Shown here: positions 1 through 64,000 of the stretch, one piece after another
Layout of the letters: every line of letters starts with the position of its first letter
How positions within the stretch are numbered: position 1 is the first letter of the stretch
NCBI GenBank assembly: GCA_023134715.1
Contig: JAGLUP010000002.1
Coordinates: 1-64,000 of the forward strand
DNA length: 64,000 nt
Reading direction: 5' to 3'
Origin: Candidatus Parcubacteria bacterium
GTDB lineage: Bacteria; Patescibacteriota; Minisyncoccia; Minisyncoccales; JAGLUP01
Position numbers and translations under genes: made by a program
Notes under the pieces: generated by a model
What the model was told of the DNA's origin: nothing
Database searches by the model: none
What the model saw: the letters and a program-made list of their open reading frames with translations, nothing else

Positions 1-774
1 GAAAGAATTGTAAAAATTCAAACTCTGCAAAAACAAGAAAGCCAATCTACTAAAAACAGTCAGGAATATTATTTAAAATTGACTGAAGTTGAATATCAAA
101 AATCTCTTAAAGAAAAAAAAGAGACAGAAAAAAAAGCGGCTGACATCAGAGCGAGAATTTTTGAATTAATCGGTGTGGCGAAAGCTCCGACATTTGGCGA
201 AGCAGTAGAAATAGCTGAATTTGTAGAAAGCTTCACGGGCGTGGAGCCAGCGCTCTTGCTTGCTATATTAAGTCAAGAATCAGGAATTGGCAGGAATGTA
301 GGGCAGTGTTATTTAAAAAATAAAAAAACAGGAGAGGGAATCAGCATAAAAACTCAAAAAATAATGCCAAGAACAATGAAGCCGAGCAGAGATGTTTCTC
401 CTTTTTTAAAAATTACAAAAGAACTTGGAAGAGATCCTTACGCAACTCCTGTTTCATGTCCAATGAGTTTTGGTTATGGAGGAGCAATGGGTCCGAGCCA
501 ATTTATTCCATCTACTTGGATGATTTTTAAAGAGCAAATCGCAAAGTCAACAGGCGCAACAGCAGATCCTTGGAATATAAAACACGCTTTTCTCGCAACA
601 GGATTATATATAAAAGATTTAGGAGGAGCTTCATCAAATTATTGGAGTCAATGGAGAGCCGCTATGAAATATTTTTCCGGAGCCAGTTGGACAAAATATG
701 AAGAATTCTACGGAAATCAAGTGATGCAAAAAACCAAACAGTTTAGAGAAGACATAAAATCTATAAATAACTAA
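1..774 (+). CDS. Lytic transglycosylase-like protein (5' partial)
   Basis: The frame is open from the first base, so the true start lies outside the window. The N-terminal part is charged and glutamine/lysine-rich, probably a coiled coil. The C-terminal two thirds carry a lysozyme-like fold signature: LLLAILSQESGIG with the likely catalytic Glu, then GGAMGPSQFIPSTW and a late GLYIKDLGG helix. This matches peptidoglycan lytic transglycosylases (SLT/MltB-like) that cleave glycan strands in the cell wall. A signal peptide, if present, would be upstream. The family assignment is by motif; the exact subfamily is inferred. Confidence 0.8.
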   Translation, partial: ERIVKIQTLQKQESQSTKNSQEYYLKLTEVEYQKSLKEKKETEKKAADIRARIFELIGVAKAPTFGEAVEIAEFVESFTGVEPALLLAILSQESGIGRNVGQCYLKNKKTGEGISIKTQKIMPRTMKPSRDVSPFLKITKELGRDPYATPVSCPMSFGYGGAMGPSQFIPSTWMIFKEQIAKSTGATADPWNIKHAFLATGLYIKDLGGASSNYWSQWRAAMKYFSGASWTKYEEFYGNQVMQKTKQFREDIKSINN

Positions 775-805
775 AAATACCACCGATTAATCGGGGTATT
801 TTTAT
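774..805. terminator. Bidirectional intrinsic terminator
   Basis: AAATACC and CCGAT pair with ATCGG and GGTATTT across a short loop, with T runs on both sides. It sits between two convergent genes (transglycosylase and prfA) and can serve both strands. Confidence 0.85.
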
Positions 806-818
806 TTATAAAATATTC

Positions 819-1550
819 TTAGTTTAAATTTTGTTGTAGTTTTTTAATTATTGGGGCTAATTTTCCATTCATAATCGCTTCCATATTATGCCAGCTTTTT
901 TTTATTCGATGATCAGTTATTCTATTCTGGGGGAAATTGTAAGTTCTAATTTTTTCAGCTCTCATTGCCGAACCAATTTGAGACCGTCTTTCTCCTTTCA
1001 GTTCTTTATCTATTTTCTCCTGCTGCTTTTTTAAAATTCTCGCTCCTAAAATAGACAGGGCGTTTTCTTTATTTTGCTGTAAACTTCTCTCTGTTTGAGA
1101 AGTTACCACTACTCCGGTCGGCAAATGAGTAATTCTTATTGCCGTCATTCTTTTATTAACATATTGACCTCCAGCGCCTGAGGCCTTATAGGTTTCAGTT
1201 CTTAAATCTTGAGGACGAATTTGAACTTGAGCTTCTTTTGTTTTAGGAAGAACTGCGACTGAAGCTGTAGAAGTGTGTATTCTTCCTCCTTTTTCAGTAG
1301 CAGGAATGCGCTGAACTCTATGAACGCCAGCTTCATATTTTAAACGCGGCCAAGCGTCTCTGCTTTTCAACTCAAGAGTTATATTTTTATAACCACCCAA
1401 TTCTGACGGATAGGAATCTAAAATCTTTTGCGGCCAATCCTGTGATTGGCCGTATTTGGAATACATTTTAAACAAATCTTGAGCGAATAAAGACGCTTCC
1501 TCTCCGCCAGTTCCAGCCCGAATTTCTATAATTATAGAGTTTGGTGTCAT
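819..1550 (-). CDS. prfA: Peptide chain release factor 1, short form lacking domain 1
   Basis: This is a class I release factor that reads UAA/UAG and releases the nascent chain. The PAT tripeptide that discriminates RF1 from RF2 is at about residues 83-85 and the catalytic GGQ at about 127-129. At 243 residues it is about 110 shorter than usual RF1. The ATG lies two bases after the rpmE stop and the protein begins inside the PCRF domain (EIRAGTGGEEA), so the N-terminal helical domain 1 is missing. The residues after GGQ (YVNKRMTAIR) differ from the usual HVNTTDSAVR. The rpmE-prfA order is the common bacterial one. Confidence 0.9.
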   Translation of the reverse strand: MTPNSIIIEIRAGTGGEEASLFAQDLFKMYSKYGQSQDWPQKILDSYPSELGGYKNITLELKSRDAWPRLKYEAGVHRVQRIPATEKGGRIHTSTASVAVLPKTKEAQVQIRPQDLRTETYKASGAGGQYVNKRMTAIRITHLPTGVVVTSQTERSLQQNKENALSILGARILKKQQEKIDKELKGERRSQIGSAMRAEKIRTYNFPQNRITDHRIKKSWHNMEAIMNGKLAPIIKKLQQNLN

Positions 1551-1552
1551 AA

Positions 1553-1852
1553 TTATTTCTTTTTCTTAGCGAGCCGTTTTTTAAACTTTTCTACTCTTCC
1601 CATTGTATCAATAATTTTCTTTTTTCCAGTATAAAAAGGATGGCATTTTGAACAAATTTCAACCTCTATGATTTCTTTTGTTGAGCCAATACTAAAAACA
1701 TTCCCGCAAGCGCACTTAAACTTAGCGTTATCATAATATTTAGGATGAATATCTTTTTTTTCTTTCACTTCTTCTTTCACTTCTTCTTTCACTTCCTTTT
1801 TGACTTCTTTCTTCACTTCTTTTTTAATTTCTTTTTTAATTTCTTTTTTCAT
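1553..1852 (-). CDS. rpmE: 50S ribosomal protein L31 with charged N-terminal extension
   Basis: The C-terminal 65 residues match zinc-type L31: [16 protein letters not shown], then [13 protein letters not shown] and GRVEKFKKR, with CxC and CxxC zinc ligands. Before this is an insert of about 33 residues made of KKE(I/V) repeats that ordinary 70-residue L31 lacks. I chose the ATG at 1852 over an upstream TTG at 1870. It is followed within two bases by prfA, so the two are probably co-transcribed. Confidence 0.92.
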
Positions 1853-1899
1853 ACATTCATATCTTACCAAAACTTTTCAAAAAAAGCAATGCCTTGCGC

Positions 1900-1928
1900 T
1901 TGCTTTAAATTTTTGGATATGATATATT
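1900..1928 (+). promoter_or_regulatory. Promoter of rpsB-tsf
   Basis: TTGCTT at 1900-1905 and TATATT at 1923-1928 are separated by 17 bases. The rpsB ATG follows 9 bases later, so the leader would be very short. The spacer between the divergent rpmE and rpsB genes is only 85 bases. Confidence 0.5.
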
Positions 1929-1937
1929 AAAATCATT

Positions 1938-2693
1938 ATGATAGAGAAAATAAAAGAGAAAAAGATTAAAAAAGAAGAAGTTAAAAAACCAAAACTTACC
2001 GCAAAAGCGGAAGATTTTGAAATTAATATTGAGGAAATGGCAAAAGCTGGAGTTTCTTTCGGCCATCAAACATCTAGACTCCATCCTAAAATGGAGCCCT
2101 ATGTTTGCGGTATAAAGAATACCACTCATATTATTGATTTAGAGAAAACAGCCGAGAATTTTAAAAAAGCTTTAGAATATATTCAAAAAATTGTCTCTGA
2201 AGGAAAGGTTCTGCTTTTGGTCGGAACAAAAATTCCAATAAAAGAATTAGTCAAAAAAACAGCAGAAGAATGCGGTATTCCTTATGTTAAAGAAAGATGG
2301 ATTGGGGGCACTTTCACTAATTTTGAAACTATAAAAAAAAGAATTGAATATTATAAGGAAATTGAAAGAAAAAAAGTTGAGGGAGAATTAGAAAAATATA
2401 CAAAAAAAGAGAGAATGGAAATGGAAAAAGAGCTTATAGGTTTTGAAACAAAATTTGGCGGAATCAAAAATATGGGAAAACTGCCGGAAGCTATTTTTGT
2501 TTTAGATATGAAAAAAGATAATATAGCTGTAAAAGAAGCAAGGATAAAAGGAGTAAAAATTGTCGGAATAGTTGATACAAATGTTGACCCTGGCTTAGCT
2601 GATTTTCCTATTCCAGCCAATGATGATTCTGTAAACTCTATAAAATATATATTAAATAAAACAAAGGACGCAATAATAAAAGTAAAAAAATAA
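1938..2693 (+). CDS. rpsB: 30S ribosomal protein S2
   Basis: S2 hallmarks are clear: AGVSFGHQTSRLHPKM, IIDLEKT, VGTKIPIKE, RWIGGTFTNFETIKKR, LPEAIFVLDMKKDNIAVKEA and a final VDTNVDPGLADFPIPANDD. The first 35 residues are a lysine/glutamate-rich extension (KIKEKKIKKEEVKK) not found in typical S2. Start is the first ATG after a strong -10-like sequence. The next gene, tsf, starts two bases after the stop, the usual rpsB-tsf pair. Confidence 0.95.
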   Translation: MIEKIKEKKIKKEEVKKPKLTAKAEDFEINIEEMAKAGVSFGHQTSRLHPKMEPYVCGIKNTTHIIDLEKTAENFKKALEYIQKIVSEGKVLLLVGTKIPIKELVKKTAEECGIPYVKERWIGGTFTNFETIKKRIEYYKEIERKKVEGELEKYTKKERMEMEKELIGFETKFGGIKNMGKLPEAIFVLDMKKDNIAVKEARIKGVKIVGIVDTNVDPGLADFPIPANDDSVNSIKYILNKTKDAIIKVKK

Positions 2694-2694
2694 T

Positions 2695-3279
2695 ATGCCA
2701 AATATTGATGAAGTTAAACAACTCAGAGAAGAAACCGGAGTTTCAATAACTGAATGCCAAAAAGCCCTGAAAGAGGCAAATAATGATTTAGAAAAAGCAA
2801 AAGAGGTTTTAAGAAAATGGGGCAAAAAATTAGCTGAAAAAAAATCTTCTCGGGAAGCCAAAGACGGCTTAATTGAAATATATATCCATCCAAACCAAAA
2901 AATTGGAGTAATGCTTGATATTCGTTGTGAAACAGATTTCGTGAAAAAATCAGAACAATTTAAAAAATTAGCCCATGACTTAACCTTGCAAATTGCCGGA
3001 ATGAAGCCCTCTTATGTAAAGCCAGAAGATGTGCCCGAAGAAATAGTGGACAAAGAGCGAGAAATCTACAAAGAGCAATTTTCTAAGAGCGACAAACCGG
3101 AAAAAATAATAAAAGAAATTCTTGAAGGAAAAATCAAAAAATACTTAGAAGAAATTTGTCTTGTTTCTCAGCCATTTGTTAAAAATCCAGATAAAACTAT
3201 TCAAGATTTAATAAATGACGCTATTGCAAAGCTTGGAGAAAATATCATAGTAAAACGATTTACTCGTTATGAAATTTAA
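2695..3279 (+). CDS. tsf: Translation elongation factor Ts
   Basis: Guanine-nucleotide exchange factor for EF-Tu. The N-terminal UBA-like module (VKQLREETGVSITECQKAL) is followed by the conserved RCETDFVKKSEQF and a C-terminal core ending in NIIVKRFTRYEI. At 194 residues it is a short bacterial type. It follows rpsB directly and is followed two bases later by a small membrane protein gene, so it is in one operon. Confidence 0.95.
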   Translation: MPNIDEVKQLREETGVSITECQKALKEANNDLEKAKEVLRKWGKKLAEKKSSREAKDGLIEIYIHPNQKIGVMLDIRCETDFVKKSEQFKKLAHDLTLQIAGMKPSYVKPEDVPEEIVDKEREIYKEQFSKSDKPEKIIKEILEGKIKKYLEEICLVSQPFVKNPDKTIQDLINDAIAKLGENIIVKRFTRYEI

Positions 3280-3281
3280 AT

Positions 3282-3659
3282 ATGTACGAAGCTATAGCTA
3301 AAATAATTTTATTTAGCAGCACATTTGGAATGGGAATAATTTTAGTTAAAAAAATTCCAATTTTAGCTTCTTTACCAGAACAAACTGAAAAACCTTTTTC
3401 TTTGAAAATATTATTTCTGGACACAGAAGAAAAAATTAAAAATTTTCATTTTGTTAAGTCATTTTCTTTGGAAAAATTTTTACAAAAGCTTCTTTTAAAA
3501 TTTAAATTCTTAGCCCTAAAAACCGACGAATTAACCAGTAAATGGATTATAACTCTTCATTCTCGGTCAATTAAAAGAAAAAATAATCTATCAGATGATT
3601 ATTGGATTAAAATCAAAAAAAAGAAAGGCCTAAAAGGTAAAAAAATAACGGTTAAGTAG
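3282..3659 (+). CDS. Hypothetical membrane-anchored protein
   Basis: Unrecognised 125-residue protein. A hydrophobic segment near the N-terminus (IAKIILFSSTFGMGIILV) suggests one membrane anchor. The rest is lysine-rich, ending in a strongly basic tail (KIKKKKGLKGKKITVK). It starts two bases after tsf and is presumably co-transcribed; the basic tail could contact nucleic acid or ribosomes, but that is a guess. Confidence 0.6.
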   Translation: MYEAIAKIILFSSTFGMGIILVKKIPILASLPEQTEKPFSLKILFLDTEEKIKNFHFVKSFSLEKFLQKLLLKFKFLALKTDELTSKWIITLHSRSIKRKNNLSDDYWIKIKKKKGLKGKKITVK

Positions 3660-3674
3660 GGAGCTATTGTTTAT

Positions 3675-3746
3675 GCCAGCATAGCTCAGTGGCAGAGCAA
3701 CTGTTTTGTAAACAGTAGGTCGCGGGTTCAAATCCTGCTGCTGGCT
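3675..3746 (+). tRNA. tRNA-Thr (anticodon TGT)
   Basis: The 7-bp acceptor GCCAGCA/TGCTGGC, D arm, anticodon stem ACTGT/ACAGT with loop TTTGTAA (anticodon TGT, reads ACA) and T arm GCGGG/CCTGC all fold. The 3' CCA is not encoded. The next promoter's -35 starts at the last base of the tRNA. Confidence 0.93.
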
Positions 3747-3773
3747 TGACAAATTTTTAAAAAATGGTATTAT
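3746..3773 (+). promoter_or_regulatory. Promoter of the KH-protein gene
   Basis: TTGACA (3746-3751) and TATTAT (3768-3773) with a 16-base spacer. The leader of about 60 bases contains the decamer AAAAGGTCGA, also seen upstream of two TasA-like genes. Confidence 0.65.
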
Positions 3774-3841
3774 AAGTAATAATTGAAAGAAAAGGTCGAT
3801 ATATTGTAATTAATAAATAGATAAATTCAAAGAAAGATAAT

Positions 3842-4177
3842 ATGGCAAAAGATACAGATAAAGAATTTCTTGAGTACATTATTAAAGCTTTAGTTGATCA
3901 CCCGGAAGATGTAAAAGTTGACAGAAAAGTTGACGAAATGGGAGTTTTGCTTTCTTTAAGCATAAATTCTGAAGACATGGGACAGGTGATTGGAAGACAA
4001 GGAGCAACTGCTCGCTCAATTCGAAATTTAGTTCGAATTGTTGGTCTTAAAAATCACGCTCGAGTTAACCTAAAAATTGAGGAACCAGAAGGTGGCCGAG
4101 CAGCTCCTAAAGCTAGTACCGGAGAAAAAACCCCTGAAAAAGGAATTTCAGAGGGATTAGACGATCTTAAACTGTAG
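3842..4177 (+). CDS. khpA: KH-domain RNA-binding protein (KhpA/YlqC-like)
   Basis: Residues 1-77 match the single-KH-domain family: FLEYIIKALVDHPEDVKVD, then the GxxG loop in GQVIGRQGATARSIRNLV. The family binds RNA broadly and often sits between rpsP and trmD. Here trmD is the next gene but rpsP is absent. A 30-residue Gly/Ala/Glu-rich tail extends beyond the usual 76-80 residue length. A terminator separates it from trmD. Confidence 0.85.
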   Translation: MAKDTDKEFLEYIIKALVDHPEDVKVDRKVDEMGVLLSLSINSEDMGQVIGRQGATARSIRNLVRIVGLKNHARVNLKIEEPEGGRAAPKASTGEKTPEKGISEGLDDLKL

Positions 4178-4198
4178 ACCTTGGTTTACAGATTAAAG

Positions 4199-4234
4199 AA
4201 AACCGTGCTATTATGTTAAATAGCGCGGTTTTTG
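4199..4234 (+). terminator. Intrinsic terminator after khpA
   Basis: ACCGTGCTATT pairs with AATAGCGCGGT over a six-base loop, followed by five T. Confidence 0.9.
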
Positions 4235-4252
4235 TTTAAGATATAATTAAAT

Positions 4253-4921
4253 ATGATTAAATTTGATATTATTACAATATTTCCAGAAATTTTTAACTCT
4301 TATTTTAATGAGAGCATAATTAAGCGCGCTCAAAAAAAGAAGCTAATTAAAATTAATATTCATAATCTTAGAGATTTTACTGTTGACAAGCATAAAACAG
4401 TTGATGACCGGCCTTACAGCGGGGGAGCAGGAATGGTATTTAAGGTTGAACCAATCTATAAAGCGGTTAAGAAAATAAAAACAAAAAGTAAAAAGCAAAA
4501 CACAAAAGTAATTTTATTTTCAGCTAAAGGAAAAAAATTTAATCAAAAAATCGCTAAAAAGTTTTCAAAATTTAATCAGATTATTTTGATTTGCGGCCGC
4601 TACGAAGGCGTTGACGAAAGAGTGGTTAAATATATTGCTGATGAAGAAATATCAATAGGCGAGTATGTTTTAACCGGCGGAGAACTGCCGGCAATGGTTG
4701 TAGTTGACACGGTGAGCCGACTAATCCCTGATGTAATTAAACCAGAATCCTTAAAACAAGAATCTTTTTCAGATTTTTTAGAATATCCGCAATATACAAG
4801 GCCTGAAATTTTTTTGTCTAAAAAAAGTGTAAAGTGGAGAGTTCCAAAAATTTTATTGTCAGGCGACCATAAAAAAATAGAGCAATGGCGCAAAAAACAT
4901 CAAAAAGCAATTGCCAAATAA
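4253..4921 (+). CDS. trmD: tRNA (guanine37-N1)-methyltransferase
   Basis: SPOUT-family enzyme that methylates G37 of tRNAs to prevent frameshifting. Visible family features are [23 protein letters not shown], the trefoil-knot region [12 protein letters not shown] and [19 protein letters not shown], and the C-terminal [10 protein letters not shown]. Length 222 residues is close to the usual 230-250. Start is the ATG at 4253 after an AT-rich -10-like stretch. Confidence 0.96.
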
Positions 4922-4951
4922 TTATTTTATGGTATGATAAGTCATTATCAG

Positions 4952-5035
4952 GGGTGCGTAGTCCCATAGGGGGTGGGATCGGTCTGTAAAACCGCTGTCT
5001 TTTAGGCCCCGTCGGTTCGACTCCGACCGCACCCA
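4952..5035 (+). tRNA. tRNA-Tyr (anticodon GTA)
   Basis: A class II tRNA with long variable arm. Acceptor GGGTGCG/CGCACCC, anticodon loop CTGTAAA (anticodon GTA) on a CGGT/ACCG stem, T arm GTCGG/CCGAC. The 3' CCA is not encoded. It lies 30 bases after trmD. Confidence 0.93.
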
Positions 5036-5045
5036 AAATAGGGTT

Positions 5046-5117
5046 GCCGATGTAGCTCAGCGGTAGAGCAACTCCATGGTAAGGAGTAGGTCGTCGGTTC
5101 AAGTCCGACCATCGGCT
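5046..5117 (+). tRNA. tRNA-Thr (anticodon GGT)
   Basis: Acceptor GCCGATG/CATCGGC; anticodon stem CTCC/GGAG with loop ATGGTAA (anticodon GGT, reads ACC/ACT); T arm GTCGG/CCGAC. No encoded CCA. It lies ten bases after tRNA-Tyr and just before rpmG. Confidence 0.93.
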
Positions 5118-5145
5118 CACCGAAGTTATTCATAATTTTAAAACT

Positions 5146-5319
5146 ATGGCAAAATCAAAAAAGAAACCATTTATAAAATTGCGCTGTGAAAAGTGCAAAA
5201 GAATAAATTATTTTACCCAGAAGTCAAAGGGTCAACTTTCAGTTGAAAAAAAATTGGAATTGAAAAAATTCTGCAAGTGGTGCCGCAAGCACACTTTGCA
5301 TAAAGAAATGAAGAGGTAA
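5146..5319 (+). CDS. rpmG: 50S ribosomal protein L33
   Basis: A 57-residue basic protein: [17 protein letters not shown], then NYFTQKSK and ending [17 protein letters not shown]. The CxxC...CxxC zinc motif and the FCxxCRKHTxHKE signature identify L33. It follows two tRNA genes and is 4 bases from the next start codon. A tRNA-rpmG arrangement is common in bacteria. Confidence 0.95.
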
Positions 5320-5323
5320 ACTT

Positions 5324-5899
5324 ATGAAAAAAACATCTTCAATTGTTAATTTTTTATTTGAAATAGCGAGCTTGAGAAGGATATTCAGGTCTCAATGTCA
5401 AATGATTGAAAAAACCAGCGATAACATCTCTGACCATAGTTTTCGCGTTGCTATAATTGGAATGATTTTAGCAAAATTAGAAAAAGCAGACGAAAATAAG
5501 ATTATGAAAATGTGTCTTTTTCACGATATAGCGGAAGCCAGAACAGGAGACGCTAATTTTGTTAATAAATTTTACGCAAAATTAGATGAAGAACAAGCGC
5601 TCAAAGACCAGCTTGAAAACATTCCTAATTCTTCAGGAATTATTTCTTTATTTAAAGAATACGAACAAAGAAAAACCAAAGAATCTTTAATAGCTAAAGA
5701 CGCTGATATTTTAGACCAAATGATTCTTCAGCAGGAATATTTTTCTAATGATGGAAAAAATAGAAAAACCTGGCAGGTTTTTTCAAAAAAGAAACTCAAT
5801 ACAAAATCTGCTAAAGAAATAGCAGAATCTATTGAAAAAACAAATCCTCTTCAATGGATTTATTCCATAGCAGATAAAAACAAAGTTGACTATAAATAA
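5324..5899 (+). CDS. HD-domain 5'-nucleotidase-like hydrolase (YfbR/HDDC2 type)
   Basis: The metal-binding HD signature is present: H38 in SDHSFRVAII, the HD pair in CLFHDIAEARTGD, and a late D in AKDADILDQMI. This matches the HDDC2/YfbR branch of metal-dependent phosphohydrolases, which dephosphorylate deoxynucleoside 5'-monophosphates. Substrate is inferred from family only. It starts four bases after rpmG, suggesting one transcript. Confidence 0.8.
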   Translation: MKKTSSIVNFLFEIASLRRIFRSQCQMIEKTSDNISDHSFRVAIIGMILAKLEKADENKIMKMCLFHDIAEARTGDANFVNKFYAKLDEEQALKDQLENIPNSSGIISLFKEYEQRKTKESLIAKDADILDQMILQQEYFSNDGKNRKTWQVFSKKKLNTKSAKEIAESIEKTNPLQWIYSIADKNKVDYK

Positions 5900-5908
5900 T
5901 CTAAATAT

Positions 5909-5983
5909 GGGGGTGTGGTGTTAATGGTAGCACAATGGTCTCCAAAACCATTAGTTCGGGTTCAAATCCTGGCACCCCTGCCA
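5909..5983 (+). tRNA. tRNA-Trp (anticodon CCA), 3' CCA encoded
   Basis: Acceptor GGGGGTG/CACCCCT with a terminal G-T pair, anticodon stem ATGGT/ACCAT with loop CTCCAAA (anticodon CCA), T arm GGG/CCT. The discriminator G is followed by a genomic CCA, unlike the other four tRNAs here. Confidence 0.93.
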
Positions 5984-5988
5984 TAAAA

Positions 5989-6336
5989 ATGAAAATAAAA
6001 ATTATCAAAGATTCAATTAGTAAGGAAGAACTTAAACAAATTGCGGAAAAACAATTTGGAGATTTTGTCAAAGCAGTAGTTGATATAGAACAAGAAATTA
6101 TGGCAATTGGCGGAGAGCTTCACGCTGACGGAGAAGTTGAGCTTATGGAAGCAGAAAGTTCAAAACGCGAATACACCTGGGGTATTAATCTTTATCCTGA
6201 AATAACCAACGAAGATTGGATTGAGTTTGATTCTGTAATTAATCTAAAACCATCTTTTGGAAATCGTTCCCGAGGAGTTGATAATTCTGAAATTCAGCAA
6301 AAAATTAGAAATATTGTAGAAAAATTAATAAAATGA
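5989..6336 (+). CDS. DUF5674 family protein
   Basis: 115 residues starting at the ATG just after tRNA-Trp; a longer frame into the tRNA is not credible. Conserved segments recognised are FGDFVKAVVDIEQEIMAIGGELHADGE, WGINLYPE and WIEFDSVINLKPSFGNRSRGV. I recognise this as a small conserved family seen in CPR genomes, without known function. It overlaps the next gene by four bases (ATGA). Confidence 0.75.
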   Translation: MKIKIIKDSISKEELKQIAEKQFGDFVKAVVDIEQEIMAIGGELHADGEVELMEAESSKREYTWGINLYPEITNEDWIEFDSVINLKPSFGNRSRGVDNSEIQQKIRNIVEKLIK

Positions 6337-6662
6337 GAAAATTTTTTCATAAAGAATTAGCAGAAGGGAAATGGTTTGAACTTTCTTTGGCAGAACAACT
6401 ATCAAACATAGGAAGCGAAGTGAATAGAACAAGCAAATGGCAGAATAAAAACGAAAAGCTTTTTCAAAACGCGGCTGAACGGGCATTAGAACTTTTTGAC
6501 TTAACGCTTGAAGACGCTCGCTGGCGCGGCCGTCTTCGGGAAATCGGAAGATTGCGAGAAATATTTTGCGACGCTCTTCTTGGAGGAAAAAACTACAAAA
6601 GCTCTTTTAAAGATCTTGAGCATTATTTTTTACAATTTACATTTCTTGCTCAAAACTATTGA
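6333..6662 (+). CDS. Hypothetical protein coupled to DUF5674
   Basis: A 109-residue, probably all-helical protein with tryptophan- and arginine-rich middle (EDARWRGRLREIGRLREIFCDALLG). No family recognised. It overlaps the DUF5674 gene by four bases, indicating translational coupling. Its TGA stop lies inside the -35 box (TTGACA) of the following cassette-type promoter. Confidence 0.65.
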   Translation: MRKFFHKELAEGKWFELSLAEQLSNIGSEVNRTSKWQNKNEKLFQNAAERALELFDLTLEDARWRGRLREIGRLREIFCDALLGGKNYKSSFKDLEHYFLQFTFLAQNY

Positions 6663-6961
6663 CATTTTTTCACTTTATGGTATAATTAAAAATGTTAAGG
6701 AGAGAGATACCGATTTTAATTATTCACGAAAAACAGACCTCTCCTTTAGACGTCTGTTTTTCTTTATTGACAGTTCTTTAGAAAAACAAAATAAAAAGAA
6801 AGAGAAAACAGTCGGGGAAGTCATCCCCGTCCCCGTGGAATATTCTCCTGCTGATTGAGGTTCTAATAATCGCAAATTTTGACAAATATTGACACGAATT
6901 TAGGCGAATTTTGGAATTTCAATCGGCAGGAGAATAATATTATTCTCCTCCGGAGGTAAAA
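6659..6961 (+). promoter_or_regulatory. Cassette leader A: promoter, attenuator hairpin, boxA-like motif, RBS hairpin
   Basis: TTGACA (6659-6664) and TATAAT (6681-6686), 16-base spacer. AAGGAGAG (6697-6704) is perfectly complementary to CTCTCCTT (6739-6746) in the loop of a 10-bp hairpin, AAAAACAGAC (6729-6738) with GTCTGTTTTT (6752-6761), which resembles an intrinsic terminator. AGTTCTTTA (6772-6780) resembles boxA. A purine tract AAAAAGAAAGAGAAAA follows. A 16-bp stem (6842-6857 with 6920-6935) ends just before the GGAGG ribosome site. The same parts recur at 54516, 59317, 61417, 61772 and 62555. The regulatory mechanism is inferred. Confidence 0.75.
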
Positions 6962-7342
6962 ATGGCCAGTATGGAAAAAGTTAAAAAATTTTTAGAGGTA
7001 AGTGAATCAAGGAAGCAATACGTCCTTATAGTTGAACATATGATAACACAAATAAGGACAGAAATTGGAAATGAAGAGGTGCTCGACAAATTTAGCGAAG
7101 TAATGAACGCGGTGGGTGTCAAAATAATGGATGCAATTGAAAAAATTTATGCCGATTTATTCTCAGATGAAGAAATTGACGAACTAATTCTTTTGCATTC
7201 TAGTCCGATGGCTATTCGTTCTCGTGAACTTCAGCCAAAGATTTTAGAAAAAATCGGGCTTATCAGTAGTGCCATTATTGACGAGGAAATAGAAAAAGCG
7301 TTTGCTGACGGAAAAGCAGAAAAACCATTTGTTGGCGAATAA
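6962..7342 (+). CDS. Small DUF2059-like protein (cassette gene A)
   Basis: 126 residues, soluble, without signal peptide. The C-terminal half, ending in YADLFSDEEIDELILLHSSP and then RELQPKILEKIG, resembles the DUF2059 pattern (FSxEEIxELIxFYxSPxG). Function unknown. A strong GGAGG lies six bases before the ATG. It is the gene carried by the first of the repeated leader/3'-hairpin units. The DUF2059 link is a weak motif-level call. Confidence 0.6.
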   Translation: MASMEKVKKFLEVSESRKQYVLIVEHMITQIRTEIGNEEVLDKFSEVMNAVGVKIMDAIEKIYADLFSDEEIDELILLHSSPMAIRSRELQPKILEKIGLISSAIIDEEIEKAFADGKAEKPFVGE

Positions 7343-7345
7343 ATC

Positions 7346-7425
7346 TTTTCTCTTTCTTTTTTTCTTTTTTCGAGCTCAGAATGTACGAGACCCGACCTCG
7401 TACAAGATTGTGGGTTGGAAAAAGG
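7346..7425 (+). repeat. Cassette 3' element A (pyrimidine tract plus hairpin)
   Basis: The tract TTTTCTCTTTCTTTTTTTC is followed by CTTTTTTCGAGCTCA, which can pair with TGGGTTGGAAAAAGG around an inner hairpin TGTACGAG/CTCGTACA (7382-7404). The pyrimidine tract is complementary to the purine tract of leader A. Six such elements occur in the window. Confidence 0.75.
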
Positions 7426-7442
7426 TGAATAGAAATAAACAA

Positions 7443-7475
7443 AAACCGACGGAAGCATGTCTTTCGTCGGTTTTT
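7443..7475 (+). terminator. Intrinsic terminator after cassette A
   Basis: AACCGACG-GAAG pairs with CTTT-CGTCGGTT over a short loop, followed by six T. Confidence 0.88.
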
Positions 7476-7512
7476 TATTGATTGATATTTGGGATAATGA
7501 TATAGTGAGATA

Positions 7513-9114
7513 ATGGCTAAGAAAATAATTTTAATAGTAAGTATAATCGCGCTTGTTTTGGGTTTTTTGGTTTATCAATTTTTCTTGAAGGAAGAAGGGC
7601 CGGAATATTCTTTGGTTACGGTAATAAGGGGAGATATTGTTCAAGAAATTTCAGAAACCGGAACAGTGAAAAGAGGAGAGGAAATAAATCTTGGCTTTAA
7701 AACCAGCGGAAGAATTGAAAAAATCTATGTAAAAGTAGGGGACATGGTAAAATCCGGCGGTTTTTTGGCAAAGCTTGGCGCAAGCCAGCTTACTATTCAA
7801 CTTACTGAAGCTAAGGCCTCTTTAAATTTAGCCGAAGCAAAACTTAATCAGCTTTTAGCTGGTTTTAGTCAGGAAGAAATTAAAATAACAGAAACCGCTG
7901 TTGCCAACGCGCAAACAGCTGTTGAAGACGCTGAACAGAACTTAACAGATACGAAAGCAGAAGCAGAAGAAAATCTAAATCAAAGCTATGAAGACGCTCT
8001 AAATATTTTAAATGACGCTTACTTAAAAATTTATAACGCTTATAACACAGCAAACTCAATTCAAGAAACCTATTTCAGCGGAGGTAACCAAGAAAGCACT
8101 CTTGTTAAAGAAAATAAAAATGTAATAGAAAACGCCAGGAATCAAACGCAATCTTATTTAAATATCGCTAAAAATAATCCTATTCAAGAAAATATTGATA
8201 TCGCGCTTAGAGAAACAAAAAACGCTTTAAATAATACTTATAACGCGATAACCATTATCCGAAATACGACAGAAACACCTGTTTATGAAAATTCAGTAAG
8301 CTCTGCTGATAAAAGCTCTTTAGATACAGAAAAATCTTATATCAATACGGCCCTAACCAACCTTATTAATTCTCAACAAACAATTTCTTCCGCTAAACTT
8401 ACAAATGAATCAAATATTAATACTGCGCAAGCGGCTCTTTCTACTGCTAAAGGAGCTTTAGAAAAAGCGCAAAATGAACTTGCTTTGAAAAAAGCAGACC
8501 CCCGTCCCGCAGATATTGATTTATATCAAGCTCAAGTAAAACAAGCTCAAGCTAGTGTTTCGCTTTTAGAAAATCAAATTCAGGACTGTGTTTTAAAAAG
8601 TCCTGTTCAAGGACAAATCACAAAAATATCACAAAAAGCAGGGGAAATGGCAAAAAACACAGTAATATCTTTAATTCCAGCGGCGCCGTTTCAAATTGAA
8701 GTTGATATTTATGAAGAGGATATAGTGAAAATGAGCATCGGCAACCCAGCAGATATTTTTTTTATTGCTTTCCCTGATAAAATTTTTAATGGAAAAATTA
8801 TAAGCATTGACCCTGCTGAAAAACTAATTGAAGGAGTTGTCTATTATCGAGTAATTATTGACCTTGAAGAGATACCGGAAAAAATTAAACCAGGAATGAC
8901 AACTGACCTTGTTATCAAAACAGCTTTCAAAGAAAATGTTTTAATTATTCCCGAAGAAGCCATTCAAAAAAAGGACGACAAAATAATGATTGAGGTTCTT
9001 GAAAACAACAACATTAAAGAGAGAGAAGTAAAAACAGGTCTTTTGGGCAGTGACGATATGATAGAAATTATTTCTGGACTCAAAGCCGGAGAAAAAGTAA
9101 TCTTGCCCAATTAA
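7513..9114 (+). CDS. HlyD/MacA-type periplasmic adaptor (membrane fusion protein)
   Basis: An N-terminal membrane anchor (IILIVSIIALVLGFLVYQFF) is followed by a first lipoyl half (GRIEKIYVKVGDMVKSGGFLAKL), a very long alanine/glutamine-rich coiled-coil hairpin (about residues 90-350), the second lipoyl half (SPVQGQITKISQKAGEMA) and beta-barrel regions (PGMTTDLVIKT). This is the adaptor layout of RND/ABC exporters. At 533 residues the hairpin is longer than in MacA. The next two genes encode a MacB-like ATPase and permease, so the three form an export system, substrate unknown. Confidence 0.85.
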   Translation: MAKKIILIVSIIALVLGFLVYQFFLKEEGPEYSLVTVIRGDIVQEISETGTVKRGEEINLGFKTSGRIEKIYVKVGDMVKSGGFLAKLGASQLTIQLTEAKASLNLAEAKLNQLLAGFSQEEIKITETAVANAQTAVEDAEQNLTDTKAEAEENLNQSYEDALNILNDAYLKIYNAYNTANSIQETYFSGGNQESTLVKENKNVIENARNQTQSYLNIAKNNPIQENIDIALRETKNALNNTYNAITIIRNTTETPVYENSVSSADKSSLDTEKSYINTALTNLINSQQTISSAKLTNESNINTAQAALSTAKGALEKAQNELALKKADPRPADIDLYQAQVKQAQASVSLLENQIQDCVLKSPVQGQITKISQKAGEMAKNTVISLIPAAPFQIEVDIYEEDIVKMSIGNPADIFFIAFPDKIFNGKIISIDPAEKLIEGVVYYRVIIDLEEIPEKIKPGMTTDLVIKTAFKENVLIIPEEAIQKKDDKIMIEVLENNNIKEREVKTGLLGSDDMIEIISGLKAGEKVILPN

Positions 9115-9116
9115 AA

Positions 9117-9857
9117 ATGATTATGGAACCAATTATTAAATTAGAAAATGTTTGGAAGATTTATCAGTTGGGAAAAACAGAATTAGCCGCTCTAAGAGGA
9201 CTAAGCCTGGAAATTAATCCAGGCGCTTTTGTCGCTATTATGGGCGCTTCCGGGTCTGGAAAATCCACTCTTTTAAATATAATTGGCTGTTTGGATTTTC
9301 CAACCAAGGGAAAGGTTTATTTAAAAGGAGAAGATATTACAAAAATGTCGGAAAGTCAGCTTGCTCAGCTTAGGGGAAAAGTATTGGGGTTTGTTTTTCA
9401 AGAGTTTAATTTGCTTCCAAACATTAATTGTTTAGAAAATGTAATGCTCCCTATGGTATTTCAGAGAGTTCCGTTCTTAGAAAGAAAAGAAAAAGCAGAA
9501 AAAATTTTAAAAATGGTTGGGTTGGAAAAAAGAATGATTCACCAGCCGGCGGAGCTTTCCGGCGGCGAAAGACAAAGGGTAGCGATGGCAAGAGCCTTTG
9601 CCAATAATCCGGAAGTAATTATAGCCGATGAACCAACAGGAAACCTTGATTCAACCACTGGAAAAATGATAATGGAATTTTTAAAAGATTTTCATATAAA
9701 ACAAGGTAAAACAATGATTGTTGTAACCCATGATCCTAATATCGCAAATTACGCCGAAGAAATAATTAACATTAAAGACGGGCAAATAACTAAAAATCAT
9801 TTAGCAGCTGAGAAAGTTTTATGGAAGACCAAAGAGAATATTTTAAAATCGCCTTAA
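9117..9857 (+). CDS. ABC transporter ATP-binding protein (MacB/LolD type)
   Basis: Walker A GASGSGKST, signature LSGGERQRVAMARA, Walker B VIIADEPTGNLD and the H-loop in VVTHDPN are all present. The sequence resembles the MacB/LolD subfamily that powers mechanotransmission transporters. It starts two bases after the adaptor gene and overlaps the permease gene by 37 bases. Length 246 residues includes a C-terminal tail beyond the core 220-230. Confidence 0.92.
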   Translation: MIMEPIIKLENVWKIYQLGKTELAALRGLSLEINPGAFVAIMGASGSGKSTLLNIIGCLDFPTKGKVYLKGEDITKMSESQLAQLRGKVLGFVFQEFNLLPNINCLENVMLPMVFQRVPFLERKEKAEKILKMVGLEKRMIHQPAELSGGERQRVAMARAFANNPEVIIADEPTGNLDSTTGKMIMEFLKDFHIKQGKTMIVVTHDPNIANYAEEIINIKDGQITKNHLAAEKVLWKTKENILKSP

Positions 9858-11050
9858 GAAACATAAGAACCAGACGTTTAAGAAGTTTCTTGACTGTTTT
9901 AGGTATTATTATTGGCGTGTTTTTAATAATTTCCTTGCTTTCTTTAAGCGAAGGACTAAAAACAACCATTAACAAACAATTACAGGCAATGGGCGGGGAA
10001 ATGATTATGGTAATGCCCGGAGGCGAGGAAGATATTTTTACCAGCATGATGTTTGGCGGCGCGAAACTGCAAAAACAAGACATTGAGGCAATTAAAAAAG
10101 CAAAAGGCGTAGATAAAGTTTTAGGATTTTCTTATACAGGGACCATTGCAAGATATAAGGACGAATCAAAGCAAATCGCAATGTGTGGTTATGACCCATG
10201 GAAAGAAAGCTTGGATGTTTTGAGTATTTTTCAGGGTTGGAGTTTAGCTGAAGGAAGATGGCCGAGCAAGGGAAATCAGATTTTAATTGGTCAATATATA
10301 GCTAATGAAATTTTTTCAAAAAAAATAAAAGCCGGTTCAGAAATGGTGATAAAAGGAAAAAAGTTTGAGGTAGCCGGCATATTAAACTCTTTGGGAAGCA
10401 AGCAGGACGACAGTATGGCTTATATGGATATGAAGGTATATCAAAATTTAACAGGAGAAAAACAAGGGACTGCAGCGTACGCAATAGTTAAACTTAAAGA
10501 AGGAGCAGACGAGAATGTCGTGAAAACAGAGATTGAAGACAGTTTAGAAAAGACAAGAAAAAGAAGAGCTGGCACTGATGTTGCTGATTTTAGCGTAATT
10601 ACTTCAGAAAAAATGGGAGAGATAACCGGTACTATTTTAGATATAATTCAAGTTGTTATTATTGGATTTGCCAGCATTGCTATTGTCGTGGGCGGTATTG
10701 GAATTACAAACAGCATGTTCACTTCAGTTAGGGAAAGAACCAAAGAAATTGGAATTATGAAAGCGATTGGAGCTAAAAATTCGGCGATTCTATCAATTTT
10801 TTTAATTGAAGCGGGAATAGTGGGAATTTTTGGCGGTATAGGCGGAGTATTACTTGGAAGCATTCTTGCTAAGGTAATTGATTATTATGGCCAGATTAAT
10901 CCCACATTTTATTTTACAACAACCATTTCTCCATGGATGATTGTTTTCGCTTTAGTTTTTTCATTTTCTATAGGATGTTTGGCAGGATTTTTTCCTGCCA
11001 GAGCCGCAGCTAAACTTAAGCCGGTTGATGCGTTAAGAAAATACGAATAA
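9821..11050 (+). CDS. ABC transporter permease (FtsX/MacB_PCD family)
   Basis: An N-terminal TM helix (FLTVLGIIIGVFLIISLLSL), a large extracellular MacB-type core domain (residues about 45-240) and three C-terminal TM helices with the characteristic VRERTKEIGIMKAIGAKN and GFFPARAAAKLKPVDALRYE-like end (PVDALRKYE). This is the permease of a tripartite-type exporter. In a CPR cell with an unusual envelope it may act as a two-component exporter of peptides or lipids; that part is inference. Confidence 0.9.
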   Translation: MEDQREYFKIALRNIRTRRLRSFLTVLGIIIGVFLIISLLSLSEGLKTTINKQLQAMGGEMIMVMPGGEEDIFTSMMFGGAKLQKQDIEAIKKAKGVDKVLGFSYTGTIARYKDESKQIAMCGYDPWKESLDVLSIFQGWSLAEGRWPSKGNQILIGQYIANEIFSKKIKAGSEMVIKGKKFEVAGILNSLGSKQDDSMAYMDMKVYQNLTGEKQGTAAYAIVKLKEGADENVVKTEIEDSLEKTRKRRAGTDVADFSVITSEKMGEITGTILDIIQVVIIGFASIAIVVGGIGITNSMFTSVRERTKEIGIMKAIGAKNSAILSIFLIEAGIVGIFGGIGGVLLGSILAKVIDYYGQINPTFYFTTTISPWMIVFALVFSFSIGCLAGFFPARAAAKLKPVDALRKYE

Positions 11051-11090
11051 ACAATTATGTTTAAAATTTTAAATTTTTATAATTTAGCTC

Positions 11091-11174
11091 TTGACAAGGT
11101 TTTTGGCTTTGCTATAATTAAAGTAGTTAATCCCACTGCTCTCTCGGCTTGCCGGGACGGCAGTCTTTTTTTAT
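11091..11174 (+). promoter_or_regulatory. Promoter and attenuator-like hairpin before the NYN gene
   Basis: TTGACA (11091-11096) and TATAAT (11113-11118), 16-base spacer. The leader forms ACTGC/GCAGT enclosing CGGC/GCCG and then runs into seven T directly before ATG 11175. The T run would terminate transcription at the start codon, so this is either an attenuator or a hairpin hiding the start site; no Shine-Dalgarno is visible. Confidence 0.55.
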
Positions 11175-11732
11175 ATGAACAATAAGAAAGTTTTTGTTTT
11201 TATTGACGGCGGAAATTTTTATTTTAAATTAAAAGAATTAAATTTTCGGCTTGATAAAAAATTCAGTTTACTTAATTTTCAATTTAAAAAATTTGCTGAA
11301 TGGCTCATTCAACCAAATAATTTAATAGAAATAAGATATTATATTGGAGCGATAAAGCGAAAGCGGAATAATCCTAAAAGTGAGCAATTATACGCAAGTC
11401 AACAAAAACTTATTGGAAAACTTCAACAACAAAATATTGCTATTACACTTGGTCAAATTATTCAACATCCTGATAAGAGTTATCATGAGAAAGGCGTTGA
11501 TGTTCGTTTAGCGGTAGAAATGATTAGGTTTGCCCGACAAAATAAATACGACACAGCATATCTAATAAGCTCTGATACTGATTTAGTGCCAGCCGTAGAA
11601 GAAGTTCAAGCATTTAATAAAACTGTTCAATATATTGGCATTCCCAAAGGTCAATCATTTGGGTTGTCTACAGCGGCTGATGATGTCAGATTATTAAGGC
11701 CAGAAGAAATCAAGCAATTTTTTACTAAATAA
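11175..11732 (+). CDS. NYN-domain (PIN-like) ribonuclease-family protein
   Basis: The NYN/DUF88 (LabA-like) fold is recognised from FVFIDGGNFYFKL, the mid-domain KGVDVRLAVEMIRFA and the DTAYLISSDTDLVPAVEE motif; the acidic residues (D9, D110-equivalent, D133/D135) would bind a metal. The family includes RNA-processing nucleases. At 185 residues it is the domain alone. It has its own promoter and lies 21 bases before pcm. Confidence 0.85.
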   Translation: MNNKKVFVFIDGGNFYFKLKELNFRLDKKFSLLNFQFKKFAEWLIQPNNLIEIRYYIGAIKRKRNNPKSEQLYASQQKLIGKLQQQNIAITLGQIIQHPDKSYHEKGVDVRLAVEMIRFARQNKYDTAYLISSDTDLVPAVEEVQAFNKTVQYIGIPKGQSFGLSTAADDVRLLRPEEIKQFFTK

Positions 11733-11753
11733 GCCCAATTGACGCATTGAGAT

Positions 11754-12416
11754 ATGAATAATTTAATAGATAATTTAATTGAAGATGGGTGGTTGAAGAC
11801 GCCGAGAATAATTGAGGCGTTTAGGAAAATTAAAAGGAATGATTTTATGCCTGCCCGCATCGGCTACGCCGAAGGCGTTGCAGGCGGACCAGAAGACATA
11901 AAGCATTTATCTGAGTTAGATCAACCTATTCCTATTGGTTATGGCCAGACAATTTCTCAGCCATTGGTAGTGGCTTTTATGTTGGAACATCTTCAGCCGA
12001 AACCTGGAGATAAAATTCTGGATATTGGTTCTGGCTCTGGCTGGACAACCGCGCTTTTGGCTCACATTGTAGGGGATAAGGGTAGAGTGATTTCTATTGA
12101 AGTTGTGCCAGAATTATCAAAATTTGGAAAGGAAAATATAACAAAGTATAATTTTATAGAGAAGGGGGTTGTGGAGATTGTTTGCGCTGACGGCTCAAAA
12201 GGATATAAAAAACAAGCGCCTTATGATAAAATTCTGGTCTCAGCCGCAGTTCAACAAGAAAAAATCCCTGAGCCGTGGAGAGAACAGCTGAAAAATGGCG
12301 GCAGAATGGTCACGCCAGTCCTTTCCTCAATCTGGCTTTTAGTCAAAAAATCAGAAAAAGAATTTGAAGAAACCGAATTTCCCGGCTTTGCCTTTGTCCC
12401 CTTAATTGAGAAATAG
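11754..12416 (+). CDS. pcm: Protein-L-isoaspartate O-methyltransferase
   Basis: Repairs isoaspartyl residues using S-adenosylmethionine. Family motifs: FRKIKRNDFMP, PIPIGYGQTISQP, the SAM-binding KILDIGSGSGWTTALLA and LKNGGRMVTPV. Between DFMP and EDIKHLSELDQ there is an extra stretch of about 13 residues (ARIGYAEGVAGG) encoded by a GC-rich palindrome at 11849-11885, absent from ordinary Pcm. Length 220 residues otherwise fits. A direct repeat begins immediately after the stop. Confidence 0.9.
   Translation: MNNLIDNLIEDGWLKTPRIIEAFRKIKRNDFMPARIGYAEGVAGGPEDIKHLSELDQPIPIGYGQTISQPLVVAFMLEHLQPKPGDKILDIGSGSGWTTALLAHIVGDKGRVISIEVVPELSKFGKENITKYNFIEKGVVEIVCADGSKGYKKQAPYDKILVSAAVQQEKIPEPWREQLKNGGRMVTPVLSSIWLLVKKSEKEFEETEFPGFAFVPLIEK
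11849..11885. repeat. GC-rich palindromic insert inside pcm
   Basis: Outer arms GCCTGC and GCAGGC enclose an imperfect stem with core CGGC-TAC-GCCG. It keeps the reading frame and is much more GC-rich than its surroundings. Confidence 0.65.
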
Positions 12417-12444
12417 AAAAACACGGGTCGGGTCGGTGTAATTT
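12417..12444 (+). repeat. 28-bp direct repeat, left copy
   Basis: Identical to 13869-13896; both contain ACACGGGTCGGGTCGGTGT. The left copy begins at the pcm stop codon and the right copy ends just before the mltG start. Together they bracket a two-gene insert with its own leader. Confidence 0.8.
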
Positions 12445-12456
12445 GTAAATTTTGCT

Positions 12457-12700
12457 TGACAAAAAATTATTATCTGTTATTATGTATATAATAATCCTGA
12501 TGTTCAGGATTTTAAAATTGGTCTTTTAAAATTAAAAATGTTGAGATGGCTAAATTGCTTATTAAATTTAGTAGGTAATTTAGCTATCTTAACGATTTTG
12601 GCAAGGAAATAAAGAAAAATAAGTAAATCTTTATTTTTAATGAACTGAATGAGTTTATAAAAAAAGATAGCGAATCGAAAAAAAACAAAAGAGGTGAAAA
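12457..12700 (+). promoter_or_regulatory. Promoter and structured leader of the 12.7-13.7 kb gene pair
   Basis: TTGACA near 12457 and TATTAT 16 bases downstream. Then hairpin AATCCTGA/TCAGGATT followed by TTTT, and a 17-bp stem GTTGAGATGGCTAAATT with AATTTAGCTATCTTAAC (two G-T pairs). An AGAGGTG ribosome site precedes ATG 12701. The layout (promoter, terminator-like hairpin, long stem, GAGGTG) parallels the other small-gene leaders in the window but sequence similarity is not evident. Confidence 0.6.
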
Positions 12701-13156
12701 ATGACGGAGAATACTATTTTGAAAGGAATCGGAGTGCTGGCAATAATAATTCTAGTGATAGGCGGATTATGGGTATTAAAAATAATATTTCTGCCAGTGA
12801 AAACAGTGACGACGCAAGTAGACAGCGCGGGAAAGATCATAGATAAAACCTATGATGCAGACAATGCTCTATATAACTACGAGTGGTTTAAGACACAGCA
12901 TGAAAAGATAGTGGCAAATAGACAGCAGATAGAAAACACAAAAACAGAGGTAAAGGAATTCAAAGAGACGTACGGCAATGTGACAACTTGGGGCTATCAA
13001 ACCAAACAAGAATATAATAGACTTAATAGAATTAAATTGGGACTGATAAACCAAGATAAAAATCTTGTAGCTAAATACAATGCGAGGAGTGAAATGGCAA
13101 ACAGAAAGATATTCAAAGACAAATTGCCGCTACACGTAGATAAGATGATATGGTGA
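12701..13156 (+). CDS. Small membrane-anchored protein (phage/plasmid-like)
   Basis: 151 residues. One N-terminal TM helix (GVLAIIILVIGGLWVLKIIF) is followed by a soluble, probably coiled-coil domain with YNYEWFKTQHEKI, TTWGYQTKQEYNRLN and YNARSEMANRKIFK. I recall similar small proteins from phages and mobile elements but cannot name a family. It overlaps the following lipoprotein gene by seven bases, and the pair is bracketed by a 28-bp direct repeat, which suggests acquisition as a unit. Confidence 0.6.
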   Translation: MTENTILKGIGVLAIIILVIGGLWVLKIIFLPVKTVTTQVDSAGKIIDKTYDADNALYNYEWFKTQHEKIVANRQQIENTKTEVKEFKETYGNVTTWGYQTKQEYNRLNRIKLGLINQDKNLVAKYNARSEMANRKIFKDKLPLHVDKMIW

Positions 13157-13719
13157 AAAAAATGAAAAAAAAGATGATATTGGTAGGGATTTTATTGATT
13201 TTGGCAGTACTTATGTGCGGATGTCTTGATGAGAACAAAGAAGGGTCTTCTGGCGAAACCCAGAGAGCAGAAGCTGGATTTACAGAAAAAAATCAGCAAA
13301 GATTAACTGTAGCTTCGCCACCACCAGAGCTTGACAAAAGCTTAGAAAGGGAAAATCTAATAAGGAGACTGCAGTTGTTAAATGACCAGAATAAAGTATT
13401 CTATATATACTTAGTGAGCTATGGAAAAGTGATGGCATTTTACACGGCGAAAGGGAAAGTGTCTAGTGTCAATAGCAAATTGACAACTGGAGAACAAATA
13501 GTAGACGATCCGCATGGAAGCTATCAAGCAGGAGGACAAGTAGTAGAAAGCCCAGCTCTTGATGGAAGCTATGGCACTAACGGCGACGCCATATTCTTCT
13601 TTACAACTGAAGGAGCATATGTTGAATGGGCAGGTGAATATATGGTTAGCGACTTTCCTTTAGAGCTATCAACGCCGCCGGCATTAGTGATGAACATAGA
13701 AGAAAAAGCGGCAGGATAA
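13150..13719 (+). CDS. Probable lipoprotein (phage/plasmid-like)
   Basis: 189 residues. N-terminal KKKMILVGILLILAVLMCGC is a lipoprotein-type signal with Cys as the probable modified residue. The mature domain has KVFYIYLVSYGKVMAFYTAK, GKVSSVNSKLTTGEQIVDD and DGSYGTNGDAIFFFTTEGAY, a pattern I associate with phage-borne hypothetical proteins. ATG 13150 is used because it overlaps the upstream stop; ATG 13162 is also possible. Confidence 0.6.
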   Translation: MVKKMKKKMILVGILLILAVLMCGCLDENKEGSSGETQRAEAGFTEKNQQRLTVASPPPELDKSLERENLIRRLQLLNDQNKVFYIYLVSYGKVMAFYTAKGKVSSVNSKLTTGEQIVDDPHGSYQAGGQVVESPALDGSYGTNGDAIFFFTTEGAYVEWAGEYMVSDFPLELSTPPALVMNIEEKAAG

Positions 13720-13740
13720 GCTTTGAGCCAAAATATATAA

Positions 13741-13793
13741 CAGAAGAGAATGGTGACAATTAATGTCCTTATTTATTTCTCTTCTTTTTTTTA
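13741..13793 (+). terminator. Intrinsic terminator after the lipoprotein gene
   Basis: AGAAGAGAA (13742-13750) pairs with TTCTCTTCT (13777-13785), followed by eight T in total; a small GACA/TGTC stem lies inside the loop. Confidence 0.85.
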
Positions 13794-13868
13794 TTTAAAA
13801 TTTGTAATTTCTTTAATTTTTTGATAATTTATAGTTAGAAGTAAAAACACAGACCCGACGTGTGTAAA

Positions 13869-13896
13869 TAAAAACACGGGTCGGGTCGGTGTAATT
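13869..13896 (+). repeat. 28-bp direct repeat, right copy
   Basis: Same 28 bases as 12417-12444. Its GTCGGGTC (13880-13887) can also pair with GACCCGAC at 13852-13859. It ends three bases before the mltG ATG. Confidence 0.8.
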
Positions 13897-13899
13897 TTT

Positions 13900-14913
13900 A
13901 TGAAAAAGATTTTAGTTGTTTTAATTAGTTTTTTTGTTTTTATATTTGTTTTTTTGTTTTCAATATACGCATGGCTTTTGCCGTGTCGTAAAAGCGGTTT
14001 TTTTGAAATTAAACAAGGCAATGGTCTGATTGAAATCGCCGAAGATTTAAAAAAACAAGGATTTATTCAAATGGAGCTTCCTTTTTGCGCTTTTGTGTCG
14101 TGGAAAGAAAAATCAAGACAATTAAAAGCAGGCGTTTATTCATTTAGAACTGATGACACTTTTTTGACTATCGCTGAAAAAATCATCAATGGAGAAAATT
14201 ATAAAATAAAAATAACAATTCCTGAAGGTTTTACGCTTGAACAAATAGATTCTCGTTTAGCTGAAAATGTAACGAGAAGCGATCTCGTTACATTGGATGC
14301 TGGCTGGTTTAAAGATGAATTTGAGTTTTTAAAAGATGCGCCAGAAAATGATAGTTTAGGGAATGATAGTTTGGGAAATGTTAATTTAGAGGGTTTTTTA
14401 TTTCCTGACACATATTATTTTTCCGGACAGGAAAATCCTGAACAAATAACTAAAATCTTTTTAGATAATTTTGACGAGAAATTAACATTGGAACTTAGGC
14501 AGGAAATTGAAAAGCAAAATAAAACTATTTTTGAAATTATAATAATGGCTTCCTTGATTGAAAAAGAAGTGAGAACATTTGAAGACAAGCAAATTGTCTC
14601 TGGAATTTTATGGAAACGATTAAATGCTAAAATGCCCTTACAGGTTTGCGCCACTATTGCTTACATTACCGGTAAAAATACAGTCAAAACATCAACAGAA
14701 GAGACACAAATTGATTCACCGTATAATACTTATAAATATTTAGGATTGCCTATCGGGCCGATTTGCAACCCTGGACTTGATAGTATAAAAGTGGCAATCT
14801 ATCCTAAAGACAGCGCGTATTGGTATTATTTATCTGCCCCAACCGGCGAAACAATTTTCAGTAAAAATTTAGAGCAACATAATATCGCTAAAGCAAAATA
14901 TTTGAAAAATTAA
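13900..14913 (+). CDS. mltG: Endolytic transglycosylase MltG (YceG-like)
   Basis: Cleaves nascent peptidoglycan strands at the membrane. One N-terminal TM helix, a LysM-like region (GNGLIEIAEDLKKQGFI), then the YceG core with GFLFPDTYYF, the catalytic Glu in MASLIEKEV, QVCATIAYITG and DSPYNTYKYLGLPIGPICNPG. Length 337 fits. A 12-bp perfect palindrome at 14266-14294 encodes part of an insert (AENVTRSDLVTLDAG) and is followed by a short NDSLG repeat. Confidence 0.93.
   Translation: MKKILVVLISFFVFIFVFLFSIYAWLLPCRKSGFFEIKQGNGLIEIAEDLKKQGFIQMELPFCAFVSWKEKSRQLKAGVYSFRTDDTFLTIAEKIINGENYKIKITIPEGFTLEQIDSRLAENVTRSDLVTLDAGWFKDEFEFLKDAPENDSLGNDSLGNVNLEGFLFPDTYYFSGQENPEQITKIFLDNFDEKLTLELRQEIEKQNKTIFEIIIMASLIEKEVRTFEDKQIVSGILWKRLNAKMPLQVCATIAYITGKNTVKTSTEETQIDSPYNTYKYLGLPIGPICNPGLDSIKVAIYPKDSAYWYYLSAPTGETIFSKNLEQHNIAKAKYLKN
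14266..14294. repeat. Perfect palindrome inside mltG
   Basis: AATGTAACGAGA and TCTCGTTACATT separated by five bases, in frame, in a region where MltG proteins vary in length. Confidence 0.75.
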
Positions 14914-14924
14914 AAATCTAAGAG

Positions 14925-14962
14925 TATAACACATATACAACGATCGTGTTATATGTGTTATA
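14925..14962 (+). terminator. Long inverted repeat after mltG
   Basis: TATAACACATATA and TATATGTGTTATA, 13 bp perfect, loop CAACGATCGTGT. It lacks a T run on the + strand, so termination is uncertain; the CGATCG core recurs in the palindromes at 17.8 and 19.0 kb. Confidence 0.55.
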
Positions 14963-15039
14963 CATGAAAATGGACAGCAAAAAAAATATTACAAATTCTG
15001 GAAAATGCTGGACTTGAAATTAAAACTATTGTCCAGCTA

Positions 15040-15233
15040 TTGACAGAAAAATAAAAAAGATTATAATTAAGACAATATGGCAAAAGGTTGTTAATAAAAT
15101 TAGAATAATAAATAGCCGCAGACAATGGGCAACACCCGCCTTCGTCCCGATTAGCGGGACTTCGGCGAGGCGCAGTAAGTCCCATCGAGGCAATATATAG
15201 TTTTTATATTGTCTGCGGTAACGCAGATTTTTT
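15040..15233 (+). promoter_or_regulatory. rplJ promoter and L10 leader (attenuator)
   Basis: TTGACA (15040-15045) and TATAAT (15062-15067). The leader carries CCGCAGACAAT (15116-15126) pairing with ATTGTCTGCGG (15208-15218), a nested GC-rich hairpin (CGCC..CGTCCCG/GCGGGAC..GGCG) and an alternative terminator CTGCG/CGCAG followed by six T ending at the ATG. This is the usual design of L10 leaders bound by the L10-L7/L12 complex. The rplJ start has no Shine-Dalgarno. Confidence 0.8.
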
Positions 15234-15752
15234 ATGGCATTAACAAAAGAACAAAAACAAGTAAATATCAAAGATTTAAAAGAAAAAGTTGACAAGCAAA
15301 AATCAATGGTTTTTGTGGATTTTACCGGCTTAGGAGTGGCGAAAATGACTGAATTGAGAAAACAAATGAGAGCAGAAGATTGCGAGTTCAAAGTAGCAAA
15401 AAAAAGCTTGACTCATTTGGTTCTTAAGGATTTTGACAAAGAAATCGCTGAAAAAACAAAAACGCTTGAAGGAGAAATAGCTTTAGGATTTGGCTATAAA
15501 GACGAAGTTGCGCCGTTTAAAATCTTAGGCAGATTTTCAAAACAAAACAAAGATTTAAAAATTTTAGCGGGAATTTTAGAAAAAGAATTTATTGAACAAG
15601 AGCAAGCGATTGTTTTATCAAACCTGCCTTCAAGGCAAGAACTTTTAGCGAAAATGGCGGGAAGCATGCAATCGCCGATTTCCGGTTTTGTTCGAGTTTT
15701 GCAAGGTAATATTAAAGGTCTAATATGTGTTTTAAAACAAGCCAAGATATAA
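15234..15752 (+). CDS. rplJ: 50S ribosomal protein L10
   Basis: Recognised from KEKVDKQKSMVFVDFTGLGVAKMTELRKQMR, AKKSLTHLVLK and the C-terminal helix region that binds L7/L12. Length 172 residues is normal. It is the base of the ribosomal stalk and probably represses its own mRNA through the upstream leader. Confidence 0.94.
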   Translation: MALTKEQKQVNIKDLKEKVDKQKSMVFVDFTGLGVAKMTELRKQMRAEDCEFKVAKKSLTHLVLKDFDKEIAEKTKTLEGEIALGFGYKDEVAPFKILGRFSKQNKDLKILAGILEKEFIEQEQAIVLSNLPSRQELLAKMAGSMQSPISGFVRVLQGNIKGLICVLKQAKI

Positions 15753-15779
15753 AATATAAAACATAAAATTTTCAATTTT

Positions 15780-15870
15780 CAATTTTTCCCGCTTTGCGGG
15801 ACCAGCCTCGGGCTGGCAATTTCTATTAAATTTTTCCCGCCAAAGCGGGATCCCGCAAGGCGGGACAATA
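15780..15870. repeat. Cluster of short GC-rich palindromes
   Basis: Four adjacent hairpins: TCCCGC/GCGGGA, CCAGCC/GGCTGG, and two more TCCCGC/GCGGGA-type stems. They lie between rplJ and rplL in an otherwise AT-rich spacer. Role unknown; they might slow or partly terminate transcription. Confidence 0.6.
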
Positions 15871-15951
15871 AATTAATTTCTAAACAGTTTGAAAATTAGA
15901 AATTAGATATTTAATAAAAATTAGAAATTAGAAATTAGAAATTAATAAACT

Positions 15952-16518
15952 ATGACTGAAGAAAAAAAAGACGAAAAAGTTAAAGAAACGAAAGAAGAAG
16001 CTCCAAAAATAGAGGAAAAGCCGAAAGAGGAAGCTCCAAAAACAGAAGAAAAACCTCAGGAAAAACCTGAAGAACCTAAAAAGGAAGTAAAAGAGGAAAA
16101 ACCTAAAGAGGAAGAAAAAAAAGACATAGAAGTGCCGAAGAAGTTTAAAAAATTAGTGGAAGAGATTGAGCAGATGTCTGTTTTGGATTTAGCTGAATTA
16201 GTAAAAATCTTAGAGGAAAAGTTTGGTGTTTCAGCTGCCGCTCCGGTAGCGGTTGCCGCGGGTCCTGCCGCAGGCGCTGATGCGGGCGAAGCAGAAAAAA
16301 GCGTGTTCACTGTTGTTTTAACAGCAATAGGGGACAAGAAAATTGAAGTAATTAAAACAGTTCGGGATATTACTGAAAAAGGATTAAAAGAAGCGAAGGA
16401 TTTAGTTGACGCGGCCGCGTCCGAGCCACAGACAGTTAAAGAAAACGTGAAGAAAGAAGAAGCAGAAGAAATGAAAAAGAAATTTGTGGAAGCCGGCGCT
16501 AATGTGGAGTTGAAGTAG
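15952..16518 (+). CDS. rplL: 50S ribosomal protein L7/L12 with long charged extension
   Basis: Residues about 68-188 are standard L7/L12: an N-terminal dimerisation helix ([19 protein letters not shown]), an alanine-rich hinge and the C-terminal [21 protein letters not shown] domain. Ahead of these are about 65 residues of [13 protein letters not shown] repeats rich in Lys, Glu and Pro, absent from ordinary 120-residue L7/L12. The last ten codons, stop and terminator are duplicated at 17942-18006. Confidence 0.94.
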
Positions 16519-16550
16519 GGGATTGATATATTAAAATTAAAAAGCGCAGC
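16486..16550 (+). repeat. rplL 3'-end repeat, copy 1 (in gene)
   Basis: 65 bases covering codons for [10 protein letters not shown], the stop and the left arm of the terminator. They match 17942-18006 with two differences. Confidence 0.9.
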
Positions 16551-16566
16551 TTATGCTGCGCTTTTT
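16538..16566 (+). terminator. Intrinsic terminator after rplL
   Basis: AAAAGCGCAGC pairs with GCTGCGCTTTTT over TTAT. Confidence 0.9.
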
Positions 16567-16654
16567 ATGTTCCTTTTAATACGGACAAATAACGTACATT
16601 TTAACGGACTTCAGGTTTTAAAATCACGCAATAATCGCGCAAAAAACCACGCAA

Positions 16655-17719
16655 TCAAGTATTTAATACATAAAAACTGGCTGGTCCTTTTTCTTCTTTT
16701 CTAAGTAATTTTAGTTTTACTAAATCTTGCAAATATAGCTGGGCTGTTCTTTTTGCCACACTTAAAATATCAACTACATCATTACTGTCAATTCTGCCCA
16801 TTGTCATCATAAAATCAACGATCTTAATCTGATTTTTATCCAGATACACCTGTCCACCGATTTTGCCTTTCATCTTAACGTCCAAGCTTAAAGGTATAAC
16901 AGTATTCTTAATACTTTCCATTTCAGTTTTAAATCCTTTGATAAAATATTCCAGCCAAATAGTTAAATCGCCCTGCGCCCGTTCTTTATAATTTTTACCT
17001 AAATGAATTGCTTTATAATATGCCGGTCTGTTCTGATTATAATAACTTTCTAAGGCAAAAAATTTACGGAAATCATATCCTCTTTGGTAAAGAATTAAAG
17101 TAGCTAAAAGGCGAGCAGTTCTGCCATTGCCGTCGGCAAAAGGATGAATAGCGGCAATTTCTGAATGAGCAATAGCGGCTGTGATTATGGGACAAATATT
17201 CTTTTTCCCAGCTTGATTAAGCCATTTGACTAAATTTCCGGTTAATTTCGGCAATTGGTTAGCTCCTGGTCCAGTATAAGAAACCTTGATAATTTTGCTG
17301 CCGCGGCGGACGACTACATAAACTTTATCTTTCCTAAAATGACCACATTGAGCTTGAGCAATAGTATTTTTAGCGACTAAGCCATGAATTTCTAAAATTG
17401 TTTTGGCAGTAATTTTTCGTTTTTTCTCCACGAATTTAGAAATATAATATAGCGCGTCGCGATAATTTTTGACTTCAAAAATATCCCGCTGAGGAGCATC
17501 AACTTTTTTACCAGCCAAAACTTTTTCCACTTCATAGCGATTCAAAATATTTCCTTCAATACTGGTAGAAGAATGAATCATTCGCGCTAACGCCTGCCGT
17601 CTTAATTTTAATTCCTGCTTAGGGAGGATTGGCGTATGCAAAACTAATGACTTAATTTCAGCAACTTTCATTAAATCATTAAGAATTTGATGAGTAATTG
17701 TGTATTTTGGCTCAAACAT
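16655..17719 (-). CDS. Fic-family adenylyltransferase
   Basis: The Fic catalytic motif HPFADGNGRTAR (about residues 190-200) is complete, so AMP transfer to a target protein is expected. The N-terminal SSTSIEGN (about 51-58) fits the (S/T)xxxE(G/N) autoinhibitory helix of class II Fic proteins. The C-terminal part (KNQIKIVDFMMTMGRIDSNDVVDILSVAKRTAQ) is a winged-helix domain. The gene sits between the two copies of the rplL 3' end, on the opposite strand to rplL, and looks acquired. Confidence 0.9.
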   Translation of the reverse strand: MFEPKYTITHQILNDLMKVAEIKSLVLHTPILPKQELKLRRQALARMIHSSTSIEGNILNRYEVEKVLAGKKVDAPQRDIFEVKNYRDALYYISKFVEKKRKITAKTILEIHGLVAKNTIAQAQCGHFRKDKVYVVVRRGSKIIKVSYTGPGANQLPKLTGNLVKWLNQAGKKNICPIITAAIAHSEIAAIHPFADGNGRTARLLATLILYQRGYDFRKFFALESYYNQNRPAYYKAIHLGKNYKERAQGDLTIWLEYFIKGFKTEMESIKNTVIPLSLDVKMKGKIGGQVYLDKNQIKIVDFMMTMGRIDSNDVVDILSVAKRTAQLYLQDLVKLKLLRKEEKGPASFYVLNT

Positions 17720-17728
17720 ATATTCTTT

Positions 17729-17835
17729 ATTATATCATATAATCTTTTAATTGCGAAATAGATTTTTCGGAATAATATAAAATAATAAACATAACAAACT
17801 AGGTCGATCGGCCTAGTTTGTTACGTTTCTAAATT
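17729..17835. repeat. 107-bp repeat R, copy 1
   Basis: Near-identical to 18938-19044. It ends in a palindrome AACAAACTAGG-tCGATCGg-CCTAGTTTGTT. This copy lies directly upstream of the Fic start codon and must contain its promoter. Confidence 0.85.
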
Positions 17836-17880
17836 CTATTGATATTTTTAACACTAAAAATATGATTAGAAATGGACTGG

Positions 17881-17912
17881 ACTACCATTTTAACCCGTAT
17901 TAAAATGGTAGT
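17881..17912. repeat. Palindrome ACTACCATTTTAA, copy 1
   Basis: ACTACCATTTTAA pairs with TTAAAATGGTAGT. A second copy with a shortened right arm is at 19050-19077. Both lie just beyond a repeat R copy. Confidence 0.75.
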
Positions 17913-17941
17913 TAACGATTAATAAATATGAAGCTATTATA

Positions 17942-18006
17942 GTAGAAGCCGGCGCTAATGTGGAGTTGAAGTAGGGGATTGATATGTTAAAATTAAAAAG
18001 CGCAGC
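17942..18006 (+). repeat. rplL 3'-end repeat, copy 2 (displaced)
   Basis: Displaced duplicate of the rplL 3' end: same C-terminal codons, stop and terminator arm. It is followed by its own hairpin GCGCAGC/GCTGCG plus T run (to about 18023). No rplL body precedes it. Confidence 0.9.
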
Positions 18007-18055
18007 ATAAGCTGCGTTTTTTAATTTTTCTCTTTTTAAGAATTTTTATTTTCAA

Positions 18056-18406
18056 CTATTTTTTTTCTTTATAAATCCATTTGCCTTTTTTCTTAGCAAG
18101 AGACATAATAGCAGAATGTTTCTCAATTTCAGTAAATTCTTTAGGAGTATAACCAATGACATCCATAGCGATTTCATAGGTAACATCATCTCTCATCCGT
18201 GAAAGCCATTGAAGCCGATTTCTAAATTCCTTTTTTGAAAAATCAGGAGAGACAACGACCAAATCTACATCACTATGTTTGGTGGGTTTTCCCCATGCAA
18301 AAGAACCAAACAAAAGCACCCCCTTAACTCTGATTTTTCCTTTGAGATTTTCAATATAGTGATTGATTATTTTTTCAGGAAATTTTATTTTTGTTTTCTG
18401 AGCCAT
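18056..18406 (-). CDS. MNT-type nucleotidyltransferase (antitoxin of HEPN/MNT pair)
   Basis: Minimal nucleotidyltransferase with GSFAWGKPTKHSDVDLVV: the GS motif and the DxD metal-binding pair. In HepT/MntA systems this protein adenylylates the HEPN toxin. The start overlaps the HEPN gene by 22 bases, so they are co-translated. A paralogue is at 26999-27355 (about two thirds identical by eye). Confidence 0.88.
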   Translation of the reverse strand: MAQKTKIKFPEKIINHYIENLKGKIRVKGVLLFGSFAWGKPTKHSDVDLVVVSPDFSKKEFRNRLQWLSRMRDDVTYEIAMDVIGYTPKEFTEIEKHSAIMSLAKKKGKWIYKEKK

Positions 18407-18780
18407 AAGAAAAAAACTTTAGTTTTTTGTAAATAAGTTATGGTAAAATCCTTATCAGGTTGAGGAAGAGATTTATAAATTATATCAGGATACCGTGATC
18501 TTAAATAAAATTCATTAAGATCTTCCAAAAACTGCTTTTGCTGTTCTGATAAAGATATTTCAGACATTTTAGCTAACCTTGGCAAATCGTGAATTTTTAA
18601 TAATTCCTTTCCTTTCTTAATTATTAACATTTTTAACATTTTCTCAATACTTTGATGGCAATGCCAAAGAATTAATAAATATGTCCAATTAGTAGGCCTT
18701 GGACTTTGAAATAATCTTTGAGCAGCATCTAAATCTGCTTGAGCGTAAAGTATCCATTTTTTGAGAATCTCATTCATCAT
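18385..18780 (-). CDS. HEPN-domain protein (HepT-like toxin)
   Basis: 131 residues of helical HEPN type: KWILYAQADLDAAQRLFQ, then LWHCHQSIEKMLKMLIIKKG and FYLRSRYPDII. The RSRYPD segment fits the RxxxxH/RYPD-like region of DUF86/HEPN proteins, presumed RNases. It precedes and overlaps the MNT gene, forming a toxin-antitoxin pair located in the second rplL-associated unit. Confidence 0.85.
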   Translation of the reverse strand: MMNEILKKWILYAQADLDAAQRLFQSPRPTNWTYLLILWHCHQSIEKMLKMLIIKKGKELLKIHDLPRLAKMSEISLSEQQKQFLEDLNEFYLRSRYPDIIYKSLPQPDKDFTITYLQKTKVFFLWLRKQK

Positions 18781-18937
18781 TTATATTATACTAAATTTAA
18801 TTTTTTTGTCAAAAATTATATTTAATCATGAAATTATTTAAAGCAGTTTGGGATATCACGACAGAATCACGACAGAAATCGCGACATTAGTTAAAATAAG
18901 CTGCTAACATTGATATTATTCTACGCTCTCATTATCC

Positions 18938-19044
18938 ATTATATCATATAATCTTTTAATTGCGAAATAGATTTTTCGGAATAATATAAAATAATAAACG
19001 TAACAAATCAGGTCGATCGGCCTAGTTTGTTACGTTTCTAAATT
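18938..19044. repeat. 107-bp repeat R, copy 2
   Basis: Second copy of the repeat at 17729-17835, with a few changes in the left palindrome arm. The 157 bases between the HEPN start and this copy contain no gene that I can see. Confidence 0.85.
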
Positions 19045-19049
19045 ACATG

Positions 19050-19077
19050 ACTACCATTTTAATACGGGTTAAAATGG
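19050..19077. repeat. Palindrome ACTACCATTTTAA, copy 2
   Basis: Left arm identical to 17881-17893; right arm TTAAAATGG is truncated. It marks the right end of the second unit. Confidence 0.7.
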
Positions 19078-19107
19078 GGGAGATAGGACATTGGGAACGT
19101 AAGAGGG

Positions 19108-19318
19108 TTGACATTTCTGTTAGGCGTGTTATAATGTAATAAATTAAGGAGTATAGCTATATGCTATGCTTTTTAATTTTCTACCCCGCCTCTGCGGGGA
19201 CAAAAGGGAAACTATGTCTGGGCGCCGAGTTGGCGATGTTTGACTAATGACTTCGGTCATTTGGTTAAACATTATTTCCTCCCCAATTTTGGCGTTCGGA
19301 CATAGTTTCCCTTTTTGT
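19108..19318 (+). ncRNA. Candidate structured small RNA with own promoter
   Basis: TTGACA (19108-19113) and TATAAT (19130-19135), then TTAAGGAG eight bases later as in cassette leaders. Hairpins: TATAGC/GCTAT with T5, CCCCGC/GCGGGG, and a long rod in which AAAAGGGAAACTATGTC (19202-19218) pairs with GACATAGTTTCCCTTTT (19299-19315), enclosing an internal loop and an apical AATGAC-TTCG-GTCATT stem. It ends in T5. No good ORF. It might be a 6S-like RNA or a leader; identity is not established. Confidence 0.55.
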
Positions 19319-19356
19319 TTAATTTGTTATCCGATATACTTGACAAGACATTATGC

Positions 19357-19485
19357 TTGACATAATATGAAAAAAGAGTATAGTATATATTGTAAAGCTT
19401 ATGACATTAACTATGACATTAAAAGTTTTAGAAATTTCAATAGAAATAAGACGAGAAAAGGCCTTTTAAATTGGGCTTTTTCTTT
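19357..19485 (+). promoter_or_regulatory. Promoter and nearby terminator before the GIY-YIG gene
   Basis: TTGACA (19357-19362) and TATAGT (19379-19384). About 75 bases later a hairpin AAAAGGCC/GGGCTTTT with a T-rich tail (19455-19483) would end a transcript of about 95 bases. No ORF is visible between them, so this may be a small RNA or an attenuated leader of the next gene. Confidence 0.45.
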
Positions 19486-19515
19486 TGAAAAAATTTTAAA
19501 TTATAGTTGTAAATT

Positions 19516-19770
19516 ATGTATTATGTGTATTTCCTAAAGAATGCTGACAGTAAAGTATATGTAGGCTATACCAATAACCTAAGAAGAAGAATAGGAGAAC
19601 ATAATCGTGGCAGGGGAGGTAAATACACAAAATATAAAGGCCCATTTAAATTAGTTTATTATGAAGCGTATGAGTCAGAAAAAGATGCAAAAAAGAGAGA
19701 GGATAATTTAAAATTACATAAAAATGCTTATACTCAATTAAAAAAAAGAATATCAGAAAGTTTAACATAA
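19516..19770 (+). CDS. GIY-YIG domain protein (UPF0213-like)
   Basis: 84 residues: YYVYFLKNADSKVYVGYT gives the GIY-YIG core (YVYF...VYVGYT), followed by NNLRRRIGEHNRG and YYEAYESEKDAKKREDNLK. These stand-alone domains resemble nuclease cores; a DNA-repair or mobile-element role is possible but not shown. A conserved R and E are present. Confidence 0.9.
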   Translation: MYYVYFLKNADSKVYVGYTNNLRRRIGEHNRGRGGKYTKYKGPFKLVYYEAYESEKDAKKREDNLKLHKNAYTQLKKRISESLT

Positions 19771-19773
19771 AAT

Positions 19774-19897
19774 CCCCCACCTATTCATAGGTGGGGGAAA
19801 AGGTCGAACCCCAACAACTAATTAAGATTTGAAATTAGTGTTGAGGGAAACTTTGGGAGGAAAAAATAATTATTAATAATTTAAAAAATATAAAAAT
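19774..19897 (+). promoter_or_regulatory. Hairpin and leader upstream of the TasA-like genes
   Basis: CCCCCACCT/AGGTGGGGG hairpin directly after the GIY-YIG gene, then AAAAGGTCGA, a stem ACTAATT/AATTAGT and a GGGAGG about 40 bases before the ATG. The last 40 bases are pure A/T. The first hairpin may terminate the upstream transcript although it lacks a T run. Confidence 0.45.
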
Positions 19898-20716
19898 ATG
19901 AACAAAAATATATTAATTAGTTTAGCAATTATCGGCTTAGTAGCCGCAGTTGCGGTTACCGGAACCATCGCATATTTCAGCGACACCGAAACCAGCCCTA
20001 ACAACAAAATAACTGCCGGCGCTTTGGATTTAACTGTTAATGGTTATAATAACCCTGCGTTCGCGGTTGTTACTATTGACGATATGAAACCTTCACAGAC
20101 ATGGTACAGCGGACCCATTACTCTTACAGTACATAATAATCCAGGCGATTTATACAAGCACATAGTAAAAAAAGATATGTGTTGTGTAACGGTTGATGTA
20201 ACAGAACCTGAATGTACTGATCAAAAGGGAACATGGACAGAAGGCGCAACTCCAGGTACAGGAGAATGTACAAGTATGCCTTACGGAGATAATGATTATT
20301 TGCCAGAGGTTACTTGGTTTGACTTAGAAGTTTGGGTTGACGACAATGGAGATGGTGTTATAGATGAAGATGAATGGGATGTGATTATTGCTGACGGCAC
20401 AGTAACAGTTGACGAAATTGCTTCTTACTGGATTTATTTAGGAAGATACGGTAAAGACTTAACAGATAATGAAATTACCATTCGCCAGAGCTTCCACATG
20501 GACAAAGACGCTGGCAATGAATATCAAAGTGACAGTTGCACATTCAGTGAGGAATTTATGGTATTACAGACAAACGCGCCGCACCCAGACGATGTTGTGA
20601 ATGTTTATGAAACAGGCACAACTCTTTGCACCGATGGCATAGATAATGATTTTGATGGTTTTATTGATTGTGTATGCGGTAATGAGGATCCAGGATGTGG
20701 ATGTGTATGTCCATAA
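19898..20716 (+). CDS. TasA/camelysin-like SipW-dependent surface protein 1
   Basis: The N-terminus, ISLAIIGLVAAVAVTGTIAYFSDTE, is the SipW-type signal peptide (hydrophobic core then A-Y-F-x-D-T-E-T-S), followed by N-x-x-TAGALDL. This defines TasA/CalY-type secreted fibre proteins. The C-terminal part has Asp-rich metal-binding-like loops (DDNGDGVIDEDEWD, DGIDNDFDGFIDC) and eight cysteines in the tail. It heads a run of three homologues and the processing peptidase. Confidence 0.85.
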   Translation: MNKNILISLAIIGLVAAVAVTGTIAYFSDTETSPNNKITAGALDLTVNGYNNPAFAVVTIDDMKPSQTWYSGPITLTVHNNPGDLYKHIVKKDMCCVTVDVTEPECTDQKGTWTEGATPGTGECTSMPYGDNDYLPEVTWFDLEVWVDDNGDGVIDEDEWDVIIADGTVTVDEIASYWIYLGRYGKDLTDNEITIRQSFHMDKDAGNEYQSDSCTFSEEFMVLQTNAPHPDDVVNVYETGTTLCTDGIDNDFDGFIDCVCGNEDPGCGCVCP

Positions 20717-20741
20717 AGATAGAGAAATTGACTGTTTTTTA

Positions 20742-20766
20742 TCCCGCTCTTTTTGAAAGAGCGGGA
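20742..20766. repeat. Inverted repeat between TasA-like genes 1 and 2
   Basis: TCCCGCTCTTT pairs with AAAGAGCGGGA over TTG. It is preceded by a T run, so it could terminate - strand transcription or stabilise the upstream mRNA end. A strong AAAGGAGG with a five-codon ORF (ATG at 20815) follows before the next gene. Confidence 0.6.
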
Positions 20767-20850
20767 ATGTAAAGGAGTTAAAATAAATAAAGCTTAAAGG
20801 AGGAGAAAAGGTCGATGGATTTAAAAATATAATAATAACTTATAGAACTT

Positions 20851-21474
20851 ATGAGTAAAAATATAATAATTAGTTTAGCGATTATTGGCGCAGTCGCGGC
20901 TATTGCAGTTACTGGAACCATTGCTTACTTTTTTGATACCGAAACAAGCAGCGGTAATACTTTTACTGCCGGCACGATTGATTTGACACTCAATGAAACT
21001 GCCGGAGCCCCGATTAACTTAACCAATATGGCACCCGGCGATACGGCATCGGGAAGCATGGTCGTGACAAACGTTGGCAGTTTGGTTGGCTGGCTGGGAG
21101 CGCGATCTTCTTATGTGGAAGAAAGCCCTATAGGAGATACAGGAGCTGCTATTCCTAATATGAATGCTGATGAAATGGCCAAGATGTTATTAATAACCGC
21201 GTTTACAGCTGATGGATTTGATATGTTAGCTGCGGGTAAAATTCCGGATGTTGACGCTGATGGCAGAACAACAGTATATGACATAGTAAATGATACAAGC
21301 GCGATAGCTCCTCCTCATGCAGGCGGTTTGTGGTATTCTTATGATGCAGATATGACATCAGGGGAGAGCCATACATACTCTCTAACTGTCCAGTTTGACC
21401 CAATTGCCGGAAACGACTACCAAGGCGATGGAATAGTATGGACTTTTGAATTCTTGCTTGACCAGCAATTATAG
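20851..21474 (+). CDS. TasA/camelysin-like SipW-dependent surface protein 2
   Basis: 207 residues. Same signal (ISLAIIGAVAAIAVTGTIAYFFDTETSSGNTFTAG, read in parts) and a TasA-type beta domain: INLTNMAPGDTASGSMVVTNVGSL, then a C-terminal DYQGDGIVWTFEFLLDQ. Likely secreted and exposed, possibly polymerising. It lies between the other two homologues and shares their orientation. Confidence 0.87.
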   Translation: MSKNIIISLAIIGAVAAIAVTGTIAYFFDTETSSGNTFTAGTIDLTLNETAGAPINLTNMAPGDTASGSMVVTNVGSLVGWLGARSSYVEESPIGDTGAAIPNMNADEMAKMLLITAFTADGFDMLAAGKIPDVDADGRTTVYDIVNDTSAIAPPHAGGLWYSYDADMTSGESHTYSLTVQFDPIAGNDYQGDGIVWTFEFLLDQQL

Positions 21475-21512
21475 TAATCAGGCGGATTTATGTAACAGTT
21501 TAAAATTTTTTT

Positions 21513-21550
21513 GATTGTCTCAATTCATTCCTTATGGCATTGGGGCAATC
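21513..21550. repeat. Hairpin between TasA-like genes 2 and 3
   Basis: GATTGTCTCAAT pairs with ATTGGGGCAATC using G-T pairs, loop about 14 bases. Confidence 0.5.
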
Positions 21551-21570
21551 TGTAAAGATTTTAAAAAATT

Positions 21571-22815
21571 ATGGATAAGAAAATTATAATTAGTTCAGCA
21601 ATAATTGGCTTAGTTGCCGCAGCTGCGGTTAGCGGAACTGTCGCTTATTTCAATGACACTGAAACCAGTGAAGACAATGCTTTTACTGCCGGGACTTTGA
21701 ATTTGGAAGTGGGCGGTAATGACCCTACTGATTGGCATTTTGAAGCGCTTAATATTAAACCTGGAGATACTGGCTCAGAAGAAGTATTATTGCAAAACAC
21801 CGGCAGTTTAGACGGCTATTTACATATTACTTTTGCTAATTTAGTTAATGATGAGATGGGTTGCACCGAACCAGAGGGTCAGCCAGAGGGGTCAGATACT
21901 ACTTGCGATAACCCAGGGGAAGGCGATGGAGAATTGGCGGAAAATTTAGATTTGCTGATTTATCTTGATGAAGATTCAAGTGATAATTTTGTTTTGGGAA
22001 CTGACACTTTAGTTTATCAAGGGAAAGCAAGAGGAATTTTACAAGGCGATGAATTTAATTATTTTTTAGCAAGCAGCAGTTTAAAAGATTTTCGGGTTGA
22101 ATGGGAGCTTCCTACTTTAACAGGCAACGAAGCCCAGAGCGACAAAGCCGGCTTTGATATTGTTTTTGAATTAACACAAACGCAAAAAGATATAGTAGGC
22201 AACTGGCATTTTAATGAAGGAGAGGGGCTTACTGCTTATGATTCCTCTGGCAGAGGAAATGACGGAACTTTAAGCAGTGATGATTTCTGGGCAGACGGAC
22301 AATATAATCCAGCGCTGGGATTTGACGGAAATGATAATAATGTTGTTATACCTGACTCAGACAGCTTAAAACCAACTTTCGTAACATTGGAAGCATGGGT
22401 TAAGAGTAATGGTTCGCCTGGAAATCATAGATATATTGCCGGAAAATGTTATGGCGGCGGATGGGGTTCTTATCATCTTTATACCGGAAACACAGGAGGA
22501 CTTAAATTTTACATAGGATATGACGGAAGTTATGTTGCTTCCCCAAACGTAAGCGCGGCAAATATATGGGATGACAACTGGCATCATATTACTGGAACTT
22601 ATGACGGCTCTACGGTAAAACTTTATGTGGACGGCGCTGAAATTCCTGGAGGAACAGGAACCACAGAGGATATTGCTTATAACACAGAGGATTTTTACAT
22701 CGGCAGTTATGGAACAATCGGATATTACTTTAGCGGTTTGATTGACGAGGTTAAGGTTTATTCAAGAGCTTTAAGCGGTAGCGAAATTTCAGACCATTAT
22801 AATGCAGGGCTATAA
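21571..22815 (+). CDS. SipW-dependent surface protein 3 with LamG domain
   Basis: 414 residues in two parts. Residues 1-208: TasA/CalY-type domain with the signal SAIIGLVAAAAVSGTVAYFNDTE and LNIKPGDTGSEEVLLQNTGSLDGYL. Residues about 210-414: a concanavalin-like LamG fold (GNWHFNEGEGLTAYDSSGRGNDG, WHHITGTYDGSTVKLYVDG, YFSGLIDEVKVYSRALSGSEI), usually carbohydrate binding. A fusion of a fibre-type domain to a lectin domain suggests adhesion, as inference. Ends one base before the SipW ATG. Confidence 0.88.
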   Translation: MDKKIIISSAIIGLVAAAAVSGTVAYFNDTETSEDNAFTAGTLNLEVGGNDPTDWHFEALNIKPGDTGSEEVLLQNTGSLDGYLHITFANLVNDEMGCTEPEGQPEGSDTTCDNPGEGDGELAENLDLLIYLDEDSSDNFVLGTDTLVYQGKARGILQGDEFNYFLASSSLKDFRVEWELPTLTGNEAQSDKAGFDIVFELTQTQKDIVGNWHFNEGEGLTAYDSSGRGNDGTLSSDDFWADGQYNPALGFDGNDNNVVIPDSDSLKPTFVTLEAWVKSNGSPGNHRYIAGKCYGGGWGSYHLYTGNTGGLKFYIGYDGSYVASPNVSAANIWDDNWHHITGTYDGSTVKLYVDGAEIPGGTGTTEDIAYNTEDFYIGSYGTIGYYFSGLIDEVKVYSRALSGSEISDHYNAGL

Positions 22816-22816
22816 T

Positions 22817-23338
22817 ATGAAAATATTTAAAATAATTTATTACATTTTTATTGGATTGATTGCGTTGGTTGCGGTTTTGCTGATTGTTTCAACTTTTGAA
22901 ATCCCTGGAAATTTCAAGGCAATGACAGTTCTTTCCGGCTCAATGGAGCCAGCGATTAAAATGGGAAGCGTGGTAGTGGTGAAACCAGCAGGTGATTATA
23001 AAATTAATGATGTTATTACTTTTGGAGAGATGACAAAGACAAAGACGCCGACTACTCACAGAATAGTTGATATGAGGGTAACAGAAGGCGTGCCTTCATA
23101 TATTACCAAAGGCGACGCTAATAACGCGCCTGATACAAGAGAAGTTTTAAAAAAAGAAATAATTGGAAAAGTTTTATTTTCTGTGCCGTACGCGGGATAC
23201 GCGGTTGACGCGGCGCGAAAACCAATAGGATTTGCGTTATTGATAATTATTCCCGCCTTGCTTATAATTTTTGATGAAGTTAGAAAAATTTACGCGGAAA
23301 TTAAGAAGAAAAAACAAATTACAAATCATGAGAAATAG
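22817..23338 (+). CDS. sipW: ER-type signal peptidase I (SipW-like)
   Basis: Catalytic Ser in VLSGSMEPAIKMGSVV and His (not Lys) in TPTTHRIVD, the Ser-His dyad of SipW and eukaryotic/archaeal peptidases, followed by ITKGDANNAPD. TM segments at both ends. It probably cleaves the signal peptides of the four neighbouring AYFxD-type proteins. Start ATG 22817 is chosen because it begins one base after the upstream stop. Confidence 0.93.
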   Translation: MKIFKIIYYIFIGLIALVAVLLIVSTFEIPGNFKAMTVLSGSMEPAIKMGSVVVVKPAGDYKINDVITFGEMTKTKTPTTHRIVDMRVTEGVPSYITKGDANNAPDTREVLKKEIIGKVLFSVPYAGYAVDAARKPIGFALLIIIPALLIIFDEVRKIYAEIKKKKQITNHEK

Positions 23339-25394
23339 TTTTATTAAAATTGTATGTTCGTTGTTGATTATCGGGCTTAACTGGGCTGGGATTTCGGCTG
23401 TGGGGCAGACATTGGCTTATTTCAATGATATTGAAGATTCTCCAAACAATATTTACAGCGCCGCTGTTTTAGATTTTTCTCTTGACTCTGCGTTAGATTT
23501 TGAGCCGGAAGTAATTCCTAATACTCAAAACTCTCTTAGAACTATTACTGTTCAAAATGACGGCAGTTTAGCAGATTTTGAATATAGTGTCAGAGTAGAA
23601 AACGCTACCGGCACTTTATGTAATGATTTAATGCTTGAAGATGGTTTAAGCGGCGTTGCTCAATCCTTAGATAGTTTTATTTCAACGACTACTACTTTTT
23701 TAAGTAAACAAAACTGGACTTTTACAGCAACACTTCCAAATGACGACCCGGCTTTAGAAAATCAATCTTGCGATTTCACTTTTGTTTTTGAAGGAAAAAA
23801 TGGATTTTCAGACATTGAAAAAATTGAAAATACAATAATCAGTGGTCAATGGGGCGCTCATTTGGTAATAAATAAAGTTTATTATAATCCAGACGCTGCT
23901 CATCAAGGGCCGTCCGGCGAAGAAAAATTTGAATGGATAGAGCTTTATAATTCCGGTACTCAACCTGTTAATTTACAGGATTGGGATATTTGTGACAATG
24001 ATGACTGCATGAATATTAATCCTAATGTAGATATTCCAGCTTTAGGATACGCTTTAATTTCTCACGCTAACAGCACCTGGAAGTATTGGGAGATTGATAT
24101 AGATGGAGTAATAACAATTCATCAATTAGGAGGAACGCCTATTGCAATGGATAACACTGCTGATATGCTTATTTTAAAGAATGACAATAACATAATTATT
24201 GACCAGATGAATTGGGGAGCTCCTACTTCTACTTGGCCAAATTATAATTCAGGAGTGGGAATTTGGCATCCTGGAGTGCCTGACGCACCAGAAGGATATA
24301 TGTTGGGCAGGGTGCCGAATGGTCATGATACTGACACGGTTGGTGATTGGCAGGGTTTAGGTCTGCCGAGCGTAACCGGAATAAACGTAAATCCGCTGCA
24401 AGCCGAACATTACGGTTGCTGCGGCAACGGTAATGAGGGTGTTTCTCAAGGTGACTGTCTTACCAGCTGGTACCACGCGCCGGGAGTGTATTACAGCCAG
24501 CAATTAACCATTGGCTGGACAGCGACAACTCCTAATGCTTCCGGTGATGGCGGACTTTCAATTGATATTGCTTATATTACTGATAATGACTGCAGTGGAG
24601 ATATTTCAGGCGGAGACATTTCCTATGCTGTCGCAAGCGGCATAGCCAATAGCGGAAGCTATGTTTGGACTGGCTGGATTAGTGGTTGGGATGGCACTTT
24701 ATGGCAAGATGAAAATAATGATGTTGTTCCGTATTTTTACGGATTCACCTGGATTAAAATAACCGTTACCGGCTCTGAAAATTTTATGCTTAGGGATTCC
24801 GAGGTGAGCATTCCAATGTTTGAACCCCTGCCTCCGGGAATTAGTTTTGAAGACCTTTACTCAATACCCGGAAGCTCTTGCAATAGCTGTAGTTTAGGCG
24901 GCGCGGATGATAGTATAATAACAGGCGGCGATAGTGGCGCGGGCGAGGAAGCGACAACAACAGAAGCTGAAACTGCTGACGCAACTATCGATGAGGCGAC
25001 GACAACAGAGGAAGTGGCGACAACCACGGAACCCGCCGAAAGTCCTGCGGACATTCAGGCGGGCGAGGAAGTGGCAACGACAACAGAAACCGTAAGCACA
25101 ACTACTGACGCAACTAGCGATGAAGCGACTACCACAGAGGAAGTGGCTACAACCACTGAACCCGCCCAAAGCGAAGGCATTCAGGCGGGCGAGGAAGCAA
25201 CAACGACAGAAGAGGTGGTGGCGACAACAACAGATGATGTCATCGAGGAAGCTGCCGAGGAACCTGAGCCAATAATTGAAGTGATTGAACCCGCCGAAAG
25301 TCCTGCGGACATTCAGGCGGGCGGGGAGCCAGCGACTACGCCAGAGGATATTCCTGTTGACGATACTGAAACAGGTGATGGTGAGACAGAATAA
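23328..25394 (+). CDS. Large secreted protein with lamin-tail domain and Thr/Glu-rich repeats
   Basis: 688 residues from ATG 23328, which overlaps sipW by 11 bases. The signal region ends in VGQTLAYFNDIEDSPNN, like the TasA homologues. A beta domain follows, then a lamin-tail (LTD) domain (INKVYYNPD...FEWIELYNSG...DWDICDND...ALISHANSTW). The C-terminal 180 residues are low-complexity (EEATTTE, AESPADIQAGEE repeats), probably a disordered, possibly glycosylated stalk. No membrane anchor is seen. Confidence 0.8.
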   Translation: MRNSFIKIVCSLLIIGLNWAGISAVGQTLAYFNDIEDSPNNIYSAAVLDFSLDSALDFEPEVIPNTQNSLRTITVQNDGSLADFEYSVRVENATGTLCNDLMLEDGLSGVAQSLDSFISTTTTFLSKQNWTFTATLPNDDPALENQSCDFTFVFEGKNGFSDIEKIENTIISGQWGAHLVINKVYYNPDAAHQGPSGEEKFEWIELYNSGTQPVNLQDWDICDNDDCMNINPNVDIPALGYALISHANSTWKYWEIDIDGVITIHQLGGTPIAMDNTADMLILKNDNNIIIDQMNWGAPTSTWPNYNSGVGIWHPGVPDAPEGYMLGRVPNGHDTDTVGDWQGLGLPSVTGINVNPLQAEHYGCCGNGNEGVSQGDCLTSWYHAPGVYYSQQLTIGWTATTPNASGDGGLSIDIAYITDNDCSGDISGGDISYAVASGIANSGSYVWTGWISGWDGTLWQDENNDVVPYFYGFTWIKITVTGSENFMLRDSEVSIPMFEPLPPGISFEDLYSIPGSSCNSCSLGGADDSIITGGDSGAGEEATTTEAETADATIDEATTTEEVATTTEPAESPADIQAGEEVATTTETVSTTTDATSDEATTTEEVATTTEPAQSEGIQAGEEATTTEEVVATTTDDVIEEAAEEPEPIIEVIEPAESPADIQAGGEPATTPEDIPVDDTETGDGETE

Positions 25395-25400
25395 AATATT

Positions 25401-26936
25401 ATGAATAAGACATTTAAAACAATTTTAATAACTTCTATCGCTGTTTTTAGCGCTGGTTTATTAGTCAGTCCTGCTTGTGCTACAACAGGTATTTTAGAAA
25501 TTAACTTTCAGAAAGATCCTTTATTTGGAGAAACTAATTTCATGCCAGGAGATACTATTACGAAATGGGTAGAAGTTATAAATAACACCGGGGGAACTAA
25601 ATCAATCGCGACAGAAGCAATAAACTGGCCTAATTTTCCTGATTATGGCGCTATTCCAAACAATGATTTATCTCGCGCTTTGCTAATAGCCATTAGCGAA
25701 CAAGGAGGTTCTGATTTATATGGAGGCACAACAGGAGAAAAAACTTTATTTCAGTTTTATCAAAATGGTGAAACTTATCTCTCCGATGTAGCCAACAGCA
25801 CTACTACATATTATGATTTTCAAATCAGCTTTCCATCTGAAAAAGGAAACGATTGGCAAAGCAAAACAACCGGCTTTGATATTATAGTCGGTTCTCAAGG
25901 AGAATATACGCCAACTTACGCTTGCAATGATGGAATTGATAATGACGGAGATGGTGAAATTGATTACCCAGACGACCCTGGTTGCGATTCTCCCACAGAT
26001 GACGACGAAGTAGATTCTGCTCCTCCTACTCCACCTGGGGGAGGCGGAGGCGGGGGATTGCCGCCTGGATTAACGATTCGGTATGAAGATACTACTTGCA
26101 TTGGTCCATGTGACGCTATTATTCATTGGCTAACCAGTTATAATGCTACAAGCAGGGTAGTTTATGGAACTGAATCAGGAACATTTGATTTAAATCATCC
26201 GAATTACGGTTACCCATCTACTACATTAGAAACAGATAACATTCCCCCTATAAACGAAAATGGAACTACAAGCCACACAGTAATACTTACTGGTCTTGCA
26301 ACAAGCACTACTTATTATTTCCGATGTGTTTCTCACGCTTCACCGGCAACAGTTGGGTTTGAGCATAGCTTTACTACTTTAGCTTTAGGAGAAGGCGACC
26401 CTTGTTGCGGGGAACTTCCAACACCTCCAGCGCCCCCAACACCACCAACACCACCGATTCCGCCATCGCCTCCAATAGCGGAAGCTCCACCTATAATAGA
26501 AGGAACTCCTGCTTTGCCTGGCGAGGCTCCAGCAGAACTAACTGATGAGGAAAAAATTGAAGAAATTGAAGAAAAAATAAAAGAATTAGAAGCCGCCATA
26601 ACTCAAGTTGAAGAAGAGTCAGAATCTAATTTAGATAAATTTTTAGCGGCAATTGGCGGTCTCTTTGACATAGAAAACAGTTGTCTTATCTTAACTATTT
26701 TAGCAATCATATTAACTGTTTTGTTTATTTTATCAAGAAAGAAAAAGAGGGAGGAGGAAAAGAAATATATGGACTTAATTGTTGTTTTGCTTGTCTTGAT
26801 TATTTTAGCGCTCTTATTTAAATGCCTATATTTAATTATTCCTATACTTCTCTTAATCGGCGTTCTTATTTACGAAATACTAAAAAAAAAGAAAAAGAAA
26901 AAAGGTGAATTCATTGTTGAAGAAAATAGATTTTAA
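25401..26936 (+). CDS. Cell-surface anchored protein with Pro-rich linker and C-terminal TM helices
   Basis: 511 residues: a signal peptide (ILITSIAVFSAGLLVSPACA), a TasA-like beta domain (NFMPGDTITKWVEVINNTGG), an Asp-rich loop DGIDNDGDGEIDYPDDPGC resembling a calcium site, a glycine/proline linker, a fibronectin-like domain (VILTGLATSTTYYFRCVSH), a PPTPPTPP linker, a coiled coil (EEKIEEIEEKIKELEAAI) and two C-terminal TM regions with lysine-rich ends. It may anchor the fibre/adhesin assembly to the membrane. Last gene of the locus. Confidence 0.75.
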   Translation: MNKTFKTILITSIAVFSAGLLVSPACATTGILEINFQKDPLFGETNFMPGDTITKWVEVINNTGGTKSIATEAINWPNFPDYGAIPNNDLSRALLIAISEQGGSDLYGGTTGEKTLFQFYQNGETYLSDVANSTTTYYDFQISFPSEKGNDWQSKTTGFDIIVGSQGEYTPTYACNDGIDNDGDGEIDYPDDPGCDSPTDDDEVDSAPPTPPGGGGGGGLPPGLTIRYEDTTCIGPCDAIIHWLTSYNATSRVVYGTESGTFDLNHPNYGYPSTTLETDNIPPINENGTTSHTVILTGLATSTTYYFRCVSHASPATVGFEHSFTTLALGEGDPCCGELPTPPAPPTPPTPPIPPSPPIAEAPPIIEGTPALPGEAPAELTDEEKIEEIEEKIKELEAAITQVEEESESNLDKFLAAIGGLFDIENSCLILTILAIILTVLFILSRKKKREEEKKYMDLIVVLLVLIILALLFKCLYLIIPILLLIGVLIYEILKKKKKKKGEFIVEENRF

Positions 26937-26958
26937 ATTTGTAAAATTTCAAAAATAA

Positions 26959-26985
26959 AAACTCCGCCAAGGCGGAGTTTTTTAA
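26959..26985 (+). terminator. Intrinsic terminator of the TasA/SipW locus
   Basis: AACTCCGCC pairs with GGCGGAGTT over AA, followed by a T6 run. Confidence 0.9.
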
Positions 26986-26998
26986 TCTCTAAAAATCT

Positions 26999-27355
26999 TT
27001 ATTTTAGATTATTTTTTTCTTTATAAATCCACTTGCCTTTTTTTTTGGCAAGAGACATGATAGCAGAATGTTTTTCAATTTCAGTAAATTCTTTAGGGGT
27101 ATAGCCAATAATATCCATGGCAATTTTATAAGTAATATCATCCCGAATATCAGTAAGCAAGTCCAATCTTTGGTCAAAATTTCTTTTATTAAAGTCAGGA
27201 GAAATAACAACTAAATCTACATCACTATGCTTAGTAGGTTTCCCCCAAGCAAAAGAACCAAATAAAAGCACTCCCTTTATTTTAATTTTTTCTTCAAGGT
27301 TTTGGATGTAGTGATTAACTATTTTCTTGGGAAATTTTATTGTTTTTGCAACCAT
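26999..27355 (-). CDS. MNT-type nucleotidyltransferase, second copy
   Basis: 118 residues, clear paralogue of 18056-18406 with GSFAWGKPTKHSDVDLVVISPDF intact (GS and DxD). It differs mainly in the middle and has a four-residue longer C-terminus. Its HEPN partner is reduced to a 50-codon remnant (27337-27489), so this antitoxin may now be orphaned. Confidence 0.85.
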   Translation of the reverse strand: MVAKTIKFPKKIVNHYIQNLEEKIKIKGVLLFGSFAWGKPTKHSDVDLVVISPDFNKRNFDQRLDLLTDIRDDITYKIAMDIIGYTPKEFTEIEKHSAIMSLAKKKGKWIYKEKNNLK

Positions 27356-27489
27356 AAAAAAAGTTTTTTAGTTTTTTCCAAATAAATTTTGGTAAAATTT
27401 TTGTCAGGATTAGATAAGGGCTCATAAATTAAATCTGGATAGCGCGATTTAAGATAATATTTATTAAGTTTTTTGAGAATGTCATTCAT
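27337..27489 (-). pseudogene. HEPN gene remnant with in-frame internal deletion
   Basis: Reads MNDILKK directly joined to LNKYYLKSRYPDLIYEP and on to FLWLQKQ. Compared with the intact HEPN protein at 18385-18780, about 78 residues between ILKK and FYLRSRYPD are missing, yet the frame, start, stop and overlap with MNT are kept. The upstream sequence is also homologous to that of the intact pair. Confidence 0.8.
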
Positions 27490-27548
27490 TATTTATATTA
27501 TACTAAATTTAATTCTTTTGTCAAAAATTATTTAATTATAAAACTATT

Positions 27549-29330
27549 CTAAAGTTGGATTTGGTAAACGGTTGAGCCGTTTAAGAGATAAATTGTTTTA
27601 CTGTCTTCAGATATAGAAAAATCCTTTAAATCGTCAAATTTATCGCTCTGATACTGCTTAATTATTTCTCCGGTTTTACTAAGAATAATAAGACGGTTCT
27701 TAGATGGTTCAAGGATATAAAGCTCGGGAGAGCGAGAATCAGTAAAAATCTTAGACGGTTTTTCTAATTTAGGATAAAAATCAAGAGTCAGGGTTTCTTT
27801 ATAAGAGCCAATATAATATCTATCAATTTGATTATCTTTGGTTAAAATCCAAATACTTCCGTCTATAGTCATGCTTTTAGCTTGAGTGGTTTTTTCAGAA
27901 GATTTTAACCAAATTTGGGAAGCTCCCCATTGAGAATTTCCCAAATAAGGATATCTTATAATCTCGCCGGATTGCTTGTCTAAAAAATATAAGCTAGAAC
28001 GAAAAGAGCAAGCCAAATCCATCTTAAAATCATTAGGCGGTTCTTTTCCCGCTGGACAGGAGGGTTTCTCTTGTTTTGGAAAATCGCCTGAATAAAGCTC
28101 GGGCTGGTCAATGTTTTTTATTTTATTTAAATCTTCAAGCTGTTTTTCAATAGAATCCTTTAGGCCTAAAATTTCATCTTTTTGGGAACTTTTTTGTTCT
28201 GTTAAAGGTATAATTTCTTGCAGCGCCTCTTGAAATAAAAGATTTGCCTCTTTTTCATTTTTGATGATTAAAAAGCTTTCTGCCTGAAGAGTTTTTTCTT
28301 TTACACTTTCTATTTTATTTTGGAAATCTTTTATTTTTTCTTCTTGCTCTTTTTTGAATAAAGTAAATCCTAAGGCAAGAACAATAATTAAGCCAAAAAC
28401 TAAAATTAAATTTCTATTAATCTTTTTTTTATTTTTTGAAAAAGATAAAGTTAATTTTTCTTTAATCGGGGGAAAGGTGGGAAACTTTAAATTAGGAGTT
28501 TTGACTTCAGGAGTTTTAAAAACAGGGATTTTAAAACCAGGTATTTTAATTTTTGGAAATTTAATTTTTTGACTAAGCTTAGAAATAAAAGCAAAATTAA
28601 AATTTAAGCGGGACTCTTTGTCTTTTTCAAAGGTTATCGCTTCTTTTAATAAAGTTTTTGAAGTTAGATTGATTAAAACGCAAATGCCGGAGATTTCTTT
28701 AAAGATTTTTTCTTTATTTTTCAGGATTTTTTTTACAGGCTCTGTCGATTCAGCTATTTCTTCTGTTATTTTCTCCAATTCAAAGGCCTCGGAAACTTGA
28801 GCAGATAAAATTAGAATTTTATCATTCTGAATCGCTTTGCCGCTTACAATATTTCCAAAAACCTTCAAAGGATAGGGTTCAATCTCCTGAGAGTCCAGAT
28901 TTTTGCCAATATTAAAAATCTGGCCGGACCTTAATAAAAAAATTTTAGATTTTCCAATTTTAGCAAAATTAAGCTCTGAATTCGCGCTTAAAGATTTGGG
29001 GCTGATAGCAAGAATGGTAAATTGAATATTTCCCAACCAGCTTACATCTCCTTTTTTTGTCTGTTGAGACAAAAACTCATTTGCTTTTTTCAGGGCTTGT
29101 TTTAACGATTGCTCTGGAGAACGCTGCAGAGAATAATAATATTCTTTTTTAATAAGAGAAGCCAAATCATTTAAAAATCGGGAGTGCTGGGGCAGGGCAT
29201 TGCCAAGCTCGCCCACAATAAACAAGTTTCCCAGCCGTTTTTCCGCTTCGTTTTCCGGTTCATAAATAAAGCTGTCAAAAAGGATTTCTTCTTTTGCCTT
29301 AGGATTAAAATGTAGGTCAAAAATATTCAT
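27549..29330 (-). CDS. Membrane protein with N-terminal PP2C-like region and C-terminal beta-propeller-like region
   Basis: 593 residues. Residues 1-240 resemble a degenerate PP2C phosphatase layout (LFIVGELGNALPQHSRFLNDL, QFTILAI, KIGKSKIFLLRSGQI), without obvious metal aspartates. A repeated PGFKIPVFKTPEVKTP linker precedes a TM helix (NLILVFGLIIVLALGFTLF), a coiled coil, and a C-terminal part with repeated strands (SGEIIRYPYLG, NRLIILSKTGEIIKQY). Possibly an envelope sensor; function unknown. Read divergently from the TetR gene. Confidence 0.65.
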   Translation of the reverse strand: MNIFDLHFNPKAKEEILFDSFIYEPENEAEKRLGNLFIVGELGNALPQHSRFLNDLASLIKKEYYYSLQRSPEQSLKQALKKANEFLSQQTKKGDVSWLGNIQFTILAISPKSLSANSELNFAKIGKSKIFLLRSGQIFNIGKNLDSQEIEPYPLKVFGNIVSGKAIQNDKILILSAQVSEAFELEKITEEIAESTEPVKKILKNKEKIFKEISGICVLINLTSKTLLKEAITFEKDKESRLNFNFAFISKLSQKIKFPKIKIPGFKIPVFKTPEVKTPNLKFPTFPPIKEKLTLSFSKNKKKINRNLILVFGLIIVLALGFTLFKKEQEEKIKDFQNKIESVKEKTLQAESFLIIKNEKEANLLFQEALQEIIPLTEQKSSQKDEILGLKDSIEKQLEDLNKIKNIDQPELYSGDFPKQEKPSCPAGKEPPNDFKMDLACSFRSSLYFLDKQSGEIIRYPYLGNSQWGASQIWLKSSEKTTQAKSMTIDGSIWILTKDNQIDRYYIGSYKETLTLDFYPKLEKPSKIFTDSRSPELYILEPSKNRLIILSKTGEIIKQYQSDKFDDLKDFSISEDSKTIYLLNGSTVYQIQL

Positions 29331-29372
29331 TACTTTATTATACTATAATATCCTTATTATCCACAAGTGGAC

Positions 29373-29430
29373 TATTGACAGGCAGGGATGGTCAGGTTAT
29401 TCTAAAATAATCACTTACCGAGCGGTAAGT
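29373..29430 (+). promoter_or_regulatory. TetR-gene promoter with palindromic operator
   Basis: TTGACA (29373-29378) and TATTCT (29396-29401), 17-base spacer. ACTTACCG-AG-CGGTAAGT (29413-29430) is a perfect 8+8 palindrome over the expected transcription start and five bases before the ATG. TTACCG/CGGTAA half-sites are typical of TetR-family operators, so autorepression is likely. Confidence 0.75.
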
Positions 29431-29435
29431 AAATA

Positions 29436-30029
29436 ATGAAAATGAATATTGCTGCTGATTCTAAAAAACGAATATTTGAAACCGCGTCGGAGCTTTTTTC
29501 CGAGTTTGGTTTTCTGGGAATTTCGATGGGAAGCATTGCTAAACATTTGAATATTACCAAAGCCGCTCTTTACTATCATTTTAAAAGTAAAAAAGAATTA
29601 TACCTGAAAGTGCTGGAAAATTCTTATGAAAATTTATTTAAAACTATAAATAGGGGAGTGGAACAAGCAGAGACCTCGGAACAAAAGCTTTCTCTGTTAA
29701 TTCAAAACTATCTTTGTTTTGGTTTAAAAGAAAAAAATCTCATTAAATCATGTTTTTTGAAAAGCCCTGACCTTGACTTTGAGATTATAGATTATACTGC
29801 CAACTTGAGAAAAAAAATTAATACTCAATTTCAGGCCTCTCTGAAAGAAATATTTAAAGAAAAAAAATGGAAGGGGAATGTAGATTTAAAATTTACTACT
29901 TTATTTCTTTTAGGAACAATGGACGGATTGATACTGGAAGCAGGCTTGTTCAATAAAAAATTGAATATAAAAAAGAAAAGCTCTCAAATTTTAAAAATTA
30001 TCAGTCCTAATTTTGAAAAGGTCGAATAA
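29436..30029 (+). CDS. TetR/AcrR family transcriptional regulator
   Basis: N-terminal helix-turn-helix SKKRIFETASELFSEFGFLGISMGSIAKHLNITKAALYYHFKSKKELY is textbook TetR, read here over residues 9-57. The C-terminal ligand domain is unassigned. Start ATG 29436 lies just after a palindromic operator; ATG 29442 is an alternative. The divergent 27.5-29.3 kb gene and the downstream membrane genes are candidate targets. Confidence 0.92.
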   Translation: MKMNIAADSKKRIFETASELFSEFGFLGISMGSIAKHLNITKAALYYHFKSKKELYLKVLENSYENLFKTINRGVEQAETSEQKLSLLIQNYLCFGLKEKNLIKSCFLKSPDLDFEIIDYTANLRKKINTQFQASLKEIFKEKKWKGNVDLKFTTLFLLGTMDGLILEAGLFNKKLNIKKKSSQILKIISPNFEKVE

Positions 30030-30064
30030 TAAATAATAATAAATTCACCCAGTGAAACAAAACT

Positions 30065-30160
30065 ATGTCTTTAACAGATCCAATTGTTTTAGTAGCTATT
30101 GTGGTAGTTGTTGGCGGCGTTCTTTATTACCTCAAAACAACCAATAAACTTCCATTTTAA
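30065..30160 (+). CDS. Very small single-TM protein (31 aa)
   Basis: MSLTDPIVLVAIVVVVGGVLYYLKTTNKLPF: one clear TM helix with a short basic tail. It lies between the TetR gene and a strong terminator. Too short for homology inference; called from the hydrophobic pattern and the isolated position. Confidence 0.45.
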   Translation: MSLTDPIVLVAIVVVVGGVLYYLKTTNKLPF

Positions 30161-30167
30161 TTAAAAA

Positions 30168-30214
30168 ATCAACCCCCCTCTTTTGCGCAAGCGCGAAAAG
30201 AGGGGGGTTTCTTG
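30168..30214 (+). terminator. Strong intrinsic terminator
   Basis: AACCCCCCTCTTTT (30171-30184) pairs with AAAAGAGGGGGGTT (30196-30209), with GCGC at the loop. T-rich flanks on both sides. Confidence 0.9.
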
Positions 30215-30264
30215 TTTTAATTTTAAAAATATAATATAATAAGCATATACACCCCGTAGGAAAT

Positions 30265-30369
30265 ATGAATAGTTTAATAGATTTTTTAACTTTTGTAATT
30301 GTTCTTGTTGTCGCCTGGTGGTATTTAACTAAGTTTGTCCACACAGGAGTAGCGGGAATAGGATTTTAA
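30265..30369 (+). CDS. Very small single-TM protein (34 aa)
   Basis: MNSLIDFLTFVIVLVVAWWYLTKF followed by VHTGVAGIGF: one TM helix. It ends one base before the next ATG, so it is the first gene of the 30.3-34.8 kb membrane-protein operon. Confidence 0.55.
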   Translation: MNSLIDFLTFVIVLVVAWWYLTKFVHTGVAGIGF

Positions 30370-30370
30370 T

Positions 30371-30724
30371 ATGGCATACAAATCAATTTTTGGCTGGATT
30401 TTATTATTTGCCGGGCTTTTTGTAATTGGCTGGGGTCTTTATTCTTCTTATAATATCTTTACCGTTAAAACACCTGTTCCGGAAATTTTTTCTTTACCTG
30501 CTGAGAACAACGAGAAAATCAATAATTCTTCTGGAAATTTAACCCCTGAAGAACAAATGCAGGAAGCGATGGATGAACAAATGGAAAAACAATTAGGAAA
30601 AATGCTTCCCAAGGATACCTTGCCTAAACTTTTAAATCTTGTCGCTTGGTCAATTTTTGCGGGAATTTTAATTTTTGCCGGAGGTCAAATATCAGGCACA
30701 GGTATTAAACTAATAAAATTATAA
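30371..30724 (+). CDS. Hypothetical membrane protein, two TM helices
   Basis: 117 residues: TM helix (IFGWILLFAGLFVIGWGLY), an acidic extracytoplasmic or cytoplasmic stretch (PEEQMQEAMDEQMEKQLG) and a second TM helix (VAWSIFAGILIFAGGQISG). No known family. Part of a run of membrane genes ending in a ClpC-like ATPase. Confidence 0.65.
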   Translation: MAYKSIFGWILLFAGLFVIGWGLYSSYNIFTVKTPVPEIFSLPAENNEKINNSSGNLTPEEQMQEAMDEQMEKQLGKMLPKDTLPKLLNLVAWSIFAGILIFAGGQISGTGIKLIKL

Positions 30725-30727
30725 ATT

Positions 30728-31111
30728 ATGGAACAAAGCATAGTGTTTCAATTTATTGTTTGGTATTTTTTTGAAACGCCAAAAGAGATACTAAAGACAT
30801 GGCGAAATTTTCTTTTGTTTAATTTTAATTATTTTTCCATTCCCTTGCTTCTAAAAACTCTTTTTTCTCATTGGCGAAAATATAAATATTCTTATGGCAG
30901 GGGATTTGACATCCATAGATATTTTGATACTTTTAGCTTTAATATTATTTCGCGGGGAATAGGCGCGGTTGTCAGAATTTTTGTAATTATTGCCGGGATT
31001 GTTTGTGAAATTTTAGTTTTGATTCTCGGAGCAATTATATTCATCGGGTGGTTAATGCTGCCTGTTTTTTTAATTCTGGGATTTTATTACGGCCTTAAAA
31101 TCTTATTATAA
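30728..31111 (+). CDS. Hypothetical membrane protein, conserved CPR type
   Basis: 127 residues, with amphipathic N-terminal half (WYFFETPKEILKTWRNFLLFNFNYFSIPLLLKTLF, read in parts) and C-terminal TM helices (GAVVRIFVIIAGIVCEILVLILG; FIGWLMLPVFLILGFYYG). I recall similar proteins next to ClpC-like genes in CPR genomes but no function is known. Confidence 0.65.
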   Translation: MEQSIVFQFIVWYFFETPKEILKTWRNFLLFNFNYFSIPLLLKTLFSHWRKYKYSYGRGFDIHRYFDTFSFNIISRGIGAVVRIFVIIAGIVCEILVLILGAIIFIGWLMLPVFLILGFYYGLKILL

Positions 31112-31120
31112 ATAAATTTT

Positions 31121-32266
31121 ATGTTTATTAAATTATTCAATTGGTTGATAAAAAGAACGCCTTATTGTTTTGCTATCGGTTTTCTTTCAAAAATTTGGGG
31201 TATTTTAGCTGCCTTTTTTGGACTTTTCTTTGTTATTGTTCAGCTTGAGTATGAATCTTTTGAAATATTAAAATTATTTATTTACAGTTTTACAATATTA
31301 GTAATAATTGTTAGTTTGTTTTGTTTTTTAAGATATGGTCTTCTCAGAAAATTTTTAGGAAAAAAATATGAAAAAAAAGAATTTAGAATTCTTAATGATA
31401 ATATTTTAAAGGGTCATTTTCGTCCTAATATCTCTGCCGCAACTCTTCTTGAATCGCTTGAGTCACTTAAAAAAATAAATCTATGGATTGGAACATTATT
31501 TATACAAGTGAGCGTTATAACAATAAGCGGCCTTATTTTAATAGATAGGTTAGCTAACGAAGAATTTAAAAATGTCCTTGTTATTCTTATCGGGGGATGT
31601 ATTAGTATGACAATAGGTTTTATATGCATACTTATTCTTTCTGAATTACTTAGTTCTCCTGTTAGAAAAGAGTGTAAAATGCTTTTAGCCGCTAAAGGCA
31701 AATATTTTGAAAATTCTTATTTTTTAACCTTAAGAACTAAATCGAAATTCTTTATTGTCGTAATGGGATTAGCTTTAGCTATAGTTTTATCTCTTTCTTC
31801 TTCTCTTAATCCAACTCTTATAATATTTTCTATTTCTGCCCTAATCATTGCTGGCTTATTAAGCGAATTAATATTTAAATCTATTTATAATTCCTTAATG
31901 GAAATTGAAGAATCGACAAAAAAATTAATTAAAAGAAAAAAAGTTTCATTTTGCACAGGCAGTTTAGACAAAGAAATCATAGATTTATCTGAAAATCTTA
32001 ATTTGACTGCTAATGAGATTTATATTACCAGACAAGCCCTTGAAGAAGAAAAGACGTCTTTGGAAATTAAGGTTAACGCCAGAACAAGGGAATTGAAAGA
32101 ACTTACTCAAAGCTTGGACCAGAAAGTAAAACAAAGAACAAAAGAGCTTCAGGACAGAGTAGATGAACTGGAAAGGTTTCACAAGCTAACTGTTGGCAGG
32201 GAAGTGAAGATGATAGAATTAAAAAAAGAAATCAAAGAATTAAAAAAAATTCACCCAGTGAAATAA
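31121..32266 (+). CDS. Multi-TM protein with C-terminal coiled coil
   Basis: 381 residues. Six or so TM helices in the first 265 residues, then a HAMP-like stretch and a long coiled coil rich in RTRELKELTQSL and RTKELQDRVDELERFHKL. Such segments usually couple sensors to kinases, but no kinase domain follows. It ends three bases before the ClpC-like gene, so it may transmit a signal to, or tether, that ATPase. Confidence 0.6.
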   Translation: MFIKLFNWLIKRTPYCFAIGFLSKIWGILAAFFGLFFVIVQLEYESFEILKLFIYSFTILVIIVSLFCFLRYGLLRKFLGKKYEKKEFRILNDNILKGHFRPNISAATLLESLESLKKINLWIGTLFIQVSVITISGLILIDRLANEEFKNVLVILIGGCISMTIGFICILILSELLSSPVRKECKMLLAAKGKYFENSYFLTLRTKSKFFIVVMGLALAIVLSLSSSLNPTLIIFSISALIIAGLLSELIFKSIYNSLMEIEESTKKLIKRKKVSFCTGSLDKEIIDLSENLNLTANEIYITRQALEEEKTSLEIKVNARTRELKELTQSLDQKVKQRTKELQDRVDELERFHKLTVGREVKMIELKKEIKELKKIHPVK

Positions 32267-32268
32267 AT

Positions 32269-34755
32269 ATGATAAATTTTAATCCAAAACAAGCGGCTAT
32301 TTTTCAAGCAATTAAGCTGGGAAAATATTTTAAATTGGTAAAATCTTTAAAAAAGATTTTTGTCTTTGTTTTTATTATTTGTTTTGTTTTATTCGCGTAT
32401 GGTTTTTCATTTGAGGTCTTTGACAAAAATCTCCAGTCATTTCTTTTGGGGCTTTCTATTGTTTCTTTAAGTTTTATTATATGTTTTCAGATATTAGAAT
32501 GGTTCTTTAATTTAAAATTAAAAAATCCCCCAATAGAAGAAACTAATCTTGCCTCTTTCTTAAACTATGACGCGGCTGAAGCGGTTTATATGGCAATGGG
32601 TTTTAGCAAAAAAAGAAAATTGCCTCAAATTTCATCAGAAGCAATGCTTTATTTTTGTTTAAAAGGCAAAGACCCTAAAATAAACTTTATCTTTACCAGA
32701 GCAGGTTTGAACTTAAAACAAATCAGAGAAGAATTAAAAAATTATTTAAACAACCTTAAAAAAGAAAAATATCAGGAACGTTTTTCTGAAAACTTTTTAA
32801 AGGTGAAAAAGAAAATTGGAATAGGGGATATTTTAATCAGTCAAAGCCAAATTAGCCCGATTTTTAAAAAGCATCTTATTGAAACCGGGCTTAAGACCGA
32901 AGATATTGAAAATTTGGTCTGGTGGGCTGAATCATTGGAAGAGCGAATTAAAGAAAGGAAGAAATTCTGGGAATATAATAATTTAATAAAACTTGGTTCA
33001 ATCGGTTCTGATTGGGCGGCTGGCTACACTTTATCATTAGATGAATTTTCAATTGACTGGACCGAGGCGATAAAAAAACATGGTTTTAGAAAAATTATCG
33101 GACATAAAGCAGAAATTAAACAAATAGAAAGAATTTTATCTACTTCTGAAATTAATAATGTTCTTTTGGTGGGTAAACCGGGTTCAGGAAGAAAAACGCT
33201 TATCCAAGCATTGGTAATAAATAGTTTTTTAGGAACAAGTTTGCCCGCTCTTAATCATAAAAGAATAGTAGAGCTTGACCTTGCTTCTCTTATTACGGAA
33301 ACCGGTTCAATTGATGAAATGGAAAAAATCCTGGAAAAAATATTTGAAGAATCTGTTTCTGCCGGCAATGTTGTTTTAATAATTAACAATTTTGATAATT
33401 TTATAGGGCAGGATGCCCGCCCGGGAGCAATGGATATTTCCGGAGTTTTGGAACGATATCTTCATCTTCCTAATTTTCAAATTATTGCCATTACTTCTTT
33501 TGTCGGACTTCACCGTTTTATTGAACCAAATCCTTCTATTTTAAATCTATTTGAAAAAGTAGAGCTATCAGAACTTTCTGAACAAAAAGTAATCAGAATT
33601 TTAGAAGAACGAGTTTTATCTTTAGAACAAAAATATAAAAAATTCGTTACTTATCCGGCTTTAAGAGATATAGTTTCTTTAAGCGCGCGCTATATCCCTG
33701 ACATTCCTTTCCCTCAAAAAGCGATTGAACTCCTGAATGAAGCAATGATTTATGCCAGTCGTTTTCCAAAAAAACCAATTGTTACGCCGCAATATGTGAA
33801 TAAAGTTATTTCTGAAAAAACCCAAATTCCCATAGGAAAAGTAGAAATTAAAGAAAAAGAAACTTTACTTAATTTAGAAAATTTAATTCATCAAAGAATT
33901 ATTAATCAAGAAGAAGCGGTTAAAGAAGTTTCTTCCGCTTTGAGAAGAGCGCGAGCTGATATCAGAATTAAAAAGGGCCCAATGGGCAGTTTCTTGTTTT
34001 TGGGGCCGACAGGGGTAGGTAAAACCGAGACCTCAAAAGCAATAGCTGAAATTTATTTTAAAAGCGAAAAGCGAATGATTCGGCTTGATATGTCTGAATT
34101 TCAAAATATTGAAGATATTCATCGGCTTCTCGGCAATTCAACTGAAGAAGGGCTTTTAACTATGCCTGTTCGCGAAGATCCTTTTTCTTTAGTTCTATTA
34201 GATGAAATTGAAAAAGCTCATCGCAATATTTTAAACTTATTCCTGCAAGTTACTGATGAAGGGCATATTACCGATGGATTAGGCAGGAAAATTAATTTTT
34301 CCAATACTATTATTATCGCAACCTCTAACGCCGGAGCAGATATTATCTGGGAAGATATTCGGTTGGATAAAGAATTAGATATTATTAAAGAAGACCTTTT
34401 ATCTCATCTTTTTAAAGAAAAAATTTTCAGGCCGGAGTTTATTAATCGTTTTGACGCCACAGTTATTTTCAAACCGCTAACTAAAGAAAATTTAAAGGAT
34501 ATTGCTGAACTTCTTTTGGAAAAACTAAGAAAAAATTTAGCTAAAAAAGACATTGAGTTTATAGCGACAGAGCCATTGGCAAGTAAAATTGCTGAATTGG
34601 GATACAAGCCGTCTTTTGGCGCCAGGCCTATGAGAAGAGTTATTCAGGATAAAATTGAAGATGAGTTGGCTGAAGCGATTTTATCAGGAAAATTAAAAAG
34701 AGGACATAGAGTACAGGTGAACCCTCAAAATTTCTCTTTGAGTATTGATAAATAA
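32269..34755 (+). CDS. Membrane-anchored ClpC-like AAA+ ATPase
   Basis: 828 residues. Two TM helices near residues 29-75 replace the usual soluble start. First AAA+ module: Walker A GKPGSGRKT (about 301). Second: Walker A GPTGVGKT (about 578), SLVLLDEIEKAH as Walker B, and a D2-small domain (GYKPSFGARPMRRVIQDKIEDELAEAIL). The arrangement matches Clp/Hsp100 unfoldases. No tripartite ClpP-docking IGF loop was found by eye, and no clpP is in the window. Confidence 0.88.
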   Translation: MINFNPKQAAIFQAIKLGKYFKLVKSLKKIFVFVFIICFVLFAYGFSFEVFDKNLQSFLLGLSIVSLSFIICFQILEWFFNLKLKNPPIEETNLASFLNYDAAEAVYMAMGFSKKRKLPQISSEAMLYFCLKGKDPKINFIFTRAGLNLKQIREELKNYLNNLKKEKYQERFSENFLKVKKKIGIGDILISQSQISPIFKKHLIETGLKTEDIENLVWWAESLEERIKERKKFWEYNNLIKLGSIGSDWAAGYTLSLDEFSIDWTEAIKKHGFRKIIGHKAEIKQIERILSTSEINNVLLVGKPGSGRKTLIQALVINSFLGTSLPALNHKRIVELDLASLITETGSIDEMEKILEKIFEESVSAGNVVLIINNFDNFIGQDARPGAMDISGVLERYLHLPNFQIIAITSFVGLHRFIEPNPSILNLFEKVELSELSEQKVIRILEERVLSLEQKYKKFVTYPALRDIVSLSARYIPDIPFPQKAIELLNEAMIYASRFPKKPIVTPQYVNKVISEKTQIPIGKVEIKEKETLLNLENLIHQRIINQEEAVKEVSSALRRARADIRIKKGPMGSFLFLGPTGVGKTETSKAIAEIYFKSEKRMIRLDMSEFQNIEDIHRLLGNSTEEGLLTMPVREDPFSLVLLDEIEKAHRNILNLFLQVTDEGHITDGLGRKINFSNTIIIATSNAGADIIWEDIRLDKELDIIKEDLLSHLFKEKIFRPEFINRFDATVIFKPLTKENLKDIAELLLEKLRKNLAKKDIEFIATEPLASKIAELGYKPSFGARPMRRVIQDKIEDELAEAILSGKLKRGHRVQVNPQNFSLSIDK

Positions 34756-34789
34756 TCATAATTAATTTAAAATAAAATTAATATATAAA

Positions 34790-36190
34790 ATGAATAAAGC
34801 ATCTAATTTAATGCAGGAGATAGTAAGTTTATGCAAAAGAAGGGGATTTATTTTTCCTTCTTCAGAAATTTACAACGGATTCAGAAGTTGCTATGACTTT
34901 GGATCTTTAGGTGTGGAATTAAAAAACAACATTAAGCAGGCCTGGTGGAAGAATATTGTCCAAAACAGACAAGATGTGGTCGGATTAGACGCTTCTATTT
35001 TAATGTCTCCAAAGGTCTGGGAGGCGTCAGGACATCTTACTGCTGGATTTGCCGATGAACTGGTAGAATGCAAAAGCTGTCATAAACGATTTAAATTAGA
35101 CGAGCTTAAAGAGAATAAATGCCCGGAATGCAAAGGAGAACTAACTAAACCGCGAAAGTTTAATTTAATGATGAAAACATTTGTAGGGCCGGTAGAAGAT
35201 AAAGCCGCGACCACTTATCTTCGCGCTGAAACCTGCCAGGGAATTTATATCAACTTCTTGAATGTTTTAAATTCAATGCGAATGAAAATTCCTTTCGGCA
35301 TTGCCCAAATCGGCAAATCTTTTCGGAATGAGATTACACCAGGAAATTTTATCTTTCGGTTAAGAGAATTTGAGCAAATGGAAATGCAATGGTTTTGTCA
35401 TCCTCCGGCTTCCAAAACCACGCGAAACAGACGCGAAACTAAACGCGAAACAGACGCGAAAAATTGGGAACCGGATGACTGGTTCAATTATTGGAAAGAA
35501 GAACGAATGAAATGGTATTTAGATTTCGGGATTAAAAAAGAAAATTTAAGAGCCGTGGAAATTCCAGAAAAAGACAGAGCTCATTACGCTAAAAGACAAA
35601 TAGATATTGAATATAAGTTTCCTTTCGGGTGGAAAGAAGTTGAAGGAATTCATGATAGGGGGGACTGGGACTTATCTAACCATTCAAAATATAGCAAAAA
35701 AGATTTAAGTTATTTTAATGAAGCAGATAAAGAAAAATATATTCCTCATATTATTGAAACATCAGTTGGAGTAGACAGATCTCTTTTCGCTTTTTTGTGC
35801 GAAGCGTATGAAGAAGTTAAAGGCGGACGAACTAAAACCACCAAAGCGGTAAAAGAATCAGAAATGGTTTTGCGGTTAGATAAAAGATTAACCCCGATTA
35901 AAGCGAGTATTTTTCCCTTAGTGAAAAACAAGCCAGAAATTGTTAAAAAAGCAAAACAGATTTTTGATTTATTAAAACCTAATTTTATGTGCCAATACGA
36001 TGAAGCCGGTTCAATCGGCCGCCGCTATCGCCGCGCAGATGAAATTGGAGTTCCTTTTGCAATTACTATTGATTTTGACACCTTAAAGCAGGACGATGTA
36101 ACTATTCGCGACCGCGACACAATGAAGCAGGAAAGAATAAAGATTGAAAACTTAGTTGAGACCCTAAAACAAAAATTAAACAGTGAATAA
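34790..36190 (+). CDS. glyQS: Glycyl-tRNA synthetase (dimeric class II type)
   Basis: 466 residues. GFIFPSSEIYNGFRSCYDFGSLGVELKNNI at the start, the zinc knuckle CKSCHKRF...CPEC (about 94-115), motif 2 FRNEITPGNFIFRLREFEQMEMQ, motif 3 region ETSVGVDRSLFAFL and an anticodon-binding domain (KASIFPLVKNKP). Charges tRNA-Gly. An unusual insert (KTTRNRRETKRETDA) is encoded by four ACGCGAAA repeats at 35420-35462. Confidence 0.95.
   Translation: MNKASNLMQEIVSLCKRRGFIFPSSEIYNGFRSCYDFGSLGVELKNNIKQAWWKNIVQNRQDVVGLDASILMSPKVWEASGHLTAGFADELVECKSCHKRFKLDELKENKCPECKGELTKPRKFNLMMKTFVGPVEDKAATTYLRAETCQGIYINFLNVLNSMRMKIPFGIAQIGKSFRNEITPGNFIFRLREFEQMEMQWFCHPPASKTTRNRRETKRETDAKNWEPDDWFNYWKEERMKWYLDFGIKKENLRAVEIPEKDRAHYAKRQIDIEYKFPFGWKEVEGIHDRGDWDLSNHSKYSKKDLSYFNEADKEKYIPHIIETSVGVDRSLFAFLCEAYEEVKGGRTKTTKAVKESEMVLRLDKRLTPIKASIFPLVKNKPEIVKKAKQIFDLLKPNFMCQYDEAGSIGRRYRRADEIGVPFAITIDFDTLKQDDVTIRDRDTMKQERIKIENLVETLKQKLNSE
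35420..35462 (+). repeat. ACGCGAAA tandem repeat inside glyQS
   Basis: Four ACGCGAAA units spaced by CAG, CTAA and CAG. It keeps the frame and encodes the R/E/T-rich insert. Confidence 0.8.
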
Positions 36191-36197
36191 GTGGGGG

Positions 36198-36225
36198 TTG
36201 ACATAACTATTAGATAAGCTAAAAT
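36198..36225 (+). promoter_or_regulatory. Promoter of the coiled-coil gene
   Basis: TTGACA (36198-36203) and TAAAAT (36220-36225), 16-base spacer, seven bases after the glyQS stop. Confidence 0.65.
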
Positions 36226-36257
36226 ATAATTAGATAAAAAATATTTACCTAAAAAAT

Positions 36258-36596
36258 ATGAATGAAGAATTAATAAAAGACATAGAGAAACTTTTAGATA
36301 GTCAGACTAAAAAAAATGAAGAGCTTTTAAATGAGCAGACCAAAACAATCGATGAAAGATTGAAAAAAAATGAAGAGCTTTTAAATGAGCAGACCATAGT
36401 AATTCTTTCGGCTGTGGATGAAAAATTAAAGAAAAGCGAAGAAAGAATTAATAAAAAGATTGAAGAATTAATCACAACGATTGATGGATTTGTAAAACGT
36501 CTTTCTGATACAGACCAGGAATTTACTTTTATGAAAGAAGATGTAAATAGAATTAAACAAGTTCTCAAAGAAAAACTCGGCGTAGATTTAACTTAA
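36258..36596 (+). CDS. Small coiled-coil protein with tandem repeat
   Basis: 112 residues. KKNEELLNEQT occurs twice and the whole protein is heptad-like (KKSEERINKKIEELITTIDGFVKRL). The C-terminus (EFTFMKEDVNRIKQVLKEKLGVDL) resembles the ends of small coiled-coil proteins common in CPR and Archaea. No enzyme domain. Its own promoter and terminator make it monocistronic. Confidence 0.7.
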   Translation: MNEELIKDIEKLLDSQTKKNEELLNEQTKTIDERLKKNEELLNEQTIVILSAVDEKLKKSEERINKKIEELITTIDGFVKRLSDTDQEFTFMKEDVNRIKQVLKEKLGVDLT

Positions 36597-36625
36597 TCCC
36601 GCGCAATAGTAATCAATAATTTAAT

Positions 36626-36650
36626 CTCCCGACTTGTCGGGGGTTTTTTA
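36626..36650 (+). terminator. Intrinsic terminator
   Basis: CCCGAC/GTCGGG with TT loop, followed by six T. Confidence 0.9.
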
Positions 36651-36696
36651 TTTTTTGAATTATGTGATATTATTATAAGCAATTATAAGCAAACTT

Positions 36697-38430
36697 ATGG
36701 AAATTTTAGAGGATATAAAAATTATTTGGGAATATCTCAGAAAGTATAAAAAAGAGGTTAAGAAAACCGCTGTTTTAGCTGTGGTTCTTTCAGTAATAAC
36801 CGCTTTTATACCATATATTTACGGCCGCTTAGTGGATATAGTTTCTACCGAACCATCTCCTGATTTTCTTATTTTATCTTTATTGGGAATTTGGATTTTG
36901 ATGAGTTTATGTTCAGCTATTTTTAAAAAAATCGTTTGCACAAGGGGTAATTTTATTTCTGCCGATATTCTTGCTGATTTTATATACGAAAAAGCAAGCC
37001 ACATTATAAATCTTCCCTCGGATTTTCACCGGGAAAAAAGAAGCGGCGAACTTCTTTCAAAAATTAACAGAGCGAGCGAGCTTTTGCGACTGATTATTAG
37101 CGATGTTGTCTTTTGGATTCTTCCTCAATTTCTAACTGTTTTTATGGGAATTTTAATTTTATTTTTCATAGATCCACGGCTGTCTTTGGGGGTTTTGCTT
37201 GTTTTCTTTTTTTCAATAACGATTACTCTTTATAAAACACCTCCTGTTTTAAAAGCAGAGAAAACATTAAATAAAAACTTTAATAAAAGTTTAGGAATTT
37301 TAAATGATTCTTTTTTAAATATTCAGACAATAAAATCCTGCGCAGCAGAAAATTTTCAAAAAAAGAAAATTAAAAACATTTACCAAAAAGAGCTAACTTC
37401 AGATTTTAAAAAAATTTTTGGTCTTTGGGATGAAACTATTTTATTTCAAGAAATTATTTTTTCTCTAGGCTTTGTTGTAATTTTTGGATATGCTATTTAT
37501 CTTTTAAAAATTGGAGAGATTTCAACAGGAAAGTTAATAATGTTTCTGGGTTATTTCAATCTTACTCAAGCCCCGCTAAGATCTCTTCTTTGGCTGTGGC
37601 TTTCCTTTCAAAAAGGACTGACTACAATTAAAGAAGCAAGAAAGCTTTTAAAAATAAAACCTGAAAATTATAATGCAAAAGGCAAAACTTTGGAAAAAGT
37701 TGATGGAAAAGTTGAATTTAAAAATATAGGTTTTAGATATCCGGGCAAGACATTGGTTTTAGATAATATAAGCTTTGAAGTTTTGCCGGGCGAAAAAATT
37801 GCTATTGTCGGCGGAAGCGGCGAAGGAAAAACAACCATGGTGGATTTGCTTTCTCTTTATTTTATTCCGGCGAAAGGAAAAATTTTAATTGACGGCATAG
37901 ATATTAAAAAATTTAATCTTCAATTTTTAAGAAATATGATTGCCTATGTTCCTCAGGAAATAATGCTTTTTAACGATACAATTAAAAATAATATCTTATA
38001 CGGAAAACCAAAGGCAGAAGATAAGGAAATTATACAGGCGGCAAAAGCCGCTAACATTCATAATTTTATTAAATCCCTGCCCAAAAAATATGATACTTTA
38101 GTCGGAGAGCGGGGGATTAAGCTTTCCACCGGACAAAAACAGCGATTAGCCATTGCCCGGGCTTTAATCCGCGACCCTAAAATTTTAATTTTAGACGAAG
38201 CAACTTCTTCTTTAGACACTGAATCAGAAAAACTTATTCAGGAGGCATTAGAACGATTGATAAAAAACAAAACAACTTTTATAGTCGCGCATCGCTTAAG
38301 CACAGTGAAAGAAGCGGATAAAATTTTAGTATTGGAAAAGGGAAAAATTATTGAGCAGGGGACTCACAATCAATTAATCAAGAAAAAAGGCGCTTATTTC
38401 AAATTTTACTCCCTCCAGTTTAAAAAATAA
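36697..38430 (+). CDS. ABC exporter (TM domain fused to ATPase)
   Basis: 577 residues. Six TM helices (residues about 20-310), then the nucleotide-binding domain with Walker A VGGSGEGKTT, signature LSTGQKQRLAIARA, Walker B ILILDEATSSLD and H-loop VAHRLST. This is a half-size exporter of the MsbA/lipid or peptide export type; substrate cannot be told. Six bases separate it from the CYTH gene. Confidence 0.92.
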   Translation: MEILEDIKIIWEYLRKYKKEVKKTAVLAVVLSVITAFIPYIYGRLVDIVSTEPSPDFLILSLLGIWILMSLCSAIFKKIVCTRGNFISADILADFIYEKASHIINLPSDFHREKRSGELLSKINRASELLRLIISDVVFWILPQFLTVFMGILILFFIDPRLSLGVLLVFFFSITITLYKTPPVLKAEKTLNKNFNKSLGILNDSFLNIQTIKSCAAENFQKKKIKNIYQKELTSDFKKIFGLWDETILFQEIIFSLGFVVIFGYAIYLLKIGEISTGKLIMFLGYFNLTQAPLRSLLWLWLSFQKGLTTIKEARKLLKIKPENYNAKGKTLEKVDGKVEFKNIGFRYPGKTLVLDNISFEVLPGEKIAIVGGSGEGKTTMVDLLSLYFIPAKGKILIDGIDIKKFNLQFLRNMIAYVPQEIMLFNDTIKNNILYGKPKAEDKEIIQAAKAANIHNFIKSLPKKYDTLVGERGIKLSTGQKQRLAIARALIRDPKILILDEATSSLDTESEKLIQEALERLIKNKTTFIVAHRLSTVKEADKILVLEKGKIIEQGTHNQLIKKKGAYFKFYSLQFKK

Positions 38431-38435
38431 AAACA

Positions 38436-39002
38436 ATGAAAGAAATAGAGATATTAGTTCAAGTTTTAGAAAAAATAGATACAGCGAAGAAAAAATTAAA
38501 CGATTCGCTCAAATATATTGGCGATAAAGATATTATAGATTTTTATTTCTATAATCCTTTAAAGTATAAAATAGATCCAAGCGATGAGCATCCTCTTAAA
38601 GAGATAATCAGAGTTAGAAAAGCGAACAATAAGTCCTTTATCACATATAAAAAGAACAAGTTTGATGAAAAAGGAAATTGGCTTTACTCTGACGAAGAAG
38701 AAGTTGAAGTAAGTAATTCTCAATCAGCAATTAAAATAATAAAAAAATTAGGATTTAAAGCCCTAATAGAAGTGAAAAACACTAAATCAGTATTTGTAAA
38801 TGATAAATATGAAGTTGTTTTAGAAAAAGTAAAAGATTTAGGTTATTTCCTGGAAGTTGAAATCAGAAATCCAACTAAGGATATAAATGTTGAAAGCGCT
38901 AAAAACGGCATTCGGCAATTTATAAAAGATTTAAACATTAAGGTCGGGAAAGAATTAAACATTGGCAAGCCTGAGCTAATGTTAAAGAAAAAATTAATTT
39001 GA
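38436..39002 (+). CDS. CYTH-domain protein (class IV cyclase/triphosphatase-like)
   Basis: 188 residues starting with EIEILVQV (an ExExx-type strand) and RVRKANNKSFITYKKN, then EVEVSNSQSAIKIIKKLGFKALIEVKNTKSVF and FLEVEIRNPT. Alternating Glu/Arg/Lys lining the tunnel is typical of CYTH enzymes acting on triphosphates. Reaction not assigned. The stop codon is directly followed by a decayed gene-end repeat (39003). Confidence 0.85.
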   Translation: MKEIEILVQVLEKIDTAKKKLNDSLKYIGDKDIIDFYFYNPLKYKIDPSDEHPLKEIIRVRKANNKSFITYKKNKFDEKGNWLYSDEEEVEVSNSQSAIKIIKKLGFKALIEVKNTKSVFVNDKYEVVLEKVKDLGYFLEVEIRNPTKDINVESAKNGIRQFIKDLNIKVGKELNIGKPELMLKKKLI

Positions 39003-39066
39003 TTGACAATTTGAGAAAAGTTTGAAAAAATAGGCTAACAAGGAAAATTATTAGAATTCTAAAAAA
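39003..39066 (+). repeat. Gene 3'-end repeat E, copy 1 (decayed)
   Basis: Reads D-N-L-R-K-V-stop-K-N-R-L-T-R-K-I-I-R-I-L-K-K-stop. The same peptide pattern is intact in copies at 40304 and 41739. Nucleotide identity to copy 2 is high over about 60 bases, with one TGG to TGA change. Confidence 0.7.
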
Positions 39067-39072
39067 ATAAAT

Positions 39073-40101
39073 ATGAATTTAAAACAAAAAATTCTTACGG
39101 GAATGCGTCCAACGGGTCTCTTGCATTTAGGACATTATGTTGGAGCTTTAGAAAATTGGATTAAACTACAAGACGACTATGAATGTTATTTTCTTATTTC
39201 CGACTATCAAGCACTCGGTGATCATGTAAATGAGATAGAAAAAATTAGAAAATCAGTAATTGATATGGTTCTAGATTGGATGTCGGTAGGACTTGATCCA
39301 AAAAAATCAGTATTTATTGTGCAAAGTTATGTTCCAGAACATGCTGAATTGGCTTTATTATTAAGTATGATTATTCCTATTGCATATATTGAACGAAATC
39401 CAACATTAAAAACAGAAATGAATCAATTAAGCAAAAAAGATATTTCACTAGGATTTTTTAATTACCCAGCAAGCCAAGTGGCAGATATCCTACTTCCAAA
39501 AGCTCATCTTGTTCCTGTCGGCGAAGACCAAATTCCACACATTGAACTTACGCGACAAATAGCAAGAAAATTTAATAAATTATACAAAGACATTTTTCCT
39601 ATACCAGAGCCTCTTGTTGGACGTATTTCTAGATTAGTTGGCACTGATGGAAAAGCTAAAATGAGTAAAAGTTTGGGAAACTGTATTTATCTATCTGATT
39701 CAAAGGAAACCGTTGAAAAAAAAGTAATGAAAATGTATACAGACCCAAAACGAATTCATGCCACGAGTCCAGGACATGTAAAAAATAATCCCGTTTTCAT
39801 TTATCTTGATGCGTTTCATAAAGATATAAAACAACTTGAAGAGCTTAAAATAAAATATAAAAAAGGAACAATTGGCGATGTAGAAGTAAAAAAAATCCTT
39901 ATAAAAACATTAAATGATTTTCTTGACCCAATTCGCAAACGAAGAATTTATTATAATGCTCACCCAGAAAAAGTTAAAGAAGCTATTGTCCAAGGAACAT
40001 TACGAGCGAAAGATATAGCAAGAGAGACAATGAAAGAAGTAAGAAAAGCTATGAAAATTACTAATTACGAAGATGTTGTTATAAGAGCAACCAACCTGTA
40101 G
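39073..40101 (+). CDS. trpS: Tryptophanyl-tRNA synthetase
   Basis: 342 residues. Class I signatures: GMRPTGLLHLGHYVGALENW (HIGH) and GKAKMSKSLGN (KMSKS), plus VPVGEDQIPHIELTRQIARKFN. Charges tRNA-Trp; a tRNA-Trp gene is at 5909. It lies between two copies of a gene-end repeat, so it may be an acquired or auxiliary synthetase. Whether another trpS exists elsewhere cannot be seen. Confidence 0.95.
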   Translation: MNLKQKILTGMRPTGLLHLGHYVGALENWIKLQDDYECYFLISDYQALGDHVNEIEKIRKSVIDMVLDWMSVGLDPKKSVFIVQSYVPEHAELALLLSMIIPIAYIERNPTLKTEMNQLSKKDISLGFFNYPASQVADILLPKAHLVPVGEDQIPHIELTRQIARKFNKLYKDIFPIPEPLVGRISRLVGTDGKAKMSKSLGNCIYLSDSKETVEKKVMKMYTDPKRIHATSPGHVKNNPVFIYLDAFHKDIKQLEELKIKYKKGTIGDVEVKKILIKTLNDFLDPIRKRRIYYNAHPEKVKEAIVQGTLRAKDIARETMKEVRKAMKITNYEDVVIRATNL

Positions 40102-40303
40102 CATAAACCCTGTCTCGGCAGGCAACGGAATTAGAAAGGAATCGCAATCCAAGTAAAATTCCGGGTGGGATTTTGTTCATTATAAATTTGATAATTTATA
40201 TAAGCGACCCAGCAAGTCCTAAAACTGCTCTTTTTTGTTTGAAAAAATTTGCATTCGTTCCTGTAGCTAAGCTACAGGAAAAGCTACAGGAAAATATATT
40301 TGT

Positions 40304-40464
40304 TGACAATTTGGGGAAAGTTTGGGAAAATAGGGGAATGAGGAAGATTATTAGAATTCTAACTAAAATGGAGGAAAATTTTAATTTAAAGCTTTAACAG
40401 AAAAGCCCAACATTTGATGTTGGGCTTTTAATTAAAGGACGGTTCGTTTGTTTAAGAACTATTT
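40304..40464 (+). repeat. Gene 3'-end repeat E, copy 2, with terminator
   Basis: Contains codons for DNLGKVWENRGMRKIIRIL and TKMEENFNLKL, a stop, then terminator AAAAGCCCAACAT/ATGTTGGGCTTTT (40401-40429) and GGACGGTTCGTTTGTTTAAG. Almost identical to 41739-41902. The sequence before it (40102-40303) holds no intact gene; it has a palindrome TTCCTGTAGCT/AGCTACAGGAA (40258-40280) and looks like degraded coding sequence. Confidence 0.85.
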
Positions 40465-40509
40465 TTGTAGTAAAATCAGAATAAAAAATTAGTTAAAGCA
40501 AAACAAACT

Positions 40510-41700
40510 ATGAGAGATGTTATTATTGTAGGGGCGGGTCCGGCTGGAACCTCAACTGCTACTTTTTTGGGAAAAAAGGGGTATGATGTTTTACTTTTGG
40601 AAAAAGAAAAATTTCCTCGGGATAAAATTTGCGGTGATGGCATAGGACCTACTTCATTGAAGTATTTAAAAGAAATGGGGATTTACGATGAATTATTTAA
40701 AGAATTTCAGATTATCAATTCTGCGCTTCTTTCTTCACCATCTGGAAATGAAGTTAATGTAAAAATACCAGGTAGTAAGGCGTTAATAATCCCTCGTAAA
40801 AAATTAGATTATATTTTAGTTAAACATTCGGTCAAATCTGGAGTAGAATTAATTGAAAAATTTGAAGTTAAAGAGCCCCTAGTAGAAAATGATAAAATTA
40901 TTGGAATAAAAGGAATATATAGAAATAAAGAAGAGATTATTAAATCTAAAATTGTTGTTGCGGCTGATGGAACCCACTCAATTATTGGTAAAAGATTAAC
41001 TGAAAAAGGACGAAAGTCAAAAAACAGATATTCAGCTATTGCTATAAGGACTTATTTTGATAATGTTGAAGATCTAAAAGATTGCGCAGAAATACATTAT
41101 GAAAAATCTATTCTTCCAGGTTACGGCTGGATATTTCCAATAAATGAAACTTCAGCCAATGTAGGGATAGCAATGAATTATAAACGTTATAAAAAACAAA
41201 ATAAAACAATAATCCAATTATTTTATGATTTCATTAATAACAATGAATACGCTAAAAGAAAATTAAAAAATGCAAAAATGAGACAGCCCTTAAGTGGATG
41301 GATGCTTTCCTATGATGCTCACTTAAATAAAAAATATCATTCTGGAGTTCTTTTTGTTGGAGATGCCGCTTCTCTTGTTGATCCCTTATCTGGGGAAGGA
41401 ATAGCTAATGCTTTATTGAGCGGCAAATTAGCTGCTCAAGCCATAGATTCAACTCTAAAAACGAATGATTTTTCTTGTCTTGAAAACTACCCTAAGCAAT
41501 GGAATAAATCAATGAACCCAAACCTTAATGCGGGTTTATTATTAGAATATATAATGTCTTATCCTTTTATAATCAACCGTTTTATTAAAAAAGCTACCCG
41601 AGATGAAGGATTGGCCCAAATCTTAGCCAGTTGTATTGCCGGCACTTTTCCTAAAACAAAAATGTTCTCGTTTAATGCAATAAGAAGAATAATATTTTAA
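40510..41700 (+). CDS. FAD-dependent geranylgeranyl-reductase-family oxidoreductase
   Basis: 396 residues. Rossmann FAD motif IIVGAGPAGTSTATFLGKKG, EKEKFPRDKICGDGIGPTSL, VVAADGTHSIIGK and the second FAD motif FVGDAASLVDPLSGEGIANAL mark the GGR/digeranylgeranylglycerophospholipid reductase family, which reduces isoprenoid double bonds. The PYxFPK-like region is not obvious, so other flavin monooxygenase-like reactions are possible. It is bracketed by repeat E and precedes a terpene-synthase-like gene. Confidence 0.85.
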   Translation: MRDVIIVGAGPAGTSTATFLGKKGYDVLLLEKEKFPRDKICGDGIGPTSLKYLKEMGIYDELFKEFQIINSALLSSPSGNEVNVKIPGSKALIIPRKKLDYILVKHSVKSGVELIEKFEVKEPLVENDKIIGIKGIYRNKEEIIKSKIVVAADGTHSIIGKRLTEKGRKSKNRYSAIAIRTYFDNVEDLKDCAEIHYEKSILPGYGWIFPINETSANVGIAMNYKRYKKQNKTIIQLFYDFINNNEYAKRKLKNAKMRQPLSGWMLSYDAHLNKKYHSGVLFVGDAASLVDPLSGEGIANALLSGKLAAQAIDSTLKTNDFSCLENYPKQWNKSMNPNLNAGLLLEYIMSYPFIINRFIKKATRDEGLAQILASCIAGTFPKTKMFSFNAIRRIIF

Positions 41701-41738
41701 AAAAAATTAAATATTCATCATTCACTATAAAGAATTTC

Positions 41739-41902
41739 ATTGACAATAGAGCAAAAGTTTGGGAAAATAGGGGAATGAGGAAGATTATTAGAATTCTAAC
41801 TAAAATGGAGGAAAATTTTAATTTAAAGCTTTAAACAGAAAAGCCCAACATTTGATGTTGGGCTTTTAATTAAAGGACGGTCCGTTTGTTTAAGAACTAT
41901 TT
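41739..41902 (+). repeat. Gene 3'-end repeat E, copy 3, with terminator
   Basis: Same content as copy 2, with one inserted A after the stop region and a single C/T change near the end. Its terminator (41839-41867) would end the oxidoreductase transcript. Confidence 0.85.
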
Positions 41903-41949
41903 GGGGAAAAAGAGCTTAAAATAAAAAGAGACCGTCCTAATAAGTCGCC

Positions 41950-42888
41950 ATGGCAAATTCATCTTATCAGAAGGATAAATCTCTGTCAATTGGGGAAAAC
42001 TCTATTAGATATTTGTATAAAGAGTTTGATAAAGAATATTTAAATTATTACAAAAAACAAGTGGTGGAGTTTCAAAAAAAATATCCTGATATCACCAATA
42101 AAAATAGGCGAACAGGAAAATCTTTAAAAAACATTTGTTTTTTTATTTGGCATTACACTGATGGAGAAAAAGGCAAGGTGTTTGACTTGCTTTTTGATAC
42201 TTCAGTACTACTTTCGGCTCAAGACGATTTTTTAGATAATCCTCAAATTGATTATCAAAATAAAGAGAAATTTCACTCTGTTTGTAAGGATTTGCTTAAC
42301 GGCAAAAATTGTAATTTAACTAAGATTGATACGGCACAACTTCAAGAGCTGATATCGCTTTGGAAAACAATAATTAAAAAAATTAAGAATTCTTCATCTC
42401 GGGGAGTTTATCTTTATTGGAAAAAAACTGCTGAACAAATGAATGAAGCAATGAAAAAAGAAGTTTATCTATCAAAGAACCAAAGAGTTGCTTTCGATGA
42501 TTATATAAAAAAAGCGGTATACAGCATAGGAGCTATTTTTATTTGGACTACTTATCTCATAATAAAAAAAGCGCCTATCAGCACTTTGGAAAAATTAAAA
42601 CCTATTTTTTTGAGAGGAGCTATAATAGCTCGATTTAGTAATGATATATGTAGTTATAGAAAAAATAAAAATAAAATTAATGCAGTAAATATAATTATGA
42701 ATAAAAAAAATTCTGAAAAATACATTTTAGGCCTAATTAGAAAAGAAAAACAAAAATTAAATAAAGATTTGGAGGGATTACAAATAGAGAAATGGATTAA
42801 ACAAGCAATACAGCGCTCTACTGATTTTTTAATTGAATTTTACAAAAACTCAGATTTTACAAAAACTTTTTCTAAAAAAGAAAATTAA
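41950..42888 (+). CDS. Class I terpene-synthase-like protein
   Basis: 312 helical residues. SAQDDFLDNP (about 91-97) fits the first Asp-rich DDxxD metal motif. ARFSNDICSYRKNKN (about 227-240) fits the second NDxxSxxxE (NSE) motif, with the spacing of about 138 residues normal for class I terpene cyclases; the final Glu is replaced by Lys/Asn. Together with the adjacent oxidoreductase this suggests a terpenoid or prenyl-lipid pathway. Assignment is by motif only. Confidence 0.6.
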   Translation: MANSSYQKDKSLSIGENSIRYLYKEFDKEYLNYYKKQVVEFQKKYPDITNKNRRTGKSLKNICFFIWHYTDGEKGKVFDLLFDTSVLLSAQDDFLDNPQIDYQNKEKFHSVCKDLLNGKNCNLTKIDTAQLQELISLWKTIIKKIKNSSSRGVYLYWKKTAEQMNEAMKKEVYLSKNQRVAFDDYIKKAVYSIGAIFIWTTYLIIKKAPISTLEKLKPIFLRGAIIARFSNDICSYRKNKNKINAVNIIMNKKNSEKYILGLIRKEKQKLNKDLEGLQIEKWIKQAIQRSTDFLIEFYKNSDFTKTFSKKEN

Positions 42889-42908
42889 ATTAAACTTAAG
42901 AAATTTTT

Positions 42909-42940
42909 CCCTCACATTTTTTAGCGTGAGATTTTTATTT
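42909..42940 (+). terminator. Intrinsic terminator
   Basis: CTCAC/GTGAG stem with a T-rich loop, followed by A and five T. Confidence 0.7.
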
Positions 42941-43032
42941 TCCTTTATTTTTGAGTTTAGTTGTAGCAAGCCCCGTATTAAGTATTGAAAAAATCGCTGG
43001 TGCGAGGTAAAATTATATAAAGGATTGAAATT

Positions 43033-44601
43033 ATGGATTTGGCCTTGATTCACAAGATAATTGTTATGTTAATTGACGCTATTGGATTATGGCTGGCTTT
43101 TTGGGTTTTATCTGCTAATCGGAAATCGAAAGTTAATCAGATGTTCTTTCTGATGACAATTTTTATTCTTTTATGGATAACCCTTTGTTATTTTAGCGGA
43201 ACACTAATACATAATTTAGAACTATCTTTATTCTTGGGTAGATTAGCGTATGGCACAACTATTCTTTTTTTTATCCCATTTTATTTTTTCTCTCTTAGTT
43301 TTGTGGAAAAAAAGGAAAGATTTTTACTTCTAAAAATACTTATTCCAATTAGCAGTTTAATACTTTTTTTATTTTCTGTTTTTACAGATTTTATGGCTGT
43401 GTATATGACACCTACAAAATTTGGTGTTGTGCCCATATTAGGGCAAGGAAAATTTATTTATTTTGGATTTGTATTGTTTGTAACCTTATTAGTTATAATC
43501 CGACTTTTTAAAAAATACTTTAAATCATTAAGGAAAGAAAAACTTAAGGTTCAATATTTTTTAGTTGGTCTTTTTATTTTTATAGTGGCAAACCTTATTT
43601 TTAATGTCATTTTACCTTTTGGGCAAAAAATTCCTCAATATTATTATATTGGCAACTATTCAGTTGTTTTTTTGCTTGGGTTTACGGCTTATGCGATTGT
43701 AAAGCAAGAATTATTTGAAATAAAGGTTGTTTTAACTTCACTTCTTGTGGGATTGATTGCTATTTTACTTTTGATAAATACTTTGGTTTCTCAAACAACT
43801 TTTGAATATGCATGGAAAGGAGCCATTTTTGTTTTATTCTTGGTTTTTGGCCAAATGCTTATTAAAAACATAACAGGAGAAGTAAAAAGAAGAGAAGAAG
43901 TAGAAAAAATATCTAATGCAAAATCAGAGTTTATTTCTATTGCTTCGCATCAGTTAAGAGCGCCTCTAACTGCTGTAAAAGGATATATTTCAATGCTGGT
44001 TGAGGGAACTTATGGAAACTTACCCAGAAAAGCTCTTATGCCTATGAAAAACGTTTATACGTCAAATGAAAGGTTGCTAAATCTTGTTGAAAATCTTTTA
44101 AATGTCTCTCGAATTGAATCAGGCAGGATAGAGATGAATTATAAAGAAACCTCTTTGGAAGATTTAATTTCTTCTGTTATTAAAGAAATGAAAATTAACG
44201 CGCGAGAAAAAAAGATTTATTTAAAATTTGAAAAATCGAAAAAACCTTTGCCTAAAATTAATATTGACCCGCAGAAAATAAGGCAAGTTGTTTTGAATTT
44301 GATTGACAATGCTATCCACTACACAAAAAAAGGAGGAATAATAATAAAAATTAAGATACAAGATAGTAAATACCAGATACAAATAATAGATACAGGGGAG
44401 GGGATGACTAAGGAGGAATTGGGAAAGGTTTTTCAAAGCTTTTCCCGCGGCACGGCAGGCAACCGATTCTGGACTGAAGGAGCAGGTTTGGGCTTATACA
44501 TTGCTCGCAAGTTCGTGGAAATGCACAAGGGCAAAATCTGGGCAGAGTCAAAGGGCAGGTCCAAAGGCAGCCAGTTTTATGTGGAGCTGCCAGCGAAATA
44601 A
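43033..44601 (+). CDS. Membrane sensor histidine kinase (7TM N-terminal type)
   Basis: 522 residues. About seven TM helices in the first 270 residues, then a HisKA domain with SHQLRAPLTAVKGYISML (His about 305) and an HATPase domain: N-box NLIDNAIHY, G1 DTGEGM, G2 GAGLGLYIA. No response regulator is adjacent. Its last 8-27 codons (ending KGSQFYVELPAK) are duplicated four times downstream, each copy after an unrelated inserted gene. Confidence 0.93.
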   Translation: MDLALIHKIIVMLIDAIGLWLAFWVLSANRKSKVNQMFFLMTIFILLWITLCYFSGTLIHNLELSLFLGRLAYGTTILFFIPFYFFSLSFVEKKERFLLLKILIPISSLILFLFSVFTDFMAVYMTPTKFGVVPILGQGKFIYFGFVLFVTLLVIIRLFKKYFKSLRKEKLKVQYFLVGLFIFIVANLIFNVILPFGQKIPQYYYIGNYSVVFLLGFTAYAIVKQELFEIKVVLTSLLVGLIAILLLINTLVSQTTFEYAWKGAIFVLFLVFGQMLIKNITGEVKRREEVEKISNAKSEFISIASHQLRAPLTAVKGYISMLVEGTYGNLPRKALMPMKNVYTSNERLLNLVENLLNVSRIESGRIEMNYKETSLEDLISSVIKEMKINAREKKIYLKFEKSKKPLPKINIDPQKIRQVVLNLIDNAIHYTKKGGIIIKIKIQDSKYQIQIIDTGEGMTKEELGKVFQSFSRGTAGNRFWTEGAGLGLYIARKFVEMHKGKIWAESKGRSKGSQFYVELPAK

Positions 44602-44611
44602 TTTAAAATTT
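44524..44611 (+). repeat. Histidine-kinase 3'-end repeat, copy 1 (in gene)
   Basis: Codes for HKGKIWAESKGRSKGSQFYV and ELPAK, then TAATTTAAAATT. Reference copy for those at 46486, 49230, 50182 and 50961. Confidence 0.9.
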
Positions 44612-44663
44612 ATGATACCGAGCTAATGAAAATATTTCAAAAGTCACAAAAATTATCTATAAT

Positions 44664-46331
44664 ATGTTAAAAAAACAATCAGTTAAGAAAAAAATATTTA
44701 TTGGAGCTGCTTGGCCTTACGCCAACGGTTCACTTCACTTAGGGCACGTGGCAGGACTAATTGGTGGAGATATTATAGCGCGTTATTACCGCCTTTGCGC
44801 AAATGATGTGTTATTTGTGTCTGGAACTGATTGCCATGGTACGCCAATTGTAATTGAAGCGGAGAAAAAGGGAATCCATCCCTCCAAGATTGCTGAAAAA
44901 TATCATAAAGAATTTATAAAAACCCTTGTTAGTGGCCTAAACTTTTCCTATGATTGTTATACAAAAACAACGACTGAAAAACATAAAGAGGTTGTTCAAA
45001 ATATTTTCCTTAAATTATATAAAAAAGGTTATATTTACACTAAAACAGAAGAGCTGCCTTTCTGTCCTAAATGCAAGCGCTTTTTGCCAGATCGCTATAT
45101 TGAAGGAGAATGTCCTAAATGCCATTATAAAAAAGCAAGAGGAGACCAGTGCGATGAATGTGGAAATTTAATGAACACAAAAGAACTTTTAAGAGCGCGT
45201 TGTAAAAATTGCAATAATACTCCGGAATGGAAATCGTCTGAACATTTTTTTCTTAAACTTTCATCTTTTCAAAATAAGCTTAAAAAACGAGTGGCTAAAA
45301 GTAGGGGATGGCGGTCAAACGCTACAAAATTTACTTTAAATTTATTAAAGGAAGGCCTACCAGACAGAGCAATTACTCGTGATACAGAATGGGGTGTTCC
45401 AATTCCATTAAAGGGATATACTAACAAACGAATATATGTTTGGTTTGAAGCGGTATGCGGATACTTATCAGCTAGTAAAGAATGGTCAGAAAAACAAAAT
45501 AAAAAAAATAAATGGGAATCATTTTGGCTAAAAGATAATTCTATTCATTATTATGTTCATGGGAAAGACAATATTCCATTTCATACTATAATTTGGCCTT
45601 CGATGCTTATGGCTTTTGGTGACTTACACTTACCTGATAAAATTATTTCTTCAGAATATCTTACGCTAGAGAAAAAACAGTTTTCAAAGAGTCGTAATTG
45701 GGCAGTTTGGCTGCCAGACTTTTTAAAAGACTTTGATTCTGAAATGCTTAGATATTATCTAATAATCAATGGCCCTGAAAATTCAGATACTGACTTTTCT
45801 TGGAAAGAATTTCAAACCAAAATAAACAATGAACTCGTCGCCAACTTTGGCAATCTTGCGCATAGAACATTTTCCCTGATTAAGAAAAATTTTCCTAATG
45901 GCATTGAGTTTCCAAAAAAATTAGACAATAAAAGCAAACAACTGTTAAAGCAAGCAGAAAAAAGCTTCACTCTTATTGGCGAAGCAATCCAGGAAGCGCG
46001 CTTTAGGCAGGGATTAAAAATAGCCATGGATCTTTCAGATCAGGCCAATCAATATTTAAGCGATGCCGCTCCATGGGAAAGTGTCAAAAATAATCACTCT
46101 CAGGCAGCAAAAGATTTAGCAGTAACAGCTCACATAATTCGCTGTTTGGCTATTTTGCTAAATCCATTTATTCCCCTAACAATCAAAAGAATTAAACAAA
46201 TCACAAAAAACGATCCAGAAAAAATTTGGCAGTATCCAACACCTGGATTTGTCCAAATTGCAGACCTAAAGCCTTTATATAAAAAAATAGATGATTCTGA
46301 AATAAAGAATCAAATTGAACGATTAGGTTAA
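44664..46331 (+). CDS. metG: Methionyl-tRNA synthetase
   Basis: 555 residues. Class I HIGH-type AAWPYANGSLHLGHVAG, four CxxC zinc knuckles (CPKC, CPKC, CDEC, CKNC, about 131-180), WFEAVCGYLSASKEW and the KMSKS-equivalent QFSKSRNWAVW. Anticodon-binding helices at the C-terminus; no tRNA-binding extension. It lies between copies 1 and 2 of the kinase 3'-end repeat, which suggests acquisition. Methionyl-tRNA formation is its expected role. Confidence 0.94.
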   Translation: MLKKQSVKKKIFIGAAWPYANGSLHLGHVAGLIGGDIIARYYRLCANDVLFVSGTDCHGTPIVIEAEKKGIHPSKIAEKYHKEFIKTLVSGLNFSYDCYTKTTTEKHKEVVQNIFLKLYKKGYIYTKTEELPFCPKCKRFLPDRYIEGECPKCHYKKARGDQCDECGNLMNTKELLRARCKNCNNTPEWKSSEHFFLKLSSFQNKLKKRVAKSRGWRSNATKFTLNLLKEGLPDRAITRDTEWGVPIPLKGYTNKRIYVWFEAVCGYLSASKEWSEKQNKKNKWESFWLKDNSIHYYVHGKDNIPFHTIIWPSMLMAFGDLHLPDKIISSEYLTLEKKQFSKSRNWAVWLPDFLKDFDSEMLRYYLIINGPENSDTDFSWKEFQTKINNELVANFGNLAHRTFSLIKKNFPNGIEFPKKLDNKSKQLLKQAEKSFTLIGEAIQEARFRQGLKIAMDLSDQANQYLSDAAPWESVKNNHSQAAKDLAVTAHIIRCLAILLNPFIPLTIKRIKQITKNDPEKIWQYPTPGFVQIADLKPLYKKIDDSEIKNQIERLG

Positions 46332-46485
46332 AAGAAAAGCCGAATATTTATAATTCAAGATAATCAAGAAAAATTAGTTAAAATTTTTCAGAATTTTTCC
46401 CGGGACAGAGTAAATAATAATTTTTAAATAAAAAATTTGACCTTGTGTCCTATAACATCACACAAAAACAAGATGTAAGCCAATA

Positions 46486-46532
46486 AACCCAAAAGTAGTC
46501 AGTTTTATGTGGAATTGCCGGTGGAATAATTC
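46486..46532 (+). repeat. Histidine-kinase 3'-end repeat, copy 2
   Basis: Reads P-K-S-S-Q-F-Y-V-E-L-P-V-E-stop, in frame, 155 bases after metG. Third-position changes relative to copy 1. Confidence 0.8.
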
Positions 46533-46533
46533 C

Positions 46534-46562
46534 TTAACTAATTAAGAATATTGTTGTATAAT
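46534..46562 (+). promoter_or_regulatory. Promoter of the SepRS-SepCysS operon
   Basis: TTAACT (46534-46539) and TATAAT (46557-46562), 17-base spacer, ten bases before ATG 46572. It begins right after repeat copy 2. Confidence 0.55.
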
Positions 46563-46571
46563 AAAAATACT

Positions 46572-48110
46572 ATGGATAATGATAAAATAAAAAATAAAGG
46601 GTTGTGGGATATTAAAAAATTAAAAGAGAAAAAGGAAAAAGATTTTGAAAAAACATGGCTTGAAACAGCCAAGCTTTTACCGAGAAATACCCATCTTAAA
46701 TTAAAAAACAAAGGAACGCCGAATTTAGTCGCAGAGATGATAGAAAAATCAAGAAAAATTCTTTTAAATGCTGGCTTTAGAGAAGTGATAAATAAAACTA
46801 TTTTACCTGAAGATGATATTTATAAACAATATGGCCCGGAGAGTCCTTTAATTTTAGATAGAACCTATTATCTCGCGACCCCATCTAAGCCAGATATAGG
46901 ATTAAGCAAAAAGAGAATTGAGGAAATAAGCAAAATAATAGGAAGTTTTACTTCGGAAAAATTGCAAAACATATTGCGCGACTATAAAAAGGGAATAATA
47001 GAGGGAGACGATTTAATTGAAGAAATAGTTAATAAACTTAAGATAAAGCCAGAACAGGCTACGGCAATAATTGAAAAGGTTTTTCCAGAATTTAAAAAAA
47101 ATAGACCGGTTTGTTCTAATCTAACATTAAGGGGGCATATGACAGCTACTTGGTATCATACTCTTGCCGCCCTTCAAGACAAAGAGGAATTTCCAATAGC
47201 GTTATTTTCTGTCGGGCCTCGCTATAGAAACGAACAAAGAGAGGATTTCAGCCATCTTTGCGTCCATAATTCCGCTTCTATGGTAATTATGGATCCTGAA
47301 ATAAGCATTGAAGCAGGCAGAAAAATTACAAAAGAAATTTTAAAAGAATACGGCTTTAAGGACGCAAAATTTGAGAAAAAAAAGGCAACTGCAAAATATT
47401 ACGCGCCGGAACAAGAAGAAGAAGTATTTGTGAAAAAATTCGGAAAGTGGATTGAAATAGCAAATATAGGAATGTATTCTCCAATCTCTTTGGCAAATTT
47501 TAAAATTCGCTATCCTGTGTTTAATGCTGGCTTTGGCATAGAAAGATTAGCTATGGTGTTAGAAAATATCAAAGATATAAGAAAACTTGTTTATCCTCAA
47601 TTTTATGAAAAAGAATATACTGATGAAGAAATAGCTGAATCCATCAGTTATATAAAAGAGCCCTCTACTTTAAAGTGTAAAAAAATAGCCGAGTCAATAG
47701 AAAAAACAGCAAGGAAAGAAAAAGATGAAGCATCTCCTTGCGAAATTGAAGCATATAAAGATAATTCAATTAAAGTGGAAATTATAGAAAAGGAAGAAAA
47801 TAAAAAATTAATTGGTCCCGCCGGACTAAATTATATTTGCGTAAAAGATGAAAATATATATCCAGATATTTCTCAATCTGGAATTCCGACAGGGAAATCT
47901 TATATTTCAGGCATAGCTAACGCGATTGCATACGAGATTGAAAAAGGAAATATCCCGTTTGCGCTTAAAGTTAAAACAGTAAAGGGGCTTTCTGATATTA
48001 ATATGAAAATTCCAAAACATATTAGAGATTATTTAGAGGGAAAAGGAAAAAAAATCGGTTTAAGCGGATATGCGTTTGTGGAAATCCAAGTTAAAAAAAA
48101 TAAAAAATGA
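46572..48110 (+). CDS. sepS: O-phosphoseryl-tRNA(Cys) synthetase (SepRS)
   Basis: Class II synthetase that charges tRNA-Cys with O-phosphoserine, the first step of tRNA-dependent cysteine synthesis. Family landmarks: YYLATPSKPDIGLSKKRIEEI, KVFPEFKKNRP, TLRGHMTATWYHTLAAL, motif 2 FSVGPRYRNEQREDFSHL, WIEIANIGMYSPISL and GFGIERLAMVL, then SPCEIEAY and GISGxA-like end. ATG 46572 chosen over an upstream TTG. Overlaps SepCysS by four bases. Confidence 0.93.
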   Translation: MDNDKIKNKGLWDIKKLKEKKEKDFEKTWLETAKLLPRNTHLKLKNKGTPNLVAEMIEKSRKILLNAGFREVINKTILPEDDIYKQYGPESPLILDRTYYLATPSKPDIGLSKKRIEEISKIIGSFTSEKLQNILRDYKKGIIEGDDLIEEIVNKLKIKPEQATAIIEKVFPEFKKNRPVCSNLTLRGHMTATWYHTLAALQDKEEFPIALFSVGPRYRNEQREDFSHLCVHNSASMVIMDPEISIEAGRKITKEILKEYGFKDAKFEKKKATAKYYAPEQEEEVFVKKFGKWIEIANIGMYSPISLANFKIRYPVFNAGFGIERLAMVLENIKDIRKLVYPQFYEKEYTDEEIAESISYIKEPSTLKCKKIAESIEKTARKEKDEASPCEIEAYKDNSIKVEIIEKEENKKLIGPAGLNYICVKDENIYPDISQSGIPTGKSYISGIANAIAYEIEKGNIPFALKVKTVKGLSDINMKIPKHIRDYLEGKGKKIGLSGYAFVEIQVKKNKK

Positions 48111-49207
48111 TATACAAAAGACAAAACAAAAATAAAATAAATATTAATCCTATTCAAGCCGGGGGAATCTTAACACAAGACGCAAAGAAAACGCTTATTG
48201 AGTGGGGAGATGGTTATTCAGTATGTGATATTTGGTATAGCGGAAAAATTGATAAAATAGAAAATCCGCAAATCAGAAAATTTATTGATGAAGCTCTGCC
48301 AAAATTTCTCGGAAGCGACATTGTAAGAATAATAGGAGGGGCAAGAGAAGGAATATGCGCTATTATGCGCGCTGTGACAAAGCCAGGAGATACTATTTTA
48401 ATAGACGAAAATAAACATTACACAACCGTGCTTGCCGCTGAAAAAAACGACTTAAAGGTTATTGAAGTTCCAAACTCTGGACACCCTCAATATAAAATTG
48501 ATGTTAAAGATTATGAAAAATTAATAAAAAAACATAAGCCAGCTTTAATTTTATTAACTTATCCAGACGGAAATTATGGAAATATGCCAGACGCAAAAAA
48601 ACTTGGAGAAATCGTTTCAAAATATAATATTCCTTATTTATTAAACGCCGCTTATTCCGCGGGAAGGTTGCCTGTTAGCTTAAGCGCTATTAACGCAGAT
48701 TTTATAGTCACATCCGGACATAAAAGCATGGCTTCTTCCGAGCCCATTGGAATATTGGGTTTTAGAAAAAAATGGAAAGATATTTTATTTAAAAAATCTT
48801 CTTTTTATCCTGATAAAGAAATTGAATTTTTAGGCCATTATCAGAAAGGCGCGCCGATGATGACTTTAATGGCTTCTTTTCCTTATGTTGTAAAACGAGT
48901 AAAGAATTGGGAAGAACAAGTGGAAAAAGCAAGATGGTTTTCAGCTGAAATGGAAAACCTTGGTTTTAAGCAATTGGGTGAAAAACCGCATAACCATGAC
49001 TTGCTTTTTTTTGAAAGCCCTCAGCTTTATAAAATCTCGCAAAAACACAAAGATGGAAGATTTTTTCTTTATAAAGAACTAAAAAAGAATGGAATTTATG
49101 GAATAAAGCCAGGACTAACTAAATATTTTAAACTTTCAACATTTGCCGCGTCAAAACAAGACCTGCAAAAGATATTAAAAACTTTTGAAGAAATATTAAG
49201 AAAATAA
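48107..49207 (+). CDS. pscS: Sep-tRNA:Cys-tRNA synthase (SepCysS)
   Basis: PLP enzyme that converts phosphoseryl-tRNA(Cys) to cysteinyl-tRNA(Cys) with a sulfur donor. Conserved parts: NINPIQAGGILTQDAKKTL, WGDGYSVCD (Cys), IIGGAREGICAIM, LLTYPDGNYGNMPDA and the PLP lysine in TSGHKSMASSEPIG (about residue 206). 366 residues, normal length. Translationally coupled to SepRS. No SepCysE gene is seen, and a sulfur source is not identified. Confidence 0.94.
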   Translation: MIYKRQNKNKININPIQAGGILTQDAKKTLIEWGDGYSVCDIWYSGKIDKIENPQIRKFIDEALPKFLGSDIVRIIGGAREGICAIMRAVTKPGDTILIDENKHYTTVLAAEKNDLKVIEVPNSGHPQYKIDVKDYEKLIKKHKPALILLTYPDGNYGNMPDAKKLGEIVSKYNIPYLLNAAYSAGRLPVSLSAINADFIVTSGHKSMASSEPIGILGFRKKWKDILFKKSSFYPDKEIEFLGHYQKGAPMMTLMASFPYVVKRVKNWEEQVEKARWFSAEMENLGFKQLGEKPHNHDLLFFESPQLYKISQKHKDGRFFLYKELKKNGIYGIKPGLTKYFKLSTFAASKQDLQKILKTFEEILRK

Positions 49208-49229
49208 ATTATAAAAATTATGCATCGCA

Positions 49230-49265
49230 ATAATCCAGTTTTATGTTGAACTGCAGATTAAGTAG
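49230..49265 (+). repeat. Histidine-kinase 3'-end repeat, copy 3
   Basis: Short decayed copy reading Q-F-Y-V-E-L-Q-I-K-stop, 25 bases after SepCysS. Confidence 0.65.
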
Positions 49266-49280
49266 AATTCATTTACAATT

Positions 49281-50168
49281 GTGAAAGCAATAAAATTATA
49301 TAAAAAATTAGAAAAAGATTTTATCAAGCCTTCTTTGAGTGATGATTGGGCGAGATATATGGATTTAATATCTGATTTTCTTTCAGAAAATTTTAAAAAA
49401 CGTTCAATGGGATTAGTGTGCGACAATACTCAAGATATTAATAAAATTTATACTGCTGTATTTCCTTCAGATGAAATTATGCAATTAATTTTGGATAAAA
49501 ATGAAACCGATATTATGCTTTTTGTCCATCACCCCTCAATTTGGGTTTTAGGTAAAAAGTTCAAAGTTTCTCAGAAAACAAATAGGGCTATAGTTTTTCG
49601 AGAAATGAATAGAAATTTATTACAACAGTTTTAAAAAAGAAGAATATCTATTTATAATTTACATGTTCCTTTAGATGATTACGGAGAATATTCAACAAGC
49701 GTAACTCTATCAAAGGCCTTAAAAACGAAACCAGAAAAACCATTTGCTCCTTATTTTGGTGGATTGTGTGGCGTAGTTGCAAAAACCGACATAAAGACAG
49801 TAAAAAATTTAAAAAAAAGAATAGAAAAAGTTGTTAACCACAATGTTAGATTGTATTCTTATGGAACAAACGAAATAAAAAACAAAAAATTTGCAATAAT
49901 CGCCGGAGGAGGTAATTCACCAGAGGAAATTTCCAATATCGCGGAGCTTGGAATAAATACCTTTATTACCGGCGTAACTAAATTAGACAAAAATTATTTA
50001 CCTTCAGTTAAGGCACACAGTTTATTAAAAAAATTTAGAATAAATCTCATTGGAGCAACACATTACTCAACGGAAAAATTTGCCTGCATTGCTATATGTA
50101 AATATTTTGAGAGATTAGGGTTGCCATCTGAATTTATAGAGGATAAACCTTTATTAGCAGATATGTAA
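49281..50168 (+). pseudogene. NIF3-like (YbgI/YqfO) gene with one in-frame stop
   Basis: Two halves in the same frame. The first (117 residues, GTG start) has the dinuclear-metal motif region IMLFVHHPSIW and GLVCDNTQD; the second has YFGGLCGVVAKTD, IIAGGGNSPEEISNIAELG and ATHYSTEKFACIAI. Between them the stop TAA at 49632-49634 interrupts an otherwise conserved stretch that continues KRRISIYNLHVPLDDYGEYSTS. Single-base nonsense mutation or assembly error is likely; readthrough is possible. Confidence 0.8.
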
Positions 50169-50181
50169 GGGTTCTAATAAT

Positions 50182-50266
50182 ACACAAGGGTAAAATCTTG
50201 GCAGAAAGCGCTGGCAGGTCCAAAGGTAGTCAGTTTTATGTTGAACTGCCGGTGAAATAATTTTTC
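50182..50266 (+). repeat. Histidine-kinase 3'-end repeat, copy 4 (longest)
   Basis: Reads H-K-G-K-I-L-A-E-S-A then GRSKGSQFYVELPVK-stop in frame. About 25 codons match the kinase C-terminus with many silent changes. Confidence 0.9.
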
Positions 50267-50274
50267 TTGACTTT

Positions 50275-50298
50275 TTATTTTTATTATTCTAAAATTAA
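50275..50298 (+). promoter_or_regulatory. Promoter of the RHH-PIN pair
   Basis: TTGACT followed about 17 bases later by TAAAAT, about 25 bases before ATG 50321 and immediately downstream of repeat copy 4. Exact ends are approximate. Confidence 0.4.
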
Positions 50299-50320
50299 AT
50301 TAGAATTAAAGCTAAAAAAT

Positions 50321-50527
50321 ATGACTATAAAACTATCTCCAAAAATTAAAAAAACAGTAAGAGAATTTGGTTATTTGGATGAGGAAAAATTTATCCGAGA
50401 AGCTATAGAAAAAAGATTAATGGAATTAAAAAAATTCCGCTTTTTTGCTATTTCTGAAGAGATAAGAAAAGGTTTAGAAAAGAAAGGAATAAAGCCAGAA
50501 GATGTCTTAAGGGAAATCAAATCTTAA
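50321..50527 (+). CDS. Putative antitoxin (RHH-like) of a PIN toxin pair
   Basis: 68 residues: MTIKLSPKIKKTVREFGYLD, EEKFIREAIEKRLMELKKF. The short beta strand followed by two helices (EKFIREAIEKRL) fits a ribbon-helix-helix antitoxin. It starts at ATG 50321. Three bases separate it from the PIN gene. Confidence 0.7.
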   Translation: MTIKLSPKIKKTVREFGYLDEEKFIREAIEKRLMELKKFRFFAISEEIRKGLEKKGIKPEDVLREIKS

Positions 50528-50530
50528 TCA

Positions 50531-50932
50531 ATGAAGATTAGAATTGTAATTGATGCCAACATTATAATTTCAGCTCTTCTTGGCGGAAAGCCAAGATTTA
50601 TTTTATTTGACACTAAATTCGAGTTTATTACTTCTGACTTTACCCTAAGAGAGGTAGAAAAATATATTCCTTTAATTTCTCGTAAATCTGGCGTTTTGGA
50701 GGAAGAAATCAAAAGGGGAATGTTCTTTTTACCTTTAAAAGTTGTATCTCATGATTATTATAAAGATTATATAAAGCAAGCAGAAGAATTAATTAAAGAA
50801 ATTGATAAAGACGATATTGATATTTTGGCTCTTTACTTAAAAGAAAAAACATTTCTATGGAGCCAAGATAAAGATTTTGAAAAAGTGAAGTTTAAGATAA
50901 ACCTGCTCAAAACAGAAGACCTTGTTTTATAA
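50531..50932 (+). CDS. PIN-domain ribonuclease toxin
   Basis: 133 residues. PIN active-site acids are visible: VIDANIIISALLG (D8), TLREVEKY (E), DKDDIDILALYL and WSQDKDFEK. This is the VapC-type nuclease class, which usually cleaves tRNA or rRNA and is neutralised by the upstream partner. It lies between copies 4 and 5 of the kinase 3'-end repeat. Confidence 0.87.
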   Translation: MKIRIVIDANIIISALLGGKPRFILFDTKFEFITSDFTLREVEKYIPLISRKSGVLEEEIKRGMFFLPLKVVSHDYYKDYIKQAEELIKEIDKDDIDILALYLKEKTFLWSQDKDFEKVKFKINLLKTEDLVL

Positions 50933-50960
50933 TTCTATTTTTATTGCCCGCAAGTGCAAC

Positions 50961-51006
50961 GGCAAAATCCGGTTTTATGTTGAGCTACCAGTGAAATAAT
51001 TTAAAA
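50961..51006 (+). repeat. Histidine-kinase 3'-end repeat, copy 5
   Basis: Reads G-K-I-R-F-Y-V-E-L-P-V-K-stop followed by TAATTTAAAA, matching the trailer of copy 1. It is the last copy before the division cluster. Confidence 0.8.
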
Positions 51007-51070
51007 ATAATTAAAAATTCGAAGAATATATGTGAAATAGGGGATTGAGCCCCTGTTTTTTTGTTTTTTA

Positions 51071-51198
51071 GAGGGGGTGTGGATAAATTGGGGAAAAATC
51101 AAGGGTTGACGAATGTTTAGGAGTGGGATAAAATATAGATGAAGTGGAAAACTGTGGATAAATATGTTAATAACTCATCCATATTGTGAATAACTAAT
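51071..51198 (+). promoter_or_regulatory. mraZ promoter with MraZ-type GTGG repeats and DnaA-box-like sites
   Basis: TTGACG and TAAAAT (about 51106-51134) with 17-base spacer. GTGGATAAAT-TGGGGAAAAA and GTGGAAAACT-GTGGATAAAT are ten-base-spaced GTGG-type repeats like MraZ operators. TGTGGATAA at 51078-51086 and 51153-51161 also equals the DnaA box; TGTGAATAA at 51185-51193 is a near match. Confidence 0.55.
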
Positions 51199-51630
51199 AT
51201 GTTCATAGGCGAATACAAACATACTATTGATGTTAAAAAACGGCTTTCTATTCCGGCTAAATTCCGAAGAGAGCTGGGAAAAGGCGCGGTAATTACCCGC
51301 GGCATTGATAACTGTCTGGTTATTTATCCTTTAAAAGAATGGAAAGTTATGTCTGATAAATTAGGCAAGCTCCCATCAAGCCAGGTTGAAGCCCGTGGGT
51401 TTGCCAGAATTATGTTAGCCGGAGCCGCGGCAGTCCAGTTTGACAGCTTAGGCAGAATTCTTATTCCTGAATATTTAAAAAAATACGCTTTATTAGCAAA
51501 AAATGTTGTTATTACCGGGCTTTATAATCGATTAGAAATTTGGGACAGTAAAAAATGGGATTCTTATAAAAAGAAAATGGAAAAAGACGTAGGGGATATT
51601 GCTGGCAAATTGGGAGAGCTTGGCATATAA
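51199..51630 (+). CDS. mraZ: Transcriptional regulator MraZ
   Basis: 143 residues with two SpoVT/AbrB-like halves: MFIGEYKHTIDVKKRLSIPAKFR, then FDSLGRILIPEYLKKYALLAK. It binds repeats upstream of its own operon and opens the division/cell-wall cluster. Four bases before rsmH. Confidence 0.94.
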   Translation: MFIGEYKHTIDVKKRLSIPAKFRRELGKGAVITRGIDNCLVIYPLKEWKVMSDKLGKLPSSQVEARGFARIMLAGAAAVQFDSLGRILIPEYLKKYALLAKNVVITGLYNRLEIWDSKKWDSYKKKMEKDVGDIAGKLGELGI

Positions 51631-51633
51631 ATT

Positions 51634-52506
51634 ATGAAATATCACATTCCAGTTCTTCAAAAAGAGGTCTTGGAATATCTTAATCCAAAGCCAAATGAAA
51701 ATTTTATTGATTGTACAATTGGAGAAGCAGGGCATACTTTTGCAATTTTAGAAAAAAATAAACCAAACGGCAAAGTATTGGGAATAGAGATAGACCCTGA
51801 GGTTTATAAAAAATCACGGGCGACAGATAGGTTAATATTGGTCAATGATTCGTATGTAGATTTAAAAAAAATTGTTGGGCAATATAATTTCAAAAATGTT
51901 TCTGGAATCCTGATTGATCTTGGTTTCTCATCCTGGCATATTGAAAAATCAAAGAAAGGATTTTCTTTTCAAAAAGACGAAGCGCTTGATATGCGATTTA
52001 GCCCGGATTCAAATTTAACCGCAAAAGAAATTCTCAATAGATATTCAGAAAAAGAAATTGAAAAAATCTTAAAAAAATACAGCCAGGAAAAATTTGGCAA
52101 AAGAATTGCCAAAAAAATTATTGAAGCAAGGAGAATGAAGCCGATAAATACCACATTTGAATTAGTTGAAATAATTAAAAGCTCTGTTCCTTTGTGGTAT
52201 CAGCGCCAAAAAAGAAACCCTGCGACTAAAACATTTCAAGCATTGAGAATCGCGGTAAATGACGAACTTAATAACTTAAGGAAAATTTTACCGCAAACAT
52301 TAAAAATTTTAAAACCTGGGGGTAAAATAGTAATAATTGGTTTCCATTCTTTGGAAGACAGAATTGTTAAAAACTTTTTCAAAGAAACCAAAAAAGAGAA
52401 ATTGGTTAAAATTTTAACTGAAAACCCAATTAAACCAGGCAGGGAAGAAATTAAAATAAATCCTCGTTCAAGGTCAGCGAAATTAAGAGCCGCGATAAAA
52501 ATATGA
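51634..52506 (+). CDS. rsmH: 16S rRNA (cytosine1402-N4)-methyltransferase
   Basis: 290 residues. IPVLQKEVLEYLNPKPNENFIDCTIGEAGHT, then LGIEIDPEVY, GILIDLGFSSWHIE and DMRFSP, KTFQALRIAVNDEL and IIGFHSLEDRIVKNFF. Methylates C1402 in the ribosomal P site. It overlaps the FtsL-like gene by four bases. Confidence 0.96.
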   Translation: MKYHIPVLQKEVLEYLNPKPNENFIDCTIGEAGHTFAILEKNKPNGKVLGIEIDPEVYKKSRATDRLILVNDSYVDLKKIVGQYNFKNVSGILIDLGFSSWHIEKSKKGFSFQKDEALDMRFSPDSNLTAKEILNRYSEKEIEKILKKYSQEKFGKRIAKKIIEARRMKPINTTFELVEIIKSSVPLWYQRQKRNPATKTFQALRIAVNDELNNLRKILPQTLKILKPGGKIVIIGFHSLEDRIVKNFFKETKKEKLVKILTENPIKPGREEIKINPRSRSAKLRAAIKI

Positions 52507-52817
52507 CAATTTCTAACAAGGTAAAGAAAAATATTTTTAATCTTAAAATCGGTTTGTTTTCATTATCTATTTTAGTGGGCGCTCTTTTAATGTTGTATGT
52601 TTTCCAAATTAATGAAATAACAAAAATATCTTATTTGACAAAAACTTACGAAAAACAAATAAATGAAATTTCTCAAGAAAACAAGGATTTAGAAATTAAT
52701 CACTCTCAACTTAGCACTTTAGAAAATATTGAAATTTTAGTTCAAAATTCTAATTTTGAAAAAGTAAAACAGATAAAATACATTCAGATTTTAGACAGCA
52801 CTGTTGCGGCAAAATAA
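52503..52817 (+). CDS. ftsL: FtsL-like division protein
   Basis: 104 residues: a basic N-terminus, one TM helix (IGLFSLSILVGALLMLYVFQI), then a leucine/asparagine-rich coiled coil (YEKQINEISQENKDLEI). Divergent from known FtsL in sequence; the call rests on position between rsmH and the penicillin-binding protein plus topology. Confidence 0.7.
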   Translation: MTISNKVKKNIFNLKIGLFSLSILVGALLMLYVFQINEITKISYLTKTYEKQINEISQENKDLEINHSQLSTLENIEILVQNSNFEKVKQIKYIQILDSTVAAK

Positions 52818-52857
52818 TTTTTTAACAACGGAAAATACTTAATTTCCTACGGGGTAA

Positions 52858-54519
52858 ATGAAAAATTGGAGAATTAATCTTATTTTGGCTTTTATATTAT
52901 TATTTGGAGCGGTTATTATTGGCCGCTTGTTTTATATCCAAATAGTAGACCACAACTACTACCTTGCTTTAGCCAAAGGACAGCATAAATTCTTAGAAGA
53001 AATTAGCGGCCGAAGAGGCGAAGTTTTTTTTCAAAATAAAACAGAAACATTAGCAATCAATAAAAATCAAGAACTAATTTTCATTTCCCCTAAAGAAATT
53101 GAAAATCAAGAAGAAACAGCTGATAAGTTGGCTGAAATTCTTGGCTTAGAAAAAGATGTCATTTTAGAAAAAACTAAAAAAGATACTTTTTATGAATTGA
53201 TAAAAAATAAGTTAAGCCCGGAAGAAATAGAGGATTTAAAAAAAATAAATTTAACAGGAGTTCATCTGCGACAAGTTCCAGGAAGATATTACACTCAAGG
53301 ACTTTTGGCCGCGCATATAATAGGATTTTTGGGCGGAGACAAACAAGGTCAATACGGTATAGAGGGATACCATAATGACTTGCTAAAAGGAGAACAGGGT
53401 TTGCGAGAAAAAGAAAAAAGTCCATGGGGCTTTTCTTTTTTTCAAGAAAATTCTGCTCCAGCGCTAAAAGGAACAGACATTGTCTTGACTATTGATTATA
53501 ATATCCAATTTAAAGCGGAAAAATTATTAAAACAAGCTAAAGAAAATTTAGATATTGAATCAGGAACAATTATAGTCATAGAGCCAGATACAGGAAAAAT
53601 TCTTACTATGGCTAATTTCCCGAGCTTTAATCCTAATGAATATTCAAAAATTGAAGATTTTGAAATTTTTCAAAATTCTGCCATTCAAAAACTTTATGAA
53701 CCAGGCTCTGTTATGAAACCATTTACTATGGCAGCTGCTTTAAATGAAGGAAAAATAACTCCTGAGACAACTTATATTGATGAAGGAAAATTAACAATTA
53801 AAGACCGAACTATTTATAATTATAACTTAAGTGTCTGGGGCGAAATGACAATGACAAATGTTTTGGAAAAATCAATCAATACTGGCGCGGTTTTTGCTGA
53901 AAGCCAAGTTGGGCATAATATTTTCTTAGATTATTTGGAAAAATTCGGCTTTTTTAATTCAACTGATATTGATTTACAAGGAGAGAGTTATTCGCAAAAT
54001 AAAGAATTGAAAAAGGGCTATGAAATAAATTTTGCTACTGCTTCTTATGGCCAAGGGATTGAAATGACGCCAATTCAGTTAGCCCGGGCTTTTTCCAGTA
54101 TTGCCAACGGAGGAAAAATAATTAAACCTTATATAGTAGAAAATGAAAATCAGCCGCAGATTCTTAATAGGCCAATCTCTAAAAAAACCTCTTCTCAATT
54201 AACAGCTATGCTGGTAAGCGTAACAGAAAACGGTTTTGCTAAAAAAGCCAGGGTTCCCGGCTATTATATTGCCGGCAAAACCGGCACGGCCCAGGTTTCT
54301 TGGAGCGCCTTAGATGTTGACAAAGAGGGATATTCCGACAAAACAATCCAAAGTTTTATTGGATTTGCTCCTGCTTTTGACCCTCAATTTTTAATCTTGG
54401 TAAAACTGGACAATCCCAAAACAAGAACAGCTGAATATTCAGCTATGCCTTGTTTTCAAAAATTAGCAAAATATATTATTGATTACTGGCAAATCCCCCC
54501 AGACCTTGAAAACTATTGA
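52858..54519 (+). CDS. ftsI: Penicillin-binding protein, septal transpeptidase (FtsI type)
   Basis: 553 residues. One TM helix (IILAFILLFGAVIIGRLFYIQ-like start), a pedestal domain and a transpeptidase domain with the SxxK motif YEPGSVMKPFTMAA (Ser about 281), SxN motif EKSINTGAV and KTG motif AGKTGTAQVSW. Crosslinks septal peptidoglycan. The TGA stop lies inside the TTGACA -35 of cassette leader B. Confidence 0.94.
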   Translation: MKNWRINLILAFILLFGAVIIGRLFYIQIVDHNYYLALAKGQHKFLEEISGRRGEVFFQNKTETLAINKNQELIFISPKEIENQEETADKLAEILGLEKDVILEKTKKDTFYELIKNKLSPEEIEDLKKINLTGVHLRQVPGRYYTQGLLAAHIIGFLGGDKQGQYGIEGYHNDLLKGEQGLREKEKSPWGFSFFQENSAPALKGTDIVLTIDYNIQFKAEKLLKQAKENLDIESGTIIVIEPDTGKILTMANFPSFNPNEYSKIEDFEIFQNSAIQKLYEPGSVMKPFTMAAALNEGKITPETTYIDEGKLTIKDRTIYNYNLSVWGEMTMTNVLEKSINTGAVFAESQVGHNIFLDYLEKFGFFNSTDIDLQGESYSQNKELKKGYEINFATASYGQGIEMTPIQLARAFSSIANGGKIIKPYIVENENQPQILNRPISKKTSSQLTAMLVSVTENGFAKKARVPGYYIAGKTGTAQVSWSALDVDKEGYSDKTIQSFIGFAPAFDPQFLILVKLDNPKTRTAEYSAMPCFQKLAKYIIDYWQIPPDLENY

Positions 54520-54797
54520 CATTTTTGGACATTATGGTATAATTAAAAATGTTAGGAGAGAGAAACTGATTTTAGTATATTGACGAAAAACAGACCTCTC
54601 CTTTGAATGTCTGTTTTTCTTTATTGATAGTTCTTTAAATAACAAAAAACCCTCCTTCGTTAAAAACTATGGAGGGCAAAGAAAGAAAGAGAAAAAACAG
54701 AGAAGCCATCTCCGTTAAATATTCTCCTGCTGATTGAGGTTCTAAGTTTTGGACCTTAGTCAGCAGGAGGATAATTTATCCCTGCGAGGTGAAAAAG
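54516..54797 (+). promoter_or_regulatory. Cassette leader B
   Basis: TTGACA (54516-54521) and TATAAT (54538-54543). Hairpin AAAAACAGAC/GTCTGTTTTT (54586-54618) with CTCTCCTT in its loop, complementary to the upstream TAGGAGAG. AGTTCTTTAAAT (54629-54640) resembles boxA. CCCTCC/GGAGGG hairpin (54650-54676), purine tract AAAGAAAGAAAGAGAAAA, then RBS-proximal stem CTCCTGCTGA/TCAGCAGGAG (54724-54769) and GAGGTG. Same order as leader A. Confidence 0.78.
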
Positions 54798-55241
54798 ATG
54801 AAAGAAAAAATGAAAACAATGATAGTGGCTATTTTAATAATAGTTACTATAGGAATTGTAGGAGCGGATGTATGGGACGCCTATTATAGCCATGTTGTCT
54901 ATATTGAAGAGATAGAAGTCCACATAGCGGAAAACATAAACGTAGAGCTATTAAGTGGCGCAGATTCTGCTTTCGTATATCCTGGCAACATTTTATGCAG
55001 AACTTACAAAATAACAAACAAAAAAGGGGTAGAACAAAAAATGATGGTTAATTTCGGAATATCAGAAGTGCCATATAGTTTATATACAGTAATTGAAGGA
55101 ACAACTGGACCTAATGAATTCTATGTTCCTCCAGGAGAAAAAATAGTGCAAGCATGCTGGAAACCTTTGGCTAATGCTCCTAGCGGGGATTATACTATGA
55201 ATATAGTATTTTCCAGAATGAAGCACACCTTTCGCGGCTAA
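54798..55241 (+). CDS. Secreted or anchored small beta-rich protein (cassette gene B1)
   Basis: 147 residues from the ATG placed seven bases after GAGGTG. N-terminal MKTMIVAILIIVTIGIVGADVW is a signal or anchor. The rest looks like an immunoglobulin-type beta sandwich (EEIEVHIAENINVELL, YPGNILCRTYKITNKKG, FYVPPGEKIVQACWKP). No family recognised. Gene of the second cassette unit. Confidence 0.6.
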   Translation: MKEKMKTMIVAILIIVTIGIVGADVWDAYYSHVVYIEEIEVHIAENINVELLSGADSAFVYPGNILCRTYKITNKKGVEQKMMVNFGISEVPYSLYTVIEGTTGPNEFYVPPGEKIVQACWKPLANAPSGDYTMNIVFSRMKHTFRG

Positions 55242-55246
55242 ATAGT

Positions 55247-55309
55247 TTTTTTTCTTTCTTTTTTTCTTTTTTCGAGCTCATAAAACAAGGATTGTGGGTT
55301 GGAAAAAAG
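55247..55309 (+). repeat. Cassette 3' element B1
   Basis: TTTTTTTTCTTTCTTTTTTTC tract (given in part) then CTTTTTTC (55266-55273) GAGCTCA pairing with TGGGTT GGAAAAAAG (55302-55309). Loop TAAAACAAGGATTG. Confidence 0.78.
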
Positions 55310-55366
55310 TGAATAAAAAATAAACAGCTCTTTTAATTAAATAAAATAAAAAAAGAGGGAAAGAAA

Positions 55367-55537
55367 ATGATTGCAATTGGTAAAACAAATTTAATAGGAG
55401 ATATACCTGGAAATCTTTCTAGGGTAATTTTAGGAAAAGATTTCTGCATGGAAAACGGTGCATTGTTAAAAATAAAAGAGGAGAGAAAGGAAACGTTGAA
55501 ACGAATTAAAAGAAATGTGGAACGTCAACGACCTTAA
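55367..55537 (+). CDS. Small basic protein (cassette gene B2, 56 aa)
   Basis: MIAIGKTNLIGDIPGNLSRV then ILGKDFCMENGALLKIKEE and a basic end RIKRNVERQRP. AGAGGGAAAG before the ATG may serve as ribosome site. It follows element B1 and is followed by element B2. Unrecognised. Supported by position and by the flanking elements rather than homology. Confidence 0.5.
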   Translation: MIAIGKTNLIGDIPGNLSRVILGKDFCMENGALLKIKEERKETLKRIKRNVERQRP

Positions 55538-55594
55538 CTCTTCTCTTTCTTCTTTTTTCGAGCTCATAAAACGGGTTTGTGGGTTGGAAAAAAG
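55538..55594 (+). repeat. Cassette 3' element B2
   Basis: CTTCTCTTTCTTCTTTTTTCG, in part: CTTTTTTC (55552-55559) and GAAAAAAG (55587-55594) with GAGCTCA/TGGGTT inside. Confidence 0.75.
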
Positions 55595-55615
55595 TAGATA
55601 GAAGTAAACGAAAAA

Positions 55616-55645
55616 CTACACCGGACGGGTCGGTGTGGTTTTTTG
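55616..55645 (+). terminator. Intrinsic terminator after cassette B2
   Basis: ACACCG/CGGTGT (55618-55636) with a GACGGGT loop, followed by GG and six T. Confidence 0.8.
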
Positions 55646-55694
55646 ATTTTGTGATGGTTTTGTGTTAAATTTAATAATGAACTAATAAACACAA

Positions 55695-55766
55695 GGCCCT
55701 ATCGTCTAACGGTCAGGACGCTAGATTCTCAATCTAGTAATAGGGGTTCGATTCCCCTTAGGGCTA
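55695..55766 (+). tRNA. tRNA-Glu (anticodon CTC)
   Basis: Acceptor GGCCCTA/TAGGGCT (first pair G-T), anticodon stem CTAGA/TCTAG with loop TTCTCAA (anticodon CTC), T arm AGGGG/CCCCT. No encoded CCA. Confidence 0.92.
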
Positions 55767-55812
55767 CATAAGAATAAATAAGTTCTTTTAAAATTTAAAA
55801 GAGGTGATAAAA

Positions 55813-56193
55813 ATGAAAACAACAGACGAGATTGGGGCAAAAAAGATAGAAGCAACGCACTTAATTAAGGTAGAACTAAAATTTGATAAAAATAAATGGA
55901 CAGAAAAAAGTTTAAAAGAATTTGTAGATAAAAAAATGGAAGGGATAAATCCTCTATGTTTTCCTGATTTAGATTTATTTAGAGTTAAAGATGATACACT
56001 GAATGTCTGCCTATTTATTAGTTTTTTAGCCGGAGTAAAAACAACTGGAAAATTAGCCAAAGAATGGCTTGAGGGACATATAAAAGAACAAGGAATAAAA
56101 ATAGAGAAAATAGAAGTAAAGGCAATGATGGATTTTATATCAAAAATACAAGGATTAAATTTCGAGTATAAATCTCGGAATTTTTTTTATTAA
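55813..56193 (+). CDS. Hypothetical protein whose 3' end overlaps a terminator
   Basis: 126 residues from the ATG six bases after GAGGTG. Lysine/glutamate-rich alpha/beta protein (EATHLIKVELKFDKNKWTEKSL, WLEGHIKEQGIKIEKIEVKAM). No family known. The last ten codons (EYKSRNFFY) coincide with an intrinsic terminator, so the transcript end and the coding end are the same sequence. Confidence 0.6.
   Translation: MKTTDEIGAKKIEATHLIKVELKFDKNKWTEKSLKEFVDKKMEGINPLCFPDLDLFRVKDDTLNVCLFISFLAGVKTTGKLAKEWLEGHIKEQGIKIEKIEVKAMMDFISKIQGLNFEYKSRNFFY
56158..56190 (+). terminator. Intrinsic terminator inside the end of the preceding CDS
   Basis: AATTTCGAG (56158-56166) pairs with CTCGGAATT (56174-56182), followed by a T8 run. 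Confidence 0.8.
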
Positions 56194-56252
56194 ATTTTTG
56201 GTTTTTGCAAAAAATAGAGAATAAGGTAGAATAAACCCAGTAGTAAAATAAT

Positions 56253-58859
56253 ATGGAAAAAGAAATTTCTTATCATGGTTTTTCTTCAGAAGAAATAATA
56301 AGACAACTGGAAACAAATTCTGAGCAGGGTTTATCTGAAGAAGAAGTAAAATCGCGCCATAGGCAATATGGCAAAAATGCGCTTCCTAAAGAAAAACCTT
56401 TGTCTCAACTGAAAATACTTTTAGAACAAGTTCGCAGTCCTTTGATTTATATCTTAATTATTGCTGGACTTATTACTTTATCATTAAAAGATTATACTGA
56501 CACTATTGTTATTTTCGGCGCTGTCTTTTTAAACACAATCTTTGGTTATGTTCAGGAAAAAAAGGCCTCAGAGGCCCTAAGAAAGCTAAAGCAGATTTTA
56601 AAGATTAAAATAATTGTTTTTCGGAGCGGAAAAGAAAAAATAATTTTTCAAGAAGAATTAGTACCCGGAGATATTATACTTTTAAGACCGGGCGACAAGG
56701 TTCCAGCTGACGCAAGATTAATTAATGAGCGCAATTTGAAAATAAACGAGGCGGCTCTTACCGGAGAATGGTGGACGGCTGAAAAAACCAGCAAACCGCT
56801 TCCAGAGAAAACAGCTTTAGCTGACAGAGACAATATGGTTTATATGGGTACGGTAGTAGAACAGGGACACGGAAAAGCCGTGGTTACTACTACCGGACTG
56901 CAAACCGAGATTGGGAAAGTTGCTCAAATGCTTAGGGACGTAAAAGAGGAAAAAACTCCTTATCAAAAAAAATTAATTCGCTTTAGCAAGAAAATTGGGA
57001 TTATTATTGTTTTAATCTGTATGGGAATTTTTATTGAGGGAATGCTTACAGGCGGCGAATTTATAGAAATGTTCACTATCGCTATTGCTGTAGCCGTGTC
57101 TGTCATTCCAGAAGGGCTTCCAATGGCAATGACAGTAATTTTGTCTTTAGGGATGACAAGAATCTTAAAAAAGAAAGGATTGGTAAGAAAATTAGCTTCG
57201 GCTGAAACGCTCGGCTCAACTTCAATAATTCTCACTGATAAAACAGGGACTTTAACCGAGGCAAAAATGAAAGTAGCCGGAATTTTTAATGCCGCAAAAC
57301 AAATTGAAATCAAAGACGAATCTTATATCTTGGCTATAAAAATCGCTACATTGTGCAGTGAAGCGTTTATTGAAAATCCTGAAGAATCTTTGGAAAAATG
57401 GGTTGTCCAAGGGAGACCCACAGATAAAGCATTGCTTCTGGCAGGAATTCAAGCCGGACTTTCTAAAAATAAGCTTGAAAAGGAAGAGCCAAAAATTGAC
57501 GAAATTAGCTTTAGCCCTGTTTATAAATACTCGGCAGTCCTACATAAATTTTCTAAAAACAAAAATATATTGTATGTCTTGGGCGCTCCAGAAATAATTT
57601 TAGAAAAATCAAAATTATCTAAATCACAGCGAGAAAAGTTAATTAAAAAAGAAGAAAGCTTAAGTAATAAAGGATTAAGGGTTTTAGCTGTCGCTTATAA
57701 AAAATGCGCGGCTGAAAACGAAATCAAGCCCGAAGATGTTGATAAATTAATTTTTGTTGGATTTATTGGACTGCATGATCCAATTAGAAAAGGCGCGAAA
57801 AAAGCGATTAAGGTTTGTCGTCAAGCCGGACTGAAAACAATCATTATTACCGGCGACCATAAATTAACCGCAAAATCAGTAGCTAAAGAATTAGGTATTT
57901 TTGTAAAAGAAAAAAATATTTTGGAAGGAAATGAGTTGAAAGATTTAAGTGACGATGAATTAGAAAATAAGATAAAAGACATTAAAATATACGCCAGAGT
58001 AGAGCCAAAACAAAAATTAAGAATTGTTAAGGCGTGGCAAAATAAGGGAGAAGTGGTGGCAATGACTGGAGACGGTATAAACGACGCTCCAGCGCTAAAA
58101 CAAGCTGATATAGGAGTAGCTTTGGGAACAGGTACCGAGGTGGCAAAAGAAGCGTCTGATTTGGTTCTTTTAACTAATGATTTTGCTATTATCGTATCCG
58201 CAATTGAAGAGGGCAGAATAATTATTGATAATATCAGAAAAGTAATCACTTATTTGTTTTCTGGCGGTTTTACTGAAATAATTTTAATTGGAATCTCTCT
58301 TTTTTTCGGCTGGCCTCTGCCAATTTTAGCCGGCCAAATTTTATGGATAAATATTATTGAAGACGGACCGCTCGGCATCTGTCTGGCTTTTGAAAAAAAA
58401 GAAAAAGATGTAATGAAGCAAAAACTTCAAGGCCATGATATTCCTCTTTTGACTAAAGAAATGAAAAATCTAATTTTCATTATTGGATTTCTTAATTTCT
58501 TGCTTCTCTTAGCGCTGTTTTTTTGGCTTTTGAAATATTCAGGTTATGAAATTTCTCATATTAGATCAGTTATTTTTGCCGGCTTAACCATAGATTCAAT
58601 TTTCTATGTTTTTTCCTGTAAAAGCTTGAGACGCAATTTATGGCATATTAATCCTTTATCTAATAAATTCCTGATTGGCGCATGGCTATTTGGCATTATA
58701 ATGCTGTTAACAGCGCTTTATCTTCCTCCTTTACAAACGCTTCTTAAAACAGTCCCTCTAAATCTTCTTGACTGGACATTACTCTTAGGATTGGGCATCT
58801 TAAATATAATTTTAATTGAAGCCGTAAAATGGCGCTTCATTACCAAAATAAAAAAATGA
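56253..58859 (+). CDS. P-type cation-transporting ATPase (type II)
   Basis: 868 residues. N-terminal cation ATPase domain (SSEEIIRQLETNSEQGLSEEEV), TM helices, actuator domain, VIPEGLPMAMTV in TM4, the phosphorylated Asp in DKTGTLT (about 329), and MTGDGINDAPALKQADIGVA. TM4 PEGLP suggests a calcium-pump-like group. The actuator motif reads LTGEWWTAEK instead of TGES. Overlaps the next gene by four bases. Confidence 0.93.
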   Translation: MEKEISYHGFSSEEIIRQLETNSEQGLSEEEVKSRHRQYGKNALPKEKPLSQLKILLEQVRSPLIYILIIAGLITLSLKDYTDTIVIFGAVFLNTIFGYVQEKKASEALRKLKQILKIKIIVFRSGKEKIIFQEELVPGDIILLRPGDKVPADARLINERNLKINEAALTGEWWTAEKTSKPLPEKTALADRDNMVYMGTVVEQGHGKAVVTTTGLQTEIGKVAQMLRDVKEEKTPYQKKLIRFSKKIGIIIVLICMGIFIEGMLTGGEFIEMFTIAIAVAVSVIPEGLPMAMTVILSLGMTRILKKKGLVRKLASAETLGSTSIILTDKTGTLTEAKMKVAGIFNAAKQIEIKDESYILAIKIATLCSEAFIENPEESLEKWVVQGRPTDKALLLAGIQAGLSKNKLEKEEPKIDEISFSPVYKYSAVLHKFSKNKNILYVLGAPEIILEKSKLSKSQREKLIKKEESLSNKGLRVLAVAYKKCAAENEIKPEDVDKLIFVGFIGLHDPIRKGAKKAIKVCRQAGLKTIIITGDHKLTAKSVAKELGIFVKEKNILEGNELKDLSDDELENKIKDIKIYARVEPKQKLRIVKAWQNKGEVVAMTGDGINDAPALKQADIGVALGTGTEVAKEASDLVLLTNDFAIIVSAIEEGRIIIDNIRKVITYLFSGGFTEIILIGISLFFGWPLPILAGQILWINIIEDGPLGICLAFEKKEKDVMKQKLQGHDIPLLTKEMKNLIFIIGFLNFLLLLALFFWLLKYSGYEISHIRSVIFAGLTIDSIFYVFSCKSLRRNLWHINPLSNKFLIGAWLFGIIMLLTALYLPPLQTLLKTVPLNLLDWTLLLGLGILNIILIEAVKWRFITKIKK

Positions 58860-59320
58860 TTCCTGAATTAAAAATTTTCTTAATCGCTATGACTCCATTC
58901 GGAGAACTAAGAGCGGCGATTCCAATTGCTCTTGAGATTTATAAGCTTCCAATTTGGTCAGCTTATTTTTGGTCGGTTTTAGGAAATTTAGTGCCTGTAA
59001 TTTTAATTTTAAAAGGATTAAAAATAACTTCAGAATACCTTTCTCACAGGATTTATTTTTTTAATAGATTTTTCGCCTGGCTTTTTGAAAGAACCAGAAA
59101 TAATCATGCTCAAAAAGTTAAAAAATGGAAAGAATGGGTATTGATAGCTTTAGTAGCTATTCCATTGCCTTTTACCGGAGCGTGGACTGGAAGTTTAGTT
59201 GCTTTTGTTTTTGGATTTCCTTTTAGAAAAGCGTTTCCTTTAATTGTTCTTGGCGTAATGATTGCTGGAATTATTGTAACTTTTACGACTTTGCTGATAA
59301 CTAAAGGATTAACCCCTTGA
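58856..59320 (+). CDS. Small multidrug-export-type membrane protein (Sm_multidrug_ex family)
   Basis: 154 residues from ATG 58856 (ATGA overlap with the ATPase stop). MTPFGELRAAIPIALEIYKLP, GNLVPVILIL and IPLPFTGAWTGSLVAF are typical of the PF06695-type family, with about four TM helices. Name is historical; function not established. The TGA stop forms part of the -35 box of cassette leader C. Confidence 0.8.
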   Translation: MIPELKIFLIAMTPFGELRAAIPIALEIYKLPIWSAYFWSVLGNLVPVILILKGLKITSEYLSHRIYFFNRFFAWLFERTRNNHAQKVKKWKEWVLIALVAIPLPFTGAWTGSLVAFVFGFPFRKAFPLIVLGVMIAGIIVTFTTLLITKGLTP

Positions 59321-59573
59321 CATTTTTTCGCTTTATGATATAATTATAATTGTTAAGGAGAGAGAAACTGATTTTAGTATATTGACGAAAAACAGACCTC
59401 TCCCTTAGATGTCTGTTTTTCTTTATTGATAGTTCTTTAAGTAAAAAAAAGAAAGAGAAATGAAATCTTCAGGGCAGTAAATTGATAATTAATAATTAAT
59501 TATTAGCTTAATGCTCTGAAGAAATTTGATAATGTCAGGTTTTCTGGTGATGGCAGATATATTGAGGTAAAAA
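59317..59573 (+). promoter_or_regulatory. Cassette leader C
   Basis: TTGACA (59317-59322) and TATAAT (59339-59344). AAGGAGAG (59355-59362) faces CTCTCC in the loop of AAAAACAGAC/GTCTGTTTTT (59388-59420). AGTTCTTTAA (59431-59440), purine tract AAAAAAAAGAAAGAGAAA, a stem CTTCAGGGCA/TGCTCTGAAG (59467-59521) and a GAGGT ribosome site. The last 90 bases resemble those of leader E, not A or B. Confidence 0.78.
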
Positions 59574-59909
59574 ATGGATACAAAATGGAAAATATTATGG
59601 ATAATAGTGGTCTTGGGATTGCTTGCGATATACCCTGTTGCGCTTCATACAAGCGGGACCAGTAAGGAAATAACAGTGAAAGAAAAATGGGTGAAATACC
59701 ACAGAGAAGATGCTAAATATTTATTCTCCGATGAAGAGAATAATGTATATAGTATTGAAGATTCTATTTGGCTTATAAAATTTGATGCGTCAGATAGATA
59801 TGCAAAGATAACAGAAGGAAAGAGATATCTTATCAAAACATATGGCTGGAGAATTCGGATATTATCATCCTATTCAAATGCTATGGGAATTACTGAAATA
59901 TCTAACTAA
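59574..59909 (+). CDS. DUF1523-like membrane-anchored protein (cassette gene C)
   Basis: 111 residues. N-terminal TM helix (KILWIIVVLGLLAIYPVALH), then EITVKEKWVKYHREDAKYLFSDEENNVYSIEDSIW and KFDASDRYAKITEGKRYLIKTYGWRI (in parts). The pattern KYLxFxExxxVYxxxDS...KFDxSDxYxxxxxGKxYxxxxYGWRxxxLSxYxN fits DUF1523 and phage small proteins; a motif-level call. Confidence 0.6.
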   Translation: MDTKWKILWIIVVLGLLAIYPVALHTSGTSKEITVKEKWVKYHREDAKYLFSDEENNVYSIEDSIWLIKFDASDRYAKITEGKRYLIKTYGWRIRILSSYSNAMGITEISN

Positions 59910-59913
59910 TAAT

Positions 59914-59974
59914 TTTTTCTTTCTTTTTTTCTTTTTTCGAGCTCATAAAACAATGTTTGTGGGTTGGAAAAAAG
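59914..59974 (+). repeat. Cassette 3' element C
   Basis: TTTTTTCTTTCTTTTTTT tract, CTTTTTTC (59931-59938) and GAAAAAAG (59967-59974), inner GAGCTCA/TGGGTT. Confidence 0.78.
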
Positions 59975-59984
59975 AAAAATTAAA

Positions 59985-60013
59985 TTGACTTTTTAGGATG
60001 AAAATGTTAATTT
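59985..60013 (+). promoter_or_regulatory. Promoter of rmuC-rplU
   Basis: TTGACT (59985-59990) and TAATTT (60008-60013), 17-base spacer, immediately after element C. Confidence 0.45.
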
Positions 60014-60020
60014 GATAGTA

Positions 60021-61010
60021 ATGTCAGATATTGTTTTAATTTTAACAATTTTTTTAATTATTGCCGGAGGAATAGGATTTTTATTTTTTTTCTTTAAAAA
60101 AGAAATTGAGAAACTTGGAGAGAAAAAAGATGATGATTCTTTGACAAAAATAATAGAAAAACAAATCACTCAAAGCACTAAGGTTATTGAAAATGTTACT
60201 GAAAAATTAACCAAATTAGAAAATACGAATAAACAGGTAGTCGGTTTTGCGCAGCAGCTGCAGTCATTGGAAAATATTTTAAAAAATCCAAAGCAGAGAG
60301 GAATTTTAGGGGAGTATTACCTGGAAGAATTATTGAAAAATGTTTTCAGTCCTAATCAATACCAGATGCAATATGCGTTTAAAGACGGACAAATAGTTGA
60401 CGCGGCAATTTTTATTAAAGATAAAATTCTTCCGATTGATTCAAAGTTTTCTTTAGAAAATTATAATAAAATTGTTGAAGAAAAAGACGCTTTCAGGCGA
60501 GAACAGCTGGAAAAAATATTTAAACAAGATTTAAAAAATAGAATAGACGAAACAGCTAAATATGTTAGACCAGAAGAGGGGACTCTTGATTTCGCGTTTA
60601 TGTTTATACCGGCCGAGGCGATTTATTATGATTTGTTAGTCAATAAAGTCGGAGCGGTTAAAAGCAATACACGGGACCTTGTTAATTACGCAGTAAGAGA
60701 AAAGCATGTTCATATTGTTTCGCCAACATCTTTTTACGCTTATCTGCAAACAATTTTACAGGGATTGCGGGCTATGCAAATTGAAGAGTCAGCAAAAGAA
60801 ATTCGCAAAGGAGTTGAAATGCTCGGACGGCATATAGTAAGTTATGAAGAATATATGCAAAAGCTGGGAAATAATCTCGGCACGACTGTAAACGCTTACA
60901 ATAAAAGTTATAAAGAATTGAGTAAAATAGACAAAGATATAGCTAAAATTACTCAAGGTAAAAAAACAATTAAACCATTAGAATTAGAAAAACCAGAACA
61001 AAACTTATGA
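60021..61010 (+). CDS. rmuC: RmuC-family protein
   Basis: 329 residues from ATG 60021 (an upstream TTG at 60012 is possible). N-terminal TM helix (VLILTIFLIIAGGIGFLFFFF), a coiled coil, and the RmuC core: GILGEYYLEELLKNV, YAFKDGQIVDAAIFIKDKILPIDSKFSLENY and FMFIPAEAIYYDLL. RmuC has a PD-(D/E)XK-like nuclease fold and limits recombination of inverted repeats. Overlaps rplU by four bases. Confidence 0.92.
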   Translation: MSDIVLILTIFLIIAGGIGFLFFFFKKEIEKLGEKKDDDSLTKIIEKQITQSTKVIENVTEKLTKLENTNKQVVGFAQQLQSLENILKNPKQRGILGEYYLEELLKNVFSPNQYQMQYAFKDGQIVDAAIFIKDKILPIDSKFSLENYNKIVEEKDAFRREQLEKIFKQDLKNRIDETAKYVRPEEGTLDFAFMFIPAEAIYYDLLVNKVGAVKSNTRDLVNYAVREKHVHIVSPTSFYAYLQTILQGLRAMQIEESAKEIRKGVEMLGRHIVSYEEYMQKLGNNLGTTVNAYNKSYKELSKIDKDIAKITQGKKTIKPLELEKPEQNL

Positions 61011-61327
61011 GTTTAGCAGTAATTAGAACCGGCGGGAAGCAGTATTTGGTTTCCACGGGACAAAAACTAAAAATTGAGAAATTAGATATAGATGAGGGGA
61101 AAGAAGTAGAGTTTCCAGAGGTTTTGTTGTTGGAGAAAAATAAAAAACTGGAGATTGGAACTCCTTTTGTTAAGGGCGCAAAAGTTCTTGGAAAAATTTT
61201 AAAACAGGCCAGAGCTAAAAAAGTAATCATTTTCAAATATAAAGCCAAAAAACGCTACAAGAAAAAAACAGGACACAGGCAATCCTTTACTGAAGTGGAG
61301 ATAACTAAGATAGAAAAAGAAAAGTAA
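61007..61327 (+). CDS. rplU: 50S ribosomal protein L21
   Basis: 106 residues: MSLAVIRTGGKQYLVSTGQKL, GKILKQARAKKVIIFKYKAKKRY and KKKTGHRQSFTEVEI. Coupled to rmuC by overlap and followed by a terminator; rpmA, the usual next gene, is absent here. Confidence 0.95.
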   Translation: MSLAVIRTGGKQYLVSTGQKLKIEKLDIDEGKEVEFPEVLLLEKNKKLEIGTPFVKGAKVLGKILKQARAKKVIIFKYKAKKRYKKKTGHRQSFTEVEITKIEKEK

Positions 61328-61328
61328 A

Positions 61329-61372
61329 AAAAGGTTCAAATTCCGACGATCGCGCTAATTTGAACCTTTTGA
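61329..61372 (+). terminator. Long hairpin after rplU
   Basis: AAAAGGTTCAAATT (61329-61342) and AATTTGAACCTTTT (61357-61370), 14 bp perfect. Confidence 0.75.
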
Positions 61373-61416
61373 AAACTAAAATTATTGCAGACATTGCAAA
61401 TATTTTCAAAAAACGC

Positions 61417-61560
61417 TTGACATTTTTTCATTATGTGGTATAATTAAAACATAAATGGAGAGAGAAATTTGTCATTAAATAACAAACGACTCTTCCATTT
61501 TTGGAGAGTCGTTTGTTATTTCAGCTCTTTAGTTTCCAGCTCTTTTTTTAAAAAAAGAAA
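61417..61560 (+). promoter_or_regulatory. Cassette leader D (divergent)
   Basis: TTGACA (61417-61422) and TATAAT (61439-61444). TGGAGAG upstream can pair with CTCTTCCA. The hairpin is different in sequence: a 17-bp perfect stem, 61477-61493 with 61505-61521. AGCTCTTTA (61523-61531) is even closer to boxA. The tract AAAAAAAGAAAATG runs into the start codon. Same layout as leaders A-C with compensating changes. Confidence 0.72.
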
Positions 61561-61698
61561 ATGAAAAAACCAACCACGGAAATAGAAGGAAATAAAAAAC
61601 CAACCACAACGACAGAAGCTATGGCAGAAACTATGATAGTTATTGCAGGAACTCCTGTACCCGCTAGTCAGGCAAAACAATATAGAGCAATATTCTAA
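61561..61698 (+). CDS. Small Thr/Pro-rich protein (cassette gene D, 45 aa)
   Basis: MKKPTTEIEGNKKPTTTTEA then MAETMIVIAGTPVPASQAKQ and YRAIF. Low complexity, no TM helix. Unrecognised. Called because it fills the gene position between leader D and its 3' hairpin; it could be non-functional. Confidence 0.4.
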   Translation: MKKPTTEIEGNKKPTTTTEAMAETMIVIAGTPVPASQAKQYRAIF

Positions 61699-61751
61699 AT
61701 TTTCTTTTTTAAGAGACGGTAAAACCAAATTTATTTGTGTTTTACCGTCTC
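61699..61751 (+). repeat. Cassette 3' hairpin D
   Basis: Tract ATTTTCTTTTTTAA then GAGACGGTAAAAC (61713-61725) pairing perfectly with GTTTTACCGTCTC (61739-61751). It has the position and shape of the other 3' elements, not their sequence. Confidence 0.65.
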
Positions 61752-61771
61752 AACCTTATTTTCAATAGCAA

Positions 61772-62037
61772 CGAGAGAATTCTTTTTAAACAAAATGCAC
61801 ACGTCAGGTCTGTGTAAATTTGAAAAGAGCTCTCTCCTTGTTAGAAATAAAAAAAACAGTTCTTTAAATAAAAAAACCCTCCTTCGTTAAAACTATGGAG
61901 GGCAAAGAAAGAAAGAGAAATGAAATCTTCAGGGCAGTGAATTGATAATTAAACAATTAATTGTCAGTTTAATGCTCTGAAGAAATCTGATAATGTCAGA
62001 TTTTCTGGTGACGGCAGATATATATTGAGGTGAAAGA
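61772..62037 (+). promoter_or_regulatory. Cassette leader E
   Basis: CGAGAGA near 61772 can pair with TCTCTC near 61831. Then CAGTTCTTTAAAT (61857-61869), CCCTCC/GGAGGG hairpin (61877-61902), tract AAAGAAAGAAAGAGAAA, stem CTTCAGGGCA/TGCTCTGAAG, ATCTGA/TCAGAT and TTGAGGTGA before the ATG. I see no promoter of its own, so transcription may come from leader D. Confidence 0.7.
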
Positions 62038-62457
62038 ATGGATATTGGTCTTATTAGCAGTATGGCAATACTTTTTCTACTTGGAATGGTAGGATTGGCA
62101 AATGCGACACTTGCAGAAGAAAAAAATAGACGAGCTGTGTCCGCTGGAATTGGAATGATTGCGTGGCTTGCCCTTGGTGCCACAGCTACGACTCAAGTAA
62201 TGGATGCAGGTTCTCCAGCAGGGATTGATGAGCTAAAGATCGGTGGAGAATATCATGTCAATTATGTAGAGTATTCTTGCGCATCGATTGACTTGCTCCT
62301 TCAGGCAGTAGAAGAGGATGAAGAGAAGACAGAACCAATACATGTAAGGATAGAAAGATCAAGGAGACAAGACTACTTGAATCAACATGATATGGTTATT
62401 GTGACGAACGAGAAAAATCTAAAAATTACCCGTCGTCATGATAACGCAATGGGCTAA
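62038..62457 (+). CDS. Membrane protein (cassette gene E)
   Basis: 139 residues. Two TM helices (ISSMAILFLLGMVGLANAT; AGIGMIAWLALGATATTQV), then a soluble domain (GGEYHVNYVEYSCASIDLLLQAVEE, IHVRIERSRRQDYLNQHDMVIV in parts). GAGGTGA seven bases before the ATG. No family recognised. Codon and base use are less AT-biased than neighbours, consistent with transfer. Confidence 0.6.
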   Translation: MDIGLISSMAILFLLGMVGLANATLAEEKNRRAVSAGIGMIAWLALGATATTQVMDAGSPAGIDELKIGGEYHVNYVEYSCASIDLLLQAVEEDEEKTEPIHVRIERSRRQDYLNQHDMVIVTNEKNLKITRRHDNAMG

Positions 62458-62458
62458 A

Positions 62459-62540
62459 TTTTTTCTTTCTTTTTTTCTTTTTTCGAGCTCAGAAAAATGT
62501 ACAAGACCCGACCTCGTACATTTTGTGGGTTGGAAAAAAG
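62459..62540 (+). repeat. Cassette 3' element E
   Basis: Pyrimidine tract, CTTTTTTC (62477-62484), GAGCTCA, an inner hairpin GTACAAG...CTCGTAC like that of element A, TGGGTT and GAAAAAAG (62533-62540). Confidence 0.78.
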
Positions 62541-62554
62541 CAAACAAAAATAAA

Positions 62555-62711
62555 AAAAACAGTTCTTTAAATAAAAAAACCCTCCTTCGTTAAAACTATG
62601 GAGGGCAAAGAAAGAAAGAGAAAACAACAGAGAAGCCATCCCGGGGGACACCCCGGTGGATATGAATCTTACTCTTCCGGCAAAGATTGGAAGAAAAAAG
62701 AGGTGAAAAAC
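62555..62711 (+). promoter_or_regulatory. Cassette leader F (short)
   Basis: Lacks promoter and attenuator; begins at CAGTTCTTTAAAT, CCCTCC/GGAGGG (62580-62605), tract AAAGAAAGAAAGAGAAAA, a CCGGGGG/CCCCGG region and GAGGTGAAAAAC before the ATG. Nearly identical to leader E over the first 60 bases. Confidence 0.72.
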
Positions 62712-62882
62712 ATGGATAGAAAAAATATATTGATTGTTATGATATTCCTGATAGTGGGGAGTTTAACGACAATCATTGCGTCGCTAATAAGCACAGGCAC
62801 AGTGAATAAAGAACTATTGGAAATTATATTTAATGTAGACGCGCTCATTCTCGTCTATGTTGGAATATTAAGCATTCATTAG
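62712..62882 (+). CDS. Small two-TM protein (cassette gene F, 56 aa)
   Basis: MDRKNILIVMIFLIVGSLTT and IIASLISTGTVNKELLEIIF then NVDALILVYVGILSIH. Two hydrophobic helices. ATG lies six bases after GAGGTG. Too short for family assignment. Confidence 0.55.
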   Translation: MDRKNILIVMIFLIVGSLTTIIASLISTGTVNKELLEIIFNVDALILVYVGILSIH

Positions 62883-62884
62883 TT

Positions 62885-62939
62885 TCTCTTTCTTTTTTTC
62901 TTTTTTCGAGTCCATAAATATTTGTGGGTTGGAAAAAAG
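62885..62939 (+). repeat. Cassette 3' element F
   Basis: TTTCTCTTTCTTTTTTTC, CTTTTTTC (62900-62907), GAGTCCA (instead of GAGCTCA) facing TGGGTT, and GAAAAAAG (62932-62939). The C/T swap keeps pairing through G-T. Confidence 0.78.
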
Positions 62940-63011
62940 AGGTTAGAGATGCTCTCGTCCTGCATCTTTGCTCTCTCCTAGACGTAGGATGGGAGCTTCT
63001 CTGACCTTTTT
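62940..63011 (+). terminator. Large double-stem terminator
   Basis: AGGTTAGAGA (62940-62949) pairs with TCTCTGACCT (62998-63007) around a 13-bp inner stem GCTCTCGTCCTGC/GTAGGATGGGAGC; five T follow. Confidence 0.82.
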
Positions 63012-63044
63012 AAAACAGCCCCGCTAAGCGGGGCTGTTTTTCAT
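63012..63044. terminator. Bidirectional intrinsic terminator
   Basis: AAAACAGCCCCGC and GCGGGGCTGTTTT with TAA loop; lies between convergent cassette F and recR. Confidence 0.9.
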
Positions 63045-63055
63045 TCTCTTGTTTT

Positions 63056-63640
63056 TCATTCTCTTCTTTGGAGAGCGCTTTTAAGGGTTTCCTTATCAGC
63101 ATATTCTAATTCCGCGCCAGTCGGCAAACCGCGGGCGAGGTGAGTAATTTTCCTGCCTAACGGCTTTAAAGCGCGCTCTAAATAAAGTATTGTCGCTTCA
63201 CCTTCTGTGGTCGGATTTAAAGCTAAAATTATTTCTTTGAAATTAGCTTTTTTTATTCTCTGAATCAACTCCTTTATTCTTAATTTTTCAATATCTTGCT
63301 TTTTAAGGGTTGAAACCGTGCCTCCTAAAACAAAATAAAAACCTTTATAAGTTTTTGTTTTTTCAATTGAGATTAAATCAGTTTCTTTTTCTACTATGCA
63401 AAGCAGGGTCTTATCTCTTCTCGGGTCTAAACAAATCTCACAAAATTTCTGGTCTCCCTCATAAGAATTAAAGCAAAACGTACAAATTTTTATCGCTTTT
63501 TTTAATTCTAAAATTGAATTAGTTAAATTCTCAACTTTCTCTACGGGAAGATGGATTAAATAAAAAACAAAGCGAGCTGCTGTGCGCGGTCCAATCGTGG
63601 GAAATTTACTAAATTCATCAATAAGTTTCTGCTTTTTCAT
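63056..63640 (-). CDS. recR: Recombination protein RecR
   Basis: 194 residues from ATG 63640, overlapping dnaB by 23 bases. Helix-hairpin-helix (FSKFPTIGPRTAARFVFYL), zinc knuckle CTFCFNSYEGDQKFCEIC, Toprim (LLCIVEKETDL, GFYFVLGGTVSTL) and EATILYLERALKPLGRKITHLARGLPTG (in parts). Acts with RecFO in gap repair. Confidence 0.95.
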   Translation of the reverse strand: MKKQKLIDEFSKFPTIGPRTAARFVFYLIHLPVEKVENLTNSILELKKAIKICTFCFNSYEGDQKFCEICLDPRRDKTLLCIVEKETDLISIEKTKTYKGFYFVLGGTVSTLKKQDIEKLRIKELIQRIKKANFKEIILALNPTTEGEATILYLERALKPLGRKITHLARGLPTGAELEYADKETLKSALQRRE

Positions 63641-64000
63641 ATTTTTCAATAGTTCGGAAACAAGCTCTTTGTTCGTCAAAATATAATTTTATCATTCCTA
63701 TGGGTCCATTCCTATGCTTGGCAATAAGAATTTCAGCAACGTTTTTCTCGGCATCGTCTTTATATCTATCCGGCCGATGAATAAATAAAACCACATCCGC
63801 GTCCTGTTCCAATGCGCCGGATTCGCGAAGATCAGACAAGCGAGGAATTGGAGGAGTGCGCTGTTCCACTGCCCGAGAAAGCTGGGAAAGAGCTAAAACA
63901 GGTATATTAAGCTCGCGAGCCAGACCCTTCAAAGACCTTGAGATTTCAGTCATCTGCTGGACTGTGCTTAAATGCGGACTCCGAGATTCCATCAATTGCA
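63618..64000 (-). CDS. dnaB: Replicative DNA helicase DnaB (C-terminal part)
   Basis: The frame is open at the window edge, so only about 127 C-terminal residues are present: MTEISRSLKGLARELNIPVLALSQLSRAVEQR, RLSDLRESGALEQDADVVLFIHR and KHRNGPIGMIKLYFDEQ (each in the RecA-type motor core with the arginine finger region). Upstream neighbours are unknown. Confidence 0.93.
   Translation of the reverse strand, partial: QLMESRSPHLSTVQQMTEISRSLKGLARELNIPVLALSQLSRAVEQRTPPIPRLSDLRESGALEQDADVVLFIHRPDRYKDDAEKNVAEILIAKHRNGPIGMIKLYFDEQRACFRTIEKYEKAETY

Follow-up and report, generated by a model that had tools for sequence, protein, structure and literature searches.

In a group of tiny bacteria, dozens of mostly unrelated small protein genes appear to be transcribed within an rRNA-like frame, in which a boxA-like site and a leader-trailer helix would close the message into a loop. 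We hold this reading with moderate confidence. The window, that is the whole stretch of 64,000 nucleotides analyzed, contains six cassettes with a full 3' element (A, B, C, D2, E, and F), and five further cassettes were found on its contig, C5. The order of the parts is constant: promoter, AGYTCTTTRAAA, 8 nt, 5' strand of the closing helix, leader hairpin, gene, 3' strand, 2 nt, and 3' hairpin. Tandem arrays (B-C, E-F, and G-H, and four cassettes consecutively in G017) have a boxA and a helix for each cistron. At the sequence level we found paired tracts in a fixed register, covariation, hairpins, and syntenic sites occupied by different cargo. Since the cassettes share a common frame, have ends that pair and carry an rRNA-type signal at the start, their messages are probably closed loops and their cargo exchangeable. 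For rRNA, leader-trailer helices and tethering through boxA are textbook knowledge, and we know of no protein-coding message family built like rRNA units; searches of Rfam and the literature returned none of this build. All genomes compared are draft bins, placed in Patescibacteria on the grounds of genome size, gene content, and literature.

Table 1. Coordinates of the cassette features in the window.
Feature	Position	Strand	Basis or remark
Cassette A, promoter, TTGACA ... TATAAT	6659..6686	+	Sequence; recurs at four further leaders of the window genome
Cassette A, leader domain 1, GGAGAG .. AAAAACAGAC-CTCTCC-GTCTGTTTTT	6699..6762	+	84-89% identity to four other leaders
Cassette A, boxA-like site, AGTTCTTTAGAA	6772..6783	+	Family consensus AGYTCTTTRAAA; cf. 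boxA GYTCTTTAANA (PMC5725501)
Cassette A, closing helix 5' strand, purine tract AAAAAGAAAGAGAAAA	6793..6808	+	Exact complement of 7346-7361
Cassette A, stable leader hairpin	6841..6936	+	Inverted repeat; leader folding z = -7.9
Cassette A, Shine-Dalgarno GGAGG, predicted paired	6952..6956	+	Folding
Cassette A, cargo gene, 126 aa	6962..7342	+	DUF2059 match weak, below cut-off
Cassette A, closing helix 3' strand, pyrimidine tract TTTTCTCTTTCTTTTT	7346..7361	+	Exact complement of 6793-6808
Cassette A, 3' hairpin, CUUUUUUC-G-AGCUCA ... UGGGUU-G-GAAAAAGG, nested apical hairpin	7364..7425	+	R2, 61.5 bits; covariation
Cassette B, boxA-like site, AGTTCTTTAAAT	54629..54640	+	
Cassette B, 5' strand	54678..54698	+	20.7 expected pairs in context
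Cassette B, cargo gene, 147 aa, one TM segment	54798..55241	+	
Cassette B, 3' strand and 3' hairpin	55245..55314	+	R2, 73 bits
Cassette C, boxA-like site, AGCTCTTTTAAT	55326..55337	+	Immediately 3' of the B hairpin
Cassette C, cargo ORF, 56 aa	55367..55537	+	Closing helix weak, 0 expected pairs in context
Cassette C, 3' element	55535..55599	+	R2, 69.4 bits
Cassette D2, promoter	59317..59345	+	
Cassette D2, boxA-like site (59431-59442) and 5' strand (59443-59460)	59431..59460	+	
Cassette D2, cargo gene, 111 aa, DUF1523 / PHROG 301	59574..59909	+	
Cassette D2, 3' strand and 3' hairpin	59914..59979	+	R2, 77.2 bits
Cassette D (doubtful), promoter-like site, tract AAAAAAGAAAA (61551), 45-aa ORF (61561-61698), TTTTCTTTTTT (61700)	61410..61716	+	
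Cassette E, boxA-like site, AGTTCTTTAAAT	61858..61869	+	
Cassette E, 5' strand	61904..61920	+	Register and in-context folding
Cassette E, cargo gene, 139 aa	62038..62457	+	
Cassette E, 3' strand and 3' hairpin	62460..62545	+	R2, 59.7 bits
Cassette F, boxA-like site, AGTTCTTTAAAT	62561..62572	+	Immediately 3' of the E hairpin
Cassette F, 5' strand	62607..62623	+	Register and in-context folding
Cassette F, cargo gene, 56 aa, membrane protein	62712..62882	+	
Cassette F, 3' strand and 3' hairpin	62883..62944	+	R2, 73.9 bits; AGUCCA variant with pairing kept

The first-pass annotation of the window had described the leader tract of cassette A as perfectly complementary to the tract following its gene. 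This was confirmed over 16 nt, and in-context folding gave 15.7 expected pairs between the two. No other perfect inverted repeat in the 64 kb reaches 16 nt at a spacing of 100-1000 nt. Order-1 Markov resamples of the window contained a mean of 0.18 such repeats, and the tract pair of cassette A is therefore by itself only a mild surprise. The same annotation stated that D, F, and C behave similarly. Complementary tracts were indeed found for D (61551/61700, 11-12 nt) and F (13 nt), but the match in C was weak (8 nt).

It had also been proposed that the tracts of A, C, D, and F covary. Within the window this was not the case, as mixed pairs fit equally well. When all leader and 3' tract combinations of the window were scored pairwise, same-cassette pairs had no advantage over mixed ones: leader A and the 3' tract of F match over 15 nt, leader D2 matches those of A and F over 17 nt, and leader D can pair with most of the other 3' tracts over 11 nt. 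For the cassettes of the window genome the mean score was 32.71 for true pairs and 32.85 for mixed pairs. The fits are the same because the tracts of this genome are nearly identical copies, and the window itself therefore gives no support for covariation. Such equal fits would also be seen if A-rich leaders and U-rich 3' ends paired by coincidence of low complexity, without selection, and chance alone yields about 0.2 such repeats of 16 nt in an AT-rich genome.

Across genomes, where the tracts truly differ, sequence comparison clearly favored own tract pairs over mixed ones. Relatives carry, for example, AAAAGGAAGGGAAA with TTTCCCTTCCTTTT, AAAAATAGGGAG with CTCCCTATTTTT, and AAGAGAGAAAG with CTTTCTCTCTT. 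Leaders were placed by the boxA-like site and purine content, and complementarity was not used. For 57 cassettes from 24 genomes the duplex energy was -18.1 kcal/mol for own pairs and -15.0 kcal/mol for permuted pairs, a difference reached by 0 of 20000 permutations. When permuted within genomes it was reached by 820 of 20000 (p = 0.041), with the limit that some cassettes come from related genomes and that within-genome permutations correct for kinship only partly. In a curated set of 46 cassettes from 20 genomes, from which 11 cassettes with doubtful boxA calls had been dropped after the first ranking was seen, the score was 27.6 for own and 22.6 for mixed pairs (0/20000 permutations; 3/20000 within genomes). 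The own-pair preference was unchanged with one cassette per genome. Scores fell when the last 21 nt of the 3' tract were shuffled (mean z 1.79), and they were also lower when the 3' tract was read backwards (p = 1.7e-4), a mirror control that keeps composition and runs. For the rplU/recR site, two genomes of a single genus gave scores of 26.5 and 27.5 with own pairs and of 17.5 and 18.5 with swapped pairs.

Folding of full-length messages gave a mean of 9.3 pairs between own tracts and 4.6 with tracts of other genomes (p = 4e-7), and at least six own-tract pairs were found in 33 of 40 messages. Complementarity of leader and trailer around the gene was thereby found in comparative as well as thermodynamic tests. 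A convincing helix was absent in C, D, and a few cassettes of relatives. The permutation, mirror, within-tract shuffle, and context-folding controls all favor own pairs and, together with the fixed register of both strands, leave a low-complexity coincidence highly improbable. The strong purine/pyrimidine bias at both ends of most cassettes would fit a further possibility, in which proteins or small RNAs bind each tract separately, e.g., a U-tract-binding chaperone at the 3' end, with the complementarity as a by-product. Separate sites do not predict that the two tracts change jointly between cassettes, and we consider this explanation very unlikely.

The positions of the paired strands were fixed with respect to the conserved elements. 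The best pairing begins a median of 8 nt (IQR 6.5-8) past the boxA-like site and stops a median of 2 nt (IQR 1-3.5) ahead of the 3' hairpin. The proposal that the mRNA closes into a 5'-3' duplex around the gene is thus supported by this register and by the own-pair preference across genomes, and not by the window evidence cited for it. The suggestion that the duplex covers the start codon in D does not describe a feature of the family. Cassette D lacks the 3' hairpin and gave no match in the R2 search described below, and the 45-aa ORF directly next to its tract has no Shine-Dalgarno sequence; for these reasons it is a doubtful family member. At 61549-61760 this ORF is followed by a perfect GAGACGGTAAAAC/GTTTTACCGTCTC hairpin, and D may be the remnant of a cassette or belong to a leader.

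A stable hairpin was found between the 5' strand and the start codon in all 32 leaders investigated (z < -2 in each; mean z -7.3 relative to simple shuffles). In 62% of the 32 leaders the Shine-Dalgarno sequence was predicted by folding to be at least 60% paired. Pairing of this kind would be expected of an RNA thermometer or translational switch, and only this share of the leaders shows it. A related possibility is a control of the icaR type, where a 3' pyrimidine tract would mask the purine-rich leader and block translation or create an RNase III site, without any involvement of boxA. For icaR, a duplex of 5' and 3' UTR that is cleaved by RNase III has been established (PMC3868564), and the purine 5' strands of the cassettes do look like Shine-Dalgarno sequences. 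However, the 5' strand is located tens of nucleotides upstream of the start, beyond the stable hairpin, and where the Shine-Dalgarno is hidden it is masked by the local hairpin and not by the 3' tract. The best pairing also lies right after boxA, away from the Shine-Dalgarno. We therefore find an icaR-type control unlikely.

A covariance model, R2, was built from aligned 3' elements and is the source of the counts given here. Of the 247 genomes of the order, 48 gave matches, frequently at more than one locus. In a sample of 379 genomes from the phylum R2 matched two genomes of the order and gave seven weak matches (E about 1e-4 to 1e-3 for those outside the order), i.e., the element is scarce outside the order. 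Among 33 aligned sequences, 8 of 17 pairs showed changes on both sides and 95% of the cells were paired; the covariation values were reached by 0 of 500 shuffles. The middle of the stem keeps a one-base mismatch, mostly G opposite G. A Hoogsteen triplex of the U-tract with the A-rich arm of this hairpin is conceivable. The hairpin was rejected as a terminator because it is followed by A-rich sequence and not by a U-run, and true terminators, where present, follow separately, e.g., at 7440-7480.

A search of the window with Rfam covariance models returned tRNAs only, with no rRNA and no other known RNA family above the gathering score, and at seven cassette loci nothing besides tRNAs and sub-threshold chance matches was obtained. 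By inspection of the 33 aligned 3' elements, the attC core sites RYYYAAC / GTTRRRY were not present at the hairpin ends. Pattern scans of IMG/VR with two 3' motifs returned no locus carrying both, hence nothing there suggested a viral element. A lone match from a contig scan in an unrelated bacterium (32 bits, R1 model) was taken as chance, and so were A-rich matches to leader DNA within the order. Four loci (L288, L294, L295, and L300) have a promoter and exact boxA leaders, some with a hairpin and a small ORF, and no 3' hairpin within the stretch fetched. They are probably further cassettes with diverged 3' elements.

The family consensus AGYTCTTTRAAA matches the boxA recognized by NusB/S10, whose published gamma-proteobacterial form is GYTCTTTAANA (PMC5725501). 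Within 900 nt upstream, 26 of 91 3' elements had AGYTCTTTGAAA at no more than one mismatch, compared to 1 of 91 for the reversed and 0 of 91 for the reverse-complement sequence. At two mismatches, which many of the sites carry, the result was less clean (62 of 91, with 9 and 29 for the controls). The exact 12-mer occurred 31 times in 12 genomes, several of these being in coding DNA, and its reverse 7 times. The same 12-mer is located past the 16S promoter in two cassette-bearing relatives and just upstream of 23S rRNA in a third. The 16S leader of the window genome (G000) contains only AGTTATTTGAAA, and its 16S operon has a leader-trailer stem of its own which differs in sequence from the cassettes. 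NusB is encoded in 11 of 12 genomes tested. We infer that the AGUUCUUUGAAA leader RNA is a candidate target for NusB/S10.

The cargo is encoded by short genes, of 30-250 aa in most cases, that for the most part bear no relation to one another. Cassettes with differing cargo are located between convergent rplU and recR in G000, G005, G058, G086, G087, G110, G113, and G114; for G005 and G087 the recR-dnaB side alone is visible in the fetched stretch. A second shared site, between the 6333-6662 gene and an efflux adaptor gene, is occupied in G000 and G058, and a third in four genomes. Homology between two genomes of one genus covers the promoter-boxA flank but not the tracts, the leader hairpin, or the gene, and leader modules are reused ahead of unrelated genes in the window genome.

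A role of the tracts in DNA would suit these observations: cargo and tracts vary between syntenic neighbors at the rplU/recR gap in 8 genomes, the one genus keeps the flank homology while tracts and gene differ, and the leader modules recur before unrelated genes. The tracts would then be inverted repeats or recombination arms that border an exchangeable cargo unit, with the promoter-boxA on one side and the 3' hairpin on the other staying fixed, and matched tracts would travel with the gene. The first-pass annotation had offered inverted repeats of a mobile unit as its alternative, but this is not the simplest reading since the conserved promoter, boxA, and 3' hairpin flank the tracts on the outside. 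RNA-type conserved features thus extend past the tracts on both sides with fixed spacing, the 3' hairpin covaries as RNA, and neither a target-site duplication nor a recombinase was identified in an unsystematic look. Under strict scoring the leftover mismatches were G-U more often than A-C (14 v 7, 14 v 5, or 10 v 2 depending on the setting), which mildly favors RNA over DNA; under looser scoring there was no G-U excess (28 v 35). We regard a DNA role as less likely than RNA pairing, and as unlikely on the whole.

For the preferred reading, pairing of the tracts in the message, we infer the following course. RNA polymerase would initiate at the TTGACA/TATAAT promoter and then transcribe boxA, and NusB/S10 bound there would hold the 5' end close to the polymerase, as they do in rRNA operons. 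Located about 8 nt past boxA, the 5' strand would wait for the 3' strand, which emerges right after the stop codon. The two strands would form a closing helix of 10-20 bp that could stack on the 3' hairpin 2 nt away. The entry point to this closed-loop message would be the very stable leader hairpin, which often hides the Shine-Dalgarno. In tandem arrays every cistron would have its own boxA and helix, like 16S and 23S rRNA. A likely outcome in the cell would be a role in stability or processing, with a message that is untruncated and exonuclease-resistant or released by RNase III; another would be a cargo slot, where a gene and its matched tracts are replaceable.

In E. coli, boxA with NusB bound to it is thought to keep the leader strand with the polymerase up to the time at which the trailer emerges (PMC10250234). 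The cassettes resemble the E. coli rrn operons in having boxA soon past the promoter and then a helix strand that is closed by sequence 3' of the gene (PMC10250234), in the separate boxA for each tandem unit, and in the nearly fixed spacing between boxA and helix. Unlike rrn operons, they enclose small protein genes and no rRNA, their strand begins about 8 nt past the boxA 12-mer compared to 18-19 nt, and they add a dedicated conserved 3' hairpin and a leader hairpin that often hides the Shine-Dalgarno. Formation of the E. coli 30S requires >17 bp, a length that most of the cassette helices (10-20 bp) do not reach. The boxA-regulated mRNAs of suhB and the ParE-like toxin likewise have boxA in the 5' UTR, but in the description of them we found neither a 5'-3' closing helix nor a conserved 3' hairpin, nor a family with exchangeable cargo (PMC5725501). 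icaR differs in being a single gene that pairs the Shine-Dalgarno itself, without a boxA or a cassette family (PMC3868564). Integron cassettes are also small unrelated genes at shared sites, with a conserved structured element after each; the present cassettes differ from these by having their own 5' leader and, by inspection, a 3' element without attC core motifs.

If closed-loop messages are indeed formed, the cassettes would be a natural system for asking what a boxA-anchored loop does to RNA apart from ribosome assembly. They would also provide a sequence tag for the many fast-changing small genes of Patescibacteria, archaeal-type proteins included. Two cargo proteins of G058, a bacterial genome, look archaeal in type: that of L256 (G058:C50) has a TFIIB repeat (Pfam E = 1e-12), and that of L244 (G058:C25), encoded between rplU and recR, has a C-terminal PGF-CTERM sorting signal (E = 1.5e-9). 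Parasitism of methanogens is known from members of the class Paceibacteria (PMC10936435); that the cassette-bearing genomes belong to such parasites is a guess. The cassettes as a whole could be a hypervariable cargo system of fast-exchanged small proteins, some archaeal in type and hence possibly aimed at an archaeal host, carried on rRNA-style closed-loop messages and replaced at fixed sites as a unit of gene and matched tracts. This wider view is speculative and we rate it as distinctly unlikely.

One cargo protein family (31-40% identity) was found in three genomes (L090 4409, L234 1942, and L217 4223) and had no Pfam match. L262 (G090:C22) and L263 (G113:C15), from bins that belong to two different families, share an 8.2-kb stretch at 99.95% identity. 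Because the G113 copy shows synteny with G017, a genome from the family of G113, the contig in G090 was probably assigned to the wrong bin. Leader domain 1 was found at 6699-6762, 54555-54620, and 59358-59423 in the window and at L090 3769-3832. By inspection, its complementarities GGAGAG/CTCTCC and AAAAACAGAC/GTCTGTTTTT are interleaved, with a terminator-like U-run upstream of boxA, and the domain is a possible pseudoknot. A second leader type, AACGAGAGAATTC ... GAGCTCTCTCCTTGTT, replaces domain 1 ahead of E, J, and K.
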